From Lachnospiraceae bacterium (GTDB lineage: Bacteria > Bacillota > Clostridia > Oscillospirales > CAG-272), in the NCBI GenBank assembly GCA_024404495.1, contig JAKSPT010000007.1, positions 1 through 64,000 of the forward strand: a stretch of DNA of 64,000 nt. The letters are read 5' to 3'. The translations under genes and the position numbers were made by a program. The notes below the pieces were generated by a model. That model was not told the origin of the DNA. It ran no database searches and was given only the letters and a program-made list of their open reading frames with translations. Shown piece after piece: positions 1-64,000 of this stretch. How positions within the stretch are numbered: the first letter of the stretch is position 1; every line of letters begins with the position of its first letter.

Positions 1-700
1 CTGCGGGTGCGGGTCCGTCTTCCGCCTCGGGCGCGGGCTCTTCAGCGGGTGCCGGCTCGGGTTCTTTTTCTTCCGCGGCGGGAACGGGTTCCGGCTCGGG
101 GACCGTTTCGGTCACGGGTTCCTCCGGAATCTCCGCAGGCTCCGCCGCCGATTCGGGAAGCGTTTCGGGCTCCGCTTCCGCGGCAGGTGCGGGCGCGAAG
201 TTGACCTCCGGCATCTCGAAGAGCTCCTTCAGATGGTTGAAGACGAGATCGCCCTTCGCGTCGCCGTATTCGCGGCAGAGGGAGGTGTAAAGCTCGAGAC
301 GGGATCTGGTGCGGAGAAGGAAGGTGAGGTTCAGGCAGCTTTCGATCGAGTCGGCGAGACCGATCTCGCAGAACATATCGCCGTAGCATTTTTTCAGCAT
401 CGTGATCGAGGGAACGTAGCCCTGATCCTGGCTGATGATGTAGGCGAACTGCACCTCGTTTTTACCGATGCGGACGCCGAGCTCGGCGACGATCTGAAAA
501 TCGACCGAATTCTTGCCGTCCTTCACGCTTTCAATGAACGAAACCTTGGCGCGGCTGGTCGCGCAGCGGGCGCGGATCTTGGAGAGCGCCATACCCTGGC
601 TGTGGAAGACGAGGACGGTATCCTCCTCGGTGAGGTGCTGGAGACCGTTCAGACCGGTGGTGATGTTGTTGTCGCCGTCAATAAAAAACAGCATTTTCAT
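1..700 (-). CDS. PIN/NYN-like domain protein, 3' end outside window
   Basis: The reading frame starts at the ATG complementary to 698-700, preceded by an AAAAGGA ribosome binding site, and runs off the left edge with no stop. The N-terminus reads MKMLFFIDGDNN, with acidic residues Asp8 and Asp10 after a hydrophobic strand. That arrangement is typical of PIN/NYN nuclease-like folds, whose acidic residues bind metal. The folded part spans roughly residues 1-160. It is followed by a long Pro/Glu/Ala-rich low-complexity tail that continues past the window edge. It lies 95 bp downstream of the metal permease gene on the same strand. RNase activity is an inference from the fold only, and the role is unknown. 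Confidence 0.65.
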   Translation of the reverse strand, partial: MKMLFFIDGDNNITTGLNGLQHLTEEDTVLVFHSQGMALSKIRARCATSRAKVSFIESVKDGKNSVDFQIVAELGVRIGKNEVQFAYIISQDQGYVPSITMLKKCYGDMFCEIGLADSIESCLNLTFLLRTRSRLELYTSLCREYGDAKGDLVFNHLKELFEMPEVNFAPAPAAEAEPETLPESAAEPAEIPEEPVTETVPEPEPVPAAEEKEPEPAPAEEPAPEAEDGPAPA

Positions 701-795
701 AGGATCGTTTCCTTTTCATTTGGCGGACCGCAGAGAAAAGCGATCCGCGGCGGACGTATGCCGCGAATTCAATGAATTGAAAACGGCAGGGGAAA

Positions 796-1602
796 TCAGC
801 GGGAGCGAAGCTTTCCGATCAGCGAAAAGATCCCGAAGAAGACGAGGTCGGCGCACACGATACATCCTCCCGGGGGAAGGGAAAACAGATAGGAAAGAAC
901 GATCCCGCAGACGACGCCGGTCACGGAAACCGCGGCGGACACGCCCATGACACCGAGGAAGGACCGGCAGACGCGCATCGCTGTAAGCGCGGGGAAGATG
1001 ATGAGCGCGGAAATCAGCAGCGCTCCCATCATTCTCATACCGAGGACCACGGTGACGGCGGTGAGCGCGGCAAGCATCATATCGTAGATGCCGACCCGGA
1101 CGCCGGTCGCCCTTGCGAACGTTTCATCGAAGGTAACGGCGAAAATGCGGGTGTAGAAGAGGAGGAAGAGGGCGAGAACGAGCACGGCGAGCAGAAGGCA
1201 GAGGATGACGTCCCCCCGACCCACGGCAAGAATACTGCCGAACATATAGCTGCTCACGTCTGTGCTGACACCGCCTGCGGAAACCACGATCACACCCACG
1301 GCAAGCGCCGTCGTCGAGATCAGGGCAATGGCGGAATCGCCGCCCACCCTGCTGCCCGACCGGAGACGGAGGAGGAGAAACGCAGCCGCCACGACCACCG
1401 GGATCGAAAACGGGACCGGGGAGAGCCCCAGCGCCGCCGCGATCGCCATCGCGCCGAAGCCGACGTGGGAAAGACCGTCGCCGATCATCGAATACCGTTT
1501 GAGGACGAGGCAGACGCCGAGCAGCGCCGCGCAGAGAGCGATCGGAATGCCGACGAGAAAGGCACGGACCATAAAGGGGTAGGAAAGCATTTCGGCGATC
1601 AT
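796..1602 (-). CDS. Zinc/manganese-type ABC transporter permease (ZnuB/MntB family)
   Basis: This 268-residue, very hydrophobic protein has about eight membrane helices. It shows the family's early segment GDGLSHVGFGAMA (near residue 45) and the later TFDETFARATGVRV segment, which is typical of ABC-3 permeases for Zn, Mn or Fe. It would form the membrane channel of an importer. The start at 1602 is set by AAGGAG eight bases upstream. A much longer open frame continues upstream but only runs antisense through the helicase gene. No ATPase or binding-protein gene lies beside it, so its partners must be elsewhere or beyond the left edge. A 24-bp inverted repeat just upstream could be a Zur/Fur-type operator. 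The metal specificity is not decidable from the sequence. Confidence 0.85.
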   Translation of the reverse strand: MIAEMLSYPFMVRAFLVGIPIALCAALLGVCLVLKRYSMIGDGLSHVGFGAMAIAAALGLSPVPFSIPVVVAAAFLLLRLRSGSRVGGDSAIALISTTALAVGVIVVSAGGVSTDVSSYMFGSILAVGRGDVILCLLLAVLVLALFLLFYTRIFAVTFDETFARATGVRVGIYDMMLAALTAVTVVLGMRMMGALLISALIIFPALTAMRVCRSFLGVMGVSAAVSVTGVVCGIVLSYLFSLPPGGCIVCADLVFFGIFSLIGKLRSR

Positions 1603-1632
1603 TGCGTTTTCTCCTTTCCGAAACCGTCCGAA

Positions 1633-1656
1633 AATGATAACGGTTTTCAAATCATT
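1633..1656 (-). promoter_or_regulatory. Inverted repeat upstream of the metal permease, possible Fur/Zur-family operator
   Basis: The arms are AATGAT (1633-1638) and ATCATT (1651-1656) with a 12-base spacer, about 30 bp upstream of the permease start. The spacing and AT-rich half-sites loosely resemble Fur/Zur operators. This is a single example in the window, so the assignment is an inference. Confidence 0.3.
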
Positions 1657-1742
1657 CGATTTATTATAGTAAATGTTCGTTCTTTTGTCAAGAGCCCGGC
1701 GCAAAATGAGCTCATTTTGACCGGAAATATCGAAAAAAATAC

Positions 1743-1771
1743 TGGAAAAATGAAAAAAACTGTGATATAAT
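1743..1771 (+). promoter_or_regulatory. Promoter of the helicase operon
   Basis: A consensus TATAAT at 1766-1771 is preceded by TGTGA (extended -10). The -35 candidate TGGAAA (1743-1748) is weak at 17-bp spacing. It lies 29 bp upstream of the Lhr-type helicase ATG, whose SD is AAAAAAGGAG. Confidence 0.5.
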
Positions 1772-1800
1772 AATATGAATAAGTAAAAAAGGAGCCTGCC

Positions 1801-4104
1801 ATGTCCGACGTGTTTTCCCGCTTTTCCCCCTATATTCAGGATTATATTTACGCGCACGACTGGAAGGAGCTCCGCTCGGTACAGGTCGCCGCGGCGGAGG
1901 TCATTTTCGGGACCGACCATAATCTGCTTCTCACCTCCTCGACCGCGTCGGGGAAGACCGAGGCGGCGTTTTTCCCGATCCTGACCGCGCTTGACGAAAA
2001 TCCGTCCTCCACCTTCGGCGTGCTCTATATCGCGCCGCTGAAATCGCTGATCAACGATCAGTTCGAGCGGATGGACGACCTGCTCCGGCAGGGGAACGTC
2101 CCGGTCTACCACTGGCACGGGGACGTCGCGGCTTCCCATAAGAACAAGGCGCTGCTGAACCCGCGCGGGATTCTGCAGATCACGCCCGAATCGCTCGAGA
2201 GTATGCTGCTCAACCGTCCGAACGACTGCGTGCGGATGTTTGCCGACCTCCGCTTCGTCGTGCTCGACGAGGTGCATATCATGACGGGGACCGACAGAGG
2301 AAATCAGGTGCTCTGTCAGCTTGCCCGGCTTCAGCGCATCATCGGCAGGGTCCCCCGCCGCGTCGGACTTTCTGCGACGGTCGGCGACCCGCGCATCGCC
2401 GCGCACTGGCTCGGCGCCGGGACCGGAAAAGAGACCGACGTGCCGAAATTCCCGGAGGGCAGGACCGCGTGGCGGCTCGGCGTGGAGCATTTCTTCATTC
2501 AGAACGTCAACGAGGATCAGGTCGCTCCGGTCCCCGAGGCGCTCGGACCCGGTGAGGAGGGCGGAGAGAAAGAGGACGCCGTCCGCGTCGCCGAGCTTGA
2601 CGCCGGCTTTGAGTACGTTTACGACTGCACGAAAAACAAGAAGTGCATCATCTTTTCCAACTCCCGTGAGGAGACCGAATACGTCTGCGCCACGATGCGG
2701 CAGATCGCCGACAGAAGGGGAGAGCCCGACGATTTTCTGATCCACCACGGCAATCTTTCCGCCGCGCTCCGCGAGGAAGCCGAGGCGAAGCTGAAGGATG
2801 ACGAGATCCGCGCGGTCACCTGCGCGACGGTCACGCTCGAACTCGGCATCGACATCGGCAGACTTGAACGCATCGTACAGATCGACGCGCCGAACACCGT
2901 TTCCTCCTTCCTTCAGCGCCTCGGGCGCAGCGGCAGAAGAGATTCGGTGCCCGAAATGATGATGGTCTTCCGCGAGGAGGACCCGCTCCCGAACACGCCT
3001 CTTCCGCAGCTCATTCCGTGGGGGCTGCTCCGCGCGATCGCCTGCGTACAGCTCTATCTGGAGGAGCGCTTCATCGAACCGCCGAACGTCAAAAAACTGC
3101 CGTTCAGCCTTCTGTTCCAACAGACGCTTTCCACGCTTGCCTCTGCCGGCGAGCTGACCGCGCAGGCACTTGCCGCCCGCGTTCTGACCCTTCCGCCGTT
3201 TGAAAACGTGCCGAAGGAGGAGTACCGGACGATGCTCCGCGCGATGATCGAGCAGGATTTTATCGAGATCACCGAGGATCACACCCTCATCATCGGGATG
3301 AAGGGCGAGCGGGTGATCGGCAGCTTCAAGTTTTACGCCGTCTTCAAGGACAGCGAGGATTATACCGTCAGATGTCAGTCGGACGAGATCGGCACGATCA
3401 CCTCTCCTCCCCCCGTCGGCGACCGCTTCGCGCTTGCCGGAAGGGTTTGGGAGGTCGAGGAGCTCGATATCGCCCGCAAGCTGATCTACGTGAAGCAGGT
3501 CAAGGGAAAAATGGAGATCTCGTGGCCGGGCGATTACGGCGAGATCCATACCCGCATCCTTGAACGGATGAAGCAGGTGCTTGAGGAGGATACCGTCTAT
3601 CCGTATCTGAAGCCGAATGCCCGCCGCCGCCTTGAAATGGCGCGGAATCTCGCCCGCAATACCGGGATGCTCCGTCACAGCACCGTCTGCCTCGGCGGAT
3701 ATACCTGGTGCCTCTTCCCGTGGCTCGGGACGCGCTCCTTCCGCACGCTGCGGAAATTCATCATGAAAAATGCCGCCGCGCTGAAGATCTCCAACCTCGA
3801 ATTCGAGGGGTGCTACTATATGACCTTCCGAATGGAAAAAGGAAACGGCGAGGCGCTGATCTCCCATCTGTATAAGGAACTGCAGAGTAACGGCATCGAC
3901 CTCGATTCTCTCGTTTCCCCGACCGAATCCCCCGTTTTTGAAAAGTACGATCCCTATCTGCCGGGCGAGCTGCTCCGCAGCGCGTACGTCGCCGACCGTC
4001 TCCGCGCCGACGAGATCATGCGCCGCGTCCCCGAGCTGATGGCGGAATACGCCGATAAAAAGAAATCCCCGGAGTCCGCGTCGGAACGCGGTCCCGGTCT
4101 CTGA
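1801..4104 (+). CDS. Lhr-type superfamily 2 DEVH-box helicase
   Basis: This 767-residue ATP-dependent nucleic-acid helicase resembles the Lhr core. Visible motifs are the Q-like RSVQ near residue 22, Walker A TASGKTEAA near 49-57, PLKSL (motif Ia), the DEVH box near 157-160, SATVG (motif III) near 192 and the arginine-finger motif QRLGRSGRR near 372-382. The C-terminal third matches the winged-helix and beta-barrel region expected of the Lhr core in length and position. At 767 residues it is somewhat shorter than the usual 850-900. Lhr proteins act in DNA repair or RNA transactions. It is first in an operon with a methyltransferase-like gene 18 bp downstream. The helicase assignment is secure, but the biological role is not. 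Confidence 0.88.
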   Translation: MSDVFSRFSPYIQDYIYAHDWKELRSVQVAAAEVIFGTDHNLLLTSSTASGKTEAAFFPILTALDENPSSTFGVLYIAPLKSLINDQFERMDDLLRQGNVPVYHWHGDVAASHKNKALLNPRGILQITPESLESMLLNRPNDCVRMFADLRFVVLDEVHIMTGTDRGNQVLCQLARLQRIIGRVPRRVGLSATVGDPRIAAHWLGAGTGKETDVPKFPEGRTAWRLGVEHFFIQNVNEDQVAPVPEALGPGEEGGEKEDAVRVAELDAGFEYVYDCTKNKKCIIFSNSREETEYVCATMRQIADRRGEPDDFLIHHGNLSAALREEAEAKLKDDEIRAVTCATVTLELGIDIGRLERIVQIDAPNTVSSFLQRLGRSGRRDSVPEMMMVFREEDPLPNTPLPQLIPWGLLRAIACVQLYLEERFIEPPNVKKLPFSLLFQQTLSTLASAGELTAQALAARVLTLPPFENVPKEEYRTMLRAMIEQDFIEITEDHTLIIGMKGERVIGSFKFYAVFKDSEDYTVRCQSDEIGTITSPPPVGDRFALAGRVWEVEELDIARKLIYVKQVKGKMEISWPGDYGEIHTRILERMKQVLEEDTVYPYLKPNARRRLEMARNLARNTGMLRHSTVCLGGYTWCLFPWLGTRSFRTLRKFIMKNAAALKISNLEFEGCYYMTFRMEKGNGEALISHLYKELQSNGIDLDSLVSPTESPVFEKYDPYLPGELLRSAYVADRLRADEIMRRVPELMAEYADKKKSPESASERGPGL

Positions 4105-4122
4105 ACCACGAAAGGAATCGGT

Positions 4123-4983
4123 ATGTCAAAACTGACCCTGTTTGAAAAATGGAACGCCCCGAAGCCCCCGAAGCCTCCGAAAAAGAAGAAAAAGGACGCC
4201 GACCTCCCTCCGGTCCCCGAAAAGCCGAAGGAGATCCGTCCGTTCCCGCTGACCTTCGTCGGTGTGATCCCCTCCAAGCGGCTTTTTGAGGAGAAAAAGA
4301 TCCTCGTCGTCGGGAACGGAAGCTGGGGACCGCTGCTTCTGAAGGAGGGCGCAGAGCGGGTCGTGTCGTTCGTTTCCGAGCTGCCCGACGGCAGACAGTC
4401 CGACGACAGACGCACGCCCGTCCTGCCGATCCCAAACGGCGGAGAATATCCCTGTCCGGACGGCTGTTTCGATACCGTCTTCCTTTCGGGCGCTCTCTCC
4501 GCGACCGAGGAACCGGAAAAGCTGCTTGCCGAGCTCGCCCGCATCACCGTCCCTGCGGCGACTGTCTGCATCGAGGAAACGCCCTACCGTTCGCCGCACG
4601 GCTCGGGTCTCGACGACGTGATCCGGATGCCCTACGGGCATCTTCTGTTCGATAAGAAAACGATCGTCCGCGGCTGTGCCGACGCGTGGAAGGACCTTCC
4701 CGAAGCCGAACGGAAAAAGAAAATGCGCTTCACGGCGCGGCGCGAGCTCGACGGGACCCTGCGCTTTCTGCCGAAGGAACGCGGGATGAGCGGCGCGAAG
4801 CTGAAGAGAAACGTTCCTGCCGTTTTTGAAACGAAGAACCTGATCTTCCGTCCGATCGAAAAGGGGATCTGCCCGACGCTCGCGAAGATCCCGGGCGTCC
4901 GGGATTTTGCCTCCGAAAAGATCGTGATGGTGCTTGAAAAGAAGACCGTGACCGCGCAGGCGGCGGAGAAGAAGGACGCCTGA
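4123..4983 (+). CDS. Class I SAM-dependent methyltransferase-like protein
   Basis: The protein has 286 residues. After a Pro/Lys-rich N-terminal segment (roughly 10-42) comes a Rossmann-type core. ILVVGNGSWG at about 60-69 stands in for the SAM-binding glycine motif, and FDTVFLSGALSATEEPEKLL stands in for the post-motif segment of Methyltransf_11 proteins. The glycine motif is atypical (GNGSWG instead of GxGxG), so cofactor binding is uncertain. The substrate is unknown. The gene lies between the helicase (18-bp gap) and an acetyltransferase whose start is one base after this stop, so these genes are very likely co-transcribed and translationally coupled. Confidence 0.6.
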   Translation: MSKLTLFEKWNAPKPPKPPKKKKKDADLPPVPEKPKEIRPFPLTFVGVIPSKRLFEEKKILVVGNGSWGPLLLKEGAERVVSFVSELPDGRQSDDRRTPVLPIPNGGEYPCPDGCFDTVFLSGALSATEEPEKLLAELARITVPAATVCIEETPYRSPHGSGLDDVIRMPYGHLLFDKKTIVRGCADAWKDLPEAERKKKMRFTARRELDGTLRFLPKERGMSGAKLKRNVPAVFETKNLIFRPIEKGICPTLAKIPGVRDFASEKIVMVLEKKTVTAQAAEKKDA

Positions 4984-4984
4984 A

Positions 4985-5599
4985 ATGGAACTGAACGAGA
5001 TCAAGGAAAGAATGGCGTCGGGAAAGCTCTATTTCTGCGACGATCCGACGCTGATGCGGGAGCAGCTTGCCGCGCTCGATCTGCTGTACGATTTCAACGC
5101 CACCCGTCCCACCGAAATGGAAAAGCGGACGGAGCTGCTCAAAAGGATGTTTGCAGAGATCGGCGAAAACTGCTATATCGAACCGCCCCTTCACGCAAAC
5201 TGGGCAGGGAAGCACGTTCACTTCGGCAAAAATATCTACGCCAATTTCGGACTGACGCTTGTGGACGACGGGGATATCTTCGTCGGCGATTCCACGATGT
5301 TCGGTCCGAACGTCATCGTCGATACCGGGACGCACCCGATCAGCCCGAAGCTCAGGGAAAAGGTCGCGCAGTACAATCTTCCGGTCCGTATCGGCAAAAA
5401 CGTCTGGATCGGCGGCGGTTCGGTGATCCTTCCGGGCGTGACGATCGGGGACAATACCGTCATCGGCGCGGGAAGCGTCGTGACCCGCGATATCCCGGCA
5501 AACGTCGTTGCCTACGGCTCCCCCTGCCGCGTCGCGCGCCCGATCACCGAAGAGGACGACCGGGTTTACGACAAAACGAGAAAGGTCGATATCGGGTGA
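4985..5599 (+). CDS. Sugar O-acetyltransferase (maltose/galactoside acetyltransferase family)
   Basis: This 204-residue hexapeptide-repeat acyltransferase matches the Maa/LacA length. The N-terminal MERMASGKLY-like helix region is followed by a left-handed beta-helix with hexapeptide repeats such as VWIGGGSVILPGVTIG and NTVIGAGSVVTRDIP. The catalytic histidine is His117 in DTGTHPIS. It transfers acetyl from acetyl-CoA to a sugar hydroxyl in the cytoplasm. The start codon is one base after the upstream stop. Its own TGA overlaps the next ATG, so it is translationally coupled on both sides. The acceptor sugar cannot be read from the sequence. Confidence 0.9.
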   Translation: MELNEIKERMASGKLYFCDDPTLMREQLAALDLLYDFNATRPTEMEKRTELLKRMFAEIGENCYIEPPLHANWAGKHVHFGKNIYANFGLTLVDDGDIFVGDSTMFGPNVIVDTGTHPISPKLREKVAQYNLPVRIGKNVWIGGGSVILPGVTIGDNTVIGAGSVVTRDIPANVVAYGSPCRVARPITEEDDRVYDKTRKVDIG

Positions 5600-6108
5600 T
5601 GGAGATAAGAAAAGCGGAGGAACGCGATCTTGACCGCGTCCTCGCCATCTATGCGGCCGCACGCGAAACGATGCGTAAAAACGGCAACCCGCACCAATGG
5701 GGCACCGAAAAGCCCCCGGTCTACGAGGTCGTTGACGAGATTGAAAAAGGGCATCTGATGCTCGTTACAGAGGGCGAAGAGATCTTCGGCGCCTTCGCGA
5801 TGATCCCCGGCAGAGACCCGACCTATACCGTGATCGACGGCGGGGAATGGCTGAACGACGAGCCCTATATCACGCTCCATAAGGTCGCCTCCGACGGCAG
5901 ACGCCGCGGCATCGTCCGTGCCGCCGTGGAGTACGCCCTCCGGTTCACCGATAACGTCCGTGCCGATACTCACGCCGATAACCGCCTGATGCAGCGCGCG
6001 CTGACCTCGCTCGGCTTCGTTTACTGCGGGATCATCTATCTGGTCGACGGCGACCCGAGAAGAGCGTATCAGCTTGTGAAAAAAAGTTATGTCGCAGAAA
6101 AAGGCTGA
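5599..6108 (+). CDS. GNAT family N-acetyltransferase
   Basis: This 169-residue protein of the GNAT fold begins MEIRKAEERDLDRVLAIYAA. The acetyl-CoA-binding motif A appears as LHKVASDGRRRGI at about 93-105, and the family's C-terminal strand is GFVYCGIIYL. The start is taken at 5599, where ATG overlaps the upstream TGA. A GTG three bases earlier is possible but less likely. The motif A helix is slightly unusual (RRRGIVRAA rather than Q/RxxGxG/A). The substrate is unknown. It is the last confident member of the operon that begins with the helicase. Confidence 0.82.
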   Translation: MEIRKAEERDLDRVLAIYAAARETMRKNGNPHQWGTEKPPVYEVVDEIEKGHLMLVTEGEEIFGAFAMIPGRDPTYTVIDGGEWLNDEPYITLHKVASDGRRRGIVRAAVEYALRFTDNVRADTHADNRLMQRALTSLGFVYCGIIYLVDGDPRRAYQLVKKSYVAEKG

Positions 6109-6180
6109 TATCAGATAAAAAATGCAGTAGCTTTGACGGTCTGACAGAACACGGCAATCGGAATTTGCGGAGGCAATGAA

Positions 6181-6402
6181 ATGAAAAAGATCGGAACATA
6201 TTTTGTTTTTGGCTTAGTTGTTGCATTTGTTGGTGTGCTGTTTTCCGATATTTTTGCTGATATTTTTAACGGCTTACCTTATGGCACAGGAGCAATTCTC
6301 GGAATGGGTGCCTTTCTCTGTGTTGTTGTAATTACTTGTACAGGAATAATTGTCTCAAAACTTGAAGAAAAGCCGGATAAAAAAGAAAAGGAAAAAGAGT
6401 AA
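6181..6402 (+). CDS. Small two-helix membrane protein of unknown function
   Basis: A 73-residue protein has two predicted membrane helices (about residues 6-28 and 36-58) and a highly charged Lys/Glu tail. A GGAG ribosome binding site lies seven bases before the ATG. Base composition is AT-richer than the upstream operon, in keeping with the insertion-rich stretch that begins here. I do not recognise a family. Confidence 0.55.
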   Translation: MKKIGTYFVFGLVVAFVGVLFSDIFADIFNGLPYGTGAILGMGAFLCVVVITCTGIIVSKLEEKPDKKEKEKE

Positions 6403-6743
6403 GGTGAATCCCGGTTTGCAGGGAAGTCCGCCCGTATTCTGTTCGCGGTACTATGACGGTTGAACGAAGAGCGTTTATTCTCTTCCGTTCGCTTTCTCTC
6501 TATGGGACACCTCATCCACCGCTGACGCGGTGGATGAGGTGTCGGTTATCGAAACGAAAAAGGAAATAGTATTCCCCCTGCGTGGGTCCCTTTCTGCGAA
6601 AAGCGGGGTCCGCGTCAGCGGCGGACGCGGTGCCCCGATGCTGAAAGCCCACAATAAAAAGCCCGTTCTTCCTGGGTTATCTCGAATCTGGTGGTGTTGG
6701 CATAAGTTAAGCCACTCACCCCTTCAAAGACAATAGTGGAGAT
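6403..6743. other. 341-bp gap with mobile-element debris
   Basis: No convincing ORF is present. The stretch contains the 17-bp perfect hairpin at 6506-6543. Its right part leads without a stop from 6711 into the truncated transposase frame. The rest looks like degraded insertion-sequence material. Confidence 0.5.
6506..6543. repeat. Perfect 17-bp hairpin repeat
   Basis: Arms 6506-6522 (starts GACACCTCATCC) and 6527-6543 are exactly complementary around the tetraloop TGAC. There is no T-run, so it is not a terminator. Such hairpins are common as dispersed palindromic repeats in Clostridia genomes. Copy number here cannot be judged from one window. Confidence 0.6.
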
Positions 6744-7400
6744 TTGCCTAGCCGTGACGAAAACAAACAGATCAAGAGCGGTGACACTCCCAAAGAATGG
6801 GAGGAAAATCCCCATAAGCTTGCTCAAAAGGACACTGATGCCCGTTGGACTAAGAAAAACGGTGAAACGCATTACGGATATAAGGATCATGTCAAGGTAG
6901 ATGCCGACAGCAAGATCATCACGGATTATGCGACCACATCCGCAAATGTGCATGACAGCAATGAATTCACCGAATTTCTGAACGAAGAAGACAAGGTTGT
7001 TTACGCAGACAGTGCCTATGTCGGCAAAGAAATCCCCAACCATGTGGAAAACCGTGTCTGCGAAAAAGGGTATCGCGGCAAACCGTTGACCGATGAGCAA
7101 AAAGCAAACAACAGAAAGAAATCCAAAACCCGTTGCCGGATCGAGCACGTATTCGGCTTCATGACCGGCTCCATGCACGGAATCAAGCTTCGTTCGATTG
7201 GGATCGGACGTGCTGAATTCAATATCGGTCTGACCAATCTTGTTTACAACATTTGCAGGTACACGATTTTGAAACGAAAAGAGGTGCATATGGGAAACTA
7301 TGCCCAGTTGAAGGAAATATCCCGTTTTTCGGGGCTGATTCACCCCGATATGACAGGAAAACAGCATTTTCGGTTCTCGGTTTTGGAATTCGCTGTTTAA
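6744..7400 (+). pseudogene. IS5-type DDE transposase, 5'-truncated remnant
   Basis: The frame encodes the C-terminal portion of an IS5/IS1182-like DDE transposase. Visible segments are WTKKNGETHYGYKDHVKVD with the following strand, VYADSAYVGKE (the region of the second catalytic Asp) and RCRIEHVFGFM (the region of the catalytic Glu). Full-length relatives are about 330-450 residues. Here the N-terminal part is missing: an in-frame stop at 6708-6710 closes the frame upstream, and the only start is a TTG without a ribosome binding site. It is therefore non-functional. Terminal repeats were not identified. The tail after YNICRYTILK looks unrelated to the usual C-terminus. Confidence 0.8.
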
Positions 7401-7491
7401 AAAATACAAAAACCGATAAAATACGATGGATAACCTAATTATTAGAAGTTACCTATGGTTAATCCTGAGTTTTACAAAATTGTGAGGGCAT

Positions 7492-8193
7492 ATGCAAATC
7501 CGTAATGCTATATACAAGATTTTGAGTATTCTTCTGCTGATTTCGGGAACGGTGGTTCTTAGCACAAACAACATTTTTCCCGCAATCGTATCTTTTGCCC
7601 TATCATTGTTTTCTCTGTCGTTTCTCACGCTGAACAATGCCGCGGGATACAGGCGCATGAGAGAAGCCGGCGAAAACGCGGAATTTTCCGTCAAAAACGC
7701 ACGGTTCCCGTTCTCTTTGCTTCTTTTCGCAAATTTTGCGGCGTATCTCTCCTGCTTCGGTATGGCGATCCAGCTGTATTCCCTCTTCACGGAACCCGCG
7801 CCGTATCTTTATCGGACGTACGCCGGGATCGTGATCGTGTATTCCGTTCTTTCGTTTCTGTGCTCATTCCGGCTGACCCGGTTTTATACCTGCTATTTTA
7901 TCGGAGAAACGATCGTCAGATACGATGGAAAGAAAGAGGAGGTCTGCATTCTTTCTGATCTTTCCAATACCGAACGCACGTTTTCATTCAAATATCAATC
8001 GAGGTCAAGATTCGACCCTGAAATTGCTGTTTGCCGCATTTTGATCCCGCAGCATGACCTATATTTGGATGTTTACGTGTATCTCGGAGAAATTGAGAAG
8101 GCGGATCGGCTTTTCCGATTCACAAAAAAAGAAAAGGAAGAACTCAATGCCGAATTGATTAAACACGGTTATGAAAGTGATATGCTTGAATAA
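7492..8193 (+). CDS. Four-helix membrane protein of unknown function
   Basis: A 233-residue protein has hydrophobic stretches at about residues 8-25, 28-46, 76-97 and 107-129, followed by a soluble C-terminal domain of about 100 residues rich in charged and aromatic residues. The GTGAGGGC sequence before the ATG serves as ribosome binding site. No catalytic motif is recognisable. It lies between the transposase remnant and a palindromic element in AT-richer DNA, so it may be accessory cargo. Confidence 0.6.
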   Translation: MQIRNAIYKILSILLLISGTVVLSTNNIFPAIVSFALSLFSLSFLTLNNAAGYRRMREAGENAEFSVKNARFPFSLLLFANFAAYLSCFGMAIQLYSLFTEPAPYLYRTYAGIVIVYSVLSFLCSFRLTRFYTCYFIGETIVRYDGKKEEVCILSDLSNTERTFSFKYQSRSRFDPEIAVCRILIPQHDLYLDVYVYLGEIEKADRLFRFTKKEKEELNAELIKHGYESDMLE

Positions 8194-8265
8194 CTGTTGA
8201 AATTCCAAATAAAGCAGTATTTACAAGGGGATTACAGTATGCTTAATATTTCTTTTGGCGCCCTC

Positions 8266-8504
8266 TGAAAATTAGGCTCATCACAAAAGTATGTACCATT
8301 CAGCGTTTATGCCGCGAAAGCCACTTGACAATGAGCGGCGGCGTGGTAGACTTATTGCCAAACAGGCAGATAGCGAAGCGTCCTATCTGCCGGTGCCTGT
8401 TTCAATCCACGCCGCCTGAGGCTCGTTGTCAAGTGGATCGTGGAATAAATGCTGATTCAATTTTTTCAAAAAGGTACTACTTTTTGTGAAGAACCAAAAA
8501 TTCA
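8266..8504. mobile_element. Giant imperfect palindrome, MITE-like element with ISL3-like ends
   Basis: The whole 239-bp stretch folds on itself. Outer arms 8266-8297 and 8473-8504 match across TCACAAAA..GTACC. A second pair is TCAGCGTTTATGCC (8300-8313) with GGAATAAATGCTGA (8442-8455). A third is 8321-8346 with 8407-8436, broken only by a 4-base bulge and one wobble pair. The apex is GGCAGATAG/CTATCTGCC. The ends read GGCTC or GGTTC followed by (A/T)TCACAAAA, reminiscent of ISL3-family termini. Both flanks contain AAAATT (8268-8273 and 8497-8502), a possible decayed target duplication. It has no ORF. The mobile-element reading is an inference. Confidence 0.6.
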
Positions 8505-8874
8505 TTTCAAACGTATTGAAAAAACCTCAGAAATAAGGCTCTTCGGTAACAAGTGTGGGTGAAAAAAACGGATAAGGTATAGCGTGCAAAGGAAAAATCG
8601 TTTAGAATATAAGTTACCATACAAAACTCTAAGCGAGGAATCCAAATGCGTTGCAAATACCTTATCAAGGAACACCAGAGCGCATACAATTCAACACCAC
8701 CAAATCCGACTGCCTCGTAAATCATAAAAAAGAAAAGCCTATCCAATCGACTCCACTAAAGTCGAGAGAATAGGCTTTTTCAAATTAGGCGATTTCGGGC
8801 AAAACACCACTAAATCTTAAATATCCTCTTCCTGCTTGAACCGTTCGGAAGAATGGGCTTTTTCTATTGAAAAA
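8505..8874. other. 370-bp AT-rich gap, probable insertion-sequence debris
   Basis: No supported gene is present. The only open frame, an antisense 79-codon stretch (8507-8746), has no ribosome binding site and low-complexity composition. The segment beginning GGCTCTTCGGTAAC at 8541 resembles an insertion-sequence end. The terminator-like hairpin at 8731-8781 lies within it. Confidence 0.45.
8731..8781. terminator. Bipartite terminator hairpin
   Basis: Outer stem AAAAGCCTAT/ATAGGCTTTT (8733-8742 with 8770-8779) and inner stem CGACT/AGTCG are followed by T-runs on both strands. It could end transcription of the minus-strand DMT transporter gene. Confidence 0.6.
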
Positions 8875-9801
8875 TCAGATATCGAACACCCCGAGCACGA
8901 CGATGCCGAGGACGATCAGACCGACGCAGAGGTAATGCTTCGGGGAGAGCTTTTCTTTCAGGAAGAGACGGCTCCACAGGACGCTCGCCGCGCAGTAGGC
9001 GGAGATGATCGGCACGGTGAAGACGACGTGCTCCGAATCGGCAAGGGCGAAGACGTAGGCGAACTGTCCCGCCGTTTCGCAGAGCGCGCCGGCGTATTTC
9101 CACCCCTCCGCTTTCGGCAGATAGGACTGTTTCCGGATCAGCTTCACGTAAACGAAGGAGAGAAGCCCCGCGAGGAAGAAGGTCAGCTCGTAGGCGCAGT
9201 TGGCGCTGTTTTCGTCGAGCGTTTCAAGGATCACGCTGTCGGCGTAGGTCCCCGCCGCGTCGAGGAGGCAGTAAAGGATCGGGATCAGGATCGCGATCCA
9301 CGATTTCGCGTAGCGGTAGTTGGAAGCCTTCTGCCGTTCGGCGCGCGCCTCGTCGTCCTCGGTGAAGTCGACGATCCCAAGCCCGATGACCCCGGCGCAG
9401 ACGAGAAAGACCGCGCCGAGCACGACGATTTTCGCCCACCCCGTGATCCCCTCGTCAAGCCCTCCGGTCGCAAGACAGACGACGGCGACGATCGCGCCGC
9501 TCGCGTTGCAGATCGGGGAGGAGATCGAAAGCTCGATATAGCGGAGGGCAAGGTAGCCGAGCGCCATCGAGGAAATATAGAAGAGGGAAACCGGCAGATA
9601 GGTCAGGATCACAGACAGCGAGATATCGACCTTGTTGACGAAAATTTCAAAGCAGGCGTGCAGACCCATCACGGTGCCGACGGCGGTGACCATTTTGAGG
9701 TACCCGTATTTGTCCCCCGCGTCGCGGCAGCCGAGTTTGGAAAAAGTATCCGCTCCGCTCCAGAAGAGCAGGGCGATGAGGGAAAGCCAGAACCAGGTCA
9801 T
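8875..9801 (-). CDS. DMT superfamily (EamA-like) transporter
   Basis: A 308-residue integral membrane protein with about ten hydrophobic segments arranged as two repeats, as in drug/metabolite (EamA) transporters. Each half ends with a helix followed by a short basic loop, and WSRLFLKEKLSPKHY near the end is typical of EamA repeats. The start at 9801 is chosen because an AAAGGA site precedes it. The longer frame to 9870 would begin inside the promoter at 9842-9870. Substrate and direction cannot be predicted. It is divergently transcribed from trmL. Confidence 0.8.
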   Translation of the reverse strand: MTWFWLSLIALLFWSGADTFSKLGCRDAGDKYGYLKMVTAVGTVMGLHACFEIFVNKVDISLSVILTYLPVSLFYISSMALGYLALRYIELSISSPICNASGAIVAVVCLATGGLDEGITGWAKIVVLGAVFLVCAGVIGLGIVDFTEDDEARAERQKASNYRYAKSWIAILIPILYCLLDAAGTYADSVILETLDENSANCAYELTFFLAGLLSFVYVKLIRKQSYLPKAEGWKYAGALCETAGQFAYVFALADSEHVVFTVPIISAYCAASVLWSRLFLKEKLSPKHYLCVGLIVLGIVVLGVFDI

Positions 9802-9841
9802 AAAAAACCGTTCCTTTCGGAAAAGATAAAATAACAATATC

Positions 9842-9870
9842 AGTATAACTGTTTTCGCCTTTTCCGTCAA
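9842..9870 (-). promoter_or_regulatory. Promoter of the DMT transporter gene
   Basis: On the minus strand, TTGACG (9865-9870), a 17-bp spacer and TATACT (9842-9847). It rules out the longer start of the transporter frame. Confidence 0.75.
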
Positions 9871-9887
9871 GGGGGGAGAAAAATATA

Positions 9888-9917
9888 TTGACAGTTATTG
9901 CGTTTCGGTGCTATAAT
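9888..9917 (+). promoter_or_regulatory. Promoter of trmL
   Basis: TTGACA (9888-9893), an 18-bp spacer and TATAAT (9912-9917). It is divergent from the transporter promoter, with 17 bp between the two -35 boxes. Confidence 0.8.
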
Positions 9918-9946
9918 ATTGCGGAAAAAAGAAGAAGGAAACCGAA

Positions 9947-10447
9947 ATGCTTGATCTGAATATCGTCCTCGTGGAGCCGGAGATCCCGCAGAACACCGGC
10001 AATATCGTCCGCACCTGCGCCGTGACCGGTGCGGCGCTCCATCTCGTCCGTCCGCTCGGCTTCGAGATCGACTCTGCAAAGCTGAAACGCGCCGGGCTCG
10101 ATTATTGGGATAAACTTGATATCACCTATTACGATTCGCTCGCCGATTTTCTGCGGCAGCACGGGGAGGACAACCTCTTTTTCTTCACGTCGAAAGGGAA
10201 GCGCAGTTTTTCGGAGGTCGCCTATCCCGAGCGTTCCTTTCTCGTCTTCGGCAAGGAGACGGCGGGACTGCCGGAGGAACTGCTCCACGACAACCCGGAG
10301 CGCTGCGTCCGCATCCCGATGCGCAATACCCTCCGCTGCCTGAATCTTTCCAACGCCGTCTGCGTCGGCGCCTACGAAATGCTCCGCCAGCATTCTTACG
10401 AGGGTCTGCGCGGCGACGGCAAGCTGACCCGCTATTCGTGGGACTGA
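9947..10447 (+). CDS. trmL: tRNA (cytidine/uridine-34-2'-O)-methyltransferase TrmL
   Basis: A 166-residue SPOUT-class enzyme that methylates the ribose of the wobble nucleotide of tRNA-Leu isoacceptors using SAM. The family start is LNIVLVEPEIPQNTGNIVR. The knot-forming segments are FLVFGKETAGLPEEL (about 95-109) and IPMRNTLRCLNLSNAV (about 122-137), with the invariant Asn and Ser-Asn residues. The length equals the normal 150-160 residues. It has its own near-consensus promoter and is followed 33 bp later by a lipoprotein gene in the same direction. Confidence 0.95.
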   Translation: MLDLNIVLVEPEIPQNTGNIVRTCAVTGAALHLVRPLGFEIDSAKLKRAGLDYWDKLDITYYDSLADFLRQHGEDNLFFFTSKGKRSFSEVAYPERSFLVFGKETAGLPEELLHDNPERCVRIPMRNTLRCLNLSNAVCVGAYEMLRQHSYEGLRGDGKLTRYSWD

Positions 10448-10480
10448 TAATACGATCACTTGCAAATTGAGGTGACTGTT

Positions 10481-12031
10481 ATGATGAAACGAATTCTGCT
10501 GATTTTCGTATGTGTCCTTCTCACAGGCGTACTGCTCTGCGGCTGTGCCGAAGAAACCGGAAACCCGTCCGATTCCACCGGACCGCAAACCGAGGCTGCC
10601 ACGGAAGAGCCTGCGGTCACGCTCCCGCCGCTTCCCCCCGAGGAGATCGCCGCCTCCCTTTCCGCGGAGACGACCACCCTTCTGATCTCCCCTCTCTGCC
10701 GTCAGGTCACGCTTTCGGGGCAGGATCTTGCCTCCGTCCGGAAAGCGTTTACCGAACGCGGGTATCTTCCCGTTCCCTACGTGCCCGCCGAAGGCACGAA
10801 ACTGGAAACCGTCGTTCTGAAAAATGACGAAAAGATCGTCACCCTGATCAAAACCGCGGGAGATACCGTCCACGTTCTGTGGGAGGACGCAGACGCGGTC
10901 AGCGTTGCTCCCCTCGCACATCCGGAAAATCCGCAGACGGGCGACGTCACGATGGTGCAGATCGGCATCGCGCGGGAAAGCGAAAAAGACAACCCGATGA
11001 TCGGGATGTGCTATCTCTACCGTCTCGGCGACGGCTCCGCGCTGATCATCGACGGCGGCAGCGGAAACGACACCTGCGCCGAGGATATTATGAAAGCGCT
11101 GAAAAAAGCGGATATCGCAAAGACCGGAGACGGGAAATACCGTATCAGCGCGTGGATCTTTTCCCACGGTCACGGCGACCATATCGGTGCCTTCAAAAAG
11201 TTCACGGCAAACTACGCCGGTCAGTACGAGGTCGGCGCCGTCATGTGCAGTTTCCCCTCCGCAGAGATCGGTCTGAGCGGCTGTGACGCCGAAGCGTTTG
11301 AGCAGACCGTGAAGGACACCTGCCCCGGCGCCCTCCGCATCGTTCCCCACGCCGGACTGCGCTACCATTTCGGAAACGTCACCGTTCACGTTCTGTACAG
11401 CCCCGACCTGCTTTACACGGGAAAAAGCGGGATCCAATATTTCAACAATACTTCTTTGATCCTGAAGCTCGAAGCGAACAAGCAGACCGTTCTGCACATG
11501 GGCGACGCGGGCGAGCAGGCGTCTGAGGAAGCGTGGAAAGAGAACGATCCCTCCGCGTTTTCAAGCGATATGCTCCAGATCACCCATCACGGTCTTTATA
11601 CCGGGTCGGAGTCCCACCGCTGGGAGAACGTGAAAAACATCTACGACGCCGCGTTCGCTTCCTACGGTCTTCTGCCGATGGGGACGCGGTACCCGGGGGA
11701 TTCCCGCAACGGGCGCTATACCGTCCTGATTGACTGGGGCGCAAAAAACGGCTATCAGGTGTCCTACGTTCTGGACCGGAAAGACAATCACGGCTATTCG
11801 TCGCTTTCCCAGAGCGACTTTGACAAATTTGTCGCAGGCGCGGAAAAGGGAACGGCGGAATTCGATACGCTGTTCGGCTTTGACGGCATCAATATCGCGG
11901 AAAACCCGGACGGCATGGTGACCTATCTGTCCGCCGCCGATACCGTCCCGATGGCGACCGAATTCGTTCTCGGAGCTGCCGGGATCACGGTCAGAGCAAA
12001 TACCGCCCTCTCCGAATGGCTGGCAGGCTGA
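10481..12031 (+). CDS. Lipoprotein with metallo-beta-lactamase fold
   Basis: A 516-residue exported lipoprotein. A signal peptide runs to Cys22 (lipobox LLCGC), followed by a Thr/Pro/Glu-rich linker. The metallo-hydrolase core has the metal-binding motif SHGHGDHIGAF near residues 227-237, a second metal-site segment HMGDAGE and ITHHGLYTGSE. The arrangement resembles ComEC/Rec2-type MBL proteins but without a channel domain. The ATG at 10481 is chosen because GAGGTGAC sits six bases before it. The upstream TTG has none. It probably acts outside the cytoplasmic membrane. The substrate is unknown. A strong hairpin follows the stop. Confidence 0.8.
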   Translation: MMKRILLIFVCVLLTGVLLCGCAEETGNPSDSTGPQTEAATEEPAVTLPPLPPEEIAASLSAETTTLLISPLCRQVTLSGQDLASVRKAFTERGYLPVPYVPAEGTKLETVVLKNDEKIVTLIKTAGDTVHVLWEDADAVSVAPLAHPENPQTGDVTMVQIGIARESEKDNPMIGMCYLYRLGDGSALIIDGGSGNDTCAEDIMKALKKADIAKTGDGKYRISAWIFSHGHGDHIGAFKKFTANYAGQYEVGAVMCSFPSAEIGLSGCDAEAFEQTVKDTCPGALRIVPHAGLRYHFGNVTVHVLYSPDLLYTGKSGIQYFNNTSLILKLEANKQTVLHMGDAGEQASEEAWKENDPSAFSSDMLQITHHGLYTGSESHRWENVKNIYDAAFASYGLLPMGTRYPGDSRNGRYTVLIDWGAKNGYQVSYVLDRKDNHGYSSLSQSDFDKFVAGAEKGTAEFDTLFGFDGINIAENPDGMVTYLSAADTVPMATEFVLGAAGITVRANTALSEWLAG

Positions 12032-12045
12032 AATAACGTCAAAAA

Positions 12046-12095
12046 CGATACCCGCCCGAAAGGATTTCACTCCTCTCGGGCGGGTATCGCTGTTT
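12046..12095. terminator. Bidirectional terminator
   Basis: A 14-bp stem, 12046-12059 with 12076-12089 (CGATACCCGCCCGA and its complement). A run of A before it gives a T-run on the minus strand. It separates convergent lipoprotein genes. Confidence 0.8.
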
Positions 12096-12140
12096 CCCGA
12101 CCAAACCGGGATTTGCTAATTCGTATTAATAGATTTATTA

Positions 12141-12683
12141 CTACTCCAAATGCTCCGTGAAATAGTAGTAATAAACTTGTACTATATCATCAATATCCTC
12201 TTGTGAAATATGACATGACAAATCACTTTGGTCGGACGAAACAAATGGGTAAGAAAAATAAGCAATTCCACCGGCAAAATCAAAGTGTATGTTAACAGCA
12301 AGCTGGGAATATTCATTCTTTTGTGTAAATGTGATATAAGCATCTTGACTCTCTTGCTCGTACAAGTCTCTGTCGGCGGACTGCCATTGTTGGTCTTGTA
12401 AAATATCAAAAAGTTGAGAAATTTTAGCATCAGAATACTCAAAATCTTGTTTCTTACCAACATCCCATAGTTTATATATGTTCTTCACGTAGTCATCTTT
12501 CAGAATACATAGTTCTATTTTTTCTTCTTTGACAATATTACCAATAGGAAAATTCTGGCTTGAAGATGTATGTGAAGAATCATTCGTTGAAGCATCCGAA
12601 TCTTGTGTAACAGATGTATTATGGCATCCTATCAACGATAAAATGGAAACGATTACGACGATGATTGTAGAAATCTTTTTCAT
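12141..12683 (-). CDS. Small lipoprotein of unknown function
   Basis: A 180-residue protein with a lipoprotein signal (LSLIGC, lipid-accepting Cys20), a Ser/Thr/Asp-rich linker (21-45) and a mixed alpha/beta domain with many aromatic residues, ending in YYYYFTEHLE. AAAAAGGAG precedes the ATG by eight bases. Base composition is strikingly AT-rich compared with both neighbours, which points to recent acquisition. No family is recognised. It lies 40 bp after the HEAT-like gene on the same strand, and a terminator hairpin follows its stop. Confidence 0.7.
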   Translation of the reverse strand: MKKISTIIVVIVSILSLIGCHNTSVTQDSDASTNDSSHTSSSQNFPIGNIVKEEKIELCILKDDYVKNIYKLWDVGKKQDFEYSDAKISQLFDILQDQQWQSADRDLYEQESQDAYITFTQKNEYSQLAVNIHFDFAGGIAYFSYPFVSSDQSDLSCHISQEDIDDIVQVYYYYFTEHLE

Positions 12684-12723
12684 TATGATTCTCCTTTTTG
12701 GTATGAATTTTGTTTGTCCTCTT

Positions 12724-13197
12724 TTATATGGATACTTCGGGATTCAACAAATTCTGACTCGTCAGTCTCCTTACCGTCTCCGCGATATCCTTTTCGATCA
12801 GCGGGCGCATACTGTCCCGGTACCGTGACAAATCGGCGTTTTCAAGTGCCGTTACGATTTCCGGAACCAGACGGGGCTTTGCCGAACCGACCTCCGCGAG
12901 CGCCTTGACGCACTGCCGCGCGGTGATCGGCTTTTCGTCGGTGATATGCGAAAGGAATTCCGGCAGGATCAAAGCAAACTTTCCTTCCGTATCCCATTTC
13001 GCGTTTGCGGCGAGGATCGTCAGCGCGCGGTTTCGGACGAGCGATTTCGGATGGCACAGAAGGGAAGCGAATTCGTCGAAATTGCCGTACCACTGATCGC
13101 TTTCCCGGCTTTCCGATACGATCTTCTCGGTAAAGGCGCAGGCAGTCCTGTCGTCTTTCATGGTCAGCAGGGAAAGGACGTCGTTTTCCGTCGTCAT
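12724..13197 (-). CDS. HEAT-repeat-like helical protein
   Basis: A 157-residue protein that is nearly all helix, with repeating patterns such as HPKSLVRNRALTILAANAK and ITARQCVKALAEVGSAKP that look like HEAT/armadillo repeats. No enzyme motif is seen, and such proteins usually act as protein-binding scaffolds. The start is one base after the stop of the GH78-like gene, so the two are translationally coupled. Whether it serves the glycosidase is unknown. Confidence 0.65.
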   Translation of the reverse strand: MTTENDVLSLLTMKDDRTACAFTEKIVSESRESDQWYGNFDEFASLLCHPKSLVRNRALTILAANAKWDTEGKFALILPEFLSHITDEKPITARQCVKALAEVGSAKPRLVPEIVTALENADLSRYRDSMRPLIEKDIAETVRRLTSQNLLNPEVSI

Positions 13198-13198
13198 C

Positions 13199-15358
13199 TC
13201 AGATCACGCCCGGATCGGACTTCGTTTCCGCGCGGCATCCGGTGATCCCGGTGACGCGGGGATCGGCGTTCAGCGCGTAGCGGTGCAGGAACCATACCGG
13301 AACGGCGGACCAGCCGTGGCAGAGGCTTCCGGCATTGCCGAACGCTGTCTGCCCTTCGATCGTTTCGTAGAAGGAGGTTGCTCCGTCGTCGAGCATCCGT
13401 TTCCAGAGGGCGCGGATCTCGGCGAAGACCTTTGCGGGCGCGACGCGGTTCCCGAGCAGCGCGTCATATTTGAAAATGCTGTAGGAGAGGGTGACCGGGA
13501 TCAGATTGCCCTCAAGCAGAGCGGAAAGGACGGAAGCGAGCCGTTCCTCCTTTGCCGCGCCGCAGACGGCGGCGAGGGAATTGGTCAGTTCGCAGTAGTG
13601 GGAGAGATTGCCGTTCAGGTCAAGATAGGTCGCGTAAACGCCGCGTTCCTCCGAGAAAAAGGCGGCGTCGATCGAACGGTTGAGGGCAAGATGTGCCTTT
13701 TCGTATGCCTCCGCCTTTTCGTTTCTGCCGAAGAAACGGCAGACCGCGGAGAGGGAGCGCAGACCGATCGAGACGAAGGCGTTCAGCGGCGCGTCGTAGG
13801 TCATATCCTCCGGCTCGATGTGCCCGGAGATCGAGCCCTCAAGCCCGCTCTGCCATTCGTAGAAGTTCCAGTATTGCTGTTCGGGATAGCAGGGGATCAG
13901 CCCGTTCTTCGGATCGACGCGGGAAAGGAAGATGTCGGCGATCTTTATCATCGTCGGCAGAAGCTTCAGCGTTCCCACCGCGTCGTGCGAGTGATCGAGG
14001 TATTCCTTGACCGAGGTCAGAAAAACGGCGGTGAAGGAAGGGATCGTGATCGAATTGCGGGCAGGGGAGCAAAGCTCGAGCATCCCGTCTTCACGGAGGG
14101 AGGATGCCATCAGATTCAGCGAGGCGAGGGCAAACCGCGTCTCTCCGAATGCGTAATAGCCGCAGAGCATCTGATTGCGGGAGTCCATCGCGTAGAGCGC
14201 CTGCTCACGCCACGGGCAGTCCTCGTAATGCTCGTGCATACAGAGACGGAGCGTGCGGACGGAGATACGGTATATCTCGTTCCAGACAGGGTCGTCGGTC
14301 ACGATATCGGTCACGCTTTTCACGGGGTAGATCGCGGGAATGAGCGCGAGGGAAGAGACGGATGCCTCTTTCGCTCCGATATGGACCTCCAGATACCGGC
14401 AGCCGAACCGCAAAAACGGGGAAACGAAGACGTTTTTCCCTTTCTTTCCGTGATAGACCGCGGTGAAATTCCGTCCGCCGATGTCGGTGCGGACGCGCCC
14501 CATCGGGCTTTCGGGGCATTTGCCGTCGGCGAGGTGTTCGCCCCAACCGATGAGCATTTCCGCCTCTTCCGGCAGGTCGATTGCAAAGGAAAGCTGTCCC
14601 GCCTGTTCGCTGCCGAGGTCGGCAATGAGATAGATGCCGTCGCCTTCGGTCACACGGAGCGGGTGCGGTCCGCTCCCGTCGGGCAGGAAGGAAAAACCGG
14701 CGGTACGGAGCGCGGCGCCGTTCATGATCCGTGCCGTGCTGCCTTCGGTTTTGTTTTCAAAGGAACCGCCGTCCACGACCTTCGCCGGGATCGGCTTGCC
14801 GAAGACGAGCTTATCGGTCGGACGAGGCAAAATACGGTCGGAAAGGGAAATCGCCTCCGATTCCGCGAGCGCCTTTTTGTCCTCTCCCCTCGCGTCGAAG
14901 CGGAAGGAGAAACCGAGCTGCCCGGTGACCTTCACGGGATCGCCCGAAACGTAATGCGCCTCCGGCTCGGAAAGCGTCTTTTCGGAACTGAACGCGAGGA
15001 TATCGTCCCCGTCGGTGATCTCACAGATCAGGGCGTGCGGGGTCTTTCTGTGCGTGGAGGTATTGTCCCCGACGGTATAGAGCACGATCTTCAGCTCGTG
15101 CTTCCCGGGGGCAAGGATGCCCGAAAGCGGGATCTCGTCGTAAACCGGCTCCTCCTCGTAGCAGGCGAACTGTCCGGAGAGCGGCAGGATCGGCTGCCCG
15201 TTTTCATAGACGCAATAGTCGGAAAAAGCGGCGATGCGCAGTACCGGCGCGCCGTTTTCCTTTACGGTGATCGTTTCATAAAAAGCGGAATAGACGTTTC
15301 TGCCCCCGTTATTCCGGGGGCAGGTGATCCATTCCGCTTTCTGAAAGGGTGACGGCAT
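13199..15358 (-). CDS. GH78-like alpha-L-rhamnosidase family protein
   Basis: A 719-residue cytoplasmic protein (no signal peptide). N-terminal beta-sandwich domains span about residues 1-340, followed by an (alpha/alpha)6 barrel. The family signature DCPWREQALYAMDSR at about 380-394 carries the acidic residue that acts as general acid in GH78 (usually DCPxRxERxGWxGD). Length is below the common 850-1000 residues, so one sandwich domain may be absent. Start at 15358 with GGAGG upstream. It follows the hexosamine kinase by 20 bp, so its real substrate may be an amino-sugar-linked glycan rather than a rhamnoside. That is an inference. Confidence 0.72.
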   Translation of the reverse strand: MPSPFQKAEWITCPRNNGGRNVYSAFYETITVKENGAPVLRIAAFSDYCVYENGQPILPLSGQFACYEEEPVYDEIPLSGILAPGKHELKIVLYTVGDNTSTHRKTPHALICEITDGDDILAFSSEKTLSEPEAHYVSGDPVKVTGQLGFSFRFDARGEDKKALAESEAISLSDRILPRPTDKLVFGKPIPAKVVDGGSFENKTEGSTARIMNGAALRTAGFSFLPDGSGPHPLRVTEGDGIYLIADLGSEQAGQLSFAIDLPEEAEMLIGWGEHLADGKCPESPMGRVRTDIGGRNFTAVYHGKKGKNVFVSPFLRFGCRYLEVHIGAKEASVSSLALIPAIYPVKSVTDIVTDDPVWNEIYRISVRTLRLCMHEHYEDCPWREQALYAMDSRNQMLCGYYAFGETRFALASLNLMASSLREDGMLELCSPARNSITIPSFTAVFLTSVKEYLDHSHDAVGTLKLLPTMIKIADIFLSRVDPKNGLIPCYPEQQYWNFYEWQSGLEGSISGHIEPEDMTYDAPLNAFVSIGLRSLSAVCRFFGRNEKAEAYEKAHLALNRSIDAAFFSEERGVYATYLDLNGNLSHYCELTNSLAAVCGAAKEERLASVLSALLEGNLIPVTLSYSIFKYDALLGNRVAPAKVFAEIRALWKRMLDDGATSFYETIEGQTAFGNAGSLCHGWSAVPVWFLHRYALNADPRVTGITGCRAETKSDPGVI

Positions 15359-15378
15359 TAGTCGTCCCTCCTTGTTTA

Positions 15379-16473
15379 TCAGAATTTTACGTACTTTTCA
15401 ACGATGGCTGCCTGTGCGCCTCTCGTCTTTTCCATATCCGAAGCGAGCTTGAACTGGGTGCGGCAGCGGTCGAGGTTGTGCTCGGGATAGGAAGTGCCGA
15501 AATAGACGTCGCCGTCGATGTAGTCGGTGAGGAAGCGGACGCCGCATTCCATCGTCATCATCCACGCGGAGAGGGGAAGCAGCTCGGCTTCTCTCTTCGT
15601 GATATCGCCGTTCAATGCCTCGGCGTAGCCCTTGACGTAAGCCTCGAAGAGGTTGAGGTCGAAATCGACCTTGCTCAGATCCTTTTCGTCCTCCGCGGCG
15701 GTGGACGCGCCGAAGCGGATCGCGTCGCCGAAGTCGTAAAGCATCGAGCCGGGCATAACGGTATCGAGGTCGATGACGCAGATCGCCTTTCCGGTCTGCT
15801 TATCCATCAGGACGTTATTGAGCTTGGTGTCGTTGTGGCAGACGCGGAGCGGGATCTCTCCGGATTCGATCGCGTCCACGATGATCCCCGCCTGCGAGAT
15901 ACGGGAAAGGGCGAATTCGCATTCCTTCGCGACGTTTTCCAGTCTGCCGGAACGGTTTTCGCGCATTGCGCGCATCAGGTTGAAGTAGCGTACCTTCGTG
16001 TTGTGGAAGGCGGGAATGGTCTCGGTGAGCTGACTTGCGTCAAACTTGGAAAGCCGCTTCTGGAAGGTGCCGAAGGCGACGGCGGAGGAGGTGAAATCCT
16101 CCGGCTTCTCGACGGTCTGAAGGGTATAGGAATCGGTGATGTTGTAGTACATCCGGTAGGGGGTACCGTCCTCGACCGTGAGATAGGGCTTGTCGTCCTT
16201 CGTCGGGATGACGGTCAGCGTTTCGCGGTCGGGATCGCCGCCGTTCCACTTGATGACCTTGGAAAGGAACTCGGTCACGGCAACGACGTTGTCCATCAAA
16301 GCCTTGGTGTTCTTGAAAACGGTATTGTTGATCGACTGGAGGATATAATCCCTTTCGTCGGTCGAAACGAGATAGGTGTGGTTGATGTGACCCTCGCCGA
16401 TCGGGCGGACTTCCTTTACCGTTCCTTTGATCTTGAAACGGTTCGGGAGTTCCTTCAGTTCAGATTCCGTCAT
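15379..16473 (-). CDS. nahK: N-acetylhexosamine 1-kinase (NahK family)
   Basis: A 364-residue aminoglycoside-phosphotransferase-fold kinase very similar to bifidobacterial NahK. Shared segments are GEGHINHTYLVSTD (about 27-40), the catalytic loop RVCHNDTKLNNVLMD (about 209-223), the metal-binding VIDLDTVMPGSMLYDFGD (about 231-248) and the C-terminal TMECGVRFLTDYIDGDVYF. NahK phosphorylates GlcNAc or GalNAc at the anomeric carbon, feeding the hexosamine-1-phosphate route used for host glycan sugars. GAGG lies six bases before the ATG. It overlaps the nucleotidyltransferase gene by 14 bases, and that gene product would use its product. Confidence 0.9.
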   Translation of the reverse strand: MTESELKELPNRFKIKGTVKEVRPIGEGHINHTYLVSTDERDYILQSINNTVFKNTKALMDNVVAVTEFLSKVIKWNGGDPDRETLTVIPTKDDKPYLTVEDGTPYRMYYNITDSYTLQTVEKPEDFTSSAVAFGTFQKRLSKFDASQLTETIPAFHNTKVRYFNLMRAMRENRSGRLENVAKECEFALSRISQAGIIVDAIESGEIPLRVCHNDTKLNNVLMDKQTGKAICVIDLDTVMPGSMLYDFGDAIRFGASTAAEDEKDLSKVDFDLNLFEAYVKGYAEALNGDITKREAELLPLSAWMMTMECGVRFLTDYIDGDVYFGTSYPEHNLDRCRTQFKLASDMEKTRGAQAAIVEKYVKF

Positions 16474-17320
16474 ACAGCCCCTCCTCGGTCAGAGCCGCGA
16501 GCGCGCGCTTTACTTCTTCCTTGTCCTCGCGGTAGGTCATGCCGTACCATTTGTCGCGGTTCGGGAAAGCGCGGACGGTCGCCTTGCCGGCGGTCACGAG
16601 CTCGCCGATGACGGTGGGGATCAGGAACTCGTCCTTCAGCAGGTTCGCGTTTTTCAGGAAGTATTCGTATTTCTCCTCAAGGACCGGGAAGATCGCGGGG
16701 GTGAGACCCCAGAGGTTCATCGAAACGAGGGTGTTTTCGGGGAGCGCGGTCCAGGTCTCGCCGCCGTCCTCGGTGAAGGAAAGGTCGCTTCTGATCTTGG
16801 TGCGCTCGACGATCTTCCGCATATAGCCGTTCTCGATCTCGCAGACGCCGCGAGCGACCGTGCCGTTTTCGCTGACCGTGTTCTTCAGCATATAGGCGAC
16901 CATCGAAAAGTCGGTGGGACCGGCGGTGAGAAGGTGATTATGGATATCGCCGAAGGCGTTCGAGCCGTAGTAGTCGTCGGCGTTGAGCGCGACGAAGGGA
17001 TTCGTCACGGCGTCCTTGCAGCAGAGGATGGCGTGCGCGGTGCCCCACGGCTTCTTTCTGCCCTCGGGGAGATTGTCGCAGGTCTGCATCACGTATTTGA
17101 CGTCGGTTTTCTTTTCGATCTTTTTGCCGACGATCTCGCGGAAATCGTGCTCGATTTCCTTTTTGATGATGAAGACGACTTCATCAAAGCCGGATTTCAT
17201 CGCGTCGTAGATCGAGTAATCGAGCAGGACCTCGCCGTTTTTGCCGACGGGTTCCATCTGTTTCAGACCGCCGAATCTGGAACCCATACCGGCAGCCATG
17301 ACGACAAGAGAAGTTTTCAT
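16460..17320 (-). CDS. Sugar-1-phosphate nucleotidyltransferase
   Basis: A 286-residue NTP transferase with the signature VVMAAGMGSRFGGLKQ (about 6-21) and ALNADDYYGSNAFG near 105. It would activate a hexosamine 1-phosphate (from NahK) to a UDP-sugar, paralleling the LnpA-LnpB/NahK-LnpC-LnpD pathway of bifidobacteria. The start at 17320 is backed by GGAGG. An in-frame ATG at 17407, overlapping the upstream TGA and preceded by GAGG, would add 29 residues. The shorter form fits the family start. It overlaps the kinase gene by 14 bases, so the pair is translationally coupled. Confidence 0.85.
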   Translation of the reverse strand: MKTSLVVMAAGMGSRFGGLKQMEPVGKNGEVLLDYSIYDAMKSGFDEVVFIIKKEIEHDFREIVGKKIEKKTDVKYVMQTCDNLPEGRKKPWGTAHAILCCKDAVTNPFVALNADDYYGSNAFGDIHNHLLTAGPTDFSMVAYMLKNTVSENGTVARGVCEIENGYMRKIVERTKIRSDLSFTEDGGETWTALPENTLVSMNLWGLTPAIFPVLEEKYEYFLKNANLLKDEFLIPTVIGELVTAGKATVRAFPNRDKWYGMTYREDKEEVKRALAALTEEGLYDGI

Positions 17321-17403
17321 ATTCGTATTCCTCCGGGAATCGTATTTATCTGTTTTCGGTTTCGGAAAAACGATCTTCCGTAAAAGCTCGGCATCGTATT
17401 TTT

Positions 17404-18072
17404 TCATTTTTCCGTCCTCTGTGCGAGCATCCACGGGATCAGGTCGGTTTCGGTGTAGGCGCGGTCCCAGCAGTTGTGGTCGTTGCTCTCGTAGATCGTC
17501 AGCTCTGCGTGCCCGCCGCAGGCGTTGGTCACGCTGACCATATCGACCGAGCAGAAGAGCGGGACCGAACCGTCCCCTCTCGAATGGAAGGCGCGGATGG
17601 GAAGATTGCGGAGCGCGTCGCACCGCCACGACATTCCGCCGCCGCAGCAGGGAGCCGCACAGGAGAAGAAGCCGGGGAAGGTAATCGCCATTTCCCAGGT
17701 GCCGAAGCCGCCCATGCTGAGCCCGGTGACGGCGATGCGTTCCACGTCGATCGGGAAGCGGATGACGAGAGAATCGATCAGATCCTTCAGCGCGTAGATC
17801 TGCGTGTTCCAGACCATTCCGTCGGGGCACTGCGGCATCAGGACGAAGCAGCGGTTGCCTCCGTAGGTCCGGTTTTCAAGAAAGAGCTTGGAAAGCCCGG
17901 TACCGTGAAGCAGTTTGAGATCGTTCCCGCGCTCACCCGCACCGTGCAGGAAGAGGATGAGGGGAAGGGTCTCGCCCTCCTTCAGGTCGTCGGGCGCGGT
18001 CAGACAATACCGTACCGGAACTCTCGGCTGATAGGAGGAAAGAAAGGATTCTTCAAGGATCAAAACTGTCAC
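17404..18072 (-). CDS. Alpha/beta-hydrolase esterase (PHB depolymerase/feruloyl-esterase-like)
   Basis: A 222-residue alpha/beta hydrolase. The oxyanion segment is FLHGAGERG (41-49), the nucleophile is Ser119 in GLSMGGFG, a probable acid lies in SRGDGSVP and the catalytic His is in SNDHNCW. There is no signal peptide, so it is probably cytoplasmic. The frame opens with GTG at 18072, but GAGGTGAC ideally positions TTG at 18063, three codons in, as the real start. The same SD lies before the lipoprotein gene at 10481. It heads the amino-sugar operon and may deacylate oligosaccharides. Confidence 0.75.
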   Translation of the reverse strand: MTVLILEESFLSSYQPRVPVRYCLTAPDDLKEGETLPLILFLHGAGERGNDLKLLHGTGLSKLFLENRTYGGNRCFVLMPQCPDGMVWNTQIYALKDLIDSLVIRFPIDVERIAVTGLSMGGFGTWEMAITFPGFFSCAAPCCGGGMSWRCDALRNLPIRAFHSRGDGSVPLFCSVDMVSVTNACGGHAELTIYESNDHNCWDRAYTETDLIPWMLAQRTEK

Positions 18073-18098
18073 CTCACAATGTTTTCACAATTATTTAC

Positions 18099-18127
18099 AT
18101 TATATCAAAGAATGCGGGATTTGTAAA
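18099..18127 (-). promoter_or_regulatory. Promoter of the amino-sugar operon
   Basis: Minus strand TTTACA (18122-18127), 17-bp spacer, TATAAT (18099-18104) with TG two bases before. It drives the esterase-nucleotidyltransferase-nahK-GH78 genes. Confidence 0.75.
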
Positions 18128-18142
18128 CACCTTTGCCGAAAC

Positions 18143-18171
18143 TTGACAAAAAAGATTGACGGGTATATAAT
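18143..18171 (+). promoter_or_regulatory. Promoter of murK-murQ
   Basis: TTGACA (18143-18148), 17-bp spacer, TATAAT (18166-18171). The divergent promoter for the amino-sugar operon is only 15 bp away, so one regulator could control both. Confidence 0.85.
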
Positions 18172-18205
18172 GAGGAAAAAATCCGGAAAAGGAGAATAGA
18201 CCGGG

Positions 18206-19153
18206 ATGGAAGAACGGTACCTGCTCGGGATCGACGGCGGCGGAACGAAAACGCGTTTCGTGCTGACCGATCTCTGCGGACGCCCCCTGCGCGTGACCGA
18301 CGGGAAGAGCTCGAATCCCTCGGATATCGGGCTTGACGGTATGGCTGAGGTCCTTGCCGAAGGGATCGGAAAAGTGACCGCCGGGATCGGAAAAGAAAAG
18401 ATCGCCGGGGTATTTGCGGGTCTTGCCGGGGCGGGCGCAAGGAAAAAGGAAGCCCTTGCGCGCCTGCAGCCGATGTTTGCGCCCGGTACTGCCGTCACGG
18501 TCGGCACCGATGCCGTGAATATGCTCTCCTGCGCCCACTTTGACGGTGACGGCGGGCTGATCATCGCCGGGACAGGGTCGGGCTGCTTCGTGCGGACGAA
18601 AGGCGATATCTTCATGGTCGGCGGATGGGGCTATCTCATCGACGACGGCGGCTCTGGCTTTGCCGTCGGACGGGACGGGCTGAACGCCGTGTTCCGCGCG
18701 GTCGACGGGAGAGGAGAAAAGACGCTCCTTTGCGATACGGTCTCGGAGGCGCTCGGTTACGATGCGTCGGAAGCGGTCCCCGAGGTCTATTCCAAAGGAA
18801 AGCCCTTCATCGCGTCTCTCGCGCCCGCCGTATTCCGCGCCGCGGAGGCGGGGGATCCGATCGCGGAAACGATCCTTTCGGAAAACGCCGCGAAGCTGAC
18901 CGAGCTTGCCCTTACCGCCGTGAAGCGGGCGGGGAAGGACCTCTCCTTTGTCTGCGGCGGTGGAATGTTTGAGCACCATCCGGGTTATCTTGACGCCGTG
19001 CGTGCCGGTCTTCCCGACGGGATCAGGCTGTTTCCGCTCCCCGCCGATCCGGTTTTCGGAGCGGTATGCGAGGCGGCGAAAAGCCTCGGGCTGCGGCTCG
19101 GGGAAAAAGAACGCGCCGCGTTTCAGAAAGAATTCACCTCTTTAAGGAGTTAA
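18206..19153 (+). CDS. murK: N-acetylmuramate/N-acetylglucosamine kinase (BadF/BadG family, MurK-like)
   Basis: A 315-residue ASKHA-fold kinase. The phosphate-1 loop is GIDGGGTKT (8-16), the phosphate-2 loop is IAGTGSGC (120-127) and the adenosine segment is FVCGGGMF near 252. It phosphorylates amino sugars at O6 in the cytoplasm. Family members are annotated as GlcNAc kinase, but the location four bases before murQ matches the clostridial MurK-MurQ pair, in which MurK acts on both MurNAc and GlcNAc. GGAG precedes the ATG. It is driven by a near-perfect promoter. Dual specificity is an inference from the neighbourhood. Confidence 0.85.
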   Translation: MEERYLLGIDGGGTKTRFVLTDLCGRPLRVTDGKSSNPSDIGLDGMAEVLAEGIGKVTAGIGKEKIAGVFAGLAGAGARKKEALARLQPMFAPGTAVTVGTDAVNMLSCAHFDGDGGLIIAGTGSGCFVRTKGDIFMVGGWGYLIDDGGSGFAVGRDGLNAVFRAVDGRGEKTLLCDTVSEALGYDASEAVPEVYSKGKPFIASLAPAVFRAAEAGDPIAETILSENAAKLTELALTAVKRAGKDLSFVCGGGMFEHHPGYLDAVRAGLPDGIRLFPLPADPVFGAVCEAAKSLGLRLGEKERAAFQKEFTSLRS

Positions 19154-19156
19154 TCA

Positions 19157-19981
19157 ATGGAAAACTATAAAGACTATCTGACCGAACAGCAGAACGAAAA
19201 CAGTATGCACATCGACGAGATGAGCTCGTACGAGATCGCCGCGCTCATCAACAAAGAGGATCATAAGGTCGCCGACGCCGTGGAGACCCAGCTCGAAGCG
19301 ATCGGAAAAGCGATCGACGAGATCGCCGCAAGGCTGAAGGAAGGCGGCAGACTGGTCTATATCGGCGCGGGCACCTCCGGGCGCCTCGGCGTCATCGACG
19401 CGACCGAATGCCCCCCGACCTACGGCGTTTCTCCCGAGGTGGTGCAGGGCATCATCGCGGGCGGCAAGGAAGCGATGTTCTATTCCGCCGAAGGCGCGGA
19501 GGACAGCGCGGAAAACGCCGTGACCGACCTGAAAAAGATCGGCTTTTCGGAAAAGGACGTCTGCTTCGGGCTTTCGGCAAGCGGAAGCGCGAGCTACGTC
19601 TGCGGCGCGCTCGAATACGCAAAGGGACTCGGCGCGCTGACCGTGGCGCTGAGCTGCCGCACGGGTTCTAAGATCTCCGGCATCGCCGATATCGCCATCA
19701 CGCCCGAGGTCGGCGCGGAGGTCATCAGCGGCTCCACCCGTATGAAGGCGGCGACCGCGCAGAAGATGGTGCTGACCACCGTTTCCACCGGCGTCATGGT
19801 CCGCCTCGGCAGGGTAAAGGGCAATCTGATGGTCTATATGAAGCCCTCCAACGTCAAGCTGAAGAACCGCGCGGTCCGTATGGTCGCCACAGCCTGCGGC
19901 GTCGATTTCGGGGCGGCGGAAAAGGCGCTGAACGAGAACGGCTTCGTCGTCAGCAAGGCGATCGAGGCGCTGAAAGGCTGA
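19157..19981 (+). CDS. murQ: N-acetylmuramic acid 6-phosphate etherase
   Basis: A 274-residue SIS-domain lyase that splits the lactyl ether of MurNAc-6-phosphate to GlcNAc-6-phosphate and D-lactate. Visible are the sugar-phosphate loop GAGTSGRLG (70-78), the catalytic Glu84 in DATECPPTYG, a second acidic site around Glu115, and PEVGAEVISGSTRMKAATAQKM (about 178-199). It is slightly shorter than the usual ~300 residues because the C-terminal helical tail is reduced. AAGGAG precedes the ATG. With MurK it completes cell-wall sugar salvage. No matching transporter lies nearby. Confidence 0.93.
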   Translation: MENYKDYLTEQQNENSMHIDEMSSYEIAALINKEDHKVADAVETQLEAIGKAIDEIAARLKEGGRLVYIGAGTSGRLGVIDATECPPTYGVSPEVVQGIIAGGKEAMFYSAEGAEDSAENAVTDLKKIGFSEKDVCFGLSASGSASYVCGALEYAKGLGALTVALSCRTGSKISGIADIAITPEVGAEVISGSTRMKAATAQKMVLTTVSTGVMVRLGRVKGNLMVYMKPSNVKLKNRAVRMVATACGVDFGAAEKALNENGFVVSKAIEALKG

Positions 19982-20105
19982 AACGGCTGCCGCATAATGT
20001 TGAATAAATAAATATCACTAATTTTGTTTATAATGTCTCAATAAAATCCCGAAAGATTCGGTAAAACAACCATAAGTTGTGGGAAAAGATTGTGTAAAAC
20101 GAATA

Positions 20106-20134
20106 TTGAGAATTTGCGGTAAATGCGGTATAAT
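20106..20134 (+). promoter_or_regulatory. Promoter of the CBM9-like surface protein gene
   Basis: TTGAGA (20106-20111), 17-bp spacer, TATAAT (20129-20134), 44 bp upstream of the ATG at 20179. Confidence 0.75.
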
Positions 20135-20178
20135 ATGCTTGCACAGTAATGTGACGAATATTCTGAAAGGAAAACACT

Positions 20179-21396
20179 ATGAAAAAAGCACTCGTGCTTC
20201 TCCTGACCCTGACGATGGTTCTTTCCGCCATGCTCATCAGCGTCAGCGCAGAAGGCAAGGCACCCGTTACCGAGGTTGAGGTTCCCTACAAGGAAGCGAC
20301 CATCGACGGCGTTGTCGATCCCGGTGAATGGGACGGCGCTACCGCACTGGTCCTCAACATCTCCGACACCAAGGATTGGACTACTCCCGGCGCAGGCCTC
20401 GTCGGCAACAAGGACGCTGCCCTCAAGCTCACCGACGCAGACTTCACCAACTCCATCCGCCTGATGTACAAGGACGGCTATCTCTACTATCTCGAAGAGA
20501 GAACCGATACCACCCCCTTCTTCAGATCCGCTAACCTGACGATGCCTTACTGCCAGGACTCCACTCTCGTGTGGTTCGTTGACAGATGGCACACCGACGT
20601 GACCCCCGACTCCCTCGCGGTCTTCCCGCGTTCCCTGAAAGACGGTCAGGTCAATGAAGAGCCCTTCATCTCCCGCGGTATCCAGAACAAGCAGGACGAC
20701 GCTGAGCCCCTTCAGGACACCGTTTACGGCGTCACCGTTACCGATAACGGCTTCACTCTCGAGGCAAAGATCCCGCTCGAACAGCTCGGTCTTACCGAAA
20801 GATATCTTGCTCTCGGTCTGTACGGCGTGACCTACTGCTGCGTCGATATCACCGACCCCAACTTCTCCGGTAAAAATACCGACCTGTGGGCTGAAAACTT
20901 CCAGGCTCAGTACACCGGTGTCAACACCTGGCAGGATGCTCCCGTCATCAAGCTGACCGGTGACAAGACCTACGACTACGAGCCCGAGACCACTCCCGAC
21001 CCCAACAAGGTCAAGGCTGATGAAGCAACCGAAAAGATCAACGCGATCCCCGAGATCACCGCTGACAACTACTCCAAGTCCGGCACCAAGGTCAAGAATG
21101 CCAGAAACGCTTACGATAAGCTTTCCGACGAGGCTAAGGCACTGGTCAATCCCGACGTCCTGAAGAAGCTGACCGACGCGGAAGCAGCGATCGAAAAGTT
21201 CAAGGCCGAGGCTGAAGCAGCTAAGGAAACCGAAGCTCCCGCTACCGAAGCTCCCGCTACCGAAGCTCCCGGCACCGAAGCTCCCAAGGCTCCCGAGAAG
21301 AGCAGCAACGTCGGTCTGATCATCGGCATCGTTGCCGCTGTCGTCGTCGTCGCCGCTGTCGTTGCGATCCTTCTTGCAAAGAAGAAGAAGCAGTAA
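20179..21396 (+). CDS. Membrane-anchored surface protein with CBM9-like (DOMON-type) domain
   Basis: A 405-residue exported protein. The signal peptide is about 1-25 (cleavage near SVSA-EG), a CBM9/DUF1083-like domain opens with ATIDGVVDPGEWDGA (about 36-50) and extends to about 265, a helical segment spans about 275-345, then comes a Thr/Glu/Ala/Pro repeat linker (TEAPA units), a C-terminal membrane helix and KKKKQ. The layout displays a carbohydrate-binding domain outside the cell. Codon choice (GCT, GGT, AAC, AAG, few rare codons) differs from neighbours and suggests strong expression. It has its own promoter and terminator. The ligand is unknown. Confidence 0.75.
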   Translation: MKKALVLLLTLTMVLSAMLISVSAEGKAPVTEVEVPYKEATIDGVVDPGEWDGATALVLNISDTKDWTTPGAGLVGNKDAALKLTDADFTNSIRLMYKDGYLYYLEERTDTTPFFRSANLTMPYCQDSTLVWFVDRWHTDVTPDSLAVFPRSLKDGQVNEEPFISRGIQNKQDDAEPLQDTVYGVTVTDNGFTLEAKIPLEQLGLTERYLALGLYGVTYCCVDITDPNFSGKNTDLWAENFQAQYTGVNTWQDAPVIKLTGDKTYDYEPETTPDPNKVKADEATEKINAIPEITADNYSKSGTKVKNARNAYDKLSDEAKALVNPDVLKKLTDAEAAIEKFKAEAEAAKETEAPATEAPATEAPGTEAPKAPEKSSNVGLIIGIVAAVVVVAAVVAILLAKKKKQ

Positions 21397-21412
21397 TCGA
21401 CTATCCGACATA

Positions 21413-21442
21413 AAAAAAGACCGCCCGTGAGGGCGGTCTTTT
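21413..21442. terminator. Bidirectional terminator
   Basis: AAAGACCGCCC, loop GTGA, GGGCGGTCTTTT, with A-run before and T-run after. It serves the CBM9-like gene and the convergent transglutaminase-like gene. Confidence 0.9.
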
Positions 21443-21451
21443 CGTTATGCT

Positions 21452-22819
21452 TCAGTCAAAAACCTCTTCGCAGGAGATCAGGTATCTGTGATCCCGGATC
21501 TCGTAGGAATTCAGACCCTTCGAGGCGAACTCGATCTCGCCGCGCTGATTGTCGAAGGGATCGGCACGGAGATACTTTTTCGCGGGAACGAATTCACCCT
21601 GCACGTTGTTGCAGGTGACCATACGGAAGGGATCGAGGTTGCCGAAATAATGGTTCAGCCTGACGTCGCTGCCGACCGAAACGGCACCGACCGAGTAGGA
21701 AAGGTCGGCGTAGAGCCAGCCGTAGGGGGCAACGTAGAACTGCGCCCAGTCGTGTCTGCCGATGTGACCCGGATGGACCGAAAGACCGGACTGCCAGCGC
21801 GCCGGGATGCCGAGGATGCGGCAGAGGGTGATGAAGGTCAGCGCCATCACGCCGCAGTCGCCGCGCATATTGAGGGCGCAGGTGTCGGCGATCGGTTCGA
21901 GGAGAACGTATTCTCTCGTGTAGGAATAGTGCAGATGGTGCGCGAGGTAGTCGTAAACGCGGCGGGCGAGGATCAGCGGATTGGTCTCCTCTCCGGCGAT
22001 CTCGGCGGCGAGGGCACGCAGATAGGGCGTGAAGGTGATGTGCGGCGGCAGCTCGTCCGTATGGAAATCGGGCTGCTCGGCACTCACCGCGTCGGGATCG
22101 AGGCGGGTGTATTTCGCGCGGTTGGTGAAGGAGAACTCGACGAAGAACTTATCTCCCCTGTGATAGATCTGCTTCCACGAGACCGTTCTCTGGACGTCTC
22201 CGGCGATCACGCCGCCCGGGGTCATATCGTGCAGGACGATATCGCTCTGCTCGGGGCAGAGAGCGGGGTAGGGCAGATGGACGAGGATCTCCTCCCCGTC
22301 GATCGCGGCTTCCTCTCTCGGCTCGATCTCCAGACGGATGCGGTGACGGAAGGCACGGTAACCGTTCTTTTCCATCACGGCGTGGTTGTCCTCGCGGTAG
22401 ACGTTCGGGTCGCCCGTTTCGCGGACGTTCACCCGTCTTGCCTTCAGATCGGGACGGCGGGTATAGAAGGATTCCATGAAGTAGCTCTGGAGCATCGGCT
22501 TGCCGTTGACCATGTGCCAGTCGACGAGCGAATCCTCGAAGATCCCCTCCAGCTCCTCCTCGGTGAAATCGGGAATATCCCGTCTGATCTCTTCAAGCGC
22601 CTCTTCGGGCGTCGTGTCGTATTCGCATTTCATCTGCTCCGCGATCTGCCGCTGGAGGGAAAGACGGTCGCGCATCGCTTCGGAGCAGTCGTCACGGGCG
22701 AGCAGACGGTCGATCGTGCGGATCTCACGGTCGAAATAACCGCTTTCGTGGAAGGCGCGGACGGCGTCGGGCAGACCGAAGGCGATCGTGGGGATCGTTT
22801 CCTGAATCGTTTTCTTCAT
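21452..22819 (-). CDS. Transglutaminase-like domain protein
   Basis: A 455-residue cytoplasmic protein. An N-terminal helical region (about 1-120) and a beta-rich middle (about 120-270) precede a transglutaminase/protease-like core. The catalytic Cys is in MRGDCGVMALTF near 320, the His in GRHDWAQFY near 356 and the Asp in LYADLSYSVG near 371. Members cleave or crosslink peptide amides, and some act as peptidases. The start at 22819 is set by GAAAGGA and a perfect promoter directly upstream. The open frame extending further is antisense to rplS. The substrate is unknown. Confidence 0.82.
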   Translation of the reverse strand: MKKTIQETIPTIAFGLPDAVRAFHESGYFDREIRTIDRLLARDDCSEAMRDRLSLQRQIAEQMKCEYDTTPEEALEEIRRDIPDFTEEELEGIFEDSLVDWHMVNGKPMLQSYFMESFYTRRPDLKARRVNVRETGDPNVYREDNHAVMEKNGYRAFRHRIRLEIEPREEAAIDGEEILVHLPYPALCPEQSDIVLHDMTPGGVIAGDVQRTVSWKQIYHRGDKFFVEFSFTNRAKYTRLDPDAVSAEQPDFHTDELPPHITFTPYLRALAAEIAGEETNPLILARRVYDYLAHHLHYSYTREYVLLEPIADTCALNMRGDCGVMALTFITLCRILGIPARWQSGLSVHPGHIGRHDWAQFYVAPYGWLYADLSYSVGAVSVGSDVRLNHYFGNLDPFRMVTCNNVQGEFVPAKKYLRADPFDNQRGEIEFASKGLNSYEIRDHRYLISCEEVFD

Positions 22820-22847
22820 ATCGGTTCCTTTCGTGGGCTTTTTTCTC

Positions 22848-22876
22848 ATTATATCCCTTTTTCTTTCTTCTGTCAA
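22848..22876 (-). promoter_or_regulatory. Promoter of the transglutaminase-like gene
   Basis: Minus strand TTGACA (22871-22876), 17-bp spacer, TATAAT (22848-22853). It sits immediately after the rplS terminator. Confidence 0.85.
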
Positions 22877-22890
22877 CCGCAAGGGAAAAA

Positions 22891-22922
22891 TAAAAACGCC
22901 CCGCTGTTTGAACAGCGGGAAC
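22891..22922 (-). terminator. rplS terminator
   Basis: Minus-strand hairpin CCCGCTGTT/AACAGCGGG (arms 22911-22919 and 22900-22908) followed by GGCGTTTTTA. Confidence 0.85.
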
Positions 22923-22940
22923 GCTTTTATCTCGTTCGGA

Positions 22941-23282
22941 TTACAGATCTTCCTTGACCTTGGAATCCTTGCCGACCTTGTCGCGCAGGTAGTAGAGCTT
23001 AGCGCGTCTGACCTTACCCTTGCGGATGATGTCGACCTTTTCGACGTTCGGAGAATGGACCGGGAAGGTCTTCTCGACGCCGACACCGTAGGAAATACGT
23101 CTGACCGTGAAGGTCTCGGAGATTCCGCCGCCCTTCTTGGCGATGATGACGCCCTCGAACATCTGAATACGTTCGCGGTTACCTTCCTTGATGCGGTTGT
23201 GGATGCGGACGGTATCACCGATATTGAGAACCGGGACCTCCGCTTTGAGCTGCTCATTCGTAAAAGCCTTGATTAAATCCAT
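22941..23282 (-). CDS. rplS: 50S ribosomal protein L19
   Basis: A 113-residue ribosomal protein at the 30S-50S interface. It matches L19 throughout: [24 protein letters not shown]-type core, [21 protein letters not shown] and the C-terminal [11 protein letters not shown]. The start at 23282 (MDLIKAF) is preferred because GGAGG lies six bases before it. That GGAGG is itself part of an upstream in-frame ATG that would add only four residues. The gene is monocistronic here, with its own promoter, leader and terminator. Confidence 0.97.
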
Positions 23283-23348
23283 GATGGCCTCCATATTATT
23301 TTCGGATGTTCATGCAGAGCTTCGCAGCGGACCACCCGTATTGCAACA
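23283..23348 (-). ncRNA. Probable L19 leader (autoregulatory 5' UTR)
   Basis: The rplS transcript leader folds into an outer stem CGGGTG/CATCCG enclosing GGTCCGCTGCGAAGC with a GCGA tetraloop hairpin and the unpaired CATGAACA segment just before the SD. This resembles the L19 leader motif of Firmicutes as I recall it, where L19 binding represses translation. A covariance-model search would settle it. Confidence 0.5.
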
Positions 23349-23353
23349 GACTA

Positions 23354-23382
23354 ATTATAACAGAATGACCCTGCAATTGCAA
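23354..23382 (-). promoter_or_regulatory. rplS promoter
   Basis: Minus strand TTGCAA (23377-23382), 17-bp spacer, TATAAT (23354-23359). Confidence 0.75.
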
Positions 23383-23409
23383 GTGTCTTTTTCCGAATTC
23401 ACAAATTAT

Positions 23410-24600
23410 TTACATTAGCAAATTCCGGAACCGTTCGGCAGTATCGTCAGCCGGTTCGGGCAGGGAAAGGAGGGTGTCGCGGATCGCTTTCCGCCTCTCT
23501 TCGTCCCGCGCGAGGGAGAGGGCGCCGTCCTCAAGGACGTCCGTCACGGTCCCGTAAGCGCCGTGACCGAGCTGCTCTTCCGCCGCGCCGTAGGGCAGAA
23601 CGACCGACGGCACGCCGAGCGCCTTTGCTTCCTCGACCGAAACGGGGTATCCCTCGTTTTTCGAGGGGAGCACGAACAGATCGGCGGACGCGAGACAGCC
23701 GTAGGGGTTCTCCGTCGGGGGAAGGCAGGCAAAGCGCTCCGAAAGACCGCTTGCACGGATCTCCTTTTCGATCACCCATTTTGCGCCCTCGTCCTTTCCG
23801 ATCAGCGTCCAGCGACAGTCAAGCCCGGCAAGCGTGAGCCGTTCAAGCACGGCGGGGATTCTGTCACAGCCTTTTTTCACGCTGACGCGGGAAAGGGTCA
23901 GGATGCGGAGCCCGGGTCCCGTCAGCCGCGTTCCTTCTTCGGCAAGCTTCCGGATCAGCGCCCGGTCAATCCGGTTCGGGAAGACCGTGATCTTCTCCGT
24001 AAGATCGGGGAACGCGTTTTTCAGGCTTTCCGCCGCGGCGTCGGAAACGGCGGCGATCCGGTCGGCGCGGGAGAAGTACGCGTATTCCGCCGCGGGGTCG
24101 GTCTCCTTCGGATCGAAGGAAAAATGGTGCCAAGCGATCTTCTTTATTGCCCGTACCTTTTCCACGGTATGGAAAAGGGTCCGCGCGCCGGAAAAGGAGA
24201 TCGCGGCGTCGTATTCGGTTTCGGGTTCAAAGGCGGGAAAATACCGCTTTATCAGATCGGAAAAGAGCGTTACCGCCTCGCTTTTCCGTGTTTCGGGATG
24301 CTTTTTCGCGTGCAGCGCCGCTTTCGCGATACGGGGAAGCGCGGAAGGATGCCGGAGCGCAAAGGCGGAAAGCACGCGCTTCGCGTTCCTTGCGGAAAGG
24401 GAAAAGAGCGCCCCGTCCCGCCCGATTTCTTTTACCCTGATCTCTTTCGGGATCAGCGGCAGCAGCGGTCCCTCTTTTTGCGCGAGGAGAAGGGTGATAT
24501 CGTATTCCGAAAAATCGAGCGCCCCGAGCAGGGAAAGGAGCGCCCGCTCGGTTCCGGCGGCATCCATCCGGATGGCGCTGAAAAGAAGCTTCTTTTTCAT
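23410..24600 (-). CDS. GT4-family glycosyltransferase
   Basis: A 396-residue GT-B glycosyltransferase. The N-terminal acceptor domain begins KLLFSAIRMDAAGTERALLSLL. The donor domain carries LRILTLSRVSVKKGCDRIP (near 235) and the GT4 nucleotide-sugar motif SKNEGYPVSVEEAKALG near 315-331, with the conserved EX7E-like pair. It likely adds a sugar to a surface polysaccharide, teichoic acid or lipid at the inner membrane face. ATG at 24600 is chosen because AGGAG lies nine bases upstream. A TTG two codons earlier is too close to the SD. It is last in an operon behind ahcY. Confidence 0.85.
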   Translation of the reverse strand: MKKKLLFSAIRMDAAGTERALLSLLGALDFSEYDITLLLAQKEGPLLPLIPKEIRVKEIGRDGALFSLSARNAKRVLSAFALRHPSALPRIAKAALHAKKHPETRKSEAVTLFSDLIKRYFPAFEPETEYDAAISFSGARTLFHTVEKVRAIKKIAWHHFSFDPKETDPAAEYAYFSRADRIAAVSDAAAESLKNAFPDLTEKITVFPNRIDRALIRKLAEEGTRLTGPGLRILTLSRVSVKKGCDRIPAVLERLTLAGLDCRWTLIGKDEGAKWVIEKEIRASGLSERFACLPPTENPYGCLASADLFVLPSKNEGYPVSVEEAKALGVPSVVLPYGAAEEQLGHGAYGTVTDVLEDGALSLARDEERRKAIRDTLLSLPEPADDTAERFRNLLM

Positions 24601-24636
24601 CGGCAATATCTCCTGTCGGTGCCCGGGGCGATAATA

Positions 24637-25878
24637 TCAGTTGAACGCGGCGAGATAGGCGGTCTGTTCGTCGGTCAGACGGTCGATCGAAACGCCGAGC
24701 GCCGAAAGCTTGATCGCGGCGACCTCGCGGTCGATCTCACGCGGGACCTGATAGACGCGGTTTTCAAGCGCTCCCTTATGGGAGGCAAGATAGGCGATCG
24801 ATTTTGCCTGAATGCCGAAGGACATATCCATGATCTCGGCGGGATGTCCGTTTCCGGCGGCGAGGTTGACGAGACGTCCCTCTGCGAGCAGGTTCAGGAT
24901 CCTGCCGTCCTTCATCTCGTAGCCGACGATGTTCGGTTTTCTCTGCCAGACGCGCACGGCGCGGGCTTCGAGGTCGGTCTTGTTGATCTCAACGTCGAAA
25001 TGCCCGGAATTGGCGAGCAGGACGCCGTCCTTCATCGAATCGAAATGGGAACCGTGAATGACGTCCCTGCAGCCGGTGAGGGTCACGAAAAGGTCGCCCT
25101 TTTTCGCGGCTTCCTCCATCGGCATCACGGTGAAGCCGTCCATCACCGCCTCGATCGCCTTGACGGGATCGACCTCGGTGACGATCACGACCGCGCCCAT
25201 GCCCTTTGCGCGCATCGCGAGACCCTTGCCGCACCAGCCGTACCCGCCGACGACGACGGTTTTTCCGGCAATGATGAGGTTGGTGGAGTTCATGATGCCG
25301 TCAAGGGTGGACTGACCGGTGCCGTAGCGGTTGTCGAAGAGGTGCTTGCAGTCGGCGTCGTTGACGTCGATCATCGGGAAGCGGAGCTGACCGGACTGCT
25401 GACGGGCAAAAAGACGGTGAATACCGGTCGTGGTCTCCTCACAGCCGCCGATCAGATTCTCGGCGTAAGCCTCGCATTCGCCGTGGAGGAGGGAGGTGAG
25501 GTCTCCGCCGTCGTCGATCATCAGATGCGGGCGGATCGAAAGCGTCTTTTTCAGATGCTCCTCGTATTCCTCCATCGTCACACCGTGGCGGGCGTTGACC
25601 TCGAAGCCCTGATCGTAAAGGGCGGCGGCAACGTCGTCCTGCGTGGAAAGGGGATTGCACCCGGTGACGGCGACCTCGGCGCCCGCCGCCTTCAGCGTCA
25701 TCGCGAGATAGGCGGTCTTCGCTTCGAGGTGGATCGACATGGCGACCCGCATCCCGGCGAGGGGCTTGGTCTCCTCAAATTCTTTTTTGATCTTATTCAG
25801 GATCGGCATATAGGAGGCGACCCAGTTGATCTTATCGTAACCGGAGGGGGCAAGGGAAGGATTCAGAATATCGCTCAT
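24637..25878 (-). CDS. ahcY: S-adenosylhomocysteine hydrolase
   Basis: A 413-residue NAD-dependent enzyme that converts S-adenosylhomocysteine to adenosine and homocysteine and clears methyltransferase product. It shows CNPLSTQDDVAAAL (near 74-87), the NAD-domain entry DNRYGTGQSTLDGI (near 181-194), Rossmann GGYGWCGKG (near 210) and NSGHFDVEI. It ends in YLAAFN and lacks the classical C-terminal Lys-Pro-x-His-Tyr-Arg-Tyr tail that contacts NAD of a neighbouring subunit. This places it with the short Thermotoga/archaeal-type enzymes. It lies between the lipase gene (37-bp gap) and the GT4 gene (36-bp gap). Confidence 0.92.
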   Translation of the reverse strand: MSDILNPSLAPSGYDKINWVASYMPILNKIKKEFEETKPLAGMRVAMSIHLEAKTAYLAMTLKAAGAEVAVTGCNPLSTQDDVAAALYDQGFEVNARHGVTMEEYEEHLKKTLSIRPHLMIDDGGDLTSLLHGECEAYAENLIGGCEETTTGIHRLFARQQSGQLRFPMIDVNDADCKHLFDNRYGTGQSTLDGIMNSTNLIIAGKTVVVGGYGWCGKGLAMRAKGMGAVVIVTEVDPVKAIEAVMDGFTVMPMEEAAKKGDLFVTLTGCRDVIHGSHFDSMKDGVLLANSGHFDVEINKTDLEARAVRVWQRKPNIVGYEMKDGRILNLLAEGRLVNLAAGNGHPAEIMDMSFGIQAKSIAYLASHKGALENRVYQVPREIDREVAAIKLSALGVSIDRLTDEQTAYLAAFN

Positions 25879-25915
25879 ATGATTTCAACTCCAATTCGGA
25901 ATAATGTACGGGTAA

Positions 25916-27271
25916 TCAGAAACCGCGGTTTTTCAGGTCGGAAACGAGCCCGACGTAGAATTCGGTCACGTCAAAGCCGGGATAATCGGCGCGGTCGAGG
26001 TCGATGACGTCGGCGTGGGAAATGCCTCGGCTGCCGGGGATCTCAAGGAAGGTGTAGTCGTCACCGAAGGCAAAGGAAGGCTCCGAAACGAGCCCGTCGT
26101 TCGGCCCGTCGAAGTGACCCGCAAGGTAATAAGTCAGCCCGAGCGGGAAGGGAGAGGCGAGGGGCGCGTTCAGAACGGAACCGACGCTGTGGCAGTAAAT
26201 GCCCTCGGGCTTGTCCCATGCGGCATCGTACGCTTTGCATTTTTCGTCGGTCAGATCGGTCACGGCGGCGAGAAAATCCGGGCTTTTGTCCCCGAGCTTT
26301 TTCGCGGCGGCGTTGTAGGCAGCGGCGACCTTCTCCTGTACGCCCTTATCCACCTTGTTCAGCAAATAGTCGGCGAAGAGACAGCCGCGGTGCGGGGTGT
26401 TGACCGTGGTCAGCGAGGCGACGAGCGGGGCGATCCCTTCGTTCGCGATCGCACAGCGGCAGTCGAGCCCGCCCTTGGAATGGGCGATGATATTGACCTT
26501 TTCGCATCCGGTCTCCTTCACGATCTGCCGGACCCTTTCGGCGAGAAAGGCGGCGGAAACGGCGACCGGCTCGGCGGAATCGTGATTGCCGAAATATACC
26601 TCCGCGCCGTTCTTTTTCAGCTCCTTCGGGATCCTGCCCCAATAGCAGAACAAACGGGAATCCCGGAAAAAGACGCCGTGAACGAGAAGGATCGGATATT
26701 TCGTGCGGCAGACGTTATCTCCCTTCCTTGCCTTGTTGCGGTTAATGCGGCAGCGCTCGGTATTCAGCTCGAAATCAACGGTGCGGATGATGCGGAAGAG
26801 ACAGATGACGTTCGCGACCGGGACGAGCCCGAGAAGAAAGCCGATCACGCGGGTTTTGATTCCGAGCCCGGCGGAGGTCAGATAAACCGACACGATCCCG
26901 TTCCAGAAGGTGACCGCCTCAACGCCGACGCAGATCGCCGCGCCGATGAGAAACCGTTTCCGGTCGTCCGGGACGAGAAAGCAGGCGGCGGTCAGCTGCA
27001 GGACTGCCGACCCGACCGAGGAATATAAAAACGCGCGCAGAACGGTCAGCCCGTGCCCGAGAAACGTCAGACGCAGGGAGGAATACCCGGCGCAGAGGAG
27101 GAGGGGGAGCAGGTTGACGAGCAGCGCGATCCCGGCGGCAACGTAATACCCGACCGGAAACCATCCGGCGGGGAGGAAGGCGGAAAGCGTATATACCGAC
27201 GCCGCGGGGATCAGAAGAAGCGCGAGGAGAAGCGGAAGAAAATACCGCGTAAAAAGCCGTTTCTTTTCCAT
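25916..27271 (-). CDS. Membrane-anchored triacylglycerol-lipase-like alpha/beta hydrolase
   Basis: A 451-residue fusion. About five membrane helices occupy residues 8-165, followed by a soluble lipase-like domain opening with YPILLVHGVFFRDSR near 190. The nucleophile motif is IIAHSKGGLDCR near 258-269 (Ser in HSKGG), then TVNTPHRGCLFADYL. The final catalytic His is probably in SHADVIDL near the C-terminus. The lipase part resembles bacterial class I lipases and PGAP1-like hydrolases. The integral membrane module in front is unusual. It presumably acts on lipids or lipid-linked substrates at the membrane. It is first gene of the lipase-ahcY-GT4 operon. Confidence 0.75.
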   Translation of the reverse strand: MEKKRLFTRYFLPLLLALLLIPAASVYTLSAFLPAGWFPVGYYVAAGIALLVNLLPLLLCAGYSSLRLTFLGHGLTVLRAFLYSSVGSAVLQLTAACFLVPDDRKRFLIGAAICVGVEAVTFWNGIVSVYLTSAGLGIKTRVIGFLLGLVPVANVICLFRIIRTVDFELNTERCRINRNKARKGDNVCRTKYPILLVHGVFFRDSRLFCYWGRIPKELKKNGAEVYFGNHDSAEPVAVSAAFLAERVRQIVKETGCEKVNIIAHSKGGLDCRCAIANEGIAPLVASLTTVNTPHRGCLFADYLLNKVDKGVQEKVAAAYNAAAKKLGDKSPDFLAAVTDLTDEKCKAYDAAWDKPEGIYCHSVGSVLNAPLASPFPLGLTYYLAGHFDGPNDGLVSEPSFAFGDDYTFLEIPGSRGISHADVIDLDRADYPGFDVTEFYVGLVSDLKNRGF

Positions 27272-27303
27272 CGTGTTCAGCTCCGTAAAAATGATCTTTC
27301 CTT

Positions 27304-27332
27304 ATTATGCCACACCGGCGGCTTTTTGTCAA
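27304..27332 (-). promoter_or_regulatory. Promoter of the lipase-ahcY-GT4 operon
   Basis: Minus strand TTGACA (27327-27332), 17-bp spacer, CATAAT (27304-27309). Confidence 0.75.
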
Positions 27333-27359
27333 TCTTTTGCGGGAAAAAACAAAAACGCC

Positions 27360-27388
27360 TTGCAAATGACGGGGTTTTCGGTTATAAT
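27360..27388 (+). promoter_or_regulatory. Promoter of the esterase-GDPD-fucosidase operon
   Basis: TTGCAA (27360-27365), 17-bp spacer, TATAAT (27383-27388). It lies inside the longer open frame and so supports the ATG at 27423. Confidence 0.8.
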
Positions 27389-27422
27389 GGAAGCAAAGAC
27401 GAACCGACGAAAGGAACCGAAA

Positions 27423-28283
27423 ATGAAACGCTTTGACAGACCCGAAAACGGCGCGGAACAGACGCTGATCTACAAGAAAACGAAGGAACGCGATATCATC
27501 ATGGAGTTCCGCCCGCCGCTGAACAAGGTGTGGGAAAAAGCTCCCGTTTACGTCATCATACCGGGCGGCGGATGGTGCCGCGCCGTTGCCGTTGATATGC
27601 TCGGCTTTTCTGCGCTCTCGGTCGAAGCGCTCCGGAAGGAGGGCTGGGCGGTCGCCTCGCTCGAATACCGCACGGTCGCCGAAAACAACGTGAAGATGGA
27701 TACCGTCGTTTCGGACGTCATGGACGCCGGCAGGTACCTCTCGAAATTCCGGAAGGAGCTCGGGATCGATCCGTTCCGCATCGTCACCTCCGGTCATTCG
27801 GCGGGCGGGCATCTTGCGCTGATGATGGCGCTTGCGCCGCAGGAAGCCTACACGGTCGATTCCCCCTTTGACCCGGTGAAGGACCGCTTCGGCGTCGTCG
27901 CCTCGGCGCCGCTCTCCGCTCCGACGATATTGTACCGCGATTCGGTCGGGTATCTCCCCGATCGCTTCGGTACCGAGCATCTTTTCCCGGAAGGCGACTA
28001 TTCCCTTTCCGCGCACAAGAACTCGCCCTACGATTATATCACGCCGCTCTCCGTTCCGATGCTGATGGCGTACGGCACGCACGACAACCTCGTTTACGCC
28101 GAAAACAGCGTCCGCTTCCATGAAAAATGCCGTTCGGTCGGTGCGCCCTGCGAGCTCTGCGGCTCGGTCTACGGCGGGCACTGCTTCGAGCCGATGATGG
28201 AAGGGAAGACCTCCGAGCCCGGTTTTGAAGGGGTGCAGAAGATCGTGACCGATTTCGTCAGACGCTTCGCGCCGAAAGGATAA
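27423..28283 (+). CDS. Alpha/beta hydrolase, acetyl-esterase-like
   Basis: A 286-residue hydrolase of the BD-FAE/acetyl-esterase group. The oxyanion loop is YVIIPGGGWCRAVA (near 43-56), the nucleophile Ser is in TSGHSAGGHLAL (near 123-134), the acid is in YGTHDNLV and the His in GSVYGGHCFEP. No signal peptide is present. The frame is open from 27273, but promoter and SD (GAAAGGAACC) fix the ATG at 27423. It starts an operon with a GDPD-like gene and an alpha-L-fucosidase, so removal of acetyl groups from imported glycans is a reasonable but unproven role. Confidence 0.85.
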   Translation: MKRFDRPENGAEQTLIYKKTKERDIIMEFRPPLNKVWEKAPVYVIIPGGGWCRAVAVDMLGFSALSVEALRKEGWAVASLEYRTVAENNVKMDTVVSDVMDAGRYLSKFRKELGIDPFRIVTSGHSAGGHLALMMALAPQEAYTVDSPFDPVKDRFGVVASAPLSAPTILYRDSVGYLPDRFGTEHLFPEGDYSLSAHKNSPYDYITPLSVPMLMAYGTHDNLVYAENSVRFHEKCRSVGAPCELCGSVYGGHCFEPMMEGKTSEPGFEGVQKIVTDFVRRFAPKG

Positions 28284-28287
28284 CGGT

Positions 28288-29118
28288 ATGATGATTTTTG
28301 ATTTGCGGAAAACGAACGGCGTCCTTCTTGCCGCGCACCGCGGGGTCAGCGGCGGGAACATCCCATGCAACTCGCTTCCCGCGTTTCAGGCGGCGATACG
28401 GCAGAAGGCGGAGATCGTCGAGCTCGACGCGGATATGAGCGAGGACGGCGTCCTTTTCGTTCAGCATCCCGGCATGGAAAAGGTGCATCTCCGCATGAAG
28501 GACTCGATTCGCAATTTCTCCGCCGAAACGGTGAAGTCCTTCGTCCTTTCCAACTGCGACCTCGGACGCACGCAGTATCATATCCCGACTCTGGAGGAGG
28601 CGCTCCTTCTGCTCCGGGGCAGGGCGGTCGTCAACATCGACAAGTTCTGGGATCACCCGGCGGAGATCTCGGCATTGGTGCGCCGCCTCGGGATGGAGGA
28701 TCAGATCCTCATCAAATCCGCGCCCAAACCGCAGTACCTTGACGCCGTGGAGGAATACGCCCCGGACCTCGCCTTTATGCCGATCGTAAGCGGAGAAAAC
28801 ACCGTCCACGACGAGTTGAACGCGAGAAACATCAACTATATCGGTACCGAGGTGATCTTCTCCGAGGAGGAGATGTCGGTCGCCTCGAAGGAATACGTCG
28901 ATATGCTGCACGGAGAGGGCAAGCTCGTCTGGGCGAACGCGATCGTCTATAACTACAAGGCGGTGCTTGCGGCGTGGCACAACGACGACGTTTCTGTTAT
29001 CGGCGACCCCGCGCGCGGCTGGGGCTGGCTCGCCGACCGCGGTTTTGATATCATCCAAACCGATTTTCTCTACGAATGCCGCGATTATCTCGTGAAATCC
29101 GGAAGAAAACCCGAATAA
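28288..29118 (+). CDS. Glycerophosphodiester phosphodiesterase family protein
   Basis: A 276-residue TIM-barrel protein. It has the GDPD start LLAAHRGVSGGNIPCNSLPAF (near 13-33, catalytic His in AHRG), ELDADMSEDGVLFVQHPG (near 42-59, metal and second His) and a C-terminal GWGWLADRGFDIIQTDF segment. GDPD enzymes hydrolyse glycerophosphodiesters to glycerol-3-phosphate and alcohol. In the first motif the usual Glu of the NT/PENT segment is replaced (CNSLPAF), so specificity may have changed. No signal peptide is visible. The gap to the esterase gene is four bases. Confidence 0.85.
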   Translation: MMIFDLRKTNGVLLAAHRGVSGGNIPCNSLPAFQAAIRQKAEIVELDADMSEDGVLFVQHPGMEKVHLRMKDSIRNFSAETVKSFVLSNCDLGRTQYHIPTLEEALLLLRGRAVVNIDKFWDHPAEISALVRRLGMEDQILIKSAPKPQYLDAVEEYAPDLAFMPIVSGENTVHDELNARNINYIGTEVIFSEEEMSVASKEYVDMLHGEGKLVWANAIVYNYKAVLAAWHNDDVSVIGDPARGWGWLADRGFDIIQTDFLYECRDYLVKSGRKPE

Positions 29119-29148
29119 CGCTATTCTGAATACACGGAGGAAACGCTT

Positions 29149-30486
29149 ATGTCATCCTACAAGACGAAAAAAACGCCCGGCAATACCGCGTGGTTCACGC
29201 ACGACCGCTTCGGTATGTTCATTCATTTCGGCATCTACGCGATGGCAGCGCGCCACGAGTGGGTCAAATACTACGAGAGCACGCCCGAGGCGCAGTATCA
29301 GAAGTATTTCGACCACTTCGATCCCGATCTTTTTGACGCCCGCGAGTGGGCGAAAGCGGCGAAGAAGGCGGGCATGAAATACGCCGTGCTGACGACCAAG
29401 CATCACGACGGCTTCTGCCTTTTCGATTCCGCCGTCACCGATTACAAGATCACGAACACGCCCTTCGGACGCGACCTCGTGAAGGAATACGTCGAAGCCT
29501 TCCGTGCCGAGGGGCTGAAGGTCGGCTTCTACTATTCGCTGATCGACTGGCATCATCCGATGTTCCCGCTCGACAAATTCCATCCCCGCCGTAACGACGC
29601 GAACGCGCCCGAGCTCGATCGGGGCAGGGATATGACCGTCTACGCGAAATATATGCGCGATCAGGTGACCGAGCTTCTGACGAACTACGGCAAGATCGAC
29701 ATCCTCTGGCTCGACTGGTCTTATCCGGAAGAGTGGAACGCACCGGAATGGATGCAGTTCGGCGGCACGAAGGGCAAGGATCAGTGGGAGAGCGAAAAGC
29801 TGATCGCGACCGTCCGTTCGATCGCGCCGGAGATCATCATCAACAACCGCGCCGACCTCAAACAGGACCTCTGGACGCCCGAGCAGTTCCAGCCGATCGA
29901 ATGGGTGAAGGACGAAGAGACGGGCGAAAAGGTCGTTTGGGAGGCTTGTCAGACCTTCTCGGGCTCATGGGGCTACTACCGCGACGAATTCACCTGGAAA
30001 TCGCCCGAAATGCTGATCAATATGCTGGTCAACACCGTTTCCATCGGCGGCAACCTGATCATGAACGTCGGACCGACCTCAAGAGGCTATTTCGATCACC
30101 GTGCGACCGAGGCACTTGACGCCTACGCCGCGTGGATGAAGGTCAACGGCCGCTCGATCTACGGCTGTACGATGGCGGAGCCGGAATTCAAGGCGCCGGA
30201 AGGAACGAAGCTGACGCAGAGCGAGGACGGCAAGCGGCTCTATATCCACCTGCAGACCTATCCCTTCGGTGCGCTTCAGTTCCCGGGACTCGACGCTTCC
30301 CGCGTGGAGTACGCGCAGTTCCTTTCGGACGGCAGCGAGGTCCGTTACCGCGCCAAGGCGCCCTCCGCGGTCCCAAGCGACCACATGGCGGACCGTTCCT
30401 CCTGCACCGTTCCCACCACCGTTTTTGTGCTTCCCACCGTTCGTCCCTACGGGCTTTCTCCGGTCATTGAAGTGTTCCTGAAATAA
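29149..30486 (+). CDS. GH29 alpha-L-fucosidase
   Basis: A 445-residue, apparently cytoplasmic enzyme (no signal peptide) that removes alpha-linked L-fucose. GH29 signatures are WFTHDRFGMFIHFGIYAMAA (start of barrel), YAVLTTKHHDGFCLFDS (near 85-101) and the nucleophile Asp189 in DILWLDWSYPEE. VGPTSRGYF follows the barrel, and a small beta domain closes the C-terminus. The acid/base residue is not obvious, as usual in the family. The gene follows the GDPD-like gene, with AGGAGGAAAC before the ATG. The role fits degradation of host mucin or milk-type glycans. Confidence 0.93.
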   Translation: MSSYKTKKTPGNTAWFTHDRFGMFIHFGIYAMAARHEWVKYYESTPEAQYQKYFDHFDPDLFDAREWAKAAKKAGMKYAVLTTKHHDGFCLFDSAVTDYKITNTPFGRDLVKEYVEAFRAEGLKVGFYYSLIDWHHPMFPLDKFHPRRNDANAPELDRGRDMTVYAKYMRDQVTELLTNYGKIDILWLDWSYPEEWNAPEWMQFGGTKGKDQWESEKLIATVRSIAPEIIINNRADLKQDLWTPEQFQPIEWVKDEETGEKVVWEACQTFSGSWGYYRDEFTWKSPEMLINMLVNTVSIGGNLIMNVGPTSRGYFDHRATEALDAYAAWMKVNGRSIYGCTMAEPEFKAPEGTKLTQSEDGKRLYIHLQTYPFGALQFPGLDASRVEYAQFLSDGSEVRYRAKAPSAVPSDHMADRSSCTVPTTVFVLPTVRPYGLSPVIEVFLK

Positions 30487-30513
30487 GAACCGGCAAAAAG
30501 CAGGGAGACCGAA

Positions 30514-30921
30514 ATGAAAAAGATTATTACCGCCGTGACGTGTATTCTTCTCGTTGCGTGTCTGTGCGCCTGCGGCGGAAAAGAAAGCACGGTAAAGGTC
30601 ATCGACGTGGAGTCCGGTACCTATTCCGAAAAGGATATCGCGTCCGCGATTGACGTGATCGTAAAAGAATTCGGGAAAAACTGGAAGGGCTGCACGCTGA
30701 AAGAAATCCGTTATGCCGGAGACGAGCTCTGCGCGAAAGAAAAGGAGTATGCCGAAAGGTTCGACGCTGACGAGGTGATCGTCCTGCTCTCTTCCTTTGA
30801 CGTCGATTCCTCGGGCGGAGACGGTTCTCTGAATCCGGACAGCACCTATACCGATTGGAACTGGATTCTGGTCAGGGCGAACGGCGGCAAGTGGCGCCAC
30901 GTAGAACACGGATATTGGTAA
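30514..30921 (+). CDS. Small lipoprotein of unknown function
   Basis: A 135-residue lipoprotein with signal peptide and lipobox VACLCAC (lipid Cys20). The mature part is an alpha/beta domain with Ser/Gly-rich turn (VDSSGGDGSL) and the ending WILVRANGGKWRHVEHGYW. That ending resembles small DUF4829-type lipoproteins common in Firmicutes. The role is unknown. It lies 27 bp after the fucosidase gene with AGGGAGACC as ribosome binding site, and a strong terminator follows. Confidence 0.75.
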   Translation: MKKIITAVTCILLVACLCACGGKESTVKVIDVESGTYSEKDIASAIDVIVKEFGKNWKGCTLKEIRYAGDELCAKEKEYAERFDADEVIVLLSSFDVDSSGGDGSLNPDSTYTDWNWILVRANGGKWRHVEHGYW

Positions 30922-30933
30922 AAAACAAATAAT

Positions 30934-30974
30934 ACCCGCCGCAAGGGACTTCATAATCCTTTGCGGCGGGTTTC
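30934..30974. terminator. Bidirectional terminator
   Basis: CCCGCCGCAA (30935-30944) pairs with TTGCGGCGGG (30961-30970), followed by TTTCGTT. It lies between convergent genes. Confidence 0.8.
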
Positions 30975-30989
30975 GTTATGCGTTTGGAT

Positions 30990-32579
30990 TCAGGCGCCGA
31001 TCGCTTTCCGGAACGCCTCCGCGATCGCGTTTGCGATCTCGGGACCGACCGAGTTGGTCTCCTCGTAGTGGTCCTCGCCGGTTTCGTCCTTGATCCTGTC
31101 GATATAGGGCGCGTCGGGGTTCAGAAGGAACTGAGAGGGCGGAATGACGTAACCCATCTCGTCGTTGCAGAGCCCGACGAGGAGGAGCTTTTCAAAGCCC
31201 GCTTCCGCGGCGATACCGTTCAGCGGTTCGGGGTCGGATTTTTTCAGAGCGGAACCGCCGAGAGCAAGCTCGGGCGTCAGCTCGCAGGGAAGGAGCCCGA
31301 TCGCGAGTTTCCCGATCTTTACGACCGAAAGCTCGCTGACCATATAGTATTCGCCGTTCGGATCCCCGCCTTTGATCTCGGAGCCGAGGATGCCGAGGAA
31401 TTTATAATACTGGAAGACGATATTATCAAGCGGAACCTCAAATTTGACGGTGCTGACCGCTGCCGACGGGGCAACGACCGTCTCGTTGTTGATCGAAAGA
31501 GCGTATTCCGCGAGCCGTTTTCCGGTAAGATCGCGGTTCTTCACGGCGTCGTCGCCCGAGAAGGGCTCGGGAATCTGCGCCTCGGTCATGATCAGCCCGC
31601 CGATCGCACCGGGGAAGAAGATGCCTTTGTCCCCGGTCTTTTCCTCCACGGTGTCGATGAGGACGCCGGGATAATCGCGGCTGACGAGCTTATTGTCGCC
31701 CCGCATCGATTCGGCGTGCGCGGCGTAGAAGAAGAGACGGACGCCGTTTCCTTCCTCCTTCGGCTGAAAACGGAGCTGATAGAGGTTCGGGTCAAAGCAT
31801 TTCGGGTTTCTCGAATCCTTCTGGAGGTCTCCGGTGTCGACCGAGCCGCAGTACAGTCTGCCCGCGGCGCGGTTTTCGTAGGCCTCCTTTGCCGCTTCGG
31901 CCGCCGCCGCTTTCAGGTTCTCCATAAAGTCCTTGTTCTTCCCGTCGATCCCGGTCGGACCCCAGAGCCCGAGGGTATCGATCCCGGCGTGGGTGTGGGT
32001 CGCGTAGACGTTGACCGAGACGCATCCGCTCTCCTTCACGAGGTCGGAAAGACGGGAACGGATCTCGTTCACGACGTCGGAGCTCAGCCCCACGCAGTCG
32101 ATCCCGATCATCAGAATCCCGCCCTCGCCGCCGTCAAGCCAGACGGCGTTTGCTCTCTGCAGGTCGGAAACGCCCGCGATCTCCCATCCCTGATGGTATC
32201 CGGCGATATAAAGCGGTTCGTCGGTCTTTTCGGGGATCGCGATCTCACGGCTGCCGAAGCCAACCGTCCAAGTGGGCTCATCGTCCGGGATCGGCGGATC
32301 GGTTTCGGGTGCGGGTTCGGTCTCTTTGACCGGCTCGGTCGCGGGTTCCGTTTCCGGTTCGGTCTCGGCGCCTGTTTCCGGTGCGGTCTCGTCGGTACCG
32401 GGGTCATCGGTTTCGGTCGGCTTTTCGGTATCTTTCGTTGTTCCGGACGTTTCGGGAAGGGTATCGGAGGCGGCGGGATCGCTTCCCGGCGGGTCGGTTT
32501 CCTTCGCGGGCGGATCGGCTGCCGCGCAGGAGGAGAGGAAGAGCGCGGAGAGAAGGAAGAAAATCAGTAATCTTTTCAT
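30990..32579 (-). CDS. Neutral/alkaline ceramidase-like lipoprotein
   Basis: A 529-residue lipoprotein. The signal peptide ends at the lipobox FLSSC (Cys17), followed by an acidic Thr/Glu/Pro/Asp linker of about 80 residues. The domain resembles the N-terminal catalytic part of neutral ceramidases and related DUF families. Segments include GGILMIGIDCVGLSSD (near 165-180) and VNVYATHTHAGID (near 197-209), which has the metal-type histidine pair, and then AAHAESMRGDN. In ceramidases these His residues bind zinc and split the amide of ceramide. The actual substrate here is unproven. It is the last gene of an operon behind the DUF6259-like glycosidase. GAGG lies eight bases before the ATG. Confidence 0.7.
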   Translation of the reverse strand: MKRLLIFFLLSALFLSSCAAADPPAKETDPPGSDPAASDTLPETSGTTKDTEKPTETDDPGTDETAPETGAETEPETEPATEPVKETEPAPETDPPIPDDEPTWTVGFGSREIAIPEKTDEPLYIAGYHQGWEIAGVSDLQRANAVWLDGGEGGILMIGIDCVGLSSDVVNEIRSRLSDLVKESGCVSVNVYATHTHAGIDTLGLWGPTGIDGKNKDFMENLKAAAAEAAKEAYENRAAGRLYCGSVDTGDLQKDSRNPKCFDPNLYQLRFQPKEEGNGVRLFFYAAHAESMRGDNKLVSRDYPGVLIDTVEEKTGDKGIFFPGAIGGLIMTEAQIPEPFSGDDAVKNRDLTGKRLAEYALSINNETVVAPSAAVSTVKFEVPLDNIVFQYYKFLGILGSEIKGGDPNGEYYMVSELSVVKIGKLAIGLLPCELTPELALGGSALKKSDPEPLNGIAAEAGFEKLLLVGLCNDEMGYVIPPSQFLLNPDAPYIDRIKDETGEDHYEETNSVGPEIANAIAEAFRKAIGA

Positions 32580-32589
32580 ATCGGAATCC

Positions 32590-33021
32590 TCACATCCGGT
32601 CAAGCAGACCGTTTGAAATCAGACGGAGCAGGGAACGGAGCACGTCGAAGAGGCGCACGCCGTTGACCTTGGAAAAAAGGACAGTAAACAGAAAGGCGAG
32701 AAGCAGAAAAACGAGGCAGAGGATCAGGTACAGAACGAAAACGAACGGTCTCGTTTTCCCCTTCGGCAGACAGAACCAAAAGAGCAGAGAAGGGAGGAGG
32801 AGCAGAAGGAAGGGGATCACGCATTTCGGCGCGATCTTTGCCGTGATCAGCTGATCAAAGATCGGCGCGAGGAGTTCCTTTGCGTCCTCTCCGACCGGGA
32901 GCAGACGGATCAGCCCTCCGAGATGCCGGAGCAGGAAGCAGGCGGAAAGGACCGCAAACGCGGTCAGGAGCAGCGCCGTTCCCACGGCAAACGCCAAACG
33001 GCGAATTTTATCTTTTTTCAT
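32590..33021 (-). CDS. Three-helix membrane protein of unknown function
   Basis: A 143-residue protein with hydrophobic segments at about 10-32, 66-86 and 92-116 and a positively charged N-terminus. No family is recognised. Its ATG overlaps the stop of the DUF6259-like gene (ATGA), and the ceramidase-like gene begins 10 bp after its stop, so all three belong to one transcript. Confidence 0.7.
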   Translation of the reverse strand: MKKDKIRRLAFAVGTALLLTAFAVLSACFLLRHLGGLIRLLPVGEDAKELLAPIFDQLITAKIAPKCVIPFLLLLLPSLLFWFCLPKGKTRPFVFVLYLILCLVFLLLAFLFTVLFSKVNGVRLFDVLRSLLRLISNGLLDRM

Positions 33022-35150
33022 TTTTCGACAGGCGTGATCCGAAGCACGAAGAGATCAACGGGATTCCCGGAAACGCGCAGGAAGCCGCGCTTTCCGATCT
33101 CTTTTTCGGCGATCTTTTCGTTCTTCTCGTTCAGTACCTCGACCTTGAAGGCGTTTCCGTCAAGATAGGCGCCGGGGTCGAGTGACAGTCCCGCGCTCTT
33201 CGTCTTTTCGTCAAGCACGGCGAAGCCGAGCATCGTCCCGTTCAGACGGTAGAAACCGGCGCGCACGCCTTTGGGCTCCTTGAAGAGCGGGCAGTCGCCG
33301 ATATTGTCGCCGTCGGTGAAATAAGGCAGATACGCCTTGCGGAGCGCGGCGAGGCGCTTCAGCGTTTCGCCGAAGACCGGGTAATCGCCGATCAGCGCGG
33401 AGCCGTTCATCAGACCGGGCTTCGAGGGGTAGGCGTTCATCATCGCGTTGTCCATGAAGATGTACTTGGCAAAGAGCGGGGAGGAGTCGACGTTGATGTT
33501 CGGGCGCTCGGTTTCGACGACGTAGAGGTAGGGACGGTAGTCGGTCATGCCCTCGTTCCACCACAGCCACGTCCACTGGGTGTCGCAGTTGTCGATATCC
33601 GATTCCATAAAGAAGGTGGATTCGCCCGAGAAATGCGCCTCGGGGTATTTTTTATAGGTTTCGAGGCGGTAATTGTTGATCAGCTCGTGGAGCGCGTCGT
33701 TGCCGCCGCAGAGGATGTACTGATCCCACGCGATCGAGGGCATACCGAGCTCGTCGCGGCAGAAGCGGAGCGACTCGTTGACCGCGTCCTTCCACCAATC
33801 CTGATTGAGGTCGCCCATATTGAATGAGCTCCAGCGCTTCATATAGGGTGCGCGGAAGACCGGGATCGCCTTGATGGTCTCTGCCCACGTCGCGTTGACC
33901 GGAAGACCGCGCTCGGTCGCCTGCTTGTACCAGATCTGCACGAAGGAAACGAGCGGATAGACGTCAACCCCCTTTTCGCGGCAGACCTTCACGTTCTTCT
34001 TGAAGGTCTCGATGCCGCCGTACTCGGGGTAGAGGGTGTCCTTCGTATAGGGGAAATAGTCGGAATTCGACCAGCCCCAGAGGTTCATCGCGGAAAGTCC
34101 GTGTTCGGCGATATCGTCTGCGAGGCGGGGCATATCGTAGTAGGTCCACGCCGCGTCCTCCGGGTCCTTCGGATAACCCGAGCCCATCCACACGGTACGG
34201 AAGCCCATCCATTCCTTCATGCACCGCGGCACGGGAACGACGCGCTTCTGATTCTTTTTGACGAAGGCTTTATAGGCGCCGATGCCGTTGACCCAGCCGC
34301 CGAGGTGAGGCGTCAGAACGTAAACGCCCGAATCGTAGGTCTCGCCCTTTTTCAGGTCGAGGTACTGCATCGAAGCGATACGGACGGTCCGGTCGTCGTG
34401 ATTGAGCTTGACCCAATAGGTATCGTTCGAGCCCATCCAGTATTTGTTTTCGGGACCCCAGCCCCACGCCTGCCGGTAGAGCGAAAGACCGGCGTTCAGC
34501 GAGCCGTAATCCAGCCAGCGTCCGCCCATCGCGCGGTCGGCGCCGTTTGCCGGGAAGAGACCGGCGGGGGAGAAGAACTGACCGGAAACCGTGCGGTTTT
34601 CGCCGTAGAAGCGCTCGCGGGAGCGCTCGTTGCTGTCCTGCTCGGCGTAGGGATTCATATGAAAAAGGGTGGTCGTGAAGCGGGCGTTTTCCTCCCCGCT
34701 GACGGCGGCGAGCCCTTCGAGGTTCGGGAAAAGGATCTGACGGACGGCGGTGTCAGAGTGATTGGTGACCGTGCAGCGCATCTCCACCGAAACGCCGTCG
34801 GGATCGGGGGTGAGGAGGATTTTCACCTCCACGCCGCCCTCGGTCTCGGCAAGGAACGGCATCTCGATATTTTCGGAGAGCATTTCGTAGCGGATCTCTA
34901 CGCCGCCGTTCTTCGCGCGGATCACGGGGGTTTTCTTATTGTATTTCCCGTTGGGAGAAAGGCGGAGCAGATCGTAGTCAAGGTGGACCGGATAGGCAAG
35001 ATCGACGAGCCCGCAGGGGGAGGCGATGAACTCGGGAGACCCCGGTCTTCGCAGAGAGACGACGGCACCGGTCGAAAGGTCAAGGACGAAGCGGTTTCCG
35101 TTCAGCGTGAACGCCGCGGTATTCGCCGTTTCATTTCTCATGACGCGCAT
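33018..35150 (-). CDS. DUF6259-like glycoside-hydrolase-type protein
   Basis: A 710-residue protein without signal peptide. An N-terminal beta-sandwich (about 1-290) resembles the supersandwich domain of GH36/GH31-like enzymes. A TIM barrel (about 300-600) contains VYPLVSFVQIWYK, MPSIAWDQYILCGG (with an Asp in the place of a nucleophile) and AHFSGESTFF, and a C-terminal beta domain follows. The organisation matches DUF6259 proteins, presumed glycosidases of unknown specificity. The ATG at 35150 is chosen from GAGG eight bases upstream. The short leader carries an unusual pair of interleaved inverted repeats. It is first gene of a three-gene operon. Confidence 0.7.
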   Translation of the reverse strand: MRVMRNETANTAAFTLNGNRFVLDLSTGAVVSLRRPGSPEFIASPCGLVDLAYPVHLDYDLLRLSPNGKYNKKTPVIRAKNGGVEIRYEMLSENIEMPFLAETEGGVEVKILLTPDPDGVSVEMRCTVTNHSDTAVRQILFPNLEGLAAVSGEENARFTTTLFHMNPYAEQDSNERSRERFYGENRTVSGQFFSPAGLFPANGADRAMGGRWLDYGSLNAGLSLYRQAWGWGPENKYWMGSNDTYWVKLNHDDRTVRIASMQYLDLKKGETYDSGVYVLTPHLGGWVNGIGAYKAFVKKNQKRVVPVPRCMKEWMGFRTVWMGSGYPKDPEDAAWTYYDMPRLADDIAEHGLSAMNLWGWSNSDYFPYTKDTLYPEYGGIETFKKNVKVCREKGVDVYPLVSFVQIWYKQATERGLPVNATWAETIKAIPVFRAPYMKRWSSFNMGDLNQDWWKDAVNESLRFCRDELGMPSIAWDQYILCGGNDALHELINNYRLETYKKYPEAHFSGESTFFMESDIDNCDTQWTWLWWNEGMTDYRPYLYVVETERPNINVDSSPLFAKYIFMDNAMMNAYPSKPGLMNGSALIGDYPVFGETLKRLAALRKAYLPYFTDGDNIGDCPLFKEPKGVRAGFYRLNGTMLGFAVLDEKTKSAGLSLDPGAYLDGNAFKVEVLNEKNEKIAEKEIGKRGFLRVSGNPVDLFVLRITPVEK

Positions 35151-35163
35151 AAGTGATACCTCG

Positions 35164-35195
35164 TTTCCGGTCGGCGATTATCGGAAACGCCGACC
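35164..35195 (-). promoter_or_regulatory. Interleaved inverted repeats directly upstream of the SD
   Basis: In the mRNA, GGTCGGCG pairs with CGCCGACC (8 bp), while GTTTCC in the loop can pair with GGAAAC immediately before the GAGG ribosome binding site. The two pairings interlock. Because the linkers are zero bases, they are more likely alternatives than a full pseudoknot. Translation control is an inference. Confidence 0.4.
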
Positions 35196-35206
35196 CCTTT
35201 TTCAGC

Positions 35207-35235
35207 ATTATAACAAAAATCCGGGAGGATGTCAA
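35207..35235 (-). promoter_or_regulatory. Promoter of the DUF6259-like operon
   Basis: Minus strand TTGACA (35230-35235), 17-bp spacer, TATAAT (35207-35212). Confidence 0.85.
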
Positions 35236-35287
35236 TCTCTTCGTTTGACGGTTTTTTCAAAAAAAAGAGAAAAAACCGAAAAGCCTC

Positions 35288-35316
35288 TTTTCAAATCGGG
35301 CACGGTATGCTATAAT
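35288..35316 (+). promoter_or_regulatory. Promoter of the GH43-like gene
   Basis: TATAAT at 35311-35316 with a weak -35 TTTTCA (35288-35293) at 17 bp. GAAA follows the -10. Confidence 0.6.
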
Positions 35317-35342
35317 GAAAAAAACGAAAGGAAGCGGAACGT

Positions 35343-36983
35343 ATGGCTTTCCTCTGCAATCCGCTGAATCTGCCCTACGCGCTCCAGTTCGACGGCAATA
35401 CCGCCTTCCGGGAAGCCGCCGATCCCTCCGCCGTCTTTTTCGGCGGGAAATACTATCTGTTCCTCTCGATGAACGCGGGATATTTCGTTACCGACGATTT
35501 CACTTCGTTTTCGCACCGGGACTATCCGCCGGAGATTTCGCTTTACGATTACGCCCCCGACGTCTGCGTGTGCGGAGATAAGCTCGTCTTCTGCGTGCGC
35601 CATCCGGAGGGAGGAACGGCGTTCCTTTCCTCTTCCGACCCGGAAAATCTGCCGTTGGCGGGTTTTCGTTCCCCGGTCCCGTATTCCGATCCCTGCCTGT
35701 TCCGTGACGACGACGGGAGACTGTATTATTATTACGGCTGTTCCGACCGTGACCCGATATACGGCGTCGCCCTCGGCGATGATTTTCAGCCGCTGTCCGC
35801 TCCGGTCCCGCTGATAGCCGAAAACCGTACGGAACGCGGTTACGAGTATCCCGGCGACGGGCATCTCGCGCCCGAGACGCAGCGCCCTTGGATCGAGGGC
35901 GCGTGGATGACGAAGCACGGCGGGCGGTATTATCTCCAGTACGCCGCGCCCGGCACGCAGTTCGACGTGTACTGCGACGCGGTCTTCGTTTCTTCCTCTC
36001 CGCTCGGACCGTTTTCTCCGGCGGAGAACAATCCCTTTTCCTACGAGCCCGCGGGCTTTCTGACCGGAGCGGGGCACGGCTCCACCTTCCTTTCGCCCGG
36101 CGGAAAACCGTATCATATCGCGACGGCAAGGATCAGCGTCAATCATATGTTTGAACGCCGCATCGGGCTGTGGCGCGCCGGTTTCGACCGGGACGGCGAG
36201 CTCTTCTGCGATCAGCGCTTCGGGGATTTCCCCTTCGATCCGGAATCGGAACCCTTTGCGCCGCCGGAATTTATGCTCCTGTCCTACCGCAAAAAGGTCA
36301 CCGCCTCCTCGGGAACCGGGGCGGAAAACGTGACCGACGAAAACATCCGGACGTGGTGGACGGCAGCGGAGGACGATCCCGTGCCGACGCTGACCCTCGA
36401 TCTCGGGAAAGAATACCCGGTCTCCTTCGTGCAGGTCAATTTTGCCGATAACCGGGAAGACCTTCTCCGCGCGTTCAGACAGCCGCACGGCGGCAGATAC
36501 ACCGACAGAGTACTCCGCCCGCTCCGCTGGCTTCTTGAGGGAAGCGGAGACGGAAAGGCTTTCTTCACGCTCGCCGACCGCCGGGATGCCGCCGCCTGCC
36601 TCCCGCACGAGCTGAGCGGCGCCCGGGAAAAACGCCTCCGGTATCTGCGCCTGACCGTTACGGGAACGCCGTTTTCGCTTCCTCCCGCCGTTTCGGGGCT
36701 CCGCGTCTTCGGAAAGGGCGAAGGGAAGAAGCCGGAAAAGGCGATCCTTTCGGGGATCCGCACCGCGCCGACTGCCGCATCGCTTTCCTTCCGCTCCAAA
36801 GGAGAGGACGGCTTCCTCCTTCTCTGGGGACACCGTCCCGACAAGCTGTACCACGCGATGACGGTGTGGGGAAGGAACGCCGCCGATATCCGTGCCCTGA
36901 CCGCGGGGCAAAAGCTCTTCGTCCGCGCCGACGCCATTAACGAAAACGGCGTGACGGAGGGGGACGTACTTGAAATCAAATAA
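35343..36983 (+). CDS. GH43-family glycosidase with C-terminal discoidin-like domain
   Basis: A 546-residue protein without signal peptide. The five-bladed propeller (about 15-310) has the three GH43 acidic residues in expected order: Asp27 (AADPSAVFF), Asp116 (YSDPCLFRDDDG) and Glu185 (PWIEGAWMTK). Residues about 315-450 read as an F5/8 type C (discoidin-like) domain (NVTDENIRTWW...LDLGKEYPVSFVQV), with a short fibronectin-like end. GH43 enzymes release arabinose or xylose. Sugar specificity cannot be set here. AAAGGAAG precedes the ATG. The next gene begins 22 bp later. Confidence 0.82.
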   Translation: MAFLCNPLNLPYALQFDGNTAFREAADPSAVFFGGKYYLFLSMNAGYFVTDDFTSFSHRDYPPEISLYDYAPDVCVCGDKLVFCVRHPEGGTAFLSSSDPENLPLAGFRSPVPYSDPCLFRDDDGRLYYYYGCSDRDPIYGVALGDDFQPLSAPVPLIAENRTERGYEYPGDGHLAPETQRPWIEGAWMTKHGGRYYLQYAAPGTQFDVYCDAVFVSSSPLGPFSPAENNPFSYEPAGFLTGAGHGSTFLSPGGKPYHIATARISVNHMFERRIGLWRAGFDRDGELFCDQRFGDFPFDPESEPFAPPEFMLLSYRKKVTASSGTGAENVTDENIRTWWTAAEDDPVPTLTLDLGKEYPVSFVQVNFADNREDLLRAFRQPHGGRYTDRVLRPLRWLLEGSGDGKAFFTLADRRDAAACLPHELSGAREKRLRYLRLTVTGTPFSLPPAVSGLRVFGKGEGKKPEKAILSGIRTAPTAASLSFRSKGEDGFLLLWGHRPDKLYHAMTVWGRNAADIRALTAGQKLFVRADAINENGVTEGDVLEIK

Positions 36984-37005
36984 AAAAACATATACGGAGA
37001 ACACA

Positions 37006-39243
37006 ATGAAAAGAATGATTGCCATCCTGCTGACCGCGCTGATGCTTCTGACCGGTCTCTGCGCCTGCGACGGAGGAGAGAAGAATCCCGCTTCAACCGA
37101 TCCCGTGACCGATCCGGAAACGGCACCGGAGACCGACGCGCCCTTCGATCCTTCAAACGTGAAATACGACGGATATAAGACGCCATGCGTCGTCGAAACG
37201 TATTATACCGACGAGGTCATCGTTGCCGACGCGGTCGTGACAGACAAGCTCTATAAAGCCGACCCTACCGGCGTAAAGGACTGCTCCGACGTTCTGAACA
37301 AGGCGATCAAGGCGGTTTCGGGCAAGGGCGGCGGCACCGTCTTCCTTCCCGCGGGCACCTACCGCATTGAAAAGCCGATCGAGGTCCTGCCCTTCGTCAC
37401 GGTCATCGGCGACCATTCCGCAAAGGACGACGGCAGCGAGGGCACCGTGATCCTTGCCTGCGTTCCCTCCGCGGAGGAGGAGCTTCCTGCGCTCTTCCAG
37501 GTCGGCGGTTCTGCGGGCGTCGTCGGTCTGACGGTCTACTATCCCGATCAGTCGATCGACAACGTGAAGCCCTATCCCTTTACCTTTGCGATCCCGGGCA
37601 CCGAGAAATCGGGCAAACCCGAGTATTATATGCTTTCCACGATCCGCGACTGCACGGTGCTCAACGGTTACCGCGGCATCTGGGCGGGCTCGGTCAACGA
37701 GCAGATGAACATCTGTAACGTCCGCGGCACCTTCCTTGACCGTGCGCTCGAGCTTTACGATTCCGCCGACGCTTCGAGCATTTCCTATATCAGCGCTTCT
37801 CCCGATTACTGGGCATCCTGTGCGCTCGGCAGTGCGCCGAGAGCGAAGATCGCGGACTATACCGGGCTGAAATCCGAAGCGTTCGTCCTCGGCGATATCG
37901 AGTGGGGCTCCTTCACCGAGCTGGTCTGTGAGGATTACAGCGTCGGTATCCATATTGTCAAGGGACCGCGCGCGAAGTTCAGCGGTATGTTCTACTGTCC
38001 GGTCGTGAAGAGCGCGTCGATCGGTATGGTCGTTGACGATATCGACGAGCGCGGAGGCTACGGCATCGGCGTGACCGGCGGTATGCTTGACGCATACGAG
38101 TATGGCGTTGTCAACAACACCAAGGGTAAGGTGCAGTTCACCGATACGGTCATTTCGGCGGAGAACAGCGGCAGCGTCGTGATCAACCGGGATGCCCCGT
38201 CGGAGTACCCGGTCTATAAAAGGAATGCGCCGCAGCCGTCGAAGGACATCACCGTATTGAAGGGCATCGATACCGCGGCGGCGTTCGACTGCTCGGAAAG
38301 ACTGCAGTCCGCGCTTGACAAAATGGGCAGTACGGGCGGCATCCTCTATATCCCCGCCGGCTTCTATCTGCTGGAAAAGCCGGTCACCGTTCCGGCAAAC
38401 GTCGAGCTGCGCGGCGCGGGAACCTCTCCCGTGCGTGATCAGATGAGTTTTTCCGCGGGCACCGTCTTCTTCTCCCACGTCGATCTGAAGGCGGGAGAAA
38501 GCGCGCTGACCCTCGGAGAGGGCGCAGGCGTCAGATACATCGACTTCGTGCAGGCGACCGGAAGCAATCTGACCGAATATCAGAAGAACGGAAACAAGTT
38601 TGACGATACCGCCTTCTTCCTCAGCATGAGAGGGAAGAACTGCTACGCCGTCGGCTGTGCGTTCTCCGGCATGAAAAACGCGATCGAGATCGTGAAGGGC
38701 AACGGCTACTATATCTCCAACCTCTCGCTCAACGCCTATCAGACCGGCATCCGCGTTGACAGCTCGGATCACGGCTATATCGGCTACGTTCTGACGAATA
38801 CGACGGTCGGCTTCCGCAACGGCTTCTGGAAGCTGGCAAACAATAACAAGATCTTCTCCAAGGGTCAGGACAAGAGCTTTGAAGCCTCGCTGAAGGATAA
38901 CGATCCTTACAATACCGTCAATATGATGATGGATAACTTTACCGAGGTCCTGTACGAGTATTCGGACGACTGCTTCTGCGAGAACGTCTTCTCCTACGGT
39001 GCGCTCCATACGATCTCCGCGGTCAGCTCGACCGTGACCGGCATCAATATCGGTAAGGACTGCAACTGGCTCTATAAGGTCACGACCCCGATGATCACGG
39101 TCGCCGACGGCTCCGAGGTCGCGATCTACAATATGACCCGCTTCAACGGCACCTCCTACGACGTTGACGATATTTCGAGCCTCGATATCTGGACCCGCGT
39201 CACGATCAACGAAAACGAAGACAACGTCTCGGTAAGCAACTGA
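37006..39243 (+). CDS. Lipoprotein with two pectate-lyase-3-type beta-helix domains
   Basis: A 745-residue lipoprotein (signal peptide, lipobox LCAC, Cys21; short Pro/Asp/Glu linker). Two copies of the Pectate_lyase_3 entry segment are visible: SDVLNKAIKAVSGKGGGTVF with LPAGTYRIEKPI (near 90-125), and the copy SERLQSALDKMGSTGGILYI with PAGFYLLEKPV (near 425-460). Each is followed by a long right-handed parallel beta-helix. Such proteins bind or cleave polysaccharides on the cell surface. The start at 37006 is set by CGGAG. The frame opening at 36970 is a TTG without SD. It is co-transcribed with the GH43-like gene. Confidence 0.8.
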   Translation: MKRMIAILLTALMLLTGLCACDGGEKNPASTDPVTDPETAPETDAPFDPSNVKYDGYKTPCVVETYYTDEVIVADAVVTDKLYKADPTGVKDCSDVLNKAIKAVSGKGGGTVFLPAGTYRIEKPIEVLPFVTVIGDHSAKDDGSEGTVILACVPSAEEELPALFQVGGSAGVVGLTVYYPDQSIDNVKPYPFTFAIPGTEKSGKPEYYMLSTIRDCTVLNGYRGIWAGSVNEQMNICNVRGTFLDRALELYDSADASSISYISASPDYWASCALGSAPRAKIADYTGLKSEAFVLGDIEWGSFTELVCEDYSVGIHIVKGPRAKFSGMFYCPVVKSASIGMVVDDIDERGGYGIGVTGGMLDAYEYGVVNNTKGKVQFTDTVISAENSGSVVINRDAPSEYPVYKRNAPQPSKDITVLKGIDTAAAFDCSERLQSALDKMGSTGGILYIPAGFYLLEKPVTVPANVELRGAGTSPVRDQMSFSAGTVFFSHVDLKAGESALTLGEGAGVRYIDFVQATGSNLTEYQKNGNKFDDTAFFLSMRGKNCYAVGCAFSGMKNAIEIVKGNGYYISNLSLNAYQTGIRVDSSDHGYIGYVLTNTTVGFRNGFWKLANNNKIFSKGQDKSFEASLKDNDPYNTVNMMMDNFTEVLYEYSDDCFCENVFSYGALHTISAVSSTVTGINIGKDCNWLYKVTTPMITVADGSEVAIYNMTRFNGTSYDVDDISSLDIWTRVTINENEDNVSVSN

Positions 39244-39251
39244 AAATGGTA

Positions 39252-39289
39252 CGCCGCCTCTTCCTTCGGGAAGGGGCGGCGCGTTTTTT
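39252..39289. terminator. Bidirectional terminator with UUCG loop
   Basis: A 13-bp stem CGCCGCCTCTTCC with one wobble around TTCG, followed by TTTTTT (39283-39288). It ends both the beta-helix gene and the convergent isomerase gene. Confidence 0.9.
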
Positions 39290-40091
39290 ATGATTTGAGC
39301 TTCCGGTCTTCTGCGTCGATCATGTCGGCGAGTTTTCCCGCCGCCTCTCCGGCGTGACGGTAATAGTCCCGTATGCTCCACCCGTCGTAGACGTGCGAAT
39401 TGCCGTTTATGACCTCAAGCATGACCGAGCCGGTATATCCTGCCTTCGCAATCTCACGGGCGGCAAGGGCAAAGTCGACCGTCCCGTCGAAGGGGATCAG
39501 ATGCTCGTCCCGGTTGAATTCCCCGTGGTTGTCGTGGATATGCAGCGCGGAAAGCAGATTGCCGAAAAGGGGCATATATCTTCTCCCCGGCGTGAAGCAG
39601 GACTCGTGACCGATATCCCAGCAGAAGCGCGCGGCGGGAAACTGCTCGAAGGCGTAGGCAAGATTGGAGAGCATCCGCTGATTCTCAAAGCAGACGATGA
39701 TATTCTTCTTTTCCGCCTCCTCCATCAGCCTGACCCAACGCGCGTGCCCGGTCTCCCCGACGATCGGCGGCTTCAGCCCGCTCGAAAGGTGAACGACGAG
39801 CGCGGGGATGCCGTGATCGGCGCAGACCGAGACCGAATCGGTCAGACGCTTCAGCATCGTCTCTCCCGCCTCTCCCGGGATCCAGATATCGTTGATTTTG
39901 TCAAAGGGCGCGTGCAGAGTCTCGAACGCGATCCCGGCGGCGGCAAGCTTCGGCGCCATCCGACCGATAAGCCCCCGGTTCTCCGAGCAGATAAAGGTCG
40001 CCCCGAATCCGTTTTCCTTCATCAGCGCGATCTGCTCGTCGATTTCCGTCTGACCGAAGCAGTTCCAACTGATCCCGATTTTCCGTTTCAT
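39288..40091 (-). CDS. Sugar phosphate isomerase/epimerase (xylose-isomerase-like TIM barrel)
   Basis: A 267-residue AP-endonuclease-2-type TIM barrel. Metal-ligand segments are IVCFENQRM (Glu, near 152-160), FCWDIGHESCF (Asp/His, near 175-185), ALHIHDNHGEFNRDEHLIPF (near 203-222) and SVMLEVINGNSH (Glu, near 243). Members isomerise or epimerise sugars or inositols. Specificity cannot be predicted. GAGGG precedes the ATG and a consensus promoter lies upstream, divergent from the GH-A-like lipoprotein gene. It probably works on a sugar released by the surrounding glycosidases. Confidence 0.85.
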   Translation of the reverse strand: MKRKIGISWNCFGQTEIDEQIALMKENGFGATFICSENRGLIGRMAPKLAAAGIAFETLHAPFDKINDIWIPGEAGETMLKRLTDSVSVCADHGIPALVVHLSSGLKPPIVGETGHARWVRLMEEAEKKNIIVCFENQRMLSNLAYAFEQFPAARFCWDIGHESCFTPGRRYMPLFGNLLSALHIHDNHGEFNRDEHLIPFDGTVDFALAAREIAKAGYTGSVMLEVINGNSHVYDGWSIRDYYRHAGEAAGKLADMIDAEDRKLKS

Positions 40092-40115
40092 ACCGATCCC
40101 TCTTTTCTTTTTCCG

Positions 40116-40144
40116 ATTATATCACATATTTCGCCCCGTGACAA
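40116..40144 (-). promoter_or_regulatory. Promoter of the isomerase gene
   Basis: Minus strand TTGTCA (40139-40144), 17-bp spacer, TATAAT (40116-40121). Confidence 0.75.
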
Positions 40145-40161
40145 GAAAAAACGGAAAATCC

Positions 40162-40190
40162 TTGATTTTTTCGCTATTTTCCGATATAAT
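40162..40190 (+). promoter_or_regulatory. Promoter of the GH-A-like lipoprotein operon
   Basis: TTGATT (40162-40167), 17-bp spacer, TATAAT (40185-40190). The same TTGATT-17-TATAAT layout appears at 44182. Confidence 0.8.
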
Positions 40191-40236
40191 GAAAGCGGTC
40201 GCCGGACCGTATTCCCGGCGCCGGAAAGGAATCCCG

Positions 40237-41436
40237 ATGAAACTGACCCGTACGATCGCGGCTCTGCTCCTTGCCGCTTCGCTGCTTTCTTTCTCCTCCT
40301 GCGGGGAAAAGCCCGCGGCACCGGAGGTGACCGAACCCGAAACCGAAAACGTGACCGAAAACGTGACAGAGGAGGATATCACCGTGAAGGATCCGAAAAA
40401 CACGCCCGAGGGCTTCAACTACGTCATCAGCACGCAGGCGTTCAACCCCAACTATCAGTTCACGAAGGAACCCCCGCTGATGGAGATCGGCGGCAGGATC
40501 ATGGAGATGGGCGCAAACGCAATCAAGTTCTACGCCACGAGCGACACGATGGTCGATAAGCTCCTCAAGAAATACGACTACCGCTACGTCATCATGTGGT
40601 ACCGCTCCGATCCGTATTTCAAGGACGGCGTCTATTCCGACGAGGAACGGAAGAACGACTACAATGCGTTCTATAATTATACCAAAAAGCTGCTCACCAA
40701 GTATAACGGCTCCGGGATCGAGTTCTTCCTCGGTCACTGGGAGGGCGACTGGTATTTCGTCGATAACTACAATACCGCGCAGAAAACGGTCAGCGCTGAT
40801 ATCACCGACGCGATGATCGAGTGGATCAACAACCGTCAGCAGGCGGTTGACGACGCGAAGCGCGACGTCGCGCACGAAAACGTGTGGGTGTGGAACTACA
40901 TCGAGATCAACCGTCCGACCGACGCGATGGACGACAAAATGGACCGCGTGATGAACCGCGTCCTGCCGTTTACGAACGTGGACTACGTCTCCTATTCCGC
41001 GTACGACTCGATGGCAATGGCGCCCTCCGCCGTAAAAAAGATCATCGACAAAATATACAGCTATCTGCCCGAGAAGGAGGGGATCATCGGTCCCCGCGTC
41101 TTCATCGGCGAATTCGGTCAGCCCGCCGCGAACGAGGGCTTCGACGACAGGAAGCACTGTCAGACCAACCTGAAATACTTTGCCAAGTACCTGAACTGCG
41201 ACGTCCGCTTCGTTCTTTACTGGCAGATGTACGACAACGAAAAGCTCGAGGACGGACGCAACCGCGGCTTCTGGCTCGTCAACGGCGACAACGAGGAGAC
41301 CGAGCTGTACCACGCGCTCGAGGACGTGCTCGCGCGGGCAAAGCAGTACGTTACCGATTATTATGAGCAGAACGGCACCGTTCCCACGCACGAAGCGTAT
41401 ATGGAATTCCTGCGCGAACAGCCGGAATTCAAATGA
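40237..41436 (+). CDS. Lipoprotein with GH-A-clan-like TIM barrel
   Basis: A 399-residue lipoprotein (lipobox SFSSC, Cys22; Thr/Glu/Val-rich linker to about 50). The mature part reads like a (beta/alpha)8 glycosidase: FFLGHWEGDWYF near 163, VWNYIEINRP near 222 (possible acid/base Glu) and VFIGEFGQPA near 288 (possible nucleophile Glu), as in clan GH-A enzymes such as GH5-type. No exact family is recognised. The start at 40237 is set by GGAAAGGA. The frame before it is only read-through. It precedes a GH27 gene by 10 bp. Confidence 0.68.
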   Translation: MKLTRTIAALLLAASLLSFSSCGEKPAAPEVTEPETENVTENVTEEDITVKDPKNTPEGFNYVISTQAFNPNYQFTKEPPLMEIGGRIMEMGANAIKFYATSDTMVDKLLKKYDYRYVIMWYRSDPYFKDGVYSDEERKNDYNAFYNYTKKLLTKYNGSGIEFFLGHWEGDWYFVDNYNTAQKTVSADITDAMIEWINNRQQAVDDAKRDVAHENVWVWNYIEINRPTDAMDDKMDRVMNRVLPFTNVDYVSYSAYDSMAMAPSAVKKIIDKIYSYLPEKEGIIGPRVFIGEFGQPAANEGFDDRKHCQTNLKYFAKYLNCDVRFVLYWQMYDNEKLEDGRNRGFWLVNGDNEETELYHALEDVLARAKQYVTDYYEQNGTVPTHEAYMEFLREQPEFK

Positions 41437-41446
41437 GGAAGACAAT

Positions 41447-42847
41447 ATGAGAATTGCAAAACGCACGCCCTTTTCGGGCAGACCCTTCATTACCTCGCCC
41501 TCCGTCCTCGGCTGTTCGCCGGACAAGCCGTTTTTATATCGCCTTTCGGCGATCGGCGCCCGCCCGATCACCTTTTCGGTGAAGGGGCTGCCGGACGGAC
41601 TGAAGCTTGAAGGACAGATCGTTTCCGGCACGCCGCTGTTCGGCGGCTGTTATACGCTCACCGTAACGGCGGAAAACGGAGAGGGAAGAGCGGAAAAAGA
41701 GATCCGTCTCGAGGTCTTTCCCGGCAATATCCGCCGCACGCCGCTTCTGGGCTTCACGACGTGGAACGCTTTTGCCTCCGCCGTGACGGAGGAAGACCTG
41801 AACGACACCGCCCTCTGTATGGAGGAAAACGGGCTGATCGACTATGGGTATCATTATATCAATCTCGATTCCTCGTGGCAGGGGGAGTACGGCGGCGAAT
41901 TCGACGCCATCCAACCCTGTTCCCGTTTCCCGGACCTGCCGGGGACGATCGCGAAGCTGCACGGGAAGGGATATCTTTTCGGCATTTATTCCTCCCCCTT
42001 CATCGAGCCGTGGGGCTGTCCGCCCGACCGCAGGAGTATCCCGGGCTGTACGCTTCCCCCCGCCGATCCCCGTTTCCCCTCCAATAACGGCGGGATCGGG
42101 ACCGACAGAAGGGAAAAGAACAACGTGCGTCAGTGGGCGGCGTGGGGCGTGGACTATCTGAAATACGACTGGGGTCCCACCGATCCGGTCAACGCCGACA
42201 TCATGCGGAAGGCGCTTGACGAAAGCCCCCGCGATATCGCCTACTGCATCACGGTCATGGCAATGCCCGATTCCGCGGAATACTGGCGCAGAAACGCCGC
42301 CTCGTGGCGCTGCTGCCCGGACACCGACGGCAAATGGGAGACCGTAAAGAAGACGGCGGACGCCTATCTGCCGTGGCAGAGGATCTCGGGACACGGGCAC
42401 TATATCGACCTCGATATGCTCGCCATCGGCAAAATGCAGACATTTGTCTGCGATCTGACCGAAAACGAAATGGTTTTCGACTATTCGCTCCGCGCCTTCC
42501 TGACCGTGCCGATACAGATCAGCAGCAAGCTGCGGCAGGCGGACGATTTCGAGCTCGACCTTTACGAAAACGAAGAGGTCATCGCGCTGAATCAGGACGG
42601 GCTCCTGCTCGCGCCGACCCTCGCGGCGGCGGACGGGGACCTTCGTATCTACGAAAAGAAGCTGGAAAACGGCGATCTCGCGCTCGGCATCTTCAACGGT
42701 TCCGACGCGGAAAAAGAGGTCGTATATACCCTCGGGAAAAAGCGCACGGTGCGCGATCTGTGGCGGAAAGAGGATCTGCCCCTTTCGGACAGGATCGCGG
42801 TCCGCGTCGAACCGCACGCGGCGCTCCTTTACCGGATCGAAAAATAA
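41447..42847 (+). CDS. GH27 alpha-galactosidase / alpha-N-acetylgalactosaminidase family
   Basis: A 466-residue enzyme without signal peptide. An N-terminal cadherin/putative-Ig module (about 1-90; LPDGLKLEGQIVSGTP) is followed by the GH27 barrel starting LLGFTTWNAFASAV near 99. YHYINLDSSWQG follows, and the nucleophile is Asp241 in DYLKYDWGPT. HYIDLDMLAIG near 320 carries the acid/base region. A beta domain ends the protein. The family removes alpha-linked galactose or GalNAc. AGGAAG precedes the ATG. It follows the GH-A-like lipoprotein and precedes a shikimate-kinase-like gene. Confidence 0.85.
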   Translation: MRIAKRTPFSGRPFITSPSVLGCSPDKPFLYRLSAIGARPITFSVKGLPDGLKLEGQIVSGTPLFGGCYTLTVTAENGEGRAEKEIRLEVFPGNIRRTPLLGFTTWNAFASAVTEEDLNDTALCMEENGLIDYGYHYINLDSSWQGEYGGEFDAIQPCSRFPDLPGTIAKLHGKGYLFGIYSSPFIEPWGCPPDRRSIPGCTLPPADPRFPSNNGGIGTDRREKNNVRQWAAWGVDYLKYDWGPTDPVNADIMRKALDESPRDIAYCITVMAMPDSAEYWRRNAASWRCCPDTDGKWETVKKTADAYLPWQRISGHGHYIDLDMLAIGKMQTFVCDLTENEMVFDYSLRAFLTVPIQISSKLRQADDFELDLYENEEVIALNQDGLLLAPTLAAADGDLRIYEKKLENGDLALGIFNGSDAEKEVVYTLGKKRTVRDLWRKEDLPLSDRIAVRVEPHAALLYRIEK

Positions 42848-42868
42848 AAGCGTAAACAGGATTCCATT

Positions 42869-43390
42869 ATGAGAAAGAACGTCATTCTGATCGGGATGCC
42901 CGGCGCCGGCAAGAGCACCGTCGGCGTCGTGCTTGCCAAAATGCTCGGCTATTCCTTTCTTGATTCCGATCTCGTCATTCAGAACGCGACGGGGAAGCGT
43001 CTCCCGGATCTGATCGTGGAAAACGGTCCCGAGGGCTTCATCCGGATCGAGGAGGAGATCCTTTCGGGGATCGAGGCGGAGGGCACCGTTATCGCCACCG
43101 GCGGCAGCGCGGTCTACGGCGAGCGGGCGATGAAGCATTTCCGCGAAAACGGCGTCGTCGTTTATCTGTCGCTCCCGTTCCGCACCGTCGCGTCCCGGCT
43201 CGGCGATCCGAAAAGGCGCGGGGTGGTGCTGAAGGAAGGGCAGGATCTGCGCGCGGCGTTCGGCGAGAGGACGGTCCTTTACCGGAAATACGCCGATCTT
43301 ACCCCGGATATCCGCGGCAAGCGCCTGCGGGAAACGGCGGAAACGGTTTGCGCCGCCGTTGAAGAATGGCTGAAAAACGGGAAAGTATGA
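42869..43390 (+). CDS. aroK: Shikimate kinase
   Basis: A 173-residue P-loop kinase of the shikimate pathway that phosphorylates shikimate at O3. It shows Walker A GMPGAGKST (9-17), the shikimate-binding DSD (about 33-35), GFIRIEEEIL (Arg and Glu of the EFR segment) and ATGGSAVY in place of the classical GGGxV. The Ser for Gly swap in the substrate loop is mild but leaves some doubt about the substrate. No other aro gene is nearby. It lies behind the GH27 gene and overlaps the RadC-like gene by four bases. Confidence 0.8.
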   Translation: MRKNVILIGMPGAGKSTVGVVLAKMLGYSFLDSDLVIQNATGKRLPDLIVENGPEGFIRIEEEILSGIEAEGTVIATGGSAVYGERAMKHFRENGVVVYLSLPFRTVASRLGDPKRRGVVLKEGQDLRAAFGERTVLYRKYADLTPDIRGKRLRETAETVCAAVEEWLKNGKV

Positions 43391-44112
43391 GCGAAAAAGA
43401 GAAAACGAAGAAAAAAGAAAACGTGCACAAGGATCACCGCAGCCGGATGCACGAAAGGTTTCTGAATACCGGCTTCGAGCATTTCGAGCCTCATCAGGTA
43501 TTGGAATATCTCCTTTTCTTTCCGATCCCGCGGCGGGATACCAACCCGACGGCGCACAGACTTCTGAACGCGTTCAAGGGGGATTTCGACCGCGTGCTCC
43601 GCGCGAAGCCCGGGGCGCTGACGAAGGTGGAGGGCGTGGGGGAAAGGACCGCCGGGTTTTTCTCTCTGCTCGGGATTATCGACCGGAAATACCGCGGCGG
43701 CGGGGAGAAGGACGGCGCGGAGCTGAAGAACCGCCGCGAGGTTCTGGAGCGGCTGATCCCGTTTTTAAGGAGAGAGCCCGACGGGACGGTCTGCGTGATG
43801 TTTTTCAATAACTCGGTCGAGCCGCTCGACACCGTGCGGTACGACGGGAAGCGGTTCGGTTATCCGACGCCCGATTACCGGCTGATCGTAAAGGACGCGA
43901 TGGACCGAAACGCGGGCTCGCTCGCGACCGCGAGGAAGTGCGGAGGAAGGATCTCGTTTTCCGCGAAGGAACGGGCGGCGTTCCGGGAACTCGATCATCT
44001 GCTTCGGCGGCTTGATATGTGTCTCATCGATCATTTCGCCGTGACCGATACCGACGGGGAAGCCTGCTTCGGTCAGAACGCGCTGGATCTCGCGTTTTTC
44101 ACGGAAGCGTAA
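43387..44112 (+). CDS. RadC-family protein lacking the JAMM metal motif
   Basis: A 241-residue relative of RadC/UPF0758. The N-terminal helix-hairpin-helix part (about 20-105) has HQVLEYLLFFPIPRRDTNP and KVEGVGERTAGFFSLL. The C-terminal domain aligns to the JAMM fold (TVCVMFFNNSVEPLDTV ... DMCLIDHFAVTD), but the place of the metal motif HNHPSG reads ARKCGG (182-187). The two zinc-binding histidines are gone, so metalloprotease-type activity is not expected. The ATG at 43387 overlaps the aroK stop. The function of RadC-type proteins is unsettled even when intact. Confidence 0.8.
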   Translation: MSEKEKTKKKENVHKDHRSRMHERFLNTGFEHFEPHQVLEYLLFFPIPRRDTNPTAHRLLNAFKGDFDRVLRAKPGALTKVEGVGERTAGFFSLLGIIDRKYRGGGEKDGAELKNRREVLERLIPFLRREPDGTVCVMFFNNSVEPLDTVRYDGKRFGYPTPDYRLIVKDAMDRNAGSLATARKCGGRISFSAKERAAFRELDHLLRRLDMCLIDHFAVTDTDGEACFGQNALDLAFFTEA

Positions 44113-44114
44113 AT

Positions 44115-44150
44115 GGGGTTGTTGCACTAACGCGCAGCAGCCCCTTTTTT
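44115..44150 (+). terminator. Terminator after the RadC-like gene
   Basis: GGGGTTGTTGC (44115-44125) pairs with GCAGCAGCCCC (44134-44144, two wobbles), followed by six T. Confidence 0.9.
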
Positions 44151-44181
44151 ATGAAAAAATGGCGTGAAAAGGGGAAAATAC

Positions 44182-44210
44182 TTGATTTTTTTCCCGGAAT
44201 CGGTTATAAT
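44182..44210 (+). promoter_or_regulatory. Upstream promoter P1 of the his operon
   Basis: TTGATT (44182-44187), 17-bp spacer, TATAAT (44205-44210). Confidence 0.75.
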
Positions 44211-44249
44211 AGGAAAGTATTTTTTGAAAAAATAAAAATATTTTCAGAT

Positions 44250-44294
44250 AAGTGTTGACTTTAACACTTTACCGTGATAAAATACTAAAGTGTT
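44250..44294 (+). promoter_or_regulatory. Promoter P2 of the his operon with a three-half-site operator
   Basis: TTGACT (44255-44260), 17-bp spacer, TAAAAT (44278-44283). Three copies of the same half-site bracket it: AAGTGTT (44250-44256, overlapping -35), AACACTT (44263-44269, spacer) and AAGTGTT (44288-44294, after -10). The outer two with the middle one form AACACTTTA-N16-TAAAGTGTT and a shorter AAGTGTT-N6-AACACTT palindrome. The adjacent TrpR-like protein is the obvious candidate to bind here. This is an inference from position and symmetry. Confidence 0.65.
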
Positions 44295-44321
44295 TTGGAT
44301 CCGGAAAGGAATGACCCTGCG

Positions 44322-44618
44322 ATGAATTACAAAAACGAGGCGACAGACCGTCTTTTCGAGGCGATCCTTTCTTTGAAAAACGAGGAGGAGTGCGCCGCAT
44401 TTCTCGAAGATCTGTGTACGGTCAAGGAGCTCCACGATATGGGACAGCGGCTCGAAACGGCGGTCCTGCTGTCGGAGGGAACGTCCTATCAGAAGATCAG
44501 CGAAAAGGTCGGGATCAGTTCCGCGACCGTCAGCCGCGTCAACCGCTGTCTCGTCTACGGCGACGGCGGCTACCGCGAGATCATCAGCCGACTGAAGGAA
44601 CGGAAAACGAATGAATAA
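44322..44618 (+). CDS. TrpR-like regulator of the YerC/YecD family, probable histidine repressor
   Basis: A 98-residue protein of the YerC/YecD (TrpR-related) family. The helical start ATDRLFEAILSLKNEEECAAF is followed by ELHDMGQRLETAVLLSEG, and the helix-turn-helix is SYQKISEKVGISSATVSRVN (about 64-83). In Firmicutes this family has been predicted from comparative genomics to control histidine biosynthesis genes, and here it heads the his operon. The frame opens at a TTG (44295) inside the operator. The ATG at 44322, 11 bases after AAAGGA, is the likely start. It overlaps hisZ. Confidence 0.8.
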   Translation: MNYKNEATDRLFEAILSLKNEEECAAFLEDLCTVKELHDMGQRLETAVLLSEGTSYQKISEKVGISSATVSRVNRCLVYGDGGYREIISRLKERKTNE

Positions 44619-45732
44619 AGGAGAACGGCAACTGATGAAAACCGCCGAATTCACCGACGGAACGGACCCGATCCTGAACGGGCTCCGCACCCTTTACGCG
44701 AGCCGCGGGTACACGCATTACAAAATGAATAAATTCGAGGAGTACGATCTGTACGCCGGGAACAAGGACTTTCTGATCTCGGACAGCGTCATCACCTTCA
44801 CCGACGGCACGGGAAAGCTCCTCGCCCTGAAGCCCGACGTGACCCTTTCGATCGTCAAGAACACCCCGGATACCGTCAACGGTACGAAAAAGCTTTGGTA
44901 CAACGAAAACGTCTACCGCGTGGCGAAGGGAAGCCGCAGCTTCCGCGAAATCATGCAGGTCGGGCTGGAATGTATCGGCAGCGTGGACGGCGTCTGCGTC
45001 CGCGAGGTGCTTTCCCTCGCGCTGAACAGCCTGAAAACGGTCGGCGGCGCCTGCGTGCTTTCGGTCTCTCACCTCGGCATTCTGAACGAGCTGATGGATT
45101 CGCTCGGTATCCCGGACGCCGAGCGCCCCGCGCTGCTCGGTCTGATCGGGGAAAAGAACCTGCACGAGCTCGGTTCCGCGCTTGACCGTCTCGGCGTCGG
45201 GAAGGAAAAGGCGGATCTGCTTCTTTCTCTTCCCGTCCTCCGCGGCTCGACCGAAGAGATCCTTGCTTCTCTGAACGAAGCGCTTCACGGTCTCGTCAGC
45301 AAAGGTACTCTTTCGGAATTCACCTCGGTCCTCGGCGGTCTTGCCGGGGAAAAGGAGATCGTGATCGACTTCACGGTCGTCAGCGACCTGCATTATTACA
45401 GCGGCTTCGTGTTCAAGGGCTACGTCGAGGGCATCCCGGCAAGCGTCCTTTCGGGCGGTCAGTACGACCGTCTGATGCGGAAAATGGGCAAGCGTGCCGG
45501 TGCGATCGGCTTTGCGGTCTACCTCGATCTGATCGGACAGTATCAGAAGAGCACGACCGCCTTCGATGCCGACGTGCTTCTGCTTTACGACGCTTCCTCT
45601 TCTGCCGCCGCGGTCTGTGCCGAAGCCGACCGTCTGGTTGCCGATGGAAAGAGCGTCCGCACCGCGAGCGTCGTTCCGGAGGGACTGTCCTTCCGGGAAA
45701 CCGTCACGATGCGCGAAGGGAAGGTGATCTGA
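44611..45732 (+). CDS. hisZ: ATP phosphoribosyltransferase regulatory subunit
   Basis: A 373-residue paralogue of histidyl-tRNA synthetase without aminoacylation function. It activates the short HisG and mediates histidine feedback. Visible are the class II core GKLLALKPDVTLSIVKN (motif 2 region near 71-87), FREIMQVGLECIG (near 111-123) and the HisA-like VVSDLHYYSGFVFKGYV. The start at 44611 overlaps the regulator stop. An in-frame ATG at 44635 has the better AAAGGAG and would drop eight residues. It directly precedes hisG, as required for the heteromeric enzyme. Confidence 0.92.
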   Translation: MNKGERQLMKTAEFTDGTDPILNGLRTLYASRGYTHYKMNKFEEYDLYAGNKDFLISDSVITFTDGTGKLLALKPDVTLSIVKNTPDTVNGTKKLWYNENVYRVAKGSRSFREIMQVGLECIGSVDGVCVREVLSLALNSLKTVGGACVLSVSHLGILNELMDSLGIPDAERPALLGLIGEKNLHELGSALDRLGVGKEKADLLLSLPVLRGSTEEILASLNEALHGLVSKGTLSEFTSVLGGLAGEKEIVIDFTVVSDLHYYSGFVFKGYVEGIPASVLSGGQYDRLMRKMGKRAGAIGFAVYLDLIGQYQKSTTAFDADVLLLYDASSSAAAVCAEADRLVADGKSVRTASVVPEGLSFRETVTMREGKVI

Positions 45733-45733
45733 C

Positions 45734-46372
45734 GTGAAGACGATGCTGAATATCGCGCTCCCGAAGGGACGCCTCGGCGAAAAGGTGTACGATATGTTCG
45801 CCCGTGCCGGTTACCCCTGTCCCGCGCTGCTTGAAAACAGCCGCAAGCTGATCTTCGAGAACGAGGAAGCTGGCGTCCGTTATTTCTGGGTCAAGCCCTC
45901 CGACGTCGCGATCTACGTCGAGCGCGGCGCCGCCGATATCGGGGTCGCGGGGAAGGACATCCTGCTCGAATACCGTCCCGACGTTTACGAGCTTCTCGAC
46001 CTGAAAACCGGGATCTGCCGTATGGCGGTCGCCGCGAAAAAGGACTTCCGCGACGATACCACCCGCGCGCTCCGCGTCGCGACGAAATTCTCGAATATCG
46101 CCGAGCACTACTATCTGTCGAAGGGCAGAGACATTGATATCATCCATCTGAACGGTTCGATCGAGATCGCGCCGATCCTCGGGCTCTCCGACGTCATCGT
46201 CGATATCGTCGAGACCGGAACGACGCTGAAGGAAAACGACCTTATCGTTTACGACACGGTGGTGCCGATCAGCGCGCGTCTGATCGCGAACAAATCGGGC
46301 AGCCGCTTCAAGGGCGGAGAGATCGACCGCCTCGTCGCCGAAATGGCGAAGATTGTTGAGGAAAAAGAATGA
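45734..46372 (+). CDS. hisG: ATP phosphoribosyltransferase, short form
   Basis: A 212-residue catalytic subunit for the first histidine step, joining ATP and PRPP to phosphoribosyl-ATP. It has NIALPKGRLGEKVYDMF (near 6-22), the ADIGVAGKDILLEY segment and the PRPP loop VDIVETGTTLKENDL (near 157-171). It lacks the C-terminal regulatory domain of the long form, matching the presence of hisZ. The GTG start at 45734 is preferred because AGGTG lies seven bases upstream. The ATG three codons later has no SD. It overlaps hisD by four bases. Confidence 0.95.
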   Translation: MKTMLNIALPKGRLGEKVYDMFARAGYPCPALLENSRKLIFENEEAGVRYFWVKPSDVAIYVERGAADIGVAGKDILLEYRPDVYELLDLKTGICRMAVAAKKDFRDDTTRALRVATKFSNIAEHYYLSKGRDIDIIHLNGSIEIAPILGLSDVIVDIVETGTTLKENDLIVYDTVVPISARLIANKSGSRFKGGEIDRLVAEMAKIVEEKE

Positions 46373-47649
46373 TCAGGATCATGAAATACGGCGAGGAGCC
46401 GAACGAAAAGATTTTTGCCCGCACGGTCCCGACGGTGAACGTCGAGGCGATCGTTGCGGATATCATTAAAAACGTCCGTGAAAACGGAGATAAGGCGCTT
46501 TTTGAATATACGAAGCGCTTTGACGGCGCCGACCTCACCTCGCTTGAGGTGACAAAGGAAGAGATCGCCGAGGCGGTCGGCAAGGTCGACCCGAAGCTCG
46601 TCGCCATCATGAAGAAGGCGGCGGAAAACATCCGGAAATTTCACAGCCGTCAGGTTCGCAACAGCTTCATCCTGAACGATACCGACGGCGTCGTCGTCGG
46701 GCAGAAGATCATCCCGGTCGACCGCGCGGGTCTGTACGTTCCGGGCGGCACGGCGGCGTATCCCTCCACGGTGCTGATGGATTCCATTCCCGCGAAGATC
46801 GCGGGCGTGGGGGAGGTCGTGATCGTGACCCCGCCCGGAAAGGACGGGAAGATCAATCCGGTCATCCTCGCGGCGGCATCGGTCGCGGGCGTGGACCGCA
46901 TCTTCAAGGTCGGCGGCGCGCAGGCGATCGCCGCGCTTGCCTACGGGACCGAAAGCGTCCCGAAGGTCGATAAGATCGTCGGTCCCGGCAACGCCTTCGT
47001 CGCCGAGGCGAAAAAGCAGGTCTTCGGCAGAGTGTCGATCGATATGATCGCCGGACCGAGCGAGATCCTCGTCGTTGCCGACGGCACGAACGATCCCCGC
47101 TTCGTCGCGGCGGATCTGCTCTCGCAGGCGGAACACGATAAGATGGCGAGCGCCGTCCTCGTGACCGATTCGGCGGAACTTGCCGAAAAGGTCAGCGCCG
47201 AGCTCGAACGGCAGATCCCGCTTCTCCTTCGCGCCGATATCGCCCGCGCCTCGATCGACGTCAACGGCAAGATCATCGTTGCCGACACGCTTGACGCCGC
47301 GATCGGGATCGCAAACGAGATCGCGCCCGAGCACCTTGAGCTTTCGGTCGATAATCCCTTTGATTATCTTGATAAGATCCGTCACGCCGGTTCGGTCTTC
47401 ATGGGCAAGAACTGTCCCGAGGCGCTCGGCGACTACTTTGCCGGACCGAACCACACGCTCCCGACGAGCGGAACCGCGAAATTCTCCAGCCCGCTTTCGG
47501 TCGACGATTTCATCAAGAAGACTCAATATACCTACTACACCCGCGACGCTTTGAAGCGCGTCGCGGACGACGTCGCGTCCTTCGCCGAGGCGGAAGGGCT
47601 CACCGGTCACGCGCGCAGTGCCGTGATCCGTACCGAAGACGACGACTGA
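46369..47649 (+). CDS. hisD: Histidinol dehydrogenase
   Basis: A 426-residue zinc enzyme for the last two oxidations, L-histidinol to L-histidine with two NAD. Typical segments are GLYVPGGTAAYPSTVLM (near 121-137), KVDKIVGPGNAFVAEAKK (near 202-219) and DMIAGPSEILVVAD (near 224-237). LLSQAEHDKMASAVLV carries zinc and catalytic His, EIAPEHLEL (near 322) the Glu/His pair, and YFAGPNHTLPT (near 361) the last zinc His. Length is normal. The ATG overlaps the hisG stop. Confidence 0.97.
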   Translation: MIRIMKYGEEPNEKIFARTVPTVNVEAIVADIIKNVRENGDKALFEYTKRFDGADLTSLEVTKEEIAEAVGKVDPKLVAIMKKAAENIRKFHSRQVRNSFILNDTDGVVVGQKIIPVDRAGLYVPGGTAAYPSTVLMDSIPAKIAGVGEVVIVTPPGKDGKINPVILAAASVAGVDRIFKVGGAQAIAALAYGTESVPKVDKIVGPGNAFVAEAKKQVFGRVSIDMIAGPSEILVVADGTNDPRFVAADLLSQAEHDKMASAVLVTDSAELAEKVSAELERQIPLLLRADIARASIDVNGKIIVADTLDAAIGIANEIAPEHLELSVDNPFDYLDKIRHAGSVFMGKNCPEALGDYFAGPNHTLPTSGTAKFSSPLSVDDFIKKTQYTYYTRDALKRVADDVASFAEAEGLTGHARSAVIRTEDDD

Positions 47650-47665
47650 AAGGGAAGGCATCACC

Positions 47666-48730
47666 GTGAGCAGATTTTTCAGTGAAAAATACGGGTCTCT
47701 GGTCCCCTATACCCCGGGCGAACAGCCGAAGGATCAGAAATACGTCAAGCTGAACACCAACGAATCCCCGTTTCCCCCGTCCTTAAAGGCAAGGAGGCTG
47801 GCAAAAGCCGAGGCGGATAAGCTCAAGCTCTATTCCGACCCCGAATGCCGCGATCTGACCGCCGCGGCGGCGGAATATCTCGGGATCCCGAAGGACCGCA
47901 TTATCTTCAATAACGGTTCGGACGAGACGCTGAACTTCGCGTTCATGGCGTTCTGCGACAAGGATCACCCCGCCGTCTTCCCGGATATCACCTACGGCTT
48001 TTATCCGGTCTTCGCCGAGCTGAACGGCGTTCCCTACGAGACGGTCCCGCTCCGCGAGGACTTCACAGTCAACGTCGACGACTTTCTGAACGTCGGAAAG
48101 ACGGTGCTCCTTGCCAACCCGAACGCCCCGACCGGCATCGCCCTCCCGCTCTCCGAGATCGAAAGGATCGTCGCCTCCAACCCGGACAACGTCGTCGTCA
48201 TCGACGAGGCATACGTTGATTTCGGCGGAGAAAGCGCGATCCCGCTGACCGAAAAATACGATAATCTTCTGGTCATCCAGACCTTTTCCAAGTCCCGTTC
48301 GCTTGCGGGCGCGCGGCTCGGCTTCGGCGTAGGCTGCCCCGCGCTGATCCGCGACCTCAATACCGTCCGCTATTCCACCAACCCCTATAACGTCAACCGG
48401 ATGACGATGGCGGCGGGCGTCGGCGCGCTTGCCGATCAGGAATACTTTGAAAAGAACTGCAAAACCGTGATGAAGACCCGCGCGTGGACGGTAAACGAAC
48501 TGAAAAAGCTCGGCTTCACCGTTCTCGATTCGTGCGCGAACTTCATTTTTACCTCCGATCCCGATTATCCCGGTGCCGAGCTCTACCGCGACCTGAAGGA
48601 AAACGGCATCCTCGTCCGCCACTTCACGGCGCCGAGGCTCGATCCCTATAACCGCATCACGATCGGAAGCAGGGACGAAATGAAGATCCTGATCGACACG
48701 ATCAAAAAACTGAAAGAGGAAAGAAAATGA
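47666..48730 (+). CDS. hisC: Histidinol-phosphate aminotransferase
   Basis: A 354-residue PLP enzyme of fold type I that moves an amino group from glutamate to imidazole-acetol phosphate. It has the substrate-binding start [11 protein letters not shown] (near 29-39), [14 protein letters not shown] (PLP phosphate loop near 82-95), [22 protein letters not shown] (near 178) and the Schiff-base Lys in [15 protein letters not shown] (near 209-223). GTG start with GGAAGG nine bases upstream. The next gene overlaps its stop by four bases. Confidence 0.95.
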
Positions 48731-49317
48731 GAAAGGCTGAAATCACCCGCAAAACCGCGGAAACCGATATCGCGCTTTCCCTCGACCTTGACGGGAAGGG
48801 CGTTTCCGCGATCGACACCGGCTGCGGCTTCCTTGACCATATGCTCACGCTTTTCGCAAAGCACGGCGGCTTCGATCTGACCGTTTCCTGCAAGGGCGAT
48901 ACTTACGTTGACGGCCATCACACGGTCGAGGATATCGGCATCGCGCTCGGCACCGCGTTCCGCGAGGCGCTCGGCGATAAGAAGGGGATCACCCGCTACG
49001 CCGATACCACCCTCCCGATGGACGAGGCGCTGATCCTCACCGCCGTCGATATTTCGGGCAGATGCTTCCTCGGCTACGAGGTTTCCGTGCCGACGGAAAA
49101 GGTCGGTACCTTCGATACCGAGCTCGTCAAAGAGTTCTGGCTCGGCTTTATCCGCAACGCGGGCGTGACCCTCCATATCCGTCAGCTCGCCGGTGAAAAC
49201 TCGCACCACATCCTTGAGGGGATCTTCAAGTCGGCGGCGAGAACGCTCCGCAAAGCGGTCGAAACCGATCCCCGTTTTGCCGACAGCGTTCCCTCCACCA
49301 AAGGAGTTCTTCAATGA
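48727..49317 (+). CDS. hisB: Imidazoleglycerol-phosphate dehydratase
   Basis: A 196-residue manganese enzyme that dehydrates imidazole glycerol phosphate. It is the monofunctional form without the phosphatase domain of E. coli HisB. Family motifs are [20 protein letters not shown] (near 37-56), [14 protein letters not shown] (near 68-81) and the second metal site [14 protein letters not shown] (near 162-175). Start overlaps the hisC stop, and the stop overlaps the hisH ATG. The missing phosphatase step is supplied by the PHP protein at the operon end. Confidence 0.96.
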
Positions 49318-49940
49318 TCGCCATCGTTGATTACGGCGTCGGCAACCTCTTTTCGCTGAAATGCTCCTTCAACCGCATCGGCGCGGAAACGGTCGTCACC
49401 TCCGATCCCGCGGTCATCCGCGCGGCGGACAAGATCCTGCTTCCCGGCGTCGGCGCCTTCGGCGACGCGGCGGAAAAGCTGCGCGAAAGCGGTCTTTCCG
49501 GTCTTCTGAAAGAAGAAGCCCGCTCCGGCAAGCCGTTTCTCGGCATCTGCCTCGGGATGCAGCTTCTTTTTGAAAAAAGCTATGAGTACGGGGAACACGA
49601 GGGGCTCGGGCTCATCCCGGGCGTGATCCGTCCGATCGCGGACGTCATCCCCGAAGGGCTCAAGATCCCGCAGATCGGCTGGAACGCGCTCCGCTTCCGG
49701 AAGGAAAGCGATCTTTTCTCGGGCATCAAGGACGGCGATCACGTCTATTTCGTCCATTCCTTTTACGCCGCCGACTGTGAGGAGCACGTCATCGCCGATA
49801 CCGAATACGGCGCGTATCTGACCGCCGCGGTGCAGAAGGGCAACGTTTACGGCTGTCAGTTCCATCCCGAAAAGAGCGGTAACGTCGGTCTGAACATCCT
49901 GCGCGCCTTTGCGGGGCTGAAAGGAACCACGAAATGCTGA
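49314..49940 (+). CDS. hisH: Imidazole glycerol phosphate synthase, glutaminase subunit
   Basis: A 208-residue class I glutamine amidotransferase that delivers ammonia to HisF. It begins [18 protein letters not shown], with the oxyanion region [12 protein letters not shown] (near 43-54), the nucleophile Cys in [11 protein letters not shown] (near 79-89) and the catalytic His/Glu in [13 protein letters not shown] near the C-terminus. AAGGAG nine bases before the ATG lies inside hisB. It forms a 1:1 complex with HisF, encoded two genes later. It overlaps hisA by seven bases. Confidence 0.96.
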
Positions 49941-50647
49941 TTTATCCTGCAATCGACTTATACGAGGGCAAGGCGGTCCGCCTTCTGCGGGGCGAGTATA
50001 ACGCCATGACGGTCTACAGCGAGGATCCGCCCGCCGTTGCACGGCTTTTCCGTGACGCGGGCGCGCGTCAGATGCACATCGTCGACCTTGAGGGCGCGAA
50101 AAACGGCACGACGCCGAATTATAAGACGGTATTGAAGATCAAGGAAGCCGGCGGTCTCTTCTGCGAGGTCGGCGGCGGCATCCGCACGATGCGGACGGTC
50201 GGCAAATACCTGAACGCGGGGATCGACCGCGTGATCCTCGGCACCGCCGCCGTCACCGAGCCGGGCTTCGTCGAACGCGCCGCGGCAAAATACGGCGATC
50301 AGATCGCGGTCGGCATCGACATCAAGGACGGGTTCGTCGCGATCAGGGGCTGGACCGAAAAAAGCGACCGGACGGCGTTCGATTTCTGCCGGGAGATGGA
50401 GCGCATCGGCGTGAAAACGCTGATCTGCACCGATATTTCCCGCGACGGCGCGATGAAGGGCACGAACCACGCCCTCTACCGCGACCTGATGAACGAATTC
50501 AGCATGAATATCATCGCCTCGGGCGGCGTTTCCTCGATGGAGGACGTGACGAGGCTGGCAGACACCGGACTGTACGGCGCCATCATCGGCAAGGCTTACT
50601 ATACCGGCGCGATCGATCTGAAGGAAGCCGTGGAGAAAACAAAATGA
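49934..50647 (+). CDS. hisA: Phosphoribosylformimino-AICAR phosphate isomerase
   Basis: A 237-residue (beta/alpha)8 barrel that carries out the Amadori rearrangement of ProFAR to PRFAR. The start is [21 protein letters not shown], with catalytic Asp8 in PAIDLYEGK. GGGIRTM holds the first phosphate site and TDISRDGAMKG (near 156) the second catalytic Asp. IIASGGVSSMEDV holds the second phosphate site. Length and motifs are standard. It is translationally coupled to hisH and hisF by overlapping codons. Confidence 0.96.
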   Translation: MLIYPAIDLYEGKAVRLLRGEYNAMTVYSEDPPAVARLFRDAGARQMHIVDLEGAKNGTTPNYKTVLKIKEAGGLFCEVGGGIRTMRTVGKYLNAGIDRVILGTAAVTEPGFVERAAAKYGDQIAVGIDIKDGFVAIRGWTEKSDRTAFDFCREMERIGVKTLICTDISRDGAMKGTNHALYRDLMNEFSMNIIASGGVSSMEDVTRLADTGLYGAIIGKAYYTGAIDLKEAVEKTK

Positions 50648-51402
50648 TCACGAAAAGAATCATTCCGTGTCTTGACGTCCGGGACGGGAGAGTGGTGAAG
50701 GGCGTCAACTTCGAGGGACTGCGGGACGTTTCCTCCCCGGTCGCGCTCGCCGAATATTACAGCGACTGCGGCGCGGACGAGCTCGTTTTTTACGATATCA
50801 CCGCCTCCTCGGACGGCAGAAAGCTCTTTACCGAGATCCTGACCGAAACGGCGGGGAAGGTCTTCATCCCCCTCACGGTCGGCGGAGGCATCAATACGGT
50901 CGAAGATTTTGACCGCGTGCTGAAATGCGGCGCCGACAAGGTCAGCGTCAATTCGGGCGCCATCCGCAATCCCGATCTCATTTACGAGGCGGCGAAGCGT
51001 TACGGCGACCAGTGCGTCGTCCTCTCCGCCGATATCAAGCGGGTGAACGGCGAGTTCCGCGTCTTTGCGAAGGGCGGAAGGGTCGATACCGGACTTGAGG
51101 CGATCTCGTGGATCCGCCGCGCCGTGGAGAACGGCGCCGGGGAGATCGTCGTCAACTCGATCGACACCGACGGCGTGAAGGGCGGCTTCGACCTTGAAAT
51201 GCTCCGCGCGGTCTGCGACGCGGTCAAGGTCCCGGTCATCGCCTCGGGCGGTGCCGGAAAGATTTCCGACTTTATCGACCTGTTTGAAAGCGTTCCCGGC
51301 GTGGATGCCGGACTTGCCGCCTCGATCTTCCATTTCGGAGAGGTAAAGATTGCCGATCTGAAGGCTGAAATGAAAAAGAACGGAATCCCCACGAGGATTT
51401 AA
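50644..51402 (+). CDS. hisF: Imidazole glycerol phosphate synthase, cyclase subunit
   Basis: A 252-residue (beta/alpha)8 barrel that uses ammonia from HisH to turn PRFAR into IGP and AICAR. It has the start [21 protein letters not shown] with catalytic Asp10 region, [17 protein letters not shown] (near 73-89), [25 protein letters not shown] with the second catalytic Asp, and [18 protein letters not shown] links to purine synthesis. The ATG overlaps the hisA stop (ATGA). Confidence 0.97.
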
Positions 51403-51412
51403 GGAGAGAATT

Positions 51413-52063
51413 ATGATCAATATTGACGAACTGAAATTTGACGAAAAGGGTCTCATTCCCGCGATCGTCGTGGACGCAAAGACCAAAAAGGTGCTGACCC
51501 TTGCCTATATGAACCGTGAGAGCCTGCAGATCTCGATGGAAAAGGAACTGACCTGCTTTTTCAGCCGCTCCAGACAGGAGCTGTGGCTGAAGGGCGAGAC
51601 GAGCGGCAACTATCAGCACATCGTTTCGATCACCGCCGACTGTGACCGCGACGCGCTCGTCGTTATGGTCGAAAAGGACGGTCCCGCCTGCCATCTCGGA
51701 AATGAATCCTGCTTTGAATTCCCGGTTTATCAGAGCGAAGAACGCCAGGAATTCTCCTACGAAATGCTGATGAAGCTGATCGAGGGCAGAAAGACCGATA
51801 AGCAGGAAGGCTCCTACACGACCTACCTCTTTGAAAAGGGTCTTGACAAGATCCTGAAGAAGGTCGGCGAGGAGAGCACCGAGGTCATCATCGCCGCGAA
51901 GGCGGAGGATAAAAAGGAGACGGTCTATGAGATCGCCGATCTTGCCTACCACGTGATGGTGCTGATGGTCGAGGCGGGCATCAGCCTCGAGGATATCCGT
52001 GCCGAGCTTGCTTCCCGTCACGTCATCGACCACAAGGTGAAGCAGGAGAAGATGACGAAATGA
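51413..52063 (+). CDS. hisIE: Bifunctional phosphoribosyl-AMP cyclohydrolase / phosphoribosyl-ATP pyrophosphatase
   Basis: A 216-residue fusion that catalyses steps two and three of the pathway. The N-terminal HisI domain (about 1-110) has [35 protein letters not shown] (near 43-62) and metal-site DCDRDALV and [11 protein letters not shown]. The C-terminal HisE domain (about 125-210) is a MazG-like helical unit with [15 protein letters not shown] and [22 protein letters not shown] precedes the ATG. It overlaps the PHP phosphatase gene by four bases. Confidence 0.96.
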
Positions 52064-52830
52064 TCTTCGATCTCCACGTCCACACCGTATTCAGCGACGG
52101 GAAGAACACCCCGGAGGAAACGGTGCTTGCGGCGATCGGAAAGGGAATGGACGTGGTCGGCTTTTCCGACCATTCCTTCACGCCCTGCGACCTCTCCTAC
52201 TGTATGAAAAAAGAGGACGTACCGCGCTATAAAGCGGAGATACGCCGCCTGAAAGAAAAATACGCCGGGCAGATCACCGTTCTCCTCGGGCTGGAGCAGG
52301 ACTACGACACCCCGGGCAGAGTATGCGGGTACGATTATAAAATCGGCTCGGTGCATTATCTGACCCCGGAAAACGCCGTCGTCCCGGTCGACGAGAGCGC
52401 GGTCATTCTGCGGAATGCCGCCGACACGTATTACGCGGGCGATATCTACGCGCTCGCGGAGGCGTATTTCGATAAGGTCTCCCGCGTGATCGAAAAGACC
52501 CGCGCCGATATCATCGGGCATTTCGACCTGATCCGCAAATTCAATAAGGACGGCAGTCTGTTAGACGAACGGTGCCCCCGCTACCGTGACGCCGCCGTGA
52601 ACGCGCTCGATCGGCTCCTCGAAACGAAAAAGCCGTTCGAGATCAATACCGGCGCGATCTCCCGCGGGTATCAGAACGAAGCGTACCCCTCGCCGATGCT
52701 TGTGGACTATCTGACCGAAAAAGGCGCTTCCTTCGTGCTTTCGGGCGACAGCCACCGCACGGACGGGCTGTGCTTCCTGTTTGAACGCTACCGAAATCTC
52801 CCCGGCGTTCTTACCGAGTGGAAAAAATAA
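52060..52830 (+). CDS. hisK: Histidinol-phosphatase, PHP family (HisJ/HisK type)
   Basis: A 256-residue PHP-family metallophosphatase that hydrolyses histidinol phosphate and supplies the step absent from the monofunctional hisB. Metal ligands lie in [13 protein letters not shown] (4-16), [12 protein letters not shown] (near 34-45), [16 protein letters not shown] (near 96), [12 protein letters not shown] (near 150) and [10 protein letters not shown] (near 229). It starts within the hisIE stop. A terminator follows directly, closing the operon. With this gene the window holds every enzyme from PRPP to histidine. Confidence 0.93.
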
Positions 52831-52833
52831 AAA

Positions 52834-52884
52834 AGAGCTGTCGTTTTCTTCCGTCCACCGGAAAAAAGCGACAGTCCTTTTTTA
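52834..52884. terminator. his operon terminator, bidirectional
   Basis: CTGTCG (52838-52843) pairs with CGACAG (52869-52874), with CTTCCG/CGGAA inside, flanked by an A-run and CTTTTTT. The convergent oxidoreductase gene ends inside it. Confidence 0.85.
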
Positions 52885-53859
52885 TTCTCTTACCGGTCTT
52901 ACGACGCCCGCCGCAAGGCAGATACGGTCGAAAAGCTCGGCGCAATCCTTCGTCAGCGCGTGGGGAACGACAGGGCTTTCGGTCAGACCCGCGCGGACGC
53001 AGCGTACCGTTTCTTCGATCTCGTAGGTGAAGCCGTCGGGACCCTCGTCACGGAAATGCTCGTTTCCGTCCGCAGAGGTGAGGATCGCCTCGGAGGCGCA
53101 GTGCGGGTTCGGAACGACGATCTTTCCCTTCGTTCCGTAAATCACCGCCGCGTTGTCGTAAAGCGCCTCAAACGAGGTCGCGAGGGAGGCGGTCATATCG
53201 CCGTACCCGACCGAAACGAGGTCGGTCGCGTCCACGCCGCTTTCGGAACGGACCGCGGTGAACGAGAGCGTTCTGATCGGCTTTTCGATATAGAACCGCG
53301 CAAGCTCGTAGGCGTAGACCGTGATATCGGTCGTCGCGCCGCCGCAGAGCGTGGGGCTGAAATAGCGGAGCGCGGGGTCGGAGGGGGCGGGGAAGCCGAT
53401 ACGGATCTCCATGTGGACGGGTTTGCCGATCTTTCCCATATCAAGCCATTCCTTTGCCTTTTTGTTCGCCGGCAGGAATCGGCTCCAAAGCGCCTCCATT
53501 GCGAAAACGCCCTTTTCTTCCGAGAGGGAAAAGGCGTCGGCGGCCTCTTTACCGGTCACGAACATCGCTTTTTCGCAGAGGACCGGAATACCGTGGGTCA
53601 GACAGAGCTTCGTCAGCGCAAAGTGGGAATCGGGCGTCGTCGCGATATAAACGGCGTCTGGCTTTTCGCTTTCCAGCATTGTTTCATAGGAATCATAGGG
53701 GACGGCATCGGGACAGAAGGAGGAAACGAAGCGTTCCGCCTTTTCGCGGCTTTTGCTCGCGACGGCGGTGACCGTTACGCCCTCCATCCGGGAAACGACC
53801 CCGGCAAATCTTCCCGCGATGCCCCCGGCACCCATGATCCCGAAACGGAACGGTTTCAT
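52882..53859 (-). CDS. Gfo/Idh/MocA family oxidoreductase
   Basis: A 325-residue NAD(P)-dependent sugar-type dehydrogenase. The N-terminal Rossmann domain has FGIMGAGGIAGRFAGVV (near 5-21), then DAVYIATTPDSHF, and the catalytic Lys is in PVLCEKAMF (near 93-101). The C-terminal alpha/beta domain has EALWSRFLPA and GGATTDITVYAYE. It acts on an unidentified sugar or inositol. AAGGAG precedes the ATG at 53859. Its stop lies in the shared terminator. It lies 37 bp after the zinc-ribbon gene on the same strand. Confidence 0.88.
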   Translation of the reverse strand: MKPFRFGIMGAGGIAGRFAGVVSRMEGVTVTAVASKSREKAERFVSSFCPDAVPYDSYETMLESEKPDAVYIATTPDSHFALTKLCLTHGIPVLCEKAMFVTGKEAADAFSLSEEKGVFAMEALWSRFLPANKKAKEWLDMGKIGKPVHMEIRIGFPAPSDPALRYFSPTLCGGATTDITVYAYELARFYIEKPIRTLSFTAVRSESGVDATDLVSVGYGDMTASLATSFEALYDNAAVIYGTKGKIVVPNPHCASEAILTSADGNEHFRDEGPDGFTYEIEETVRCVRAGLTESPVVPHALTKDCAELFDRICLAAGVVRPVRE

Positions 53860-53896
53860 AAGACATTCTCCTTTTCTGTCGGATCGTAAGGCTGCT

Positions 53897-54856
53897 TCAG
53901 CGTCTTCCGCCCCTGCTTCCTCCGCCGGGACCTCTGCCGCCGCCGGGGCGTTTTCCGCCTCCTATGCCGATTCCGGGGACACCGTGACCCTTGACCGCGG
54001 TGCCGCCTTTCGTGCCGCCAAGGGGCTTTCCTGCCCGGTGAACGCCGCCGTTCGGCTTCATGCCCGCTCCGGGCTGACGCCCGTTCCCGCCGTGTCCCAT
54101 CGGGGGACGGGACGGGGGAGACGTCAGGGGACGCGAACCGTGTCCGGTCGGTTTCGGACGCGGACGGAAGGCATGAGACGCACCGAACCCGGGCGCTCCC
54201 GCAGAGGCGGAGGTGCCGACCGAACCGAGCGAGGCAGCCGCTTCCGCTTTTTTGTCCTCTTCCGCCTTTTTCGAGGCGGTCAGATACTTCCCGTTGTCAA
54301 GCCCCTGAAGGTAGGTCCCGACCGAGACGCCGTAAGCGGCGGCGGTCGTTTTGATCTCGTCCTCGGTCATCTTGTCCCCGAGCGATTCGCTCTTCCCGCC
54401 GACAAGCTCCGAAATGCTTTCGAGAAGCCCGGAGCCCTTCTTCTTTTCGAGTTCTTCCATGATATAGGCGCGTTCAAAAATCAGATCCTGCGCCGCAAGC
54501 AGAGGGCTCGGGATCTCCTTTGCGTCGGTGACGCGGATCTTTCCGCTGTCCTTGCGGAGCTGACTGCCGCAGTATTCGCAGAAGTTCGCGCCGACCCGGT
54601 TCGCGCCGCCGCAATAGGGGCAGGGCGCGGTCCCGGCGGTCTCCGCGTTCGGAACGATCTCGTACCTTGCGTAGTATTCCTCAAGGTGATCTGCGTCCCA
54701 AACGAGGTCGAGCAGTTTTTTCTTATACGGCCCGCAGACCTCGCATCCGTCCGGATAGGCGGGGCAGGTCGTGGAGCAGTTCGCGTAGGGAAGCGCGGCG
54801 GCGTCGGTTTCCTTTTTCCCGAAAAGCTTACCGAACAGATTACCGATAGCAGACAT
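53897..54856 (-). CDS. Double zinc-ribbon protein with Gly/Arg-rich tail
   Basis: A 319-residue protein of unknown family. It has two cysteine clusters: Cys27/Cys31/Cys38/Cys41, and a clear zinc ribbon CPYCGG ... CEYCG (Cys79, Cys82, Cys93, Cys96). A helical middle (about 110-215) follows, then a roughly 95-residue Gly/Pro/Arg/His/Lys-rich tail ending in RGG-type repeats (GGGRGPGGGSRGGRR). RGG tails usually bind nucleic acids. The combination suggests an RNA- or DNA-associated protein, but no function is known to me. GGAGGTCAC precedes the ATG. It has its own extended -10 promoter, back to back with that of the WbsX-like gene. Confidence 0.75.
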   Translation of the reverse strand: MSAIGNLFGKLFGKKETDAAALPYANCSTTCPAYPDGCEVCGPYKKKLLDLVWDADHLEEYYARYEIVPNAETAGTAPCPYCGGANRVGANFCEYCGSQLRKDSGKIRVTDAKEIPSPLLAAQDLIFERAYIMEELEKKKGSGLLESISELVGGKSESLGDKMTEDEIKTTAAAYGVSVGTYLQGLDNGKYLTASKKAEEDKKAEAAASLGSVGTSASAGAPGFGASHAFRPRPKPTGHGSRPLTSPPSRPPMGHGGNGRQPGAGMKPNGGVHRAGKPLGGTKGGTAVKGHGVPGIGIGGGKRPGGGRGPGGGSRGGRR

Positions 54857-54882
54857 CGTGACCTCCGATGGTTTTTTCTTTC

Positions 54883-54910
54883 ATTATATCACAATTTCGT
54901 CAAAAAGCAA
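54883..54910 (-). promoter_or_regulatory. Promoter of the zinc-ribbon gene
   Basis: Minus strand TTGCTT (54905-54910), 16-bp spacer, TGTGA-TATAAT (54883-54888), followed by GAAAG. Confidence 0.65.
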
Positions 54911-54916
54911 GCGGCA

Positions 54917-54944
54917 TTGACAATTCCGCAAAACGGTGTATAAT
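54917..54944 (+). promoter_or_regulatory. Promoter of the WbsX-like gene
   Basis: TTGACA (54917-54922), 16-bp spacer, TATAAT (54939-54944), followed by GAAAG. Only six bases separate it from the divergent promoter. Confidence 0.85.
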
Positions 54945-54974
54945 GAAAGCAGAAGAAAAAGACCGGAGGTCACG

Positions 54975-56102
54975 ATGAAACGATACGATATCGCGGCGTA
55001 TATCTGGCCCGCGTACACGGGAAACGAAGAGAGGACGCTGATGTTCTGGGGAGAAGGAAACGGGGAATGGCAGTCTGTGAAATCGTCCGTGCCGAAATAC
55101 CCCGGGCATCTCCAGCCGAGAACACCGCTGTGGGGCTACGTCAACGAGGCGGATCCCGACGTGATGGAAATGGAGATCGACGAGGCGGCAGATCACGGGG
55201 TGAACGTCTTCATTTACGACTGGTACTGGTTCGACCGCAGACCGTTTTTGGAGCAGTGCCTGAACGACGGCTTTCTCGGCGCGAAAAACAACGGCAGGAT
55301 GCGGTTCTATCTGATGTGGGCGAACCACAACGCGAACCACGTCTGGAACAAGGAGCTTGCCGATACGCGCGCGGGGGAGACCGTGATCTGGCAGGGTGCG
55401 CTCGACCGTCCCGCCTTCGAGGTCATGGCGAAGCGGCTGATCGAACGGTATTTCCATATTGAAAACTATTATAAGATCGGCGGCTGCCCGGTCTTTATGA
55501 TCTACGAGCTTTCCACGCTGATCGAGGGCTTCGGTTCGGTCGAAGCGACGGCGGACGCGCTCTCGTGGTTCCGCGAAGAGGTGAAAAAAGCCGGGTTCCC
55601 CGACCTGCATCTGCAGTTTACCGGGCGGTACGGCAGCGTGATGAATTACAGCGGCGTGGACGGCAGACCGCTCGCGGGCGACTTTTATGAAATCGCGAAG
55701 CGGGTCGGCGCCGACAGCCTGACGCATTATCAGTTCGTCCATTTTCTGAATATCGACCGGGATTACCGCGATATCGTCCGTGACGCAGTAAACGAGTGGA
55801 AGCGGATCGACGAAACGGGGAAGGGACTGACGTACTTCCCGCATATTTCCTGCGGATGGGACAACAATCCCCGCTTTCACGGCTTCCGTCCCGGCATCGT
55901 GAAGAACAACACGCCCGAGGCGTTTGAGGAAGCGCTCCGCGAGGCGAAAAAGTACGTCGACACGCACGATCTTCCCGCGCCTCTCGTCACGGTCAACTCG
56001 TGGAACGAATGGACCGAAACGAGCTATCTCGAACCCGACGACCTCTACGGCTACGGTTATCTCGACGCGATTAAAAAAGTATTTCTCGGGTCTGACGACT
56101 GA
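54975..56102 (+). CDS. WbsX-like (GH99-related) glycan-active protein
   Basis: A 375-residue protein of the WbsX/GH99-like TIM-barrel group. It opens DIAAYIWPAYTGNE (near 4-17), with ADHGVNVFIYDWYWFDRRPFLE (near 74-95), MRFYLMWANHNANHVW, and a C-terminal TVNSWNEWTETSYLEPD (near 340-356), which carries the family's paired Glu residues. Relatives sit in polysaccharide clusters and resemble endo-mannanase-type GH99. Activity here is uncertain. GGAGGTCACG sets the ATG at 54975. The frame before it runs through the promoter. A terminator follows. Confidence 0.82.
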   Translation: MKRYDIAAYIWPAYTGNEERTLMFWGEGNGEWQSVKSSVPKYPGHLQPRTPLWGYVNEADPDVMEMEIDEAADHGVNVFIYDWYWFDRRPFLEQCLNDGFLGAKNNGRMRFYLMWANHNANHVWNKELADTRAGETVIWQGALDRPAFEVMAKRLIERYFHIENYYKIGGCPVFMIYELSTLIEGFGSVEATADALSWFREEVKKAGFPDLHLQFTGRYGSVMNYSGVDGRPLAGDFYEIAKRVGADSLTHYQFVHFLNIDRDYRDIVRDAVNEWKRIDETGKGLTYFPHISCGWDNNPRFHGFRPGIVKNNTPEAFEEALREAKKYVDTHDLPAPLVTVNSWNEWTETSYLEPDDLYGYGYLDAIKKVFLGSDD

Positions 56103-56118
56103 AACAATAACGGAATCA

Positions 56119-56154
56119 AAAAAGAGCTCCGGATCACCGTCCGGAGCCCTTTTG
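56119..56154. terminator. Bidirectional terminator
   Basis: GCTCCGGA (56126-56133) and TCCGGAGC (56140-56147), with A-run before and TTTT after. It lies between the WbsX-like and SGNH genes. Confidence 0.8.
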
Positions 56155-56159
56155 ACTCT

Positions 56160-56771
56160 TTACGCTTTTTTCGCTTTGAGAAAATCTCTGATCTTTCCTG
56201 CGACCGCGTCGGCGAGCGCGCAGTACCCGATCGGGGAATAATGTAGCCCGTCGCCCGAAAGACCGTCTTCCTTCAGCCCCGCGCTGACCGTAAAGAGGTC
56301 GTTCAGGGGCAGGTTCAGGTTTTCCGCGATGCGGTCAACGGCGGCGTTCAGCTTCGGGAGCTGATTTTTCCAGTTTTCCGCCCAGATCATCGTTTTCGGT
56401 TGATAGGCGATCGTGCTGTTGGCGAGGATGATGCGGTCGGTGCCGATGCGGCGGAGCAGCTCCTCGGTCTTGGACTGATACAGCCCGATATCCTTCATGT
56501 GTCCGCAGTGCAGACCGTGATTGAAGTGGATGACGTCGTATTTGTTCTCTCTTACCATCATCATCACGAGGCGGTGGTAGATCGGCATATCGACCGAGTA
56601 GGCGACGGCAAGATAATCGACGTAGCATTCACCGTTCAGCCGTTCGGCTACGGCACGGAAATAACCGTCGGTGATCGAATCGCCGACAAGCAGTACGCGG
56701 GGCAGATCGTGCTTTTCGGTCTCCACGCTCATGAATTTTACCCATTCCACGGTTTCTCTTTTGACGCGCAT
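56160..56771 (-). CDS. SGNH/GDSL-family hydrolase
   Basis: A 203-residue cytoplasmic esterase-type hydrolase. Block I is VLLVGDSITDGYF with nucleophile Ser32, and block III is FNHGLHCGHM with the oxyanion Asn. Block V is SGDGLHYSPIGYCAL with catalytic Asp174 and His177. No signal peptide is present. AAAGGAG precedes the ATG by eight bases. Such enzymes remove acyl groups from sugars, including acetylated xylan or mucin glycans. The substrate is unknown. It has its own promoter. Confidence 0.9.
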   Translation of the reverse strand: MRVKRETVEWVKFMSVETEKHDLPRVLLVGDSITDGYFRAVAERLNGECYVDYLAVAYSVDMPIYHRLVMMMVRENKYDVIHFNHGLHCGHMKDIGLYQSKTEELLRRIGTDRIILANSTIAYQPKTMIWAENWKNQLPKLNAAVDRIAENLNLPLNDLFTVSAGLKEDGLSGDGLHYSPIGYCALADAVAGKIRDFLKAKKA

Positions 56772-56822
56772 TTTCGTATCTCCTTTTTGCGCGGACAGCC
56801 GCGCAGTATTCTGTTCCTTTCC

Positions 56823-56851
56823 ATCATACCACGGAATCGTTCGGGAATCAA
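56823..56851 (-). promoter_or_regulatory. Promoter of the SGNH hydrolase gene
   Basis: Minus strand TTGATT (56846-56851), 17-bp spacer, TATGAT (56823-56828). Confidence 0.7.
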
Positions 56852-56870
56852 CCCCCGTTTTCGTTTTTTG

Positions 56871-56898
56871 TTAACAAATAAATTCGTTGTGTTATAAT
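56871..56898 (+). promoter_or_regulatory. Promoter of the structured RNA unit
   Basis: TTAACA (56871-56876), 16-bp spacer, TATAAT (56893-56898), followed by GAAAT. Confidence 0.75.
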
Positions 56899-56904
56899 GA
56901 AATA

Positions 56905-57035
56905 AAAAACGGAGGAAAACGGTATTCCAACCATTTCAAGCGGGATCCTCGGAGATTCCAATATTAACAATCTTCATCCGATCGGTGAGGCGGATATGAA
57001 CCGGAACCCGCTCACGATCCCGCGAGCGGGTTTTT
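56905..57035 (+). ncRNA. Candidate structured RNA: orphan small RNA or cis-regulatory leader
   Basis: About 130 bases between a good promoter and an intrinsic terminator, with no convincing ORF (the only frame after the GGAGG would need an ATT start). Stems are GGAGATT/AATCTTC (56951-56957 with 56969-56975), ATCCG/CGGAT (56976-56980 with 56991-56995) and GCGGGATC (56940-56947) complementary over eight bases to GATCCCGC in the terminator loop (57016-57023). That last pairing would compete with or lock the terminator, as in attenuators and riboswitches. The alpha/beta-hydrolase gene begins 115 bp downstream. No known RNA family is recognised. Confidence 0.5.
57006..57035 (+). terminator. Terminator of the structured RNA unit
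   Basis: ACCCGCTC (57006-57013) pairs with GAGCGGGT (57024-57031), followed by TTTTT. The 10-base loop ACGATCCCGC is complementary to 56940-56947 upstream. Confidence 0.85.
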
Positions 57036-57149
57036 CAGACCCGTTTCGACAAAAAACGTGGGTAAGCCGTTTCTTTTTCGGAGTATAATAATAATAACAA
57101 ATGGTATCGTGCATAACTGTACGGTACGGAAAAATTGGGGGAAAGAACA

Positions 57150-58004
57150 ATGAGCGAAGCAGAAAAGACCACGGAAACCGAAGTTACTTCTTCTCCGGCA
57201 GAGGAAGCTGCTCCCGTGGAAGAAAAAACCGCCGAGACCGCAGTCAAACCGAAGAAGAAAAAGGGCAAGATCATTCTTTGCGTGATCCTGATCGTTCTTG
57301 CTTTGATCGTCGTCGGCATCGGCATTGCGATCGCATCCGTTATGCTTACCAAGCGTCCCGCTGCCAAGACCGCTGAAGAATATGCGGCAGGTTATCAGGG
57401 TGCCGTGATCACCGTTACCGATAACGGTTCGGTCGAGATCAAGCCCGGTACCGGCGTTGAGGACCGCAAGACCGGTATCATCTTCTACGTCGGCGCGGAG
57501 ATCGAACCCGAAGCGTACATCCCGCTTCTTGCGCCTCTTTCGGAACAGGGCTATTCCTGCTTCATTCCGAAGATGCCCGGCAACGTCGCTACCTTCAAGG
57601 CAGGCGAGGCAGGCAAGATCATTGACGCGAACACCGGAATCGGAACCTGGTATCTCGCCGGTCACTCGCTCGGCGGCTTTACCGCAGCCGGCTACGCGAA
57701 GGATCATACCGACAAGATCAAGGGTCTGATCTTCATCGCGGCTTACGCCGGAACCGATATCAGCGGCACGGATCTGAAGCTGCTCTCCATCTACGGAGAT
57801 ACCGATACCGTTCTGAACAAGGAAAGATACAACGCGGCGCTTTCCTGGAATCCCGCTTCGTTTGAGGAGCACATCATCGCGGGCGGCAACCACGCTCAGT
57901 TCGGTGATTACGGCGAGCAGCCCGGTGATACCGCGGCTACCATTTCCGCCGAGGATCAGCGCGCGCAGGCAGTTGCCTTCATCCTTACCTGGCTGGCGGC
58001 ATAA
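57150..58004 (+). CDS. Membrane-anchored alpha/beta hydrolase
   Basis: A 284-residue protein. An acidic Glu/Thr-rich cytoplasmic tail (1-32), a Lys cluster and one membrane helix (about 41-65) precede an extracytoplasmic hydrolase domain. The nucleophile is Ser173 in LAGHSLGGFTA, the acid is in SIYGDTDTVL and the His in GGNHAQFGDYG. The domain matches the carboxylesterase-type (DUF-annotated) alpha/beta hydrolases of Gram-positives. The start at 57150 has GGGGGAAAG before it. The TTG at 57135 does not. Upstream, TATAAT at 57084 has only a poor -35, so read-through from the structured RNA unit may contribute. Codon use resembles the CBM9-like gene, suggesting good expression. Confidence 0.82.
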   Translation: MSEAEKTTETEVTSSPAEEAAPVEEKTAETAVKPKKKKGKIILCVILIVLALIVVGIGIAIASVMLTKRPAAKTAEEYAAGYQGAVITVTDNGSVEIKPGTGVEDRKTGIIFYVGAEIEPEAYIPLLAPLSEQGYSCFIPKMPGNVATFKAGEAGKIIDANTGIGTWYLAGHSLGGFTAAGYAKDHTDKIKGLIFIAAYAGTDISGTDLKLLSIYGDTDTVLNKERYNAALSWNPASFEEHIIAGGNHAQFGDYGEQPGDTAATISAEDQRAQAVAFILTWLAA

Positions 58005-58020
58005 CCGAAAACGGAAAGAT

Positions 58021-58049
58021 AAAAGCCCACGGGTAACCGCGGGCTTTTT
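58021..58049 (+). terminator. Terminator of the membrane-anchored hydrolase gene
   Basis: AAAAGCCCACGG, loop GTAA, CCGCGGGCTTTTT with one mismatch. Confidence 0.85.
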
Positions 58050-58180
58050 CTTTTCGGTGAAACGCAGCCGTCGGAAGATTTCTCTTTCTGATGTTCCGAA
58101 AATGACCCATACGGCGCGTTATACTGAATTCGGAACGTGAAAAAGCGCACGGTTTCCGGCCGGATTTCCCCCTCGGGTAC

Positions 58181-58209
58181 TTGCATTCGGTCCGGAACCG
58201 TGCTATAAT
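58181..58209 (+). promoter_or_regulatory. Promoter of the exonuclease gene
   Basis: TTGCAT (58181-58186), 17-bp spacer, TATAAT (58204-58209). Confidence 0.8.
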
Positions 58210-58237
58210 AACAAGGATCAGAAAAAGGAGAACGAAA

Positions 58238-58813
58238 ATGAGCCGCTACGCCGTATTGGACCTTGAAATGTGCCGGATCCCCCGCACCTGCACCGAGACC
58301 GCGCTTTCGCAGGAGATCATTCAGATCGGAGCCGTCCTGCTCGATGAGAACTACGAGACCGTCGATACCTTTATGACCCACGTCCGTCCGCAGTACGGTC
58401 TGATCGATCCCTTCATCGAGAAGCTGACCGGCATCCGGAAAGAGGACGTCGCTTCCGCTCCTCCGATCGCCGAGGCGCTGCAGTCGTTTCTGGAATGGCT
58501 TCCGGAGGACGCGGTGATCGTCTCCTGGAGCGACAGCGACCGTTATCAGATGATGGACGAGATCGATCTGAAGGAGCTCGGCTTTCCGGAATTCGATCCC
58601 TATTTTGACGAATGGATCGACTGTCAGTACACCTTCGGGGAAAAGATGGATTCCGACCGCGCATACAAGCTTTCGGAGGCGCTGAACATTACCGCCATCC
58701 CGTACGACGAGGGGGAGCACGACGCGCTCGTGGATGCCAAAAACACCGCGCTGCTCTTTGCGAAAATGGAAAGGGAACCTGAGCTTCAGCTCAGCCCGTA
58801 TCTGATCCGCTGA
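58238..58813 (+). CDS. DEDDh-family 3'-5' exonuclease
   Basis: A 191-residue exonuclease of the DnaQ/EXOIII fold. ExoI motif is VLDLEMCRI (Asp8, Glu10), ExoII is in IVSWSDSDRYQM (near 88-99) and ExoIII is GEHDALVDAKNTALL (His and Asp, near 162-176). It trims DNA or RNA from 3' ends. The close relatives of this length are annotated as exonuclease domain proteins (KapD/inhibitor-of-sporulation-like). AAAAGGAG precedes the ATG, which lies downstream of a consensus promoter. The longer frame is excluded because it begins at the -35 box. A terminator follows. Confidence 0.85.
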   Translation: MSRYAVLDLEMCRIPRTCTETALSQEIIQIGAVLLDENYETVDTFMTHVRPQYGLIDPFIEKLTGIRKEDVASAPPIAEALQSFLEWLPEDAVIVSWSDSDRYQMMDEIDLKELGFPEFDPYFDEWIDCQYTFGEKMDSDRAYKLSEALNITAIPYDEGEHDALVDAKNTALLFAKMEREPELQLSPYLIR

Positions 58814-58822
58814 AACTAAAAG

Positions 58823-58853
58823 AAAACCCGGCACTTGCGTGCCGGGTTTTTTT
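58823..58853. terminator. Bidirectional terminator
   Basis: AACCCGGCAC, loop TTGC, GTGCCGGGTTTTTTT. It closes the exonuclease gene and, from the other strand, the pilus operon. Confidence 0.9.
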
Positions 58854-58869
58854 GATTGGACGGAAAACG

Positions 58870-60432
58870 TCAGTCGATCGAGTAAGTCGCTCTTTCCATT
58901 TCGGAAATGGTCGTGACGCCTTCAAGGACGAGCTTTCTCGCGGAATCGGCAAGGGTCTGCATACCGCCCTTGATCGCCGCCTCCTTGAGTTCGTCCGAGG
59001 TGCAGCCGTGGTTGACCATGCTCTTCAGCGCGTTCGTCAGCACGAGGACCTCGTGGATCGCGATTCTTCCCTTGAAGCCGGTGCCGTGGCAGATGGGGCA
59101 GCCTTTTCCGCGTGCGAGCGTTGCGTGCTCGACGCCGAGGATCTGACATTCCGAATCGGATGCTTCGTAGGTTTCGGCGCATTTCGGGCAAACGCGCTTG
59201 ACAAGTCGCTGTGCGATGATACCGGTGACGGCGCTCGTGACCATATAGCTCTGAATGCCCATATCGATCAGACGCGTGACCGAGCTTGCCGTATCGTTGG
59301 TATGCAGGGTCGAAAGAACGATATGACCGGTGACTGCGGAACGGATCGCGATTTCCGCGGTCTCGTCGTCTCGGATCTCACCGAGCATGATGATATCGGG
59401 GTCCTGACGCAGGATGGAACGAAGACCGCTTGCGAAGGTCATACCGATCTTGGAGTTAACCTGAACCTGGTTGATACCGTGCATCTGATACTCGACAGGG
59501 TCCTCAAGCGTGATGATGTTCTTATCGGGGGTGTTCAGATCCTTGAGCAGGGAATACAGCGTCGTCGTTTTACCGCTTCCGGTAGGTCCCGTGACGAGGA
59601 CGATACCCTCGGTGATACGCATCAGCTTTTCCAGCTGCGCTTCGTTGTAGGGGGAAAGACCGAGCTGCGAACGGTCAAGAACGTTGCCCTGGCTGTTCAG
59701 AAGTCGGATAACCGTTTTTTCACCGTGAACGGTCGGGATGAGGGATACACGCATATCCACCGTCTGGTCGCCCGTGGTAAGACGGACACGACCGTCCTGC
59801 GGGCGCTTCGTTTCCGCGATGTTCAGGTCGGAAATGATCTTGATACGCGTGACGATGCCGGAAAGGGAGTTCTTCGGGAGCTGCATGATCTCCTTCAGGT
59901 CGCCGTCGACACGGATACGGACGCGGATGTATTTCTCAAAAGGCTCGATATGAATATCACTCGCGCCGTCCTTGACCGCGTCGGTCAGGATACTGTTGAC
60001 GATTCGGACGATAGGCGCGTTGTCGACGTCGGCACTGGAGGCGGCGTCGGCAAGCTCGCTGTTGTCGGAATCGGTATTTTCGTTCCGGAAATCCTCGATC
60101 GCCTGCTCGGTTTTATCGGAACTCTTGTAGTACTGATTGATCTTGGTCTGAATTTCCTGCGCGGTGGTGAGGATCGGGATCGTTTTTCTTCCGGTAATAA
60201 AACTGATGTCGTCAAGGACGGGAAGGGAAGAGGGATCGGAAATCGCAATTACGATCTCGTTCTCGTCCGCGCTGATCGGGATGATATTATGGGTACGCGC
60301 CAGTTTTTCATTTACGTATTTGATCGCGATGGGGTCGATGTCGATCGAATCCAGCTCGATAAAATCCATATTGAGGTTTTTGGCGATGGCTTTTAAGAAT
60401 AAAATTTCCTCAGATGGATGGTCGTTTGTCAT
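58870..60432 (-). CDS. pilB: Type IV pilus assembly ATPase (PilB/GspE family)
   Basis: A 520-residue hexameric secretion ATPase that powers pilus extension. An N-terminal MshEN-like domain (about 1-110) and an acidic linker are followed by DGASDIHIEPF (near 165). Walker A GPTGSGKTT lies near 279-287, the Asp box and Walker B are in LRQDPDIIMLGEIRDDETA (near 336-354), and His-box VLSTLHTND follows. The tetra-cysteine zinc site is CPKCAE (near 412) with CPICHG (near 445). It is the last gene of the pilus cluster, 24 bp after pilD. Confidence 0.95.
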   Translation of the reverse strand: MTNDHPSEEILFLKAIAKNLNMDFIELDSIDIDPIAIKYVNEKLARTHNIIPISADENEIVIAISDPSSLPVLDDISFITGRKTIPILTTAQEIQTKINQYYKSSDKTEQAIEDFRNENTDSDNSELADAASSADVDNAPIVRIVNSILTDAVKDGASDIHIEPFEKYIRVRIRVDGDLKEIMQLPKNSLSGIVTRIKIISDLNIAETKRPQDGRVRLTTGDQTVDMRVSLIPTVHGEKTVIRLLNSQGNVLDRSQLGLSPYNEAQLEKLMRITEGIVLVTGPTGSGKTTTLYSLLKDLNTPDKNIITLEDPVEYQMHGINQVQVNSKIGMTFASGLRSILRQDPDIIMLGEIRDDETAEIAIRSAVTGHIVLSTLHTNDTASSVTRLIDMGIQSYMVTSAVTGIIAQRLVKRVCPKCAETYEASDSECQILGVEHATLARGKGCPICHGTGFKGRIAIHEVLVLTNALKSMVNHGCTSDELKEAAIKGGMQTLADSARKLVLEGVTTISEMERATYSID

Positions 60433-60456
60433 AAGTATTACTACTCCTTGATAGAA

Positions 60457-61242
60457 TCAACGGAAGAGAAGATGAGAGAGGAAGCCGACGATGCTGCTGC
60501 CGCAGATCGTCATAATGAACGCGGAAATGCAGATGGAGGGACCGAGCGGGATCTCGGTCTTCATACCGACGCTGCGGCCCGCGATCGCGCGGATCACGAT
60601 AAAGAGAATCGCAACGTATGCGGTAAGAAACCCGGTAACGATGACCTGAACCCACGGCAGACCGAAACCGATCGCGCCGAGGAGGATCACGTCGCCGAGC
60701 CCCATGCCTTCCTTTTTGAGGATCAGCCTCGCGCCGAGATACAGGATCCCGAAGAAAGCGGCGCCGACGGCACCTCCGAGGAGGATCTCAAGGATCGGAC
60801 GCTTTTCCAGAAGCCCGAAACCGATCGAGAAAACGGCGATCAGGATCGAAAAGAGATCCATGATCATTCCGGTTTTCTGATCCATCACGGCGACGATGAA
60901 TAAAAGCGACCAGATGACGAGATGCGAAAAGGGGCGGAGCGCGTTTGCGTCAAGGCTGTACAGGAGGAAGGAAAACGCGTAGAGCGCGCCGACGATCAGC
61001 TCGCTGATCAGATACCAGGGGGAGAGCTTCGCACCGCAGTAGCGGCATTTTCCGCGGAGGAAGACGAAGCTGAAGACGGGGATGAGATCGATCCATTTGA
61101 GCTTCGTCCCGCAGTTTTCGCAGGAGCTCCGGGTTGAAACGATGTCACGCCCCTCCGGCAGACGGTCGATGAGGACGTTGAAAAAACTCCCCATCGCGGT
61201 TCCGAGGATGAAAAACCATATACAAGCCAGAACAACCGACAT
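60457..61242 (-). CDS. pilD: Prepilin peptidase / N-methyltransferase
   Basis: A 261-residue polytopic aspartic protease that removes the leader of type IV prepilins and methylates the new N-terminus. The early segment is MGSFFNVLIDRLPEG, and the zinc-binding Cys pairs are CENCG and CRYCG (near 42 and 68). First catalytic Asp is in VMDQKTGMI, the second in KEGMGLGDVILLG (near 178). About seven membrane helices follow. The ATG at 61242 is preferred to the GTG at 61254 because GGAAAGG is 11 bases before it but touches the GTG. Confidence 0.93.
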   Translation of the reverse strand: MSVVLACIWFFILGTAMGSFFNVLIDRLPEGRDIVSTRSSCENCGTKLKWIDLIPVFSFVFLRGKCRYCGAKLSPWYLISELIVGALYAFSFLLYSLDANALRPFSHLVIWSLLFIVAVMDQKTGMIMDLFSILIAVFSIGFGLLEKRPILEILLGGAVGAAFFGILYLGARLILKKEGMGLGDVILLGAIGFGLPWVQVIVTGFLTAYVAILFIVIRAIAGRSVGMKTEIPLGPSICISAFIMTICGSSIVGFLSHLLFR

Positions 61243-61284
61243 GATTTCAAACACCTTTCCGAATTCTTACGTTTTATCAGCACC

Positions 61285-61331
61285 GGGACTGCCTTATCGA
61301 ATTCCGTAAGAGGAGACGATAAGGCAGTCCC
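61285..61331. repeat. Perfect 15-bp inverted repeat between pilus genes
   Basis: Arm 61285-61299 (GGGACTGCCTTATCG) is exactly complementary to 61317-61331, with a 17-base loop. No T-run follows on either strand, so it is probably an mRNA processing or stabilising hairpin between the PRC-like gene and pilD. Confidence 0.65.
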
Positions 61332-61386
61332 GCTCCGCGCCGGAGAAGGTCCGACGCGGGTACATTATACGATTTTTGATTCGCAA

Positions 61387-62385
61387 TTATCCCTCAATTA
61401 AGAGATGATAAACCATGAAGTAAAGGATCATGAAGATGAACATTGCCGCGATCGGGGGAAGGAATCTGTGGACGACGAAGCGCAGCTTGTCAGCAAACTT
61501 CGTTTTCTCCTTGACTTCCTTCTTTTCGGGAGCGGCGGGAAGCTTCTGCTCGTCTTTCGCGGGCTCTTCGACGGGCTCGGCGGGCTGTTTCTGCTTGGCG
61601 GCGTTTCCCGTGGGAACGGTAACGGCAAAATCCTTCTTTGCGAGCTGCGGGATCTTTTTCGGCTGATTGTGAACGTCCTTCTCATCCGAAAGAGGCGGCA
61701 GGCTCAGTTCGCTCTTCAGCTCGGTCTTCAGTTCGGTCTTCAGCTCGGTCTTCAGCTCGGTCTTGAGTTCTTTCCTGAACTTGACGTCCTGCGCATCCTT
61801 CGGCGCGAGCTTCTGCTCGATTTTGCGATCGATCTTTAAGGGCTCTTCTGCCTTCGCGGCAGCGGCTTCGTTCTCCTGCTCTTCCTTGTATGCCTTGATC
61901 GCGGCTGCGGCGGCGACCGCGGCGGCGGCTTTGGCTTCGGCGGATTCCTTGCCGTCAAAGGAGATCTCGGCGGACTCGGCGTTGCCGTTCCCGGTAACGG
62001 GATAGGTCTTGCCGTTATCCATCAGAAGGGAGAGGACCCGACCGTTTTCGTCAACGTCGGTCGATTCGACGGTGCCGAAGGAGAAGAGGGTATAGCTTCC
62101 CACCTTGGCATTCAGATCCGTACCGATGAGATTGGCGTTCTTACCTCTCTCGGGGATATACGGAGCGTCGGGAACGAGGATCATCGTGCAGATGTCGTTC
62201 ATAAAGCGCAGGGCAGAGAAGGGGAGGTTCAGGGTATCGCCGTCGGTAAGGGCGAGAGAGATGTACTCAAGCGTGAGAGTTGCCTTGTTATAGTACGGAA
62301 TAAAAGCTTTGGCGATAACGCTGCCGGTCGCCATATTGACGACGGGTTTCCGGCAGATCTCGGCGTTGATGGTGAATTTAGTCAT
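61387..62385 (-). CDS. Pilus-operon protein: paralogous N-terminal domain, charged repeats, C-terminal membrane anchor
   Basis: A 332-residue protein. Residues 1-130 form a small beta-rich domain (starts MTKFTINAEICRKPVVNM) nearly identical in layout to the protein encoded just upstream (62539-62934). It resembles PRC-barrel-type folds by its strand pattern and the VDENGRVLSLLMDNGKTYPV end. Then come an Ala/Glu coiled-coil-like stretch (about 145-185), five four-residue KTEL-type repeats (about 206-225), a Lys/Pro/Glu linker and one C-terminal membrane helix. I know no named family. The position between pilus genes suggests a pilus-assembly scaffold. Confidence 0.7.
   Translation of the reverse strand: MTKFTINAEICRKPVVNMATGSVIAKAFIPYYNKATLTLEYISLALTDGDTLNLPFSALRFMNDICTMILVPDAPYIPERGKNANLIGTDLNAKVGSYTLFSFGTVESTDVDENGRVLSLLMDNGKTYPVTGNGNAESAEISFDGKESAEAKAAAAVAAAAAIKAYKEEQENEAAAAKAEEPLKIDRKIEQKLAPKDAQDVKFRKELKTELKTELKTELKTELKSELSLPPLSDEKDVHNQPKKIPQLAKKDFAVTVPTGNAAKQKQPAEPVEEPAKDEQKLPAAPEKKEVKEKTKFADKLRFVVHRFLPPIAAMFIFMILYFMVYHLLIEG
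61711..61770. repeat. Five 12-bp tandem repeats inside the pilus-operon gene
   Basis: Units of the form GGTCTTCAGCTC, five in a row with one to three changes each, encode (K/S)TEL-type four-residue repeats on the minus strand. The number of units may vary between strains by slippage. Confidence 0.75.
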
Positions 62386-62425
62386 ATGAATTCCCTCACA
62401 TTATTTGGTTCAGAATTTTTGCTTT

Positions 62426-62519
62426 CCGGCGCGATCGTTCGTCATGGCCGGGCAGATGGGAACATCCCGGGCAAATCCGTGCCCGGGCGATTCATCGGCC
62501 GACGAACGTTGATCGCCGG
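62426..62519. repeat. 94-base hairpin between the two paralogous pilus-operon genes
   Basis: Outer arms 62426-62448 and 62497-62519 pair (CCGGCG..GATC..TTCGTC..GGCCG with its complement, a few bulges). The tip is CCCGGGCA/TGCCCGGG (62466-62473 with 62480-62487). It fills most of the 153-bp gap and has no T-run. Role unknown. Confidence 0.6.
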
Positions 62520-62538
62520 CGGTGTCGGTTTTCGCTTT

Positions 62539-62934
62539 TCAGGTAATGGGGTAGGTCTTGCCGTCAGCCATCAAAAGGGAAATGACGCTGCCGTTTTCAT
62601 CGACGTCGGTCGCTTCGATGGTTCCGAACGTAAATAGCGTGTATTCACCAACCACGGCGCTGAGGGGCGTGCCGAGCAGGTTGGAGGTTCTGCCCTTACC
62701 GGGGACGAAGGGCGTCTCGGGAACGAGGACCATCGTGCAGACGTCATTCGAGAAGCAAAGGGCAGAGAAGGGAACGGTCAGGATATCGCCGTCCTTGAGT
62801 GCAAGGGAGATATATTCAAGCGTGAGCGTATCCTTGTTGTAATGCGGGGTAAACGAGCTTGCGATAACGGAACCGGAAGCCATATTTACGATGGGCTTGC
62901 GGCACATTTCGGCATTGATTGTGAATTTTTTCAT
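62539..62934 (-). CDS. Short paralogue of the pilus-operon N-terminal domain
   Basis: A 131-residue protein consisting only of the beta-rich domain found at the start of the downstream gene. Both share FTINAEMCRKP/EICRKP, LTLEYISLAL and the VDENG...LLM.(D/A)GKTYP ending, with about 60 percent identity by eye. No signal peptide or membrane segment is present. Its ribosome binding site (GAGGG) lies inside the last codons of the upstream gene, with one base between stop and ATG. The pair arose by tandem duplication. The partner gained the long tail and anchor, or this copy lost them. Function unknown. Confidence 0.72.
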   Translation of the reverse strand: MKKFTINAEMCRKPIVNMASGSVIASSFTPHYNKDTLTLEYISLALKDGDILTVPFSALCFSNDVCTMVLVPETPFVPGKGRTSNLLGTPLSAVVGEYTLFTFGTIEATDVDENGSVISLLMADGKTYPIT

Positions 62935-62935
62935 A

Positions 62936-63478
62936 TTATTCCCTCGTACTGTTCAGTTCGGTGATCAGCTTGGCAGCTTCCGCACGGGCCTGCTCGTCCT
63001 TGCTGTAATAGGCGAGCATTTTGAGGTACTTGAGCGCCTCGTCTTTTCTGCCCTCGGCGATCATTTTTTTGATGAAGTCGATGGTGATATCGCCTTCGCC
63101 GCCGTTCTTGGAATCGTTGAGCTGAGCGGCGTTGTTGTTCAGCGCCTTGGGGATCGGAGCAACGAAGAATTCCTTTTCCTCGCGTTCCTCGACCTTGTTC
63201 TTGTTTTCAAGCATGGTCAGAACGGGACCGAACATGGCAATGATCAGCAGGATGTTTCCGACACAGATAAATGCCGAAGGGAGGACCATCCCGAGCTGAC
63301 CGGGCAGAATGGACTTGCCGAACGCCATAATATCCTGGAAGAAGACGAAACAAACGACCTGAACGATGATGCATACCGCCCACGGAATGATGGGGCGCGC
63401 CTCACGGCGGATCACGAACCAGTAAACGACGAGAAAGTAGACCAGCCCGCAGGCGATGATCTGAGCAAATTCAAGCAT
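62936..63478 (-). CDS. Membrane protein of the pilus operon, function unknown
   Basis: A 180-residue protein with three hydrophobic segments (about 4-22, 30-50 and 64-88) and a soluble C-terminal part of about 90 residues. The latter contains a helical hairpin pattern (ITIDFIKKMIAEGRKDEALKYL-type) like a single TPR unit. GGAGG lies nine bases before the ATG. It sits between the PilO-like gene and the paralogue pair. It may be an inner-membrane platform component, but I cannot name a family. Confidence 0.7.
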   Translation of the reverse strand: MLEFAQIIACGLVYFLVVYWFVIRREARPIIPWAVCIIVQVVCFVFFQDIMAFGKSILPGQLGMVLPSAFICVGNILLIIAMFGPVLTMLENKNKVEEREEKEFFVAPIPKALNNNAAQLNDSKNGGEGDITIDFIKKMIAEGRKDEALKYLKMLAYYSKDEQARAEAAKLITELNSTRE

Positions 63479-63540
63479 GGTTAAAAACCTCCGAAAAATC
63501 TGTTGAATTAGGTATTGCAGTCGGAAGGATCGAACGGCGC

Positions 63541-64000
63541 TCAGCCGAACATATCAAGGAGACCCGCAAGGAAGCCGCTGCTTCTCTTGTAGGAACCGGT
63601 TTCGATATCGACCGGGAAAACGTAGGGAGGCAGGGGCTCGGGAACTTCAACGGAGCAGATGGAATTGATCGCGGGGACCTTGAGGAACAGAACTTCTACG
63701 TGAGCGGTGACGAAGGGATTGTCTTCGGCGCTCAGAATCTCGTTATCTGTAATATCCAGCGTAAGGTTGTTGATGATAATGTTCTTATCGTGATCGAGCA
63801 TACCGTCGAGGAAATTCATAACGTTGTTGAATCTGCCGCTGAGGGCGAGCGAGAACGAAGTCGTGTAGATATTGGACTCCATTTTGCCCTTGGATTCCGT
63901 CAGCTTGTTGTAGTACGTATTGAACCCGACGACGTCAACGACGTTCTTGTCATCGGTGAGCAGGGGATCCTTGGCGAGTGCGGACCGGATCCGGTTTGCG
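63541..64000 (-). CDS. PilO-like pilus assembly protein, 5' end outside window
   Basis: The frame is open from the right edge to the stop at 63541-63543, giving the last 153 residues. It contains FNTYYNKLTESKGKMESNIY and TTSFSLALSGRFNNVMNFLDG (typical of PilO, the ferredoxin-like domain that joins PilM/PilN in the inner-membrane alignment complex), a long strand region and a C-terminal Pro-rich stretch before YKRSSGFLAGLLDMFG. The frame continues 39 codons upstream of the internal Met at 63882, so the true start lies outside. It is first of the visible pilus genes; PilM/PilN homologues would be expected just beyond. Confidence 0.7.
   Translation of the reverse strand, partial: ANRIRSALAKDPLLTDDKNVVDVVGFNTYYNKLTESKGKMESNIYTTSFSLALSGRFNNVMNFLDGMLDHDKNIIINNLTLDITDNEILSAEDNPFVTAHVEVLFLKVPAINSICSVEVPEPLPPYVFPVDIETGSYKRSSGFLAGLLDMFG

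Follow-up and report, generated by a model that had tools for sequence, protein, structure and literature searches.

A short transcription unit that looks more like the transcript of a headless or lost gene than a new regulatory RNA

Does an intergenic segment that combines a promoter, RNA stems and a terminator, and that harbors no credible open reading frame (ORF), encode a new regulatory RNA? This question is raised by one intergenic region of the window, that is, of the whole 64,000-nt stretch of DNA that was analyzed. According to a preliminary description, the region contains either a stand-alone small RNA or a leader that controls the downstream hydrolase gene through a terminator. A promoter, stems and a terminator can occur together with no ORF and still not define a new class of RNA, and in this case the comparison of the 5′ end of the unit with the ordinary gene starts of the clade revealed an mRNA head without a start codon. 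We therefore consider which reading of the unit is best supported, and the features on which the argument depends are collected in Table 1.

Table 1. Coordinates of the unit and of its surroundings in the window.
Feature	Position	Strand	Details
SGNH/GDSL-type hydrolase gene	56160-56771	-	
Intergenic region	56772-57149		378 nt, between the minus-strand SGNH/GDSL-type hydrolase gene and the plus-strand alpha/beta hydrolase gene
Sigma-70-type promoter	56871-56898	+	TTAACA-16-TATAAT (-10 = TGTTATAAT), extended -10 TG, 11/12 consensus positions
Family mRNA-start cassette	56890-56926	+	TGTTATAATGAAATAAAAAACGGAGGAAAACGGTATT; -10 box, A-rich start region, Shine-Dalgarno GGAGG 56911-56915, ATT 56924-56926
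Open frame from ATT	56924-57088	+	54 codons, stop TAA 57086-57088, runs through the terminator
8-mer	56940-56947	+	GCGGGATC, exact complement of terminator hairpin 57016-57023
Intrinsic terminator	57005-57036	+	9-bp stem, A/C mismatch, two C-G pairs, tetraloop, then TTTTTC
Probable -10 box of the hydrolase's own promoter	57084-57089	+	TATAAT, recognizable -35 absent; from sequence
10-bp hairpin (imperfect palindrome), hydrolase leader	57104-57127	+	GUAUCGUGCA-UAAC-UGUACGGUAC, -12.9 kcal/mol
Membrane-anchored alpha/beta hydrolase gene (Abhydrolase_5)	57150-58004	+	PF12695, E 2e-47; membrane anchor read from sequence

The transcription unit and its locus

The TTAACA-16-TATAAT promoter of the preliminary description is present, and it is accompanied by the TG of an extended -10 element. 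A promoter matching 11 of the 12 consensus positions is expected 0.002 times per shuffled copy of the 378-nt intergenic region, and only 12 such sites occur in the 64 kb on both strands, several of which are located 53-85 nt ahead of gene starts. At the other end of the unit, the stem and the T-run of the terminator were confirmed, and the stem (57005-57013/57024-57032) has a free energy of about -18 to -20 kcal/mol and a pair probability of ~0.9; the hairpin is better represented by the structure in Table 1 than by an open loop of 10 nt. These consensus signals support the view that the segment is a self-contained transcription unit extending from promoter to terminator. A pattern search of 59 genomes for a recurrent terminator of this type returned scattered chance matches, and this idea was dropped.

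The alpha/beta hydrolase gene begins 115 bp downstream of the terminator, as had been stated. The palindrome in its leader (in DNA, GTATCGTGCA-TAAC-TGTACGGTAC) lies between the TATAAT of the hydrolase and its Shine-Dalgarno site and could be an operator or an mRNA-stabilizing leader hairpin. On the other side of the unit, the gene for the SGNH-type hydrolase is matched in its own genome by a paralogue with 63% identity (G000:C1:14418-15023), which is located in a sugar operon beside genes that resemble, from their sequences, a cupin-type isomerase and an alpha-mannosidase. A second copy of the unit beside this paralogue on contig 1 was considered and rejected because the upstream neighbor there is a different operon, and BLAST found no other copy of the unit in this genome. 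The relatives of the alpha/beta hydrolase within the family are ~40% identical and none is syntenic; the neighboring exonuclease has relatives in 46 genomes that are only ~30% identical, and a syntenic locus was not identified among the family relatives through either gene.

The 5′ end compared with the gene starts of the family

The 5′ end of the unit, TATAATGAAATAAAAAACGGAGGAAAACGGTAT, corresponds to the mRNA-start cassette that is standard in the bacterial family, in which a -10 box is followed by an A-rich start, a Shine-Dalgarno site and a start codon. The preliminary description overlooked both the consensus GGAGG, which lies ~6 nt past the presumed transcription start and 8 nt before ATT, and the cassette itself. 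When 171 nt (56890-57060) were used as a BLAST query against 295 family genomes, 16 other places matched, all within the first 39 nt, and an order-level search added two. At each of the 18 matching loci in other genomes (18/18), the ATG or GTG of a long ORF occurs within a few bases, and the matches to these mRNA starts extend over 26-37 nt of the 5′ end, with identities of up to 26/26. The closeness of the likeness can be seen at locus L012, which reads CGGAGGAAAACGGTATGCC where the window reads CGGAGGAAAACGGTATTCC. The two have CGGAGGAAAACGGTAT in common, and the next letter is G in L012 and T in the window; ATT sits exactly at the position of the ATG of L012, and of the ATG of a further locus, L003.

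The same arrangement was sought within the genome itself. The pattern TATAAT-N8-16-GGAGG occurs 37 times at 35 distinct sites, compared with 6 occurrences of a reversed control pattern. Among the other 34 sites, 27 are noncoding and are closely followed by a start codon, and the remaining seven, which are start-less, lie inside long open frames. The unit is therefore the sole noncoding site of this pattern in the genome without a canonical start codon, and ATT occupies the expected distance. Because a family-wide cassette of protein-gene starts forms its 5′ end, the unit points to an mRNA head. The DNA and these comparisons show four properties of the unit: its promoter, its terminator, the cassette and the lack of a canonical start.

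Very short leaders, in which TATAAT, an A-rich start and GGAGG are packed into ~20-25 nt, are frequent at gene starts in the family and throughout this genome. At one further site (L140, G000:C18:18247-18266), the cassette runs directly into GGTACCGCACGATGGTGCGGTACC, which forms a nearly perfect hairpin. A frame of 42 residues has its start codon within this hairpin, which is possibly a structured start site.

The promoter and Shine-Dalgarno arrangement of the protein genes of the clade is present, and a canonical start at the proper distance from the Shine-Dalgarno site is absent. We accordingly favor, with a rough probability of 0.45, the reading that the unit is a short, terminated, start-less mRNA head whose RNA has no selected function. 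RNA polymerase would start at about position 56905 from the strong promoter and would produce a transcript of ~130 nt, which would carry a Shine-Dalgarno site followed by ATT in place of a start codon, and transcription would stop at the terminator (57005-57036). The unit would most likely be the remnant of a decayed small gene or of a gene from which the body and the start codon have been lost, and transcription of the downstream hydrolase would probably depend on the gene's own -10 box (57084) or on rare read-through. Actual transcription, a history of gene loss and the absence of function are what we infer here. What argues against a relic is that the promoter and the terminator are intact, since such signals would not be kept long under neutral decay. 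The codon score of the frame that begins at ATT, intermediate between coding and noncoding values, also counts against this reading. No gene that could have been the parent of such a relic came to light: the peptide search returned none, a candidate from the XRE class of regulators failed at the protein level, and the genus is represented by one genome.

RNA structure, translation and the competing explanations

A stand-alone, lineage-specific small RNA of ~130 nt, which would act in trans and might have been recruited from an old mRNA head, is the first alternative, and we regard it as rather unlikely. It would account for a complete promoter-to-terminator unit of typical small RNA length, with intact signals and no credible canonical ORF. 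However, the consensus Shine-Dalgarno site right at the 5′ end is mRNA-like, and the fold is near the chance level: the 138-nt RNA has a folding energy of -40.0 kcal/mol compared with a shuffle mean of -35.8 kcal/mol (z = -1.16), and 28 of 200 shuffles were equally good. Of the three stems, the terminator alone is well defined, and the two upstream stems, which had been described as good, have pair probabilities of only about 0.24-0.41. The preliminary description recognized no known RNA class in the unit and proposed a search with Rfam models; this search, at the gathering threshold and at E values up to 10, likewise returned chance matches only and no aptamer or leader family. No homologous RNA was found by BLAST in 295 family genomes or by a covariance model based on this single sequence in 275 family genomes, among which the genus is a single genome; the absence of homologues is compatible with a lineage-specific small RNA. 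The foreign matches of the model were one terminator look-alike in genome G189 and, in genome G095, the end region of an XRE gene. Phages, plasmids and viral contigs contained no homologue of the unit or of its peptide, and a literature search for small RNAs derived from decayed genes returned nothing useful. The proposal of a structured regulatory RNA, whether small RNA, riboswitch or attenuator, is therefore left unsupported by the fold, by Rfam and by the ~275-295 family genomes.

The second form of that proposal, an attenuator or riboswitch in the leader of the hydrolase gene, supposes that most transcripts end at the terminator and that a signal allows read-through into the gene at 57150. 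We consider this improbable. The terminator is positioned upstream of a gene whose own promoter has no -35 box, and the exact complementarity of the 8-mer to the terminator hairpin was confirmed. Moreover, an alternative fold, which contains the 8-mer helix and no terminator, costs only 1.6 kcal/mol (-38.4 vs. -40.0 kcal/mol). Nevertheless, an 8-mer match arises in 3.3% of dinucleotide shuffles when only the loop is considered and in 7.1% when the whole terminator is considered, before any correction for post-hoc choice, and the helix between 8-mer and loop has an ensemble probability of 0.07, so that mutually exclusive pairing does not exceed chance. The fold and the 8-mer pairing are both at or near the chance level and not clearly better. 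In addition, a consistent upstream terminator was absent from 29 hydrolase homologues of the family, which are ~40% identical and not syntenic, a conserved aptamer is absent, Rfam gave no match, and the hydrolase has a TATAAT and a leader hairpin of its own.

Translation of a mini-ORF from the non-canonical AUU, at low efficiency, is an alternative in which we place similarly little confidence. Genes that start with AUU or AUA, such as S. aureus cvfC1, ccpN and infC, are documented in Firmicutes, among them AUU starts that follow strong Shine-Dalgarno sites; the 61-aa protein of cvfC1 is produced from AUU with ~10% of the efficiency of AUG (PMC13009471). Because such starts exist in Firmicutes, weak translation of the unit is a live rival, and the AUU is properly spaced, at the place where L012 and L003 have ATG. 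The codon score of the ATT frame is also the best of the six frames. This score lies between coding and noncoding values and gives no separation from intergenic controls. The frame meets no stop before it crosses the terminator, and a frame fixed at this position stays equally open in 29% of shuffles. The 54-aa peptide has no relatives in the 295 family genomes, and the Shine-Dalgarno site is a plain GGAGG, whereas the documented cases have extended sites. The frame is probably not a gene.

The XRE gene end among the matches of the covariance model suggests a further explanation, according to which the unit would preserve, as a relic, the 3′ end of a gene for a small XRE-type helix-turn-helix regulator, followed by its terminator. 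The match is the best foreign match of the model (E 3e-5, in genome G095), and it covers the 3′ end of the XRE gene together with the terminator; identity to an orthologue extends to 29 of 33 nt, with a score of 46, whereas shuffles reached at most 35. Within the family the gene is common, but this genome lacks a close orthologue. The regulator itself (L209:1403-1615, L237-L259) is ~70 aa long and mostly 80-89% identical across ~20 family genomes. At the protein level, however, the XRE profile gives the frame in the window -1.0 bits, which is below the score of many shuffled peptides, and Pfam gives no match. The 33 nt of the match are rich in purines, the Shine-Dalgarno cassette already accounts for them, and the search spanned hundreds of genomes. 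We regard this lead as false and the explanation as a minor rival, very unlikely to be correct.

A still less likely alternative is initiation-gated attenuation, in which a ribosome that initiated at the weak AUU and translated the frame through the terminator hairpin would melt it, and transcription would then continue into the hydrolase gene. The correct spacing of the AUU and a frame without stops across the terminator would permit this, and, if it were true, expression of the hydrolase would report the stringency of start-codon selection (IF3 activity). If the AUU or the RNA were functional, the unit would act as a small regulatory element for an uncharacterized membrane-anchored hydrolase. 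On the whole, the start-less mRNA head is the reading that we prefer, and the unit looks more like the transcript of a headless or lost gene than like a new regulatory RNA.

Comparison with known systems

Each of these readings has a counterpart among known systems. As in the intergenic promoter-terminator small RNAs of bacteria, the unit has its own promoter, a length of ~130 nt and a Rho-independent terminator; it differs from them in having no homologue, no structure beyond chance and a Shine-Dalgarno site at the 5′ end. With transcription attenuators and riboswitch leaders it shares the placement of a terminator ahead of a gene and the possibility of alternative pairing, but it contains neither a conserved aptamer nor a leader peptide stop, its pairing is near chance, and the gene probably has a -10 box of its own. 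In cvfC1, ccpN and infC (PMC13009471), a Shine-Dalgarno site is properly spaced before a non-canonical start, as it is here, whereas the site in the unit is plain and not extended, the frame crosses the terminator and conservation is not seen. The ordinary mRNA-start cassettes of the family (extended -10, short A-rich leader, Shine-Dalgarno site and ATG) are the remaining counterpart. Although no ATG, GTG or TTG follows the Shine-Dalgarno site of the unit and a terminator occurs within ~110 nt, the order and the spacing of its elements are identical to those of the cassettes, and the letters are nearly so over 26-37 nt.
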